IMG/VR virus record: IMGVR_UViG_3300007735_000464
Coordinates: 1 to 21,279 of that record
Origin: a virus
Reading direction: 5' to 3' (one strand)
DNA: 21,279 bases
Shown: positions 1 to 21,279 of the stretch, piece by piece
How the letters are laid out: every line of letters begins with the position of its first letter
How positions within the stretch are numbered: position 1 is the first letter of the stretch
Notes under the pieces: model-generated
Database searches by the model: none
Told to the model about the DNA's origin: nothing
The model's input: only the letters and a program-made list of their open reading frames with translations
Program-made: the position numbers and the translations under genes

Positions 1-196
1 TGAGGAGGCCCTTCATCATAGCCTCGTCTTGACTCATCCCGGCAGCAAGTGGGTGCGAGACGAACTCGACCCTGTCGATATGCCTCCTCTCGATTCCAAG
101 CCTTTTGAGCTCCTCGTCGAACATGTGGCCACGGAAATATGCGCAAGGGCCCTGCTCGGCAGTCCCCCAGATTAGAACCTTGACAGTATCAGCCAT
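1..196 (-). CDS. Probable glycosyltransferase, N-terminal part (cut by window edge)
   Basis: This is an open frame from an ATG at 196 running off the left edge, so only about 65 residues are visible. A strong AGGAGG lies 9 nt before the start. The N-terminus reads as a beta strand (VKVLIWG) followed by a GPCAYFRGHMFDEELKRLGIE-like segment. That layout resembles the start of GT-B glycosyltransferases found in phages, with a first Rossmann strand, a glycine turn and then a helix. The catalytic part lies outside the window, so the family is inferred. It sits beyond the hairpin that follows the capsid gene and may form its own unit. Together with the GT2 and cytidylyltransferase genes at 12.6-13.6 kb it would be a third sugar-related gene. 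Confidence 0.6.
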   Translation of the reverse strand, partial: MADTVKVLIWGTAEQGPCAYFRGHMFDEELKRLGIERRHIDRVEFVSHPLAAGMSQDEAMMKGLL

Positions 197-225
197 ATAA
201 GGTATCCTCCTATGGCTGGGTGTGG

Positions 226-267
226 GGGGCCCCAACGGTAGACTTGCGGTACAACCGTCGGGGCCCC
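226..267 (-). terminator. Strong hairpin after the capsid gene
   Basis: Arms 226-239 and 254-267 pair over 14 positions, 13 Watson-Crick and one G-U in the minus-strand transcript. GGGGCCCC forms the base of the stem and the loop is 14 nt. The hairpin begins 22 nt after the capsid stop codon. There is no T-run, so it is not a textbook intrinsic terminator. It could be a factor-dependent terminator, a processing site, or an mRNA-stabilising 3' end for the highly expressed capsid gene. Confidence 0.6.
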
Positions 268-288
268 ACTCAGCTAACTATGCTGCGA

Positions 289-1260
289 TTAGACTGAGAC
301 CGTGGCCTGAGTCTTCAAGACGCGATAGCGAGCGCCTGCCTCGTCGAGGAGGAGGGAGCCGAAGCGCATCTTGTAGCCGACCAGCGCCTTCTGGGCGAGT
401 GGGTCGGAGTGATCGCCACCAGGAGCAACGAAGTAGCTCTGGAGGGTCTGGCTGTCGCCAATCGCGTAAGCGTCTGGTCCGAGGAACAGAGCGCTGTACA
501 CGTTGCCGCTCGAAGCGCCAGCGGTCGCGTAGACCTTGGCATCCGAGGAGACGATGAAGCGTACGCCAGCGAACATACCGATCTCACCAGTGAGAAGCGG
601 CGTGTTGTCAACATACTTGCGGGACTCGATCCAACCGTTGACCGTGGTGTCCGACACAAGGTCGTACTCCTGGGCAGGGTGGATGATGCAGCGGTACGTG
701 CCGTCAGCGAACTGAGGAACGTTGCTACCCTTGAGGCGAGCAACCATCTGCTTAACGAACGCGCCCGTGAGCACACCAGCAGCGGCAACAGCCGAGTTGG
801 CAGTGTTCGTGGTAAGCGTCGTTGCGCCAGTGGCACCAAACACGGCGGACGTAAGAACGTTCGAGTGAATGTTGTCGCGGACAAGCGTGTCCATTGATCG
901 AACAGCCTTGTAAGCAATACGCTCAGCAGCGATGCTGATGAGGTCGTGTGGCGAATCAAGGTTGGCGAGGTCCGAGATCGCCACGGTTGCGCCGTACTGC
1001 GCAGCGGTGAAGTACTCGGATGAAATCGTGAGGGCGTCGTCCGTTGGGGCGGTGCCTTCAGTCAGCGTCGCGGTGCTGACCGCGAGGTCTGCATAGCGAG
1101 CGTAGCGAAGGGTGTTTGTGCCCTTCACAAAGCGAGCTGGGACATAAAGCCCTGGCATCGCGTGGACAGCACGAGCGCGGAGTTCCTCTTCAGCACGCGC
1201 AGCAACAAGCTGCGTTACTAGATCAGAAAAACCGCTCGTGCTGGTAGTCGTGGTAGCCAT
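289..1260 (-). CDS. Major capsid protein, N4-gp56-like family
   Basis: This 323-residue protein has the length and character of an HK97-fold major capsid protein. The N-terminal segment is Thr/Ser-rich, followed by a helical arm (about residues 10-30). A conserved-looking stretch TEGTAPTDDALTISSEYFTA and the following YGATVAISDL (about residues 68-97) match what I recall of the N4-gp56 capsid family. The C-terminal half is rich in beta and Gly/Ala residues. Its place directly after a scaffold-like gene is the classic order. The ATG at 1260 has AGGAG 8 nt upstream, and a hairpin follows the gene. The family assignment is from memory of its patterns; the capsid role is well supported by context. 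Confidence 0.88.
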   Translation of the reverse strand: MATTTTSTSGFSDLVTQLVAARAEEELRARAVHAMPGLYVPARFVKGTNTLRYARYADLAVSTATLTEGTAPTDDALTISSEYFTAAQYGATVAISDLANLDSPHDLISIAAERIAYKAVRSMDTLVRDNIHSNVLTSAVFGATGATTLTTNTANSAVAAAGVLTGAFVKQMVARLKGSNVPQFADGTYRCIIHPAQEYDLVSDTTVNGWIESRKYVDNTPLLTGEIGMFAGVRFIVSSDAKVYATAGASSGNVYSALFLGPDAYAIGDSQTLQSYFVAPGGDHSDPLAQKALVGYKMRFGSLLLDEAGARYRVLKTQATVSV

Positions 1261-1272
1261 TTATGCTACTCC

Positions 1273-1830
1273 TTATCTATCAGCGAATGGATTCCCCAAC
1301 GTCTTCAGGGCATCAGAGATGCTCTTGGAGCTGGGCTTTTCAGTTGGCGCGGCGGTTGCCCGACGCGCATTGTTTGGATCCACTGGCGAAGGAGCCGACT
1401 CTGGTGTAGCAGCGGCAGCAGCCTGCTTCACGAAGTTTTCCAGCGCAGCAGCGCGGCCAACCTCATCAAGATTACTGGTGTCCTTTAAAAACTGATACGC
1501 GAGTGGGTATTCCCGTGCTAGGCGCTCTTCACGTACGGTCTGCTCAGCAGCAGCGGCCTTCTGCTCAAGTTCTCGAATCTTGGCTTGCGCCCTCTCGAAC
1601 TCAGACATTGATGCCTGCTCCTGCTCTGCCTTCCAACGTGAAAGCTCTTCCGCCTTAGAACGGAACTCGTCGAGTTCCTTCTTCGTTGCGGTGAGCGCCT
1701 GATCCTTGCCTGCTAGGCGCTTCTTCCAAGTGGTAACATCCGCCTCATTCTCAGTGGGAACAGCAGCAACCTCTGGGGCTACTACCTCATCCGACTGAAC
1801 TGGGGCGCTGTTTACGACTTCGTCAGCCAC
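1273..1830 (-). CDS. Putative head scaffolding protein
   Basis: This 185-residue protein has an acidic N-terminus (about residues 1-33, rich in Glu, Asp, Val and Ala). A long predicted coiled coil (about 35-110) follows, dense in Lys, Glu, Gln and Ala. The C-terminal tail is Ala/Pro/Ser-rich and ends with a short helix, SISDALKTLGNPF. Length, composition and position immediately before the capsid gene fit a scaffold that templates procapsid assembly and binds capsid through its C-terminal helix. The start is a GTG at 1830 preceded by AGGAG at 7 nt; the nearby ATG is in another frame. It ends 12 nt before the capsid ATG, and the capsid ribosome-binding site overlaps its stop region. No protease domain is visible. 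Confidence 0.8.
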   Translation of the reverse strand: MADEVVNSAPVQSDEVVAPEVAAVPTENEADVTTWKKRLAGKDQALTATKKELDEFRSKAEELSRWKAEQEQASMSEFERAQAKIRELEQKAAAAEQTVREERLAREYPLAYQFLKDTSNLDEVGRAAALENFVKQAAAAATPESAPSPVDPNNARRATAAPTEKPSSKSISDALKTLGNPFADR

Positions 1831-1874
1831 AGCATTTCTCCTTTTCCTAATTCCTCCCCCGCACAGCGCGGAGG

Positions 1875-4800
1875 TTAATTCTTACCTTGTAGGATTTCGA
1901 GGACATTCGGTGCGCCCTCGGTTAGGTCTGGTGTTCCCTTGATGATGTCATCGGCAGCGTTGAATCCCATTCTCCAAGTTCCAGCAATGGATGCGCCAAC
2001 AACTTGCTCAAGCGCGGCTTGTGGGATATTTGCAACGTCAAGTCCTTCGCCCTGGAGACCCTTACCGATGACGTACTTCCTTGCGGTTGAGGAGAATCCA
2101 AACCCAATGTTGTCTGGTGTATATGGGACAAGCCACTGGAGCAGCAGCCACGCCTCTGGGTTGTCCTCAATAAATGTCCTAAACTCTGGATCGTACTTCT
2201 CTGCTGCCACGATGGAATCGGATACATTGTCTAACGCCTGAAGTCCAAGTAGTAGGCGGTCACCACCGAGTTTACCTGGGAACGGTGTCTTCACCATTAG
2301 GCGGACAAACTCAGGAATAACCTTACCGACCATATAGGACAACGGGTAAAGTGCAAGCAATGGATGGTTAAAGCTTCGTTCCCACCACGGTCGATTTGGA
2401 TCGAAGTAGATTGCACGTCGCGCTCGATCACCTTCCTTTGCCGCCGCAGCTCTCGCTGCCTCGACAACATTCTGATAGAGCATTCGCTCTTCTGGCGTCT
2501 TAAGTGCAAGCATCCCGACCTTCTCGCCAGCCTTGATGAGTTCCCTCATTGCGATTGGATCAGTTCGTGAGATGAAATCTAAGCCAATGTAATACGCAAT
2601 CTTTTCTGGATCTGTGGTGCCAAGGAACTTCTCTACGGAAGCAATGACTTGAGGTGATTCATCCTTTAGCACGCCATATAGTCGTCGTGCCATACCCTTA
2701 GAAATCATTGCCTCAAGCGCACGTTGCTTACGGTCATCTACGGCCAGCAGGCTTCGCTTCACGGCAAGCCCAACATCCTTAACGCCAGCCTGACGCTTTG
2801 ATAGTGCGCCAAGCGCCTCCATCACCTTTGGCTCTTTGCCAGCAATACGGATAGCTGCCTGGTTACCAGCCTGCATAAACGCAGTCTGCGCGTCGCCAAC
2901 TTGGTTATGCTCAGCAAACTCTCCAAGTATAGCACGAACTCGGATGCTATTCTTGTTGAGTCCAGCAATTCGTTCTTCTCGTACTCCAGCTCCAGTTGTA
3001 AACCTAAAGAAAACAGGCTCTACGTTTTCCTGCCCATAGCGGAACTGAGGTGCGCCGACGCCGAACCTAAATCGTGGGAAGAAGTTATCGCTTACGATGG
3101 ATATCTGCGGCAACTTCATCTTCACCCACGAGGTGAACTTTGGCATAAGACCAAGGTCGGACAGATCCCCATTATATGCCTTGAAGATATTCATAAAGAC
3201 GGTCTTCCAGACATCTTGAGCTGGCACACCAGTTCGCTCAGAGATTCGAAGAACTGCTTCCTTGCTTAGTGACGCGTTGATTGCCTTGGCAAGCGAACTG
3301 CTTGGACCAAGGGCTTGCTCAAGGGCAAGACCACGAGGAAGAATCTGTTGTTCGTCTGATAGATTTCTAATAATGCGAAGCGTCTCGTTCGCCTCTCGCG
3401 TGGTCAAGCCGATAGAGTTTGACTCAGTGATCCATCGATCACGAACCTTCTCGGCAATGATGGCGCCATAACGGCGGCGGAACGTGTAGTTTAGCGCAGA
3501 CTGCACTGCATTTCGCTTGTATGTCAGCGTTGCCTGTCCAAGGCTAGTTGGATCAACGAAGACATTGTCCACAAGGTCAGCGAATGGAGAGAATGCGCGG
3601 GTCTGATACTCACGACCAAGTTTGTCGGTTAGAGTCATCACCTTGCCAATGACGCCATCTGCTGGTGCAATGCCGAGTTCGTAGCCAGCAGCGTTAGCCT
3701 CTTGACGATACTTGAGTGCCTGTGGGGTCAACTCGATAGCATCTTTCTCGGTAATGCCACGAACGAATGACTCTTTGTTTTCATTGAGATACTTAGCGAA
3801 GTCATCCGCAAGTTCGTCTGGGCTAAGACGGGAAAGATTCCTTCCACCAAATGATTCATATAGATCAGCGTACTGGTTTGCTGCGTCAGAAATAATTTTT
3901 CGCACAGCATCTGGATTGCCCTTTGCTTCCTGTACCGCAAGGGCAAGGGCGTCGGCGCGGGCCTGGGTAAGCGAACGACTAGAAATCAACGTAATGCGCT
4001 GACCAATATTCCCTGGCTTAAAGGTTTGACGCACCGTTGCAATGCCCTCAGAAAGTCGTCCAAATGAGGACATCCTCGTAAGGTCAAGGAAGTCTAGTGC
4101 ATCACCAACGCGTCTTTCTCGGATTGCTGGAGCGATCAACTCGTCAAAGACGCGACCACCCTGCTCGGCGCTAAGGCTTAAACCGTAGCGAAGATTAGAC
4201 ACAACGTACTCTCGTGCAACAGCAACGTTCTCTGGGTTTGTGAACACAGTGAGTTCGCGCTTTGAGGCGATTGCCTCGCGTACGCCAGCCGTGGTAACGG
4301 ATCGTCCCTGAGTCCTGGCCCTTGTAGCAAGCAGGTTCTCTGCCTCCTGTGGGCTCTTGACCATTATGGCATTGCGTTGGAACTTGCTCTGGTAATCATT
4401 GGCAATCTTAATCAGATCCTCTTCGCCATCAGACTTGAGGACACGAAGTACCAACTTATTAACTTCGTCGTCTCTAAATCCCATCTCCTTGATGGTGTCA
4501 ATAAGACCAGGTTCACCTTCTGCAAACGGCTTATTAAGTACCCCGATTGCCTCATCAACTAGTTGGCTCTCATTGCCAGTTGCAAGTCGAGGCTTAATGG
4601 CAGCAAGGTCATCAGACATTGACAGCATAAGGTTCTGTGAGCTTGGCCGTACGGCAAGGGCAGACTCTTCCGCCACTAGACGTGCCGCGCCAGCCTTAGC
4701 AAACCGACTTGCGGTATACGATGTTAAGCGAGATGCCTCAGAAACAACTTGGTCGGCATCTGCTCCAGCAACGCGAGATAGTGCTCCAACGTACTGCTTA

Positions 4801-5666
4801 GCGTTTGATGCCTTGTATGCTTGCTCAAAGATTCCAGGTGCTTTGCCAGCAAGGAAGGTAGATACGGCACGAGATGACCCACTCGTCATTCCCGTAACGG
4901 CATTATAGACGGCACCAACTGGCTGCCACAACTGCCAGAACTTAGCATCTGAGGCTGCAAGTACTTCTCCAGCCTTTACTGCCTTTGCCAGCGTACCAGC
5001 ACGGGCAGCGCCAGATGCGATAGCACCAAAGGGAACCCACGTTAGCGGGTCAGTAACCAGGCCAAGAACAAGATCGCGTGCGATGTTTGGCTTCGCACCA
5101 AACGTCAATCCTTCGTCATAAATAAAGTTAGCAATCTCGTCTTCTGTCGCATTATTATTAAGAAGTTGCTTAATCCCTGGAACATTGTAGTATTCTGCCG
5201 CATTTCCGAAACCATCTTTGATATTTCCATTTCGGAGATTTTGAGCAGTATTCTTGGCAATGATGTCTTTCTGAACAAACTTAGATGGAATGCTGATGGC
5301 TTCGAGGGCAGCCCCTGGGATTCCAGAGACGACATCGCCAACACTTGGACCAGTAGATACTGGTTTGAATGACCCGATAGCCGATCCGACTGCGCCGACA
5401 GCACCTCCGCCAACCTCAAGCGCACTCTTAGCCAATCCACCGACAAGTGGGATTGACCCAACGACGCCGAGAATACCTTGACCAAGTCCTTCAATAGACT
5501 GGCCAATGGTCTCTGGCTTTCCAGCGCTTACTGATGCACGACCAACCCCTGGACCGAAGCGACTCTGCGATCCGCCAGCAGGAGATCTGCCAACACCAAA
5601 GGAAATATCGCTAAGGATTGAGGACACCTGTTGTCCTGCGCTACCCTTTCCAAAGATACTTGGCAT
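1875..5666 (-). CDS. Giant virion protein, probable internal/ejection protein
   Basis: This 1263-residue protein has no enzyme motif I can recognise. The N-terminus (about 1-125) is Gly/Ser/Ala-rich with a hydrophobic glycine-dense stretch (about 57-97). A motif LVLGLVTDPLTWVPFGA (about 200-216) recalls phrases in large internal virion proteins of short-tailed phages. The middle is long and helical. Near residues 1090-1115 there is a hydrophobic segment NHPLLALYPLSYMVGKVIPE, and a further aromatic patch lies near 1170. The mix of helical bulk and membrane-active segments, and the place between portal and scaffold genes, suggest a protein packaged in the head and ejected with the DNA. This is inference; a tape-measure role is less likely without tail genes beside it. 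The ATG at 5666 overlaps the previous stop by 1 nt (TAATG). Confidence 0.8.
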   Translation of the reverse strand: MPSIFGKGSAGQQVSSILSDISFGVGRSPAGGSQSRFGPGVGRASVSAGKPETIGQSIEGLGQGILGVVGSIPLVGGLAKSALEVGGGAVGAVGSAIGSFKPVSTGPSVGDVVSGIPGAALEAISIPSKFVQKDIIAKNTAQNLRNGNIKDGFGNAAEYYNVPGIKQLLNNNATEDEIANFIYDEGLTFGAKPNIARDLVLGLVTDPLTWVPFGAIASGAARAGTLAKAVKAGEVLAASDAKFWQLWQPVGAVYNAVTGMTSGSSRAVSTFLAGKAPGIFEQAYKASNAKQYVGALSRVAGADADQVVSEASRLTSYTASRFAKAGAARLVAEESALAVRPSSQNLMLSMSDDLAAIKPRLATGNESQLVDEAIGVLNKPFAEGEPGLIDTIKEMGFRDDEVNKLVLRVLKSDGEEDLIKIANDYQSKFQRNAIMVKSPQEAENLLATRARTQGRSVTTAGVREAIASKRELTVFTNPENVAVAREYVVSNLRYGLSLSAEQGGRVFDELIAPAIRERRVGDALDFLDLTRMSSFGRLSEGIATVRQTFKPGNIGQRITLISSRSLTQARADALALAVQEAKGNPDAVRKIISDAANQYADLYESFGGRNLSRLSPDELADDFAKYLNENKESFVRGITEKDAIELTPQALKYRQEANAAGYELGIAPADGVIGKVMTLTDKLGREYQTRAFSPFADLVDNVFVDPTSLGQATLTYKRNAVQSALNYTFRRRYGAIIAEKVRDRWITESNSIGLTTREANETLRIIRNLSDEQQILPRGLALEQALGPSSSLAKAINASLSKEAVLRISERTGVPAQDVWKTVFMNIFKAYNGDLSDLGLMPKFTSWVKMKLPQISIVSDNFFPRFRFGVGAPQFRYGQENVEPVFFRFTTGAGVREERIAGLNKNSIRVRAILGEFAEHNQVGDAQTAFMQAGNQAAIRIAGKEPKVMEALGALSKRQAGVKDVGLAVKRSLLAVDDRKQRALEAMISKGMARRLYGVLKDESPQVIASVEKFLGTTDPEKIAYYIGLDFISRTDPIAMRELIKAGEKVGMLALKTPEERMLYQNVVEAARAAAAKEGDRARRAIYFDPNRPWWERSFNHPLLALYPLSYMVGKVIPEFVRLMVKTPFPGKLGGDRLLLGLQALDNVSDSIVAAEKYDPEFRTFIEDNPEAWLLLQWLVPYTPDNIGFGFSSTARKYVIGKGLQGEGLDVANIPQAALEQVVGASIAGTWRMGFNAADDIIKGTPDLTEGAPNVLEILQGKN

Positions 5667-8407
5667 TATAGAGCAATCCTTCCGCCAGGCGTCGTCAACG
5701 GACGCGGAGTTGTCGTTGTCCTAGAAGTTGAAATTGGCTTGCTTGTTAGGCTTGCCCGTTCACCAGCTCGGAAATCAACAAACGGTTGCGAGCTGAGCGT
5801 TAGCGCAGAGGTGCTTGTTGTCCTTGGAGTTCCCTTAGCAAACGGTCGAACAGCAAGTGGCGAAACTTGTGGAGTTGGATTTAGTGGTCGAGGACCAAGT
5901 GACGTTGCCCCAGGACCATAGGCCCCAGGAATCCCTGGGAGAATTGTGTTGATCCCAGCAGATAGTGCTCCACCAGCGGCACTCGTAAGTCCATAGGCAA
6001 GTGCCCCGCCAGCCTGAATTGCCCCAGCACCAATCCCAGCAGCAAGTTTTCCAAGTTCCCTGAAGACAACGGAGAAGTCCATTGCCCCACCAAACTTTTC
6101 CCCACCGCCAGGCTGAACTGGGCTGAATGGATTGATGACTCCACGCTGGGCTGGAGTTGATGGCTTAACGGCAGCGATGTTTGCCTTGGCTGACTCTGCC
6201 TGCTGTCGTGCCATATCTGCGTTCATTTGAGCAATTCGAACACCAGCATCGCTTGTGCGACCAGAAAGAGCATTAAGGTTAGACTCAATCTTCCCAATTG
6301 CAAGTGTCATATCTGACTTTCCAGTAGTAGAATCAGGAATACCAAGAGCAATATTCTTTAAGTTAGAAACGATACCAAGGGCATCTGTTACCCTAGGATC
6401 ACTTGGGGAGATTGCAGCGTATGGGTTAATACCTGGGCTTTCTAGTGACTTGAGTGCACCTGGATCTACAAAGTCAGATAGACTGGCCTGTGTTCCAGAT
6501 CCACTTGGTCGGATTCCAGTAATCGTAGTATACCCATTCTGGTCTTTCTGCACATTGATGTCAGATGTAATCAGCGCATCAGTTGCACCAGAACGCTTGA
6601 TGCTTGCAACGTCAATTGGTGGATTGATGTATACCTTGCCGTCCTTGGCATCAGCATATAGCGTTCCACCCTTGGTCTCATAAGCAAAGCCCCACGGCTT
6701 AGACGTATCAAGATTTCCAGCAATTGCGCCATAGATTGGCGTGCCCTTATATGCAACAGTAACGATCTTTCCACTTGCAGCCTGCTCAATCTTGTAGATC
6801 ACACCAGCACTTGGAGCTGGCACGCCAGCAGGAATATAATCCGTTGCATACGAACCATCAGTGTTTCTCTTGCGAGAGATTACTGTCTGTCCACTAGAAA
6901 TCTGCTTATCTAGGTCTAGGGAAATACTAAGGTTTGATAGTTCTGCTGCTGTGTACTTATTATCTCCAGTAAACTCTTTTTCGTAGAAATCTTTGGCTCC
7001 ACCAGAGAGCCCAGCCTGCGCTCGCTGCGCCGCTTGGAAATCATCCATATATGTCTTTGGGATAATTCCAACTGTCTTGCCGTTTAGCGCGGCATCAAGA
7101 GCGTTGGCTTCGTTCTGAATATTTAGACTGACTTCCTGACCTGCTCGGTCAGCCGAAGGCTTAATTCCAGCACCGAAAGATGCTGTCGTCTCTCCACGAA
7201 GGAACCGTACCCACTCTTTAGTAATAGCAATCTCATCGGAAGGAATACCGTCTGTCGCAGCCATAAGGGCATCCTTAAGTTCTGACTGCTTGACGTACTG
7301 CTCAAATGAAACGTCTTGACCAGATACCAATTTCGCGTCGGTCGAGATGTCACGGATTGAACGTGCCTCGGCTACATTTCCTTGCAATCGGAGTGTCTGA
7401 GCATATGCATCAGATTTACCGCGAAGGTCGCCAATTGCAGTTCTAATCTGTGACTGCACGTCTGGACTTAGATCATCCAACGCGGCGGCAAGCGTTACGG
7501 CAGGGATGTCCTGGAAATTAAAGTTTGGATCGCTGGCATCAATACCAAGGCCAGGGGCAAGAAGGCGAGCATACTCATCTACAACGGCCTTGGCATTGTT
7601 ATAGGCAGACTCACGACTATTGAGAAGTGCGGTTGCAGCCTTGTCCGCGATGACGCGGCGCTGATCCTGAACGGCAAATTTTGTCTTGGCGATGTTGTTT
7701 TGGATGGTATCTAGGAAGTCACCAGCAATACCATTCTCATTTAGTTTTGCACGCCATCCACGATAGAAGGCAAGCAATCCCTCATTAGCCTTTAGCACCT
7801 TGCTATCCTTCGACGGATTTACACGGGCAAGGATGTCATTCTGTTCTCCAAGCTGATACTCATAAAGCGAGGAGTAGACATCGTACTTGACATCGTCATA
7901 GACAAACGGATCATCTACGAATCGACCAAGAGCACCCTGCGATAGATTCATAAACTCATCTTCGGTGATCTGATCTGTTGCCAAGTCGTTGTATAGGAAC
8001 TTAGTAACGTAGTCCTTTGTGACTCCGTACAGTTCATCCTGGAACTTAGATCCTTCTCCCTGAAGGAATGAGGCAAACTCTTCGTAGTTTGAACCGTTAG
8101 AAGAATAGAATCCAGACTTCAAATCATTGTATGTATTCTGTGTCTGAAATTCCTGTGCCTGATTAAGAATCGCATCGTAATATGCTACCTGGGCATCACT
8201 CGCTTCACCTTGACCAAGTCGTTCGTTAACAAACTTCACAAGATCAGCATATGAAGGAATAGATCCGCCAAACGCAGTTCCCTCGTAGAACGCCTTAAAG
8301 AGCATCTGCTCCTCGGAGGCAAGTTGCTGCGAGACAAGCGAACGGATCGTTGCCGAAAGATCGCTTGCGCCAGTTTCAGATCGTCCGAATCGTCCTTGTC
8401 GTGCCAT
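5666..8407 (-). CDS. Large virion-associated protein of unknown function (913 aa)
   Basis: I do not recognise a family. Residues 1-130 are polar and helical, rich in Gln, Ser and Asn. The middle has long helices with few Cys or Trp. A beta-rich, glycine-containing portion covers about 520-660. From about 758 a Pro/Gly linker leads into a hydrophobic Gly/Ala segment (about 788-828), and the last 80 residues are Pro/Thr/Ser/Arg-rich and probably disordered. The hydrophobic segment resembles the glycine-rich stretch near the N-terminus of the following 1263-residue protein, so the pair may act together in the virion, for example as ejected channel or internal core proteins. The ATG at 8407 shares one base with the portal stop (TAATG), with GAGGT about 9 nt upstream. 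Translational coupling to portal is likely. Confidence 0.75.
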   Translation of the reverse strand: MARQGRFGRSETGASDLSATIRSLVSQQLASEEQMLFKAFYEGTAFGGSIPSYADLVKFVNERLGQGEASDAQVAYYDAILNQAQEFQTQNTYNDLKSGFYSSNGSNYEEFASFLQGEGSKFQDELYGVTKDYVTKFLYNDLATDQITEDEFMNLSQGALGRFVDDPFVYDDVKYDVYSSLYEYQLGEQNDILARVNPSKDSKVLKANEGLLAFYRGWRAKLNENGIAGDFLDTIQNNIAKTKFAVQDQRRVIADKAATALLNSRESAYNNAKAVVDEYARLLAPGLGIDASDPNFNFQDIPAVTLAAALDDLSPDVQSQIRTAIGDLRGKSDAYAQTLRLQGNVAEARSIRDISTDAKLVSGQDVSFEQYVKQSELKDALMAATDGIPSDEIAITKEWVRFLRGETTASFGAGIKPSADRAGQEVSLNIQNEANALDAALNGKTVGIIPKTYMDDFQAAQRAQAGLSGGAKDFYEKEFTGDNKYTAAELSNLSISLDLDKQISSGQTVISRKRNTDGSYATDYIPAGVPAPSAGVIYKIEQAASGKIVTVAYKGTPIYGAIAGNLDTSKPWGFAYETKGGTLYADAKDGKVYINPPIDVASIKRSGATDALITSDINVQKDQNGYTTITGIRPSGSGTQASLSDFVDPGALKSLESPGINPYAAISPSDPRVTDALGIVSNLKNIALGIPDSTTGKSDMTLAIGKIESNLNALSGRTSDAGVRIAQMNADMARQQAESAKANIAAVKPSTPAQRGVINPFSPVQPGGGEKFGGAMDFSVVFRELGKLAAGIGAGAIQAGGALAYGLTSAAGGALSAGINTILPGIPGAYGPGATSLGPRPLNPTPQVSPLAVRPFAKGTPRTTSTSALTLSSQPFVDFRAGERASLTSKPISTSRTTTTPRPLTTPGGRIAL

Positions 8408-10299
8408 TATGCTTGTACCTCATTAGTAGCGGTTGGGGCTGGCAGGAGGTTTTGTTCTCCTGGTGCTGCTGCGTTTGCAGCGGTTGCCTCAGGCGGCAAT
8501 TGCGCCTGATTCTCTGGCTGGTTTAGTGACTGGCTACCAGCGACTGCTCCTGCCAACGAACGCTGCGCATTAAGCGCCTGTTCCTGAGTAATAGACATCT
8601 GCTGTTGCATCGAAGCCTGTTGCTGATCCTGTGATGCTTGCTGTTGCTGCATCTGCATCTGCTGCATTTGTCCAGCAACCTGAGCCATCGTGGCCACTGC
8701 GGCTGGATTGAGCGTGGCGTCAGTCTGCTCATCACGAATGAGTTCCTTCTCGCCAATTGGATCTTCAACACCCACACGGTCCATCGCACGCTCAGCCGAC
8801 CAGAGTCGGTTCTGTACGAGGTTGATCGCGGTGCTGGCAAGTTCCAGCGTGTCTCGTGGGGTAAGTTCTGGAGCAATGATCTCGATGCGGTATTCGCCAG
8901 CAACGAGACGCTTAACATCGCTGTTCTTTGCTTCCCAGATACGAGCACACATCTCCCAGACCTTCTTGATCCAGAAGTAGAACACCTTGCGCTTTGGAGC
9001 AAGGCGTGACTCGTAGTTAGCAATAAGCGCCGCGATGGCGCGGGACGAACCAAGCACCTGCGCTGGCGCAAGGCCAAGGAGCAAGTCATTAAGACCAGTT
9101 GCCACGGTCAACTCACGGTCGATGCGGGAAACATAGTTCTCAATCTGGAACTGCGGAATGAACGGCTGGATAGCGCGAAGTTCGTTGCCAGGTCCAGGTG
9201 TTGCCACACGACCAGGCTTTGGTAGCGCGTTTGGTGGCACCTCGTCAGGAGCCTCGGCACCGACCAACTGCCACATCTGTCCGCCCACGATGGACTGAAT
9301 CATCTGTGCCATTGCGGTGACGCGCTCGTCCTTCTCGCGGAGGAGCTGCTCAGGATCGTAGAGCGCAGGCTTGCCGTATGGGCTACCTGGAATCTTACCG
9401 TTTGGCAGGTGGATGTATGGAATCTGTCCGCCGTACTCTGGGTGTGCTTCGTTCTTAACGAGCGTGTTCCCAACGTAGATCGCATTGTAGACCAGCGGCG
9501 CCTTGCCTGGGTCTGTAGCAACCTTGTACCAGTAGTCGTAGACTTCAATCTGCATCTGCTCGTAGGCAGTCTCGCGTCGGAGCGGGTTGCGCTCAAAGGC
9601 GTTTGCCCAGACGTTGCCAATTGGGTCGTCGTGGCTGCCACGGCTAGTATACGGATACCACTTCTCGCCCTGCTTGACTGGGATGACGTTGACGCCCCAG
9701 TCCTCTTGGATGGACTGTGGGGACATTCCGTAGGTGTAGAGCGCCCAGTCTAGGCGATTGTAGTCACTGTTTCCAAAGCCCAGATACAGGTTCTCAGGTC
9801 GCTCAATGATAGAGACCTTTGGAAGCTGCTCGATTGGATCCCAGTAGATCTTGGCGGCAGTGTGTCCGTATAGTTCCTTAAGCAACGCAGCCTGCTCCAT
9901 CTGGAGGTCCATCTCGTTTGCTTCCCACCAGCGGAAGAAGAGTTGCTCGCGTCGCTGCGCTGCCTGTCGGTCCTCTGGTGTCTGACCAGTTGGGACGTAG
10001 TTAATGACAGGTCGCACTGCCTGAATTGCGGCAGGGATCTGAACATAGGCGTGATGAATGTTTACCGAGACGTGAGCGCGGCCAGCGAGGCGGGCACTTG
10101 GGTCATCTGACCAGTGGTCGGCACCACCGAGCGTGATGGTCTCAGGATGGTAGAGGTTGTCCATACGGCGGAACAGCGCCTTGAGGCGGTTCTGCTCTGG
10201 GTCAACCAACTGCTTGCGACCAAGGATCTCCTGGAGAAGGATGAAGTCTTCGTCCTGCTTTGGGTCCTGCTCGCGGGCAACCAGTGAGGACTCCAACAT
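8407..10299 (-). CDS. Portal protein, main body
   Basis: The 630-residue frame looks like a phage portal. It has an N-terminal helical region with NLYHPETITLGG, then a helix-rich clip/wing region, a long helix with GLAPAQVLGSSRAIAALIANYESR (about 410-435), and a Gln/Met-rich tail (about 543-570) typical of portal C-termini. It lies directly after terminase. The first ATG (10299) has no good Shine-Dalgarno sequence and sits inside a 68-bp duplication. The frame is open upstream to within the duplication and joins smoothly to the ORF starting at 10805 if one copy is removed (776 residues) or if a -1 frameshift occurs at 10326-10332 (799 residues). I therefore doubt that 10299 is the natural start. 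The function is confident, the 5' boundary is not. Confidence 0.85.
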   Translation of the reverse strand: MLESSLVAREQDPKQDEDFILLQEILGRKQLVDPEQNRLKALFRRMDNLYHPETITLGGADHWSDDPSARLAGRAHVSVNIHHAYVQIPAAIQAVRPVINYVPTGQTPEDRQAAQRREQLFFRWWEANEMDLQMEQAALLKELYGHTAAKIYWDPIEQLPKVSIIERPENLYLGFGNSDYNRLDWALYTYGMSPQSIQEDWGVNVIPVKQGEKWYPYTSRGSHDDPIGNVWANAFERNPLRRETAYEQMQIEVYDYWYKVATDPGKAPLVYNAIYVGNTLVKNEAHPEYGGQIPYIHLPNGKIPGSPYGKPALYDPEQLLREKDERVTAMAQMIQSIVGGQMWQLVGAEAPDEVPPNALPKPGRVATPGPGNELRAIQPFIPQFQIENYVSRIDRELTVATGLNDLLLGLAPAQVLGSSRAIAALIANYESRLAPKRKVFYFWIKKVWEMCARIWEAKNSDVKRLVAGEYRIEIIAPELTPRDTLELASTAINLVQNRLWSAERAMDRVGVEDPIGEKELIRDEQTDATLNPAAVATMAQVAGQMQQMQMQQQQASQDQQQASMQQQMSITQEQALNAQRSLAGAVAGSQSLNQPENQAQLPPEATAANAAAPGEQNLLPAPTATNEVQA

Positions 10300-10805
10300 C
10301 TTGTGTGCGGCTGCCTCTGATGGCGCTTTGGGTCCTGCTCGCGGACAAACAGTGAGGACTCCAACATCTTGAGTGCGGCTGCCTCTGATGGCGACAGCTT
10401 CTCAACGTTTGGCTGGATGCGAAGAGTGCCTCGTGCCCCACGGAGACCAGCGCCAAAGGCGCCAGGGGCACGCTTGCTGCGGTCGGCAGCGATGTTCGCC
10501 TTTAAGATGTTCGCCTTGAAGTTGATGTTGGCACGGGCTGAGACGCCGTCGTTCGGTGTCTCGTTTGGGGCGGACTCAATCTCACCACCGAAGATGTTGC
10601 GCTTTGTTGGGGATGTGGCAATCGGCTTGCCCTTCTCTACTGGAGTAAGGACCTGCTGGCCACGGCGCATCTTTGCCGCTTTGTCCAGCGCCTTGCCAAT
10701 AGATGCAATCTGTTCTGGCGTTGCGACATCAGGGTCAGTCGTGTACTGTCCTGGTACTCCTCGCGTTCCCTCGAACGCCGCTGGGATCTTACGAACTTTA
10801 GCCAT
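10062..10805 (-). CDS. N-terminal piece of the portal reading frame, shifted out of frame after residue 160
   Basis: The ORF starts with an ATG at 10805 that shares one base with the terminase stop (TGATG), with GGAG about 10 nt upstream, so the start is credible. Residues 1-160 look like real protein: basic, helical and partly low-complexity, ending in ALKMLESSLFVREQDPK. The following 87 residues are Ser/Arg/Thr/Trp-rich and look like a shadow of the portal gene read in the wrong frame. The same MLESS..REQDPK peptide reappears at the start of the portal frame. The simplest reading is that residues 1-160 are the native N-terminus of portal, now separated by a 68-bp tandem duplication. Alternatively it is a separate small protein, or the zero-frame product of a recoded gene. 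Confidence 0.65.
   Translation of the reverse strand: MAKVRKIPAAFEGTRGVPGQYTTDPDVATPEQIASIGKALDKAAKMRRGQQVLTPVEKGKPIATSPTKRNIFGGEIESAPNETPNDGVSARANINFKANILKANIAADRSKRAPGAFGAGLRGARGTLRIQPNVEKLSPSEAAALKMLESSLFVREQDPKRHQRQPHTRCWSPHWLPASRTQSRTKTSSFSRRSLVASSWLTQSRTASRRCSAVWTTSTILRPSRSVVPTTGQMTQVPASLAALTSR
10258..10393 (-). repeat. 68-bp imperfect tandem duplication inside the portal gene
   Basis: Copies 10258-10325 and 10326-10393 are adjacent and match at 65 of 68 positions. Differences are at 10277/10345, 10281/10349 and 10304/10372. In the coding frames all three change the amino acid (Ala/Val, Val/Phe, His/Leu). The period is not a multiple of three, so the duplication moves the upstream frame off the portal frame. 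Removing one copy gives an uninterrupted 777-codon frame from 10805 to 8407. Confidence 0.95.
10276..10332 (-). promoter_or_regulatory. Candidate -1 frameshift site (slippery heptamer plus downstream stem)
   Basis: In the upstream frame the codons are CCA AAG preceded by C, which is the X-XXY-YYZ form C-CCA-AAG (10326-10332). Slipping back one base gives CCC-AAA and then continues into the portal frame without a stop. Ten bases downstream, GGCAGCC (10309-10315) can pair with GGTTGCC (10276-10282) over 7 positions with one G-U. Two of the three bases that differ between the repeat copies lie in that second arm, and the other copy pairs less well. The heptamer also occurs in the downstream copy, so it may only be a by-product of duplicated coding sequence. 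Confidence 0.4.
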
Positions 10806-12304
10806 CAGTCACTTGCTCCAAAATAGGTGAAGGACGGGTTCTCTACGCCCTTCTCAGGATTCCGCAGCGCGTGCCGCACTGCGATTGCCAGCGCCATTAC
10901 AGCGTCTTGTTCCAATTTCTTATCGTCTAGTTTGTAGATGAGTAGTTGTCTCCTAAGTTCATCCCAGGGACCGCCCATTGGTAGTTCCAACTGGCCCTTG
11001 TCGATGACTGCCTTGAGGTCGTTAAGGAGTTCCACCTTCTTCGCCTTCGTGCCTCCGAAGTCAAACCCTCGGAGTGGGCGAATCATTGAGAACTCCTGCT
11101 GGAAGAGTCTGCCACCAAGCCCCGTGGAGTCCACGATGGTGGTGCAGAAGGCTCCGTCCTGGCTGTAGAGCAGATGGCCCTCGCGGACCATATTCACTAC
11201 CGCAGAGATGCTCTGCTTGCCGCCGCGCTTCCTAATCCGCACACCGCGAATCTTGTTGCGCTCGGTGATGTCTAGCGTGATTGCCCACGTTGCATCGTGT
11301 GAGATGCCAGGGTCTACGCCTTGGATGTAGCGATGATTCCTAACGGGCTTCACGTCATCCTCAAGCACCTTGTACAGTGCGAGAACTGACTGGCTCCAGA
11401 AGAACGCATCGCGGGCTTCAATGAAGTAACCGTCAATGTTCTGTGGGATTAGGTACTCTGCCTGCTGGCGGACGACGTCATCAAAGTTTTCCTGCGTCAG
11501 TCCGTAGCCAATGTTGTCGCGGGTGGAGAGACGGAAGCTAATGAATTTCTCATCTCGCGCTGGGTTGTCTAGGTTTCCCTTCTCCCAGAGTTCCGCGTAA
11601 TCGTTGATGCCCTCGCTTGGTGTCCCGATGAAGTGGAGTGGACCACCAGTGGAGAGTCGGCGGAGGTTGAGCACCTCTTGGTAGATCATCAGCAAGTGCG
11701 GTTCAAAGGCCGCTTCGTCAAATGAGATGCCGTTCATATCCTTGCCGAGGAGTGCTTTGGCTCGATCCTGAGTAGTGCGGAAGTGGATGCTCGCGCCGCC
11801 GACCACGGGATTGAACTTGACCCACGCATACTCTCCGCGATACCGCTTCTGGGTATCGATGACCTTGCCAAGCTCTTTGATGATAGCACATCCGCGACCC
11901 TTCTGCGCTGGGTGGCTCCCACCAAGCAAGGTCTCGATCTCTCGGAAGACCAACTCTGCGGTCTCCTGCTGGATGCCTACGTGGTACCACTCGTACGGAG
12001 TGTCGCTCCAACGCTTGTAGGACTGTGGGTCGGATGCTTCTGGGCTGGCAATCCCTAGTTTATATAGCGCGTGATGGAGGCACACAACAGCCATAGCAAG
12101 AGTCTTTCCTGCACGGTTCCCTGCTGAGACAACGGTCGTAATGTACCGTGGTCGGTAATTAGTATCATCGCGCTCCGCGCACGCTTCCCACCATCTGACT
12201 TGCCCAGGGTTCCCCCTTACTCCTAGCCATCGTTCTGCGAAGAACGCAATGTCGTTCCTGCCACGTGCGAGATCCCTAGCAATGTCGTTATCGAGTGGCT
12301 TCAA
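10805..12304 (-). CDS. terL: Terminase large subunit
   Basis: This 499-residue ATPase-nuclease packages DNA into the prohead by docking on the portal. The Walker A is SAGNRAGKT (60-68), Walker B is MNGISFDEA with D196 and E197, and the coupling motif is FIGTPS (225-230). The RNase H-like nuclease has D331 (GVDPG), D392 (IVDSTG) and D467 (EQDAVMALA), the expected acidic triad. The length is normal. The start is a TTG at 12304 that overlaps the previous stop by 4 nt (TTGA); no ATG is available nearby and the protein begins with a sensible helix. The stop overlaps the next ATG by one base. Function is confident; the unusual start rests on coupling. Confidence 0.96.
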   Translation of the reverse strand: MKPLDNDIARDLARGRNDIAFFAERWLGVRGNPGQVRWWEACAERDDTNYRPRYITTVVSAGNRAGKTLAMAVVCLHHALYKLGIASPEASDPQSYKRWSDTPYEWYHVGIQQETAELVFREIETLLGGSHPAQKGRGCAIIKELGKVIDTQKRYRGEYAWVKFNPVVGGASIHFRTTQDRAKALLGKDMNGISFDEAAFEPHLLMIYQEVLNLRRLSTGGPLHFIGTPSEGINDYAELWEKGNLDNPARDEKFISFRLSTRDNIGYGLTQENFDDVVRQQAEYLIPQNIDGYFIEARDAFFWSQSVLALYKVLEDDVKPVRNHRYIQGVDPGISHDATWAITLDITERNKIRGVRIRKRGGKQSISAVVNMVREGHLLYSQDGAFCTTIVDSTGLGGRLFQQEFSMIRPLRGFDFGGTKAKKVELLNDLKAVIDKGQLELPMGGPWDELRRQLLIYKLDDKKLEQDAVMALAIAVRHALRNPEKGVENPSFTYFGASD

Positions 12305-12606
12305 GCCTTCTTCTTGTCTAGTCTAGCACTAATGGCACGCGCCTTCGCGCGAGCATCAGGCTTACTAGATGCACCCCAAGCTCGGAGGGACAGAAGGAGT
12401 CGGGTCGGCTTCCCCTTACTGTCACGCTCCGAGCCAGGGTTGTTTCCCATTCTGGCGAGGAACGAAGCGCGTCGCGGATTGTCTCCGCTCTTGACTGGGG
12501 CCTTCAATGTGCCGCCAGTCTGCGCCTTGTACGAGGCACGACCCTTTGCGTTGAGGCCACCCTTTGGGTTCTGACCTTCCTTACGCTGCCACGCTGCTGT
12601 TTTCAT
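12301..12606 (-). CDS. Small conserved phage protein (probably DUF6321)
   Basis: This 101-residue, strongly basic protein begins MKTAAWQRKEGQNPKGGLN and contains SFLARMG followed by GKPTR and a Trp-containing basic tail. This pattern is one I recall as DUF6321, a family common near terminase genes in aquatic phages; its function is unknown. Many Lys, Arg and Gly residues suggest nucleic-acid contact, which fits a packaging accessory role, but nothing shows it directly. The ATG at 12606 has GAGGT at 4 nt and overlaps the glycosyltransferase stop by 4 nt (ATGA). Its own stop overlaps the terminase TTG. Confidence 0.82.
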   Translation of the reverse strand: MKTAAWQRKEGQNPKGGLNAKGRASYKAQTGGTLKAPVKSGDNPRRASFLARMGNNPGSERDSKGKPTRLLLSLRAWGASSKPDARAKARAISARLDKKKA

Positions 12607-13142
12607 TTCACCTCATTGTGGAAATAGAGAGTTCCTGATAGGAACTTGATGGAGTTGGTGGCGGCGGCAATCCTGTTGATGAAGGTGCCGTCTGCCTCAT
12701 AATGTCGGTCCCCGTATCCAGCCTTGCGGGCTACGTCAACCTTGACGATGTAGTTGCCAGATGTGGAACTGCCTAGCGTGAATGACGGTGTCGCGTTCTT
12801 AGACCAGCCGCAGTATACCACGTCGTTGCCAAGTTCCGCTTGATGCATCATCTCCGCGATGTAGTGCGGGTCGTAGGAGTCGTCGTGGTTGAACCAGCCC
12901 GCGTAATCAGATGTCGCCAGGTCAAGCCCCTTGGCCCGCTTGTCGTGACCCCAGTCGCTGAGGTTCGGCTCGGCGTAGAAGGCTGCTCCAGTGTATCGTT
13001 TACGAGCCACCGAACAGTCAATATCACTAGCGAGAACAATGATCTCATCGGGCTTCCTGCTCTGCGCTAGGAGCGCATCCACAGTCCGAAGCATCCCCGC
13101 CTCGTCCTCGTGAGCAGTCACAATCGCCGTGAATGTCGCCAC
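12603..13142 (-). CDS. Short family 2 (GT-A) glycosyltransferase
   Basis: This 179-residue protein has the GT2 pattern: strand TFTAIVTAHEDE, helix with LLAQSRKPDEIIVL, a DXD-like NHDD at 85-88 in GWFNHDDSYDP, and an acceptor-side motif HYEADGTFINRI (148-158). It is shorter than most GT2 enzymes and may be a minimal catalytic domain. It probably transfers a sugar from a nucleotide donor; the acceptor could be host wall glycopolymer, phage DNA or virion protein. The start chosen is the GTG at 13142, with AGGAG 5 nt upstream. A longer frame to 13343 is open, but its extra N-terminus is the shifted shadow of the cytidylyltransferase. It overlaps that gene by 98 nt. Confidence 0.82.
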   Translation of the reverse strand: MATFTAIVTAHEDEAGMLRTVDALLAQSRKPDEIIVLASDIDCSVARKRYTGAAFYAEPNLSDWGHDKRAKGLDLATSDYAGWFNHDDSYDPHYIAEMMHQAELGNDVVYCGWSKNATPSFTLGSSTSGNYIVKVDVARKAGYGDRHYEADGTFINRIAAATNSIKFLSGTLYFHNEVK

Positions 13143-13554
13143 TGATTCTCCTAATGATGTCGCTGGTTGAGATACCAGCGGTATATGGGATATACAGCAT
13201 CTTGATGTTGCGTTCGTCCAGCCATTCCTGACTGATGCCAAGCTGGTCGATGAGAGCTGGACCAGTCCAGTCGTCACCGTGGGCAATGGCAGAGATCTTC
13301 TTGTCCTTGACAAGGTCAATGGTGAGACCACTGTCCTCATCACCTACATTGACGATTACCTCGTCCACCCACTTGCACGCCTTAACGGACTCAATGCGCT
13401 CTCCTAGTGAGAGTACTGGCTTGCGCTTGTACCGCCCACAGAAGTCGTCGGTGTTGATGGCAACGATGACCTTCCCCTGCTTAGAACACTGCTCAAGGAA
13501 TCGAGCGTGACCATAGTGGAAGAGATCAAACGTCCCGCCAACGTAGACCCACAT
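13045..13554 (-). CDS. Cytidylyltransferase, glycerol-3-phosphate (TagD)-like
   Basis: This 169-residue nucleotidyltransferase has GGTFDLFHYGH with the HxGH motif at 13-16, RKPVLSLGERIESVKACKWVDEV-like motif at 44-66, HGDDW at 92-96 and ISTSDI at 128-133. These are the signatures of CTP:glycerol-3-phosphate or ethanolamine-phosphate cytidylyltransferases, which make CDP-linked precursors. In Gram-positive bacteria that precursor feeds teichoic acid synthesis, so the gene may help alter host wall polymers or virion decoration. After residue 138 the protein runs over the beginning of the GT2 gene, giving a Cys-rich tail (CDC and CGC) not expected in the family. The ATG at 13554 shares one base with the holin stop; no strong Shine-Dalgarno sequence is present. 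Confidence 0.87.
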   Translation of the reverse strand: MWVYVGGTFDLFHYGHARFLEQCSKQGKVIVAINTDDFCGRYKRKPVLSLGERIESVKACKWVDEVIVNVGDEDSGLTIDLVKDKKISAIAHGDDWTGPALIDQLGISQEWLDERNIKMLYIPYTAGISTSDIIRRISGDIHGDCDCSRGRGGDASDCGCAPSAEQEAR

Positions 13555-13847
13555 TAGATGTCGAACTGCTTCTCCGCAGCAGCCTTATCTTCAGGCGACT
13601 TTTCCTTAATGCCGAACTGTGTGTTCTTTGGGTCAAGGAACTTGATAAGTACCTGAAGACCTGAAGCCAAGCCAGCAGACAGGACCGTGCGGAAGTCTCC
13701 GCCGCTGATGTCCAGGAGCGGGATGCCGAGGCCGAGAGCGACGGAGATAGAGACGGTGATGAAGGTTCGGAAGAACTCAATCAACGCTTCGTCTACGCCA
13801 GTGTTGTCAATGATCCAGCGGATACCCGCCTTGATGTCGCTATACAT
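13554..13847 (-). CDS. Holin, r1t-like
   Basis: This 97-residue protein has an N-terminal amphipathic part (1-20). Hydrophobic segments lie at about 25-45 (FFRTFITVSISVALGLGIPLL) and 53-70 (FRTVLSAGLASGLQVLIKFL), and the C-terminus is charged. The short turn containing DISGGD between the two, and the RTF start of the first, resemble r1t-type holins of Gram-positive and actinobacterial phages. It would make inner-membrane lesions that release the lysin. The position directly after the peptidase gene supports this. The ATG at 13847 has AAGGAG 5 nt upstream. The family is assigned by pattern memory. Confidence 0.75.
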   Translation of the reverse strand: MYSDIKAGIRWIIDNTGVDEALIEFFRTFITVSISVALGLGIPLLDISGGDFRTVLSAGLASGLQVLIKFLDPKNTQFGIKEKSPEDKAAAEKQFDI

Positions 13848-13856
13848 TGGGACTCC

Positions 13857-14465
13857 TTACTTCCATTCCACGATGACGACGTGCTTGTGTGCAGCGCCGC
13901 CCGTGATCTTCTTCTTACTTGAGGCAATCTGCTTGAGCTGCTCTTCGGTCACAACGACCCCGAACTTCTCGTTGCCCTTCCCCTTGCGAGTGGGACACGC
14001 CCACTGCCAGCCATCTACCGCATCCCAACCCGCTGCGGTCATATGACCATAGCCATCCACGATATGCTTCTTGTCTTTCTTAATCCAGTAGTTCTGCCAC
14101 TTCTTGTGCCACTCGCTGACCTCAACTGGCGGGTAGTCAACAGCCTGCTGCACCCACACGATCAGACCAGCGCCACGGTGCGCCGAGAGGACGACATCGT
14201 CCCACGACTTCGCGTAGCGAGCCTTGGCGCCAAGTTCCTTGGCAGTCTTCATCAAGTCATTGAGGGAGGAACCGTTGTCGGACACGCCCTCTTTCTCCAC
14301 GAACCCCGTTGCCTTTGCCTTTGCCTTGATGCCATCGCCAGCGGACGGATCAACGGTGTACTTGGACGCCCACGCTACGGCGGCTGCCGTGCTAGATGGA
14401 CCGCAGTCGTCGAGAATGCCGCCCTTCTCCACGTGATCGAGTTGTGACTTGACCTTGAACTTCAT
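13857..14465 (-). CDS. C39-like cysteine peptidase, probable endolysin
   Basis: This 202-residue protein contains DCGPSSTAAAVAW with the candidate nucleophile Cys21, a region SLNDLMKTAKELG typical of C39-like peptidases, and GYGHMTAAGWDAVDGW with candidate His141 and Asp148 or Asp151. This is the papain-like C39 arrangement. Small proteins of this type serve as peptidoglycan endopeptidases in some phages; here it is flanked by two small membrane proteins, so an endolysin role is likely. No separate wall-binding domain is visible, although the Lys-rich C-terminus could bind wall. There is no signal peptide, consistent with holin-dependent release. The ATG at 14465 has GGAAGGA just upstream inside the previous gene. 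Confidence 0.8.
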   Translation of the reverse strand: MKFKVKSQLDHVEKGGILDDCGPSSTAAAVAWASKYTVDPSAGDGIKAKAKATGFVEKEGVSDNGSSLNDLMKTAKELGAKARYAKSWDDVVLSAHRGAGLIVWVQQAVDYPPVEVSEWHKKWQNYWIKKDKKHIVDGYGHMTAAGWDAVDGWQWACPTRKGKGNEKFGVVVTEEQLKQIASSKKKITGGAAHKHVVIVEWK

Positions 14466-14466
14466 C

Positions 14467-14637
14467 TTATTCCTTCCAGCGTAGTGGCCCCGTGACGAGC
14501 CAACCGATTGTGAGGATAACGAATAGTGTTGCCATCGTTGATTGCGTCTGCCCCTCTGGCAGGACCACGACAGCGAAGAGAAGACCTAGGACGGTCCACG
14601 CTCCACCAATCAGGTCAAGGATAATTGTTTTAATCAC
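14467..14637 (-). CDS. Small two-TM membrane protein, candidate second holin or antiholin
   Basis: This 56-residue protein has two hydrophobic stretches, [18 protein letters not shown] (about 9-26) and [16 protein letters not shown] (about 35-50), joined by a short polar turn PEGQTQST. It ends PLRWKE. The start is a GTG at 14637 with AGGGG about 7 nt upstream, overlapping the end of the previous gene by 8 nt. A longer frame to 14766 exists but its extra part is a shadow of the repeat protein's coding sequence. Its position 1 nt before the peptidase ATG suggests a lysis role. With the r1t-like holin on the other side of the peptidase, one may be holin and the other antiholin; the sequence does not decide. 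Confidence 0.75.
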
Positions 14638-15736
14638 GGCGGATCCCCTTTCGGCTGCTGCGGGGCTTGCCCATCCCATCGCTGCTACCGCCGCCTCCAC
14701 CGCCACTCCCGCCACCTGGCGTTTTACCCATTGATCTGGCTGCTGAGGCTGCTGCTGACCCTGCAATTTGGCTTGAGATAATCGCCGCCGCTATTGGTTG
14801 TGACCCTTCTTTTTCCTCGTCACTTAGATCACTACCGATTTCCGTGATCGCAATGATGTTGTCAAATGCCTCACCGACCGAAGCGATTGCTTCTCCCACT
14901 GCTTCCTCTACCGCCGCTACCGCCTCATCTATGGACGGCAACTCGATAACTGGACTAGGAGTAGGGTCAGGACTAGGCTCAACGCTAGGGCTAGGCTGCT
15001 CAGTAGGAGCAACAGTCGGCTCAGGCGTTGGCTCAGGAGTTTCCTCTGGTGTTGGCTTTGGTGTTGGCTCAACGGTTGGCTCTGGTGTTGGAACTACCGT
15101 TGGCTCAGGAGTTGGTTGAGGAGTCGGCTCTGGCGTTGGCTGTGGAGTCGGCTCAATCGTCGGGTCAGGCGTCGGAGTTGGTGTCGGTTCAATCGTAGGC
15201 TCAGGCGTTGGGGTCGGCTCTGGAGATGGATCAACGCTAGGCTCCGCAGTCGGGCTCGGCGTTGGTGCTGGTGTCGGTGTTGGGTTGATGATCCCGCTGA
15301 TGGCGAGGTTTCCCGTTCCGCAGCACGAGTCCAGACTCTTTACCATAAACCCGAAGGTCTCCCCCGCGAGGAGCAGGACTTCGATGTACCCGCTTGCGTC
15401 CTGTGTGTTCTGGGGAGTCAAGGAGACCCAAGCCCCTGATGCCCCGTAGTATGGCGTGTCGTAGTACGAGGAGTCGGTTGTATAGAAATGCCACGTGAAG
15501 CCGAGAAGCTGGTCGGCATCCACGACGGTGGTGTACTTTGTCTCCGCGTTCTGCCAGATTGAACCGAACGGCGGGTAGTTGGCTCCAGTCACTATGAACG
15601 AGCCGTCCTCCAATTGGGTCACGGTTCCATTCGAGTCGGTCGTTAGTGTCCAGTCGTCCTGGTCGGTCAACGCTGACACGGTAAGCGGCGAGAGGATGTT
15701 GAGTGCGAGTGCGATACTGGCTACTAAGTGGCGCAA
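14630..15736 (-). CDS. Secreted protein with a Pro/Thr/Glu repeat stalk
   Basis: This 368-residue protein is not a recognised family. Residues 1-22 look like a Sec signal peptide with a probable cut near VSA. An aromatic, beta-rich domain follows (about 24-150) with two adjacent Cys at 138-139. It recalls extracellular domains containing GAWVSLTP and GETFGFMV. Residues 151-266 are a PTPEPT-type repeat. A helix of Ala/Glu/Val (about 267-300), an Ala-rich stretch (316-335), a glycine run and a basic tail end the protein. The stalk resembles wall-spanning linkers of Gram-positive surface proteins. The start is a TTG at 15736 directly after the previous stop. It lies within the lysis region, so a spanin-like, wall-linking or superinfection-blocking role is possible but unproven. 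Confidence 0.8.
14939..15286 (-). repeat. Degenerate Pro/Thr/Glu-coding repeat
   Basis: On the plus strand, units like GGCTCAGGAGTTGG and GGCTCTGGTGTTGG recur through about 350 bp, giving P-T-P-E-P-T and variants with Gln, Val, Ser and Asp. The units vary in length and third bases, so this is coding low-complexity sequence and not a spacer-repeat array. Such tracts expand and contract by slippage. Confidence 0.85.
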
Positions 15737-16225
15737 TCACTGTTCCGTTTCTCCGCCCGAAAGTGGTTTGATTTCAGTTGCTTCGATGACCTGGTAGGTG
15801 GTGCCGCCACCAAGGATTCCAGCGAGTGTCAGTGCCACCTCTCGGTCGGCACCCTTCTCCTGGCGTCGGTCAATCATCTCCTGTGCGCGGAGTCCCTCTG
15901 CCAGCGTGGGTGTCATTAGACCCTCCTCCACGGCGGAGTGGACGTAGTCACGGACGAGACCAGCGAGGTCGCCCGTTGCCTTAATCGTCTTTGCCTGCTT
16001 CTGCATTACCTTGACGGCCTGCTGTCGAAGACGCTCGTGTGGTTCGGTCAGGTGTTCGCGCTTATGCTTTCCGAGTGTGATTCGGCTAATGTATTGGGCG
16101 TTTTCTGATAGCCACTCCGAGATCTTGATGTCAGGAATACCGTCGCGCATCTTCTTGTTGATCGTCTCGACGAGCGGGCTCCTGCAGACGTGGCACCCCG
16201 TCAAGACGGGGGCAAGCTCAGTCAT
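15737..16225 (-). CDS. Zinc-binding helix-turn-helix protein, possible terminase small subunit or regulator
   Basis: This 162-residue protein starts with C11-x2-C14, then a helix-turn-helix-like stretch (about 18-52, with KISEWLSENAQYISRITLGKH), then H54-x3-H58. This matches a pattern I know from many phages, CxxC ... IxxWL...S...I.RHxxxHL, often placed near terminase genes or annotated as HTH/terminase small subunit. Residues 60-130 are helical and could oligomerise. It is 3.4 kb upstream of the terminase large subunit and no other small-subunit candidate is clear in the window. The ATG at 16225 abuts the previous stop, with GAGGAG overlapping it. A late regulator is an alternative. Confidence 0.72.
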   Translation of the reverse strand: MTELAPVLTGCHVCRSPLVETINKKMRDGIPDIKISEWLSENAQYISRITLGKHKREHLTEPHERLRQQAVKVMQKQAKTIKATGDLAGLVRDYVHSAVEEGLMTPTLAEGLRAQEMIDRRQEKGADREVALTLAGILGGGTTYQVIEATEIKPLSGGETEQ

Positions 16226-16429
16226 TTACTCCTCAGTCGGCTCTGGGGCAGGGGCCAGAAGGTAAGCGATGAACGCATCTAGCCACGCCTGCGCTTCTGC
16301 TCGGTCAGCCCAGGCGCGACCATCTGGGTGAACGTCTTGGAGTTGAAATGGAGCGCCAGTCTCAGTTGGGTTCTGGTCATCCCATACGCGGACAGCGTTG
16401 GCGTCGTCAATCTCATATCGGTATCTCAT
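16226..16429 (-). CDS. Small acidic protein next to tail fibre, unknown
   Basis: This 67-residue protein begins MRYRYEIDDANAVRVWDDQNP, then has a Trp-containing helix AEAQAWLDAFIAYLL and an acidic Pro/Glu end. The AYLL-containing helix and N-terminal strand suggest a small folded domain. It has a strong AGGAGGA whose first bases overlap the tail-fibre stop codon, so coupled translation is likely. Position after a fibre gene suggests a tail-fibre chaperone or a capping protein, but no motif proves it. Confidence 0.72.
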   Translation of the reverse strand: MRYRYEIDDANAVRVWDDQNPTETGAPFQLQDVHPDGRAWADRAEAQAWLDAFIAYLLAPAPEPTEE

Positions 16430-16437
16430 TATTCCTC

Positions 16438-18894
16438 CTATGGCTTAGTGCTGTAGGTGATTGGGGTAAATAGCGTTGAGAGCGCACCCCCTGGTGAAGT
16501 GAGAAGGATGTTGTTTACCCCGCCATCGCCGCCAACAACAACAATCAGGCCCTTTGCATATGCCACCTTTCGCAACCTTCTAGTCGTACCGCTTGTTTGA
16601 TTTGTCCAGGTGACACCTGTTGGCGAAGTCTGGATCTCGCCCGCGCTGGCGCAAATAGTAAACTTGGTACCGTCCCACGCCACGCCCTCAAAGAAACTGC
16701 TAATCGTTTGAGCTGTGCGCTGGGTCCACGTTGTGCCATCGCTTGAAGTTGCAACTTTATTTGCTTCACCGACAATGACCCAGGTGCCATTGCCATATGC
16801 AACTGCGTTGATATTAGTAGTGCTAAATGATGATGTTCTGGATACCCACGTCAGTCCGTCTGTTGATGTAGAGACCTTGCCTGTTTGTCCAACCGCAACA
16901 AATAGGCTGTTGGCATACGCAACGTCCGTAATCGTGGTCGTTGAGAACTGAGAGGTTCTGCTCGTCCAAGTAATGCCATCGCTAGAAGTCTGAATCAGGC
17001 CAGAGTCTCCGACGATCACAAATACGCCAGCACCGAAGGCAGCGCCCCTGATGGTATTGGTACCATAACCGTGAGACCGTGACGTCCAGGTGATTCCGTC
17101 CGTCGAGCTTGTCAATGTTTGGTCGCCAACCGCAATATAGGTTGCTGCACCATATGCAAACGAGTTGACATTACGAGTGCCAAACCCAATGGAAACCGCT
17201 GACCACGTCGTTCCATCCGTTGATGATGTCGCCGTCCCGCCTTCTCCACCAATAAAGTAAGCATTATTTAGGTATTTTGCTGTAATAATACTTCTAGTTG
17301 CCGCAAAATTAGACGTGCGTGTCGTATAGGTATTGCTGGCAATACCAATGCTGCCAATCTCGCTGGTTGCCGTAATCCTGATACTTGGGGTGGCGGAGAA
17401 TTTTTGCACAACGCCTTGCACTGTAATTTCGCTAGAGAAGTCCGTCACGTTTGTCACAAGATAGGCTGCGCTCGTAAGACCAAGAGCGGTCCCTGCAACA
17501 GCCCCAGCAATGTCAACATAAAAACTACCAGATGCAGCAGGTGTGGTAAATGCCACTCCGCCAGAACCATTCGCCTGAAGTATCTGTCCTGATGTTGCGG
17601 ACCCAGAGTTGATCTTTGATGACACAACGGAATTGTCTGCAAGTGCAGCAGAACCGACAGCGCCAGATGCAATTGCAGCAGAACCGACAGCGCCAGATGC
17701 AATTGCAGCAGAACCGACAGCACCAGATGCAAGCGCAGCAGATCCTACCGATCCTGCGGCAATCTTCGCAGCAACTACGGCATTGTCCGCAAGTGCTGCT
17801 GACCCAACTGCTCCAGCGTTGATCTTTGCAGCCACCACCGCGTTGTCCGCGATGCCGACCGACGTGAGGGCCTGCGCCACCCATCCAGACGAGGTGCTGT
17901 TGTAGACGAGCGGGAGTGCGGTGCTGACTCCACCGACAAAAACGTCGTGAAGCTCGTCAAGTTCGTAGCCATTCTGTACCTTGACAAGCATTTCTCCAGT
18001 AGATACGTTTGCCTTAGTGACTACGCCTAGATAAACCTGATGATTTGGCTCCGCTGGTATAGTAAATTGATATGAACCAGGGGTACTTCCAAGCCATACA
18101 GCAGACCCAGCAGTTGCTGCCGAAGTGTCAATATTAGACAACTGACCATTCTCAATAACATAGCCAAAAGCATTGTTGGTCATCGTCTTGGCAGCGATGC
18201 CAAGCGTCTTAGACGATGCGGCGTCGCTGGTATTTGACGCAAGCCCAATTAGGGCATTCGTTCCGTCTGCCCCCGTGATATATACGGCTTGACCCTTGGT
18301 AATTGTGCTTCCAGATGAATTTTTAACATATGTGCGAACTGTAGACGCAGTTGATGCGTCGGCAACACTAAGCGCAGCCTGATTGATGCTTACGGTAATG
18401 GCAGTTGTACCGCTTGCTGACACTGGCGATGTACCAACGACGCTGGTAACGTAGGTACCAGCCGTTTGGTAGTTTGCCGCGAGGCTAACCGATACCACAC
18501 CACCGCTAACGCTTGACGAGATGGGAGAAACACCCACCACGGAGGTCAATCCACTCGTAGAGGCTGGGTTCCAGATGGCACCACCAGCGCCGTCGGCGGA
18601 GAGGAGGTAGCCGCTCGGTGCAGTGAATGACGAAAACGAGATGATACGGCCAGTAGAGGTGTTGGCAATCGTGATCGGCGTTGTTGCAGAGAGCGTGGAC
18701 GCCGAAACCGATGCGGAAAGCGAGGCAAACTCGTTGGTGTCAATCCATACGAGCGTCGGCTCTACGGGAGCGATGTCGGCATCGAACTCCTCATAGAGCT
18801 GGTCTGGGATGGAGAAGACGGTATTGGCTGGTCCCTGGATGTCATAGCCATTCCAGTGGATGTCGATGTACCGTCCAAACTTAAATGTTGCCAA
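16438..18894 (-). CDS. Tail fibre / receptor-binding protein with propeller-like C-terminus
   Basis: In this 818-residue protein, the N-terminal 60 residues (GRYIDIHWNGYDIQGP...) probably attach to the virion. Then come Ser/Thr/Ala-rich beta segments, and a repeated [LI]ADNAVVAAKI / GSAAIASGAV region (about 345-430) typical of trimeric phage fibre shafts. From about 530 to 800 there are six copies of a T-S-[ST]-D-G-x-T-W motif spaced by about 40 residues, which resembles BNR/Ycf48-type beta-propeller blades and may bind host glycan. The frame starts with a TTG at 18894 directly after an in-frame stop of the preceding mini-gene; there is no ATG near, and the Shine-Dalgarno is weak, so coupling is likely. 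The fibre role is well supported; the receptor is unknown. Confidence 0.85.
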   Translation of the reverse strand: MATFKFGRYIDIHWNGYDIQGPANTVFSIPDQLYEEFDADIAPVEPTLVWIDTNEFASLSASVSASTLSATTPITIANTSTGRIISFSSFTAPSGYLLSADGAGGAIWNPASTSGLTSVVGVSPISSSVSGGVVSVSLAANYQTAGTYVTSVVGTSPVSASGTTAITVSINQAALSVADASTASTVRTYVKNSSGSTITKGQAVYITGADGTNALIGLASNTSDAASSKTLGIAAKTMTNNAFGYVIENGQLSNIDTSAATAGSAVWLGSTPGSYQFTIPAEPNHQVYLGVVTKANVSTGEMLVKVQNGYELDELHDVFVGGVSTALPLVYNSTSSGWVAQALTSVGIADNAVVAAKINAGAVGSAALADNAVVAAKIAAGSVGSAALASGAVGSAAIASGAVGSAAIASGAVGSAALADNSVVSSKINSGSATSGQILQANGSGGVAFTTPAASGSFYVDIAGAVAGTALGLTSAAYLVTNVTDFSSEITVQGVVQKFSATPSIRITATSEIGSIGIASNTYTTRTSNFAATRSIITAKYLNNAYFIGGEGGTATSSTDGTTWSAVSIGFGTRNVNSFAYGAATYIAVGDQTLTSSTDGITWTSRSHGYGTNTIRGAAFGAGVFVIVGDSGLIQTSSDGITWTSRTSQFSTTTITDVAYANSLFVAVGQTGKVSTSTDGLTWVSRTSSFSTTNINAVAYGNGTWVIVGEANKVATSSDGTTWTQRTAQTISSFFEGVAWDGTKFTICASAGEIQTSPTGVTWTNQTSGTTRRLRKVAYAKGLIVVVGGDGGVNNILLTSPGGALSTLFTPITYSTKP
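17645..17764 (-). repeat. 30-bp tandem repeat coding the fibre shaft
   Basis: Three near-identical 30-bp units (17645-17674, 17675-17704, 17705-17734) are followed by a degenerate fourth unit (to 17764). Each codes ten residues of the GSAAIASGAV type. The high DNA identity of the first units compared with the flanking degenerate ones suggests recent expansion of the shaft. Confidence 0.92.
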
Positions 18895-19047
18895 TTACTT
18901 CTTCTTGCCCTTCGCTGTCTTGGCTGATTCCTTGAATGCCTTGGCCGTAGGCGCACCCTTGGTCCCTGGCTTGCGCATTTTCTCGCCAGATCCAGCCTCA
19001 ATGCGCTTGCGCTTGGCGTGGATGTTGGCGTAGAGTCCTGGCTTCAC
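18895..19047 (-). CDS. Lysine-rich mini-protein A (50 aa, KPGLYANIHAKR type)
   Basis: This 50-codon gene starts at a GTG (19047) that overlaps the previous stop by 4 nt (GTGA). A purine-rich GGAAGGGAAAG region lies upstream. The product begins MKPGLYANIHAKRKRIEAG, contains GEKMRKPGTKGAPT and ends KGKKK. That sequence pattern recurs in many aquatic phages as a small protein of unknown function, from memory. The conserved Lys/Arg/Gly character suggests DNA or virion contact. The stop codon is directly followed by the tail-fibre TTG in the same frame. Confidence 0.85.
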   Translation of the reverse strand: MKPGLYANIHAKRKRIEAGSGEKMRKPGTKGAPTAKAFKESAKTAKGKKK

Positions 19048-19184
19048 TTCTTCTTTCCCTTCCGCGAGACCACGATCTTTCCAGACTTTTCCTTGACGGT
19101 CATTCCAGCATCTTCGGTCTGCTTCTTGAGTTGACGATACTTCTCAGCGGTCGTCATCCGCTTCGCCTTCTTGGCGGACGTCAC
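19044..19184 (-). CDS. Lysine-rich mini-protein B (46 aa)
   Basis: This 46-codon gene starts at a GTG (19184) within a GTGA overlap with the previous stop. The product has the form MTSAKKAKRMTTAEKYRQL, then a short amphipathic helix, KEKSGKIVVSR and a GKKK end. I do not recognise the family. The middle is a helix followed by a possible beta strand, so it may fold. Start choice is set by coupling; an internal ATG exists at residue 10 but has no clear ribosome-binding site. Confidence 0.68.
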   Translation of the reverse strand: MTSAKKAKRMTTAEKYRQLKKQTEDAGMTVKEKSGKIVVSRKGKKK

Positions 19185-19327
19185 TTCTTCTTGCCCTTCT
19201 TGGGCTTACCGTATTCCATCTCGCGCTCGCGCTTGGACTCGGTCTTCTCGTGCTTGGCAGCGTACTTCTTTGCCGCAGCCTTGCCTGCCTTGGTGTATGG
19301 GAACTTCTTCCCTTCGATCATCGGCAT
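19181..19327 (-). CDS. Lysine-rich mini-protein C (48 aa)
   Basis: This 48-codon gene has an ATG at 19327 that shares one base with the previous stop (TAATG). It begins [21 protein letters not shown], followed by a charged helix with EKTESKREREME, and ends KPKKGKKK. The GKKFPYT..G..AAKK pattern is one I recall in small phage proteins near structural genes; the function is unknown. Confidence 0.75.
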   Translation of the reverse strand: MPMIEGKKFPYTKAGKAAAKKYAAKHEKTESKREREMEYGKPKKGKKK

Positions 19328-19470
19328 TATCGCTTACCCTTCTTCTTCTTGGACTTGCCTGCTGCGGAGAGAGCGATGGCGATGGCCTGCTTCTGCGGCT
19401 TGCCAGCCTTCATCTCGCGTCGGATGTTCTCGGAGATGGTCTTCTTGCTAGAACCCTTCTTCAGCGGCAC
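19327..19470 (-). CDS. Lysine-rich mini-protein D (47 aa, [11 protein letters not shown] type)
   Basis: This 47-codon gene starts at a GTG (19470) sharing one base with the previous stop (TAGTG). The product begins [20 protein letters not shown], continues [19 protein letters not shown] and ends in a Lys run. This motif, an N-terminal [10 protein letters not shown] part and a QKQAIAIAL helix, is widespread in small phage proteins (I recall DUF6496-like annotations, not certain). No function is established. Confidence 0.82.
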
Positions 19471-19733
19471 TAGTAGCCTGCTTCCTTATTCATCTTATTG
19501 GTAGCATCAAGGAGTCGTCGGCGGTTGCCCTTTGGCTTTGGGAACTTCTTTGGCATAATCTCTTCATCAGAGACCTTAGACCTCTTCGGCTTTGGCTTCG
19601 GCTTCGGTGTTGGGCTAGGAACTGGAACAGGCTTGCCCACGTAGCGTGGCGGCTTGACCGTACCGTCGCCCTTGTTGGCGCCTGGTGCTGGTGTGGGATT
19701 AGGAACCCCTGGATTTGGAATGTATTTCTTCAC
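19470..19733 (-). CDS. Small Pro/Lys-rich protein, unknown
   Basis: This 87-residue protein is largely low-complexity. Pro/Gly/Asn-rich residues 5-20 lead into [13 protein letters not shown] (about 44-56), then a basic C-terminal helix. I chose the GTG at 19733 because GGAGAGAG lies just before it and it forms a GTGA overlap with the zincin-like gene's stop. A longer frame to 19820 would run through that gene and has no ribosome-binding site. It is probably disordered, and function is unknown. Confidence 0.68.
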
Positions 19734-20125
19734 GATCTCTCTCCAAATGTTGGTAATGGTAGGAGTTCTGCTACCACAGTTGACAGCGAATCTGCTGCCC
19801 GTTCGGACTCTACGTCCCAAATCTTGCCCACGATCTCCCCAGCCGTCGTGCCGAGGCTATCTTGGACCACCTCCACCAGCCGTTCGACCCCAGCGTAGTG
19901 GCAATGAATCAATTCGTGTGCAATCACACGTCGAATCTCTTCTGGTTTCTCCTTCCAGAGGCCTGGAGAGAAGCGGATGGTAGCTGCATAAAGGTTCTGA
20001 GACACCTCGACATCGGCCCAAGCATCATCTGGAGGCGGATCTGTGGAGATTTTAATCTCCCAGTGGCTCAAGTTGAGGATGCGCTTTGAACGGTCGAGGT
20101 AGTCTTTGAGTCGTTTGTCCTGCAC
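19730..20125 (-). CDS. Small zincin-like metalloprotein (HELIH)
   Basis: This 131-residue protein has a strand-rich N-terminus with WEIKIST, an Ala-Thr-Ile-Arg-Phe strand, then a helix VIAHELIHCHYAG with the HExxH zinc motif at 70-74. A later helix WDVESERAADSLSTVVAEL could supply a third ligand from E107 or E109. The layout resembles SprT-like or minimal gluzincin folds and a small protein I recall in actinobacteriophages. It may be a peptidase acting on virion or host protein, or only a folded zinc domain. The start is a GTG at 20125 with GGAGG 4 nt upstream; no ATG lies close. Confidence 0.78.
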   Translation of the reverse strand: MQDKRLKDYLDRSKRILNLSHWEIKISTDPPPDDAWADVEVSQNLYAATIRFSPGLWKEKPEEIRRVIAHELIHCHYAGVERLVEVVQDSLGTTAGEIVGKIWDVESERAADSLSTVVAELLPLPTFGERS

Positions 20126-20183
20126 ACTACCTCCGAAACAATCTTAAACCACATCCCCCACTTAAACGGTCGCGTTGTAACTT

Positions 20184-20666
20184 TTAGCGACCCCGCTTGA
20201 CTGGATTCTTCATTGCCTTGACGGCTGCCGAGTCAGGATTGGCCTTTGCTGCCGCTGGCGTTGCCTTCGGCGGTGCCTTCGGTGTTGGCGTTGGCTTCGT
20301 CCCTGCTGGCGCTGGCGTCGTTCCAGGTGATGGCGTTCGTCGTGGCTGTTGCCCTGGAGGCGTCGCTGGGATCGTGGTCGCTGGGGCGGTGCGCTGTCGT
20401 GCCGCTTCGGCACGCTGCTTGGAGATCTCAGCCTCAATGGAGAGATTCTCTGAGATCACCTGCTGGAGCTCGAACTGGTCACGAGGACGAGCATCAGAGA
20501 CGCCCTGTCGCTTGCCGAACCCGATCCACTCCCGTGAATTTAGGACTCCCCAGTCCCCCATCTTCTTGAAGGCGTCGCCAAAGCCCTTCTGGACTCCGAA
20601 GTTGCCAGGGATTCCCTTAAACATTCCCCCAGGCTTCTTGCCGAAGGTACTCTGTCGACGTGCCAT
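20184..20666 (-). CDS. Unknown basic protein with Pro/Thr/Ala tail
   Basis: This 160-residue protein has a Gly/Lys/Phe-rich N-terminal half (1-55), a helix QFELQQVISENLSIEAEISKQ (about 64-84), then a low-complexity Pro/Thr/Ala/Lys tail (about 95-160). No family is recognised. The ATG at 20666 shares one base with the preceding stop (TAATG). The 58-nt gap after it, before the zincin-like gene, is the only sizeable gap in this part of the operon and shows no clear signal beyond the next ribosome-binding site. Confidence 0.72.
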   Translation of the reverse strand: MARRQSTFGKKPGGMFKGIPGNFGVQKGFGDAFKKMGDWGVLNSREWIGFGKRQGVSDARPRDQFELQQVISENLSIEAEISKQRAEAARQRTAPATTIPATPPGQQPRRTPSPGTTPAPAGTKPTPTPKAPPKATPAAAKANPDSAAVKAMKNPVKRGR

Positions 20667-21040
20667 TACTTTACCCGTCCTCGGAGCAGCGCGGAGATTG
20701 CCTTTGCCTGCTTACCGCTGACCTTCTGACCAAACTGCTGAGCGGTGAGCTTTACCTGCTCTACGCTACCAGCGGCTGGAAGAGGCTTAACCACACGAGG
20801 CTGTGGCTTATATATGGCTTTATTAATTTGAGCTTCGCTGTATCCCATTGCCTTAAATCGCCTAGTAATACCCTCGACGTTAAATGTTTCCTTAATACCC
20901 CTAGCCTGTGCAGCCTTAGCGGCAGCTCCTGCTCCAGCACGCTGGTTAGCGACTGCGCGGGCGCCCTGACCTGACTGGCCGAGGGATAGCGACCCTTTGC
21001 CTGACCCCTCTGGGTTCAGTGGTCCTGGTTTACGTGCCAT
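20666..21040 (-). CDS. Unknown basic protein, first confident gene of the leftward operon in this window
   Basis: This 124-residue protein has a Gly/Ser/Ala/Gln-rich N-terminus (1-48), a small helical part FNVEGITRRFKAMGYSEAQI (about 53-72), a Lys/Pro linker and a C-terminal helix ending in Arg/Lys. No family is recognised. The composition matches the next protein in transcription order, so they may be functionally related small virion or DNA-binding proteins. The ATG at 21040 has AGGAGA about 10 nt upstream. Confidence 0.75.
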   Translation of the reverse strand: MARKPGPLNPEGSGKGSLSLGQSGQGARAVANQRAGAGAAAKAAQARGIKETFNVEGITRRFKAMGYSEAQINKAIYKPQPRVVKPLPAAGSVEQVKLTAQQFGQKVSGKQAKAISALLRGRVK

Positions 21041-21070
21041 TTTCTTTAGTTCTCCTATACCCTCTACTAA

Positions 21071-21139
21071 ACCAGCCTAGCGGCTGGTGGTTACGAACCC
21101 AATTGAGTGTGAGACCGAATCCTAGAAGGTCGGGTTCGT
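21071..21139 (-). promoter_or_regulatory. Two stem-loops in the operon leader
   Basis: ACCAGCC (21071-21077) pairs with GGCTGGT (21082-21088) around a 4-nt loop. ACGAACCC (21093-21100) pairs perfectly with GGGTTCGT (21132-21139), and inside it GACC/GGTC can extend the stem on one side. Both lie between the upstream AT-rich region and the first ribosome-binding site. They could be a leader RNA fold, a processing site or a weak terminator. Confidence 0.5.
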
Positions 21140-21148
21140 TTCCCCCCT

Positions 21149-21197
21149 CTTTGTCTCCCCCCATATAACCAGAAAACAGGGGGGTTTTTGCACAAAG
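21149..21197 (+). terminator. C6/G6 hairpin with T-run, plus-strand terminator or leader stem
   Basis: CCCCCC (21157-21162) pairs with GGGGGG (21179-21184), followed by TTTTT (21185-21189), so a rightward transcript would see a simple intrinsic terminator with a 16-nt loop. CTTTGT (21149-21154) and ACAAAG (21192-21197) can also pair outside it. In the leftward transcript the same sequence forms a stable leader stem. Which strand uses it is not settled. Confidence 0.45.
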
Positions 21198-21203
21198 TTG
21201 CAT

Positions 21204-21219
21204 ATTAAGATTTCTTAAT
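21204..21219. repeat. AT-rich palindrome, possible operator
   Basis: ATTAAGATTTCTTAAT has two 7-bp arms around TT. It lies in the most AT-rich part of the window, between the possible end of an upstream gene and the leader stem-loops. A palindrome of this size can be a protein-binding site. I found no convincing -35/-10 pair around it; TTGGTT and CTTAAT at about 18 nt spacing are weak matches. Confidence 0.4.
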
Positions 21220-21279
21220 AATCTCTTAACCAAGTCTTTACTTTGAGGAGGGTGTCTGAAAACGCTCCTTTGTCAGGGG
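21215..21279 (-). CDS. Possible C-terminal end of an upstream gene (partial)
   Basis: From the right edge one minus-strand frame reads about 20 residues, ending FSDTLLKVKTWLRDY before a TAA at 21215-21217. Its composition looks like a protein helix, and the other two frames stop within 0-13 codons of the edge. It is too short to assign. Confidence 0.35.
   Translation of the reverse strand, partial: PDKGAFSDTLLKVKTWLRDY

Follow-up and report, generated by a model that had tools for sequence, protein, structure and literature searches.

A 68-nt duplication that splits a phage portal gene is probably an assembly artefact of a metagenomic contig

The doubling of sequence at joins whose flanks overlap has been described as a local assembly error (PMC7111523). 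Programmed -1 frameshifting, known from IS3-type elements and the phage G-T type, offers a further point of comparison for genes recorded in two frames: among the -1 heptamers assayed in E. coli with a stimulator, C_CCA_AAG shifts most efficiently (PMC4066793; PMC5009743), giving 54% -1 frameshifting when combined with the IS3 pseudoknot, while motifs without stimulators reach at most about ten times a background of 0.055% (PMC4066793). Here we discuss a phage portal gene interrupted by a tandem duplication in a linear, 21,279-base virus record from IMG/VR, a metagenomic contig considered in full and termed the window below. It is likely that this duplication is an assembly artefact confined to the one contig and derived from two overlapping, error-bearing ends.

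A 68-nt unit occurs twice in direct succession, at 10257-10324 (copy A) and 10325-10392 (copy B), and the copies match at 65 of 68 positions, as a first-pass annotation of the bare sequence had claimed. That annotation gave 10258-10393 for the pair; the coordinates differ because the G at 10393 equals that at 10325, allowing the unit to slide by one base. The repeat score of 57 (+1/-3 scoring) is far above chance, with all related loci scoring below 28. Read along the coding (minus) strand, an N-terminal ORF from the ATG at 10805 is followed by copy B, copy A, the portal body, and the stop at 8407. Elsewhere in the window, a cytidylyltransferase-like gene (PF01467) adjoins a family 2 glycosyltransferase gene (PF00535) at 12603-13554, and four short lysine-rich ORFs with KGKKK- or KKGKR-type tails lie in different frames of the minus strand at 18895-19473; searches with two of these four gave no Pfam match.

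The portal body ORF as recorded (8407..10299, minus strand, 630 aa) matched the PHROGs portal families phrog_332, 156, 1216 and 64 at E-values of 3e-7 to 4e-5, and the large terminase (phrog_2) adjoins the gene; Pfam gave no match to this ORF. The N-terminal extension of the portal (MAKVRKIPAAFEGTRGVP..., 10393..10805, minus strand) begins at a start codon that overlaps the terminase stop. The upstream ORF to which it belongs (10805-10062, 247 aa) follows the portal frame for 160 codons and, since 68 is 2 modulo 3, exits it at the copy boundary to continue for 87 codons out of frame (10062..10324, minus strand). This tail has no counterpart frame in relatives and is judged to represent no real protein segment. 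Removal of one copy leaves a stretch of 2331 nt (10805 to 8407), or 777 codons including the stop. As recorded, the open portal frame reaches no further than 10401; the ATG at 10299 is the first ATG, GTG or TTG within it, and no suitably placed Shine-Dalgarno precedes it. The first-pass description of a 777-codon frame restored by the loss of one copy, of an upstream ORF leaving that frame at codon 160, and of a portal start inside the duplication lacking a Shine-Dalgarno is borne out on each count. Within the portal N-terminus, we also noted a 15-bp in-frame near-duplication (KANILKANI) at 10491-10521, which is absent from the portal ORFs of all relatives compared. A low-confidence structure model of an intact relative, L002 (mean pLDDT 43.6), suggests that the duplicated stretch may lie on a helix near residues 134-149, following a low-confidence N-terminus.

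Relatives were drawn from a viral-contig search which returned 80 loci with portals 66-95% identical, the homologous stretch being readable in 76. It occurs once in every one of these 76, in 75 of which a KMLESSL-type motif is present exactly once. Wherever the contig of a relative includes the N-terminus, extension and portal body form one ORF, and Blast alignments between the window and its relatives overlap by 68 nt, as they would for a single-copy subject. Among 33 further loci, mostly from a capsid search and partly on the same contigs, the N-terminus lies within the portal ORF in 29; three of the others are cut by contig ends and the fourth, L084, is rearranged. The alignment with relatives that the first-pass annotation had proposed as a check thus returned the joined arrangement and nowhere a separate gene in place of the N-terminal part. 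Scans of 0.65 Mb (periods 30-500) and 1.19 Mb (periods 30-400) from related contigs turned up no imperfect tandem duplication of comparable kind. No near-identical record of the same strain was recovered with exact patterns taken from copy A or from the flank on the portal side, while a pattern from the terminase-side flank recovered L082-L084, whose aligned stretch is free of the duplication. Very probably, the actual gene is a single, ordinary portal ORF carrying an N-terminal extension of approximately 155-160 residues, as its relatives do. The biology at the locus is ordinary, and a split portal would be the wrong annotation for it.

Across related loci (e.g. L002, L016, L037 and L066), the extension that precedes the KMLESSL motif ranges in length between about 127 and 260 residues, with its first ~35 residues conserved and its middle poorly so. 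No relative of the portal was present among the named phages of the phage collection, and the only one in one-per-species bacterial genomes was L085 (SCSV01000106.1), a 4,650-bp contig in a Salinibacterium MAG bin; together these provide a weak hint of actinobacterial hosts for the phage group. The rearranged locus L084 (IMGVR_UViG_3300008117_003600) is without 138 bp around 3340-3350 that are found in its near-identical sisters L083 and L008. This deletion spans the terminase-portal boundary, removing the end of the terminase and the start of the portal with an overlap of ~2 bp at the join, and is probably another assembly or chimera error. Private, gene-breaking rearrangements thus do occur in such records at the same locus.

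The differences between the copies allow the origin of the duplication to be weighed. They lie at 10277/10345 (G/A), 10281/10349 (C/A) and 10304/10372 (T/A) in copies A and B, respectively, and all three are nonsynonymous (V/A, F/V and L/H among the residues involved), which agrees with the first-pass reading. Relatives assign each a direction. At 10304, all 76 carry the copy-B base, so that copy A is the changed one, and its His (from Leu) is unseen among relatives, which have Leu, Val or Ile. The copy-B base was found in none of the 76 at 10349 and in one at 10345, so that copy B is changed at both; its Phe (from Val, 10349) and Val (from Ala, 10345) are likewise unseen at their columns. Each copy is hence intact where it runs on from its own flank and changed on the side facing the junction, from which the changes stand 20 nt (copy A) and 20 and 24 nt (copy B) removed. 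Were three changes scattered at random, the nearest private change on either side would lie at precisely 20 nt from the junction in 0.03% of cases and at distances summing to 40 in 1.3%; any symmetric placement, with a one-base slide allowed, would arise in ~4%, and all three changes would occupy the junction-side half in 13%. This geometry was spotted after the fact, and we treat it as supporting rather than decisive.

Artefact is the most likely origin because comparable relatives all have one copy and an unbroken gene, and it is favoured further because the differences are private, situated on the junction side at 20 nt each way and nonsynonymous throughout, with no decay elsewhere. The gene-breaking rearrangement of L084 at this locus points the same way. 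We envisage that two pieces of one portal gene overlapped by 68 nt and that base errors near their ends had gone uncorrected, two on one piece and one on the other. Set end to end without being merged, at a joining step and by software that we can only infer, these pieces would have had their shared 68 nt written twice and the frame broken. A likely source would be a pair of assembly-graph paths, or of overlapping read mates, whose mismatches prevented merging; concatenated mates with error-prone 3' ends would produce the same polarity. In a de Bruijn graph, a path with an erroneous base ends k-1 bases past the error, and 20 is k-1 for k=21. One pipeline, used for a Lake Erie metagenome, runs bfc at k=21 and metaSPAdes from k=21 upwards (PMC12697132). 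Against this particular step, however, the 22 identical bases between differences would still connect both paths in a k=21 graph.

A real tandem duplication may instead have inactivated the full-length portal, in a defective phage, or left a short portal starting at ATG 10299, with the copies diverging thereafter. The sequence as recorded would support this, as would the presence of an internal ATG in the portal frame. If three changes per 136 nt reflect the rate in an untranslated gene, however, ~50 neutral changes may be anticipated over its other 2.2 kb, and none stands out. No decay was detected outside the duplication, with 0 deviations at 29 plus 330 near-invariant portal columns, and residues that no relative shows number only 4 plus 4 in the window portal, within the range for individual relatives (0-6 plus 0-4). 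Either the duplication is not real, then, or it is real and its product is still translated. Inactivation is further disfavoured by the retention of the N-terminus in all relatives, by an ATG 10299 that lacks a Shine-Dalgarno, and by breakpoint homology of one base only. We consider it improbable.

A real duplication would still be translated if the essential portal were made by a "saviour" -1 frameshift at C_CCA_AAG, yielding a 23-residue insertion. This potential slippery heptamer (10332-10326, minus strand) lies at the copy boundary, where the two frames overlap, and falls in the upstream ORF's zero frame; frame and direction are correct, a -1 shift enters the portal frame, the expected number of such motifs in 113 codons is only 0.03, and the private changes fall in the part that would be the added insertion. 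The downstream RNA structure is not unusual, however (z = +0.6), and the sequence read holds no upstream Shine-Dalgarno of suitable spacing, so that neither kind of stimulator was found. The gene is split in no relative, and the same heptamer encodes part of the same Asp-Pro-Lys in 6 of 66 distinct intact relatives. Because it is present in those six, we judge C_CCA_AAG to be an inherited Pro-Lys codon choice, and frameshift rescue appears very unlikely.

Another suggestion is that an assembler joined natural sequences from two co-occurring strain variants. Duplicated sequence with mismatches at a join is what this would leave, and freshwater samples contain many related strains. However, when portal genes of relatives 1-8% apart are compared, codons with a single change are synonymous in 5152 cases and nonsynonymous in 622 (89% synonymous), which places the probability of three nonsynonymous differences in three among natural strain variants at ~0.13%. 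The changed residues are, in addition, the ones unseen at their columns, and we regard a joining of strains as highly implausible. In a chimera of distant strains, the nearest relative would change at the junction; such a change was looked for and not clearly seen. The first-pass annotation had left matters between divergence after a real duplication and two strain variants wrongly joined by an assembler. Its appeal to assembly is much the better supported; the strain variants fit poorly with three nonsynonymous differences in three against a background of 89% synonymous ones, for which unselected errors at two overlapping ends are the better match, and real divergence is contradicted by the lack of decay, unless the product is translated by frameshifting.

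The significance of the locus is mainly that of a caution, in that one uncorrected join in a metagenomic phage record may generate a false "split portal" along with two false ORFs. It also suggests a practical test for such joins which dispenses with reads: polarising the differences by relatives, measuring their distance from the junction, comparing synonymous with nonsynonymous changes, and checking for decay elsewhere. Were the feature real, frameshifting would be rescuing an essential structural gene, a rare situation.

Measured against described systems, the locus resembles -1 frameshifting of the IS3 and phage G-T types (PMC4066793, PMC5009743) in having C_CCA_AAG in the zero frame of a frame overlap with a fitting direction, and departs from them in lacking a stimulator, in a split arrangement that is not conserved, and in a heptamer shared with intact relatives. 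Its gene is akin to the PHROGs portal and head-tail adaptor families both in sequence match and in its place beside the large terminase, and differs from them in the variable N-terminal extension of the present phage group and in being split as recorded. With the described local assembly error it shares a short stretch doubled where two pieces meet and the resulting disruption of a gene that relatives have intact; the duplicate is absent from related genomes, and errors private to each copy, in a geometry noticed post hoc, sit at the joined ends. That error normally comes with Ns at the join (PMC7111523), whereas the present join is without Ns and its copies carry mismatches.
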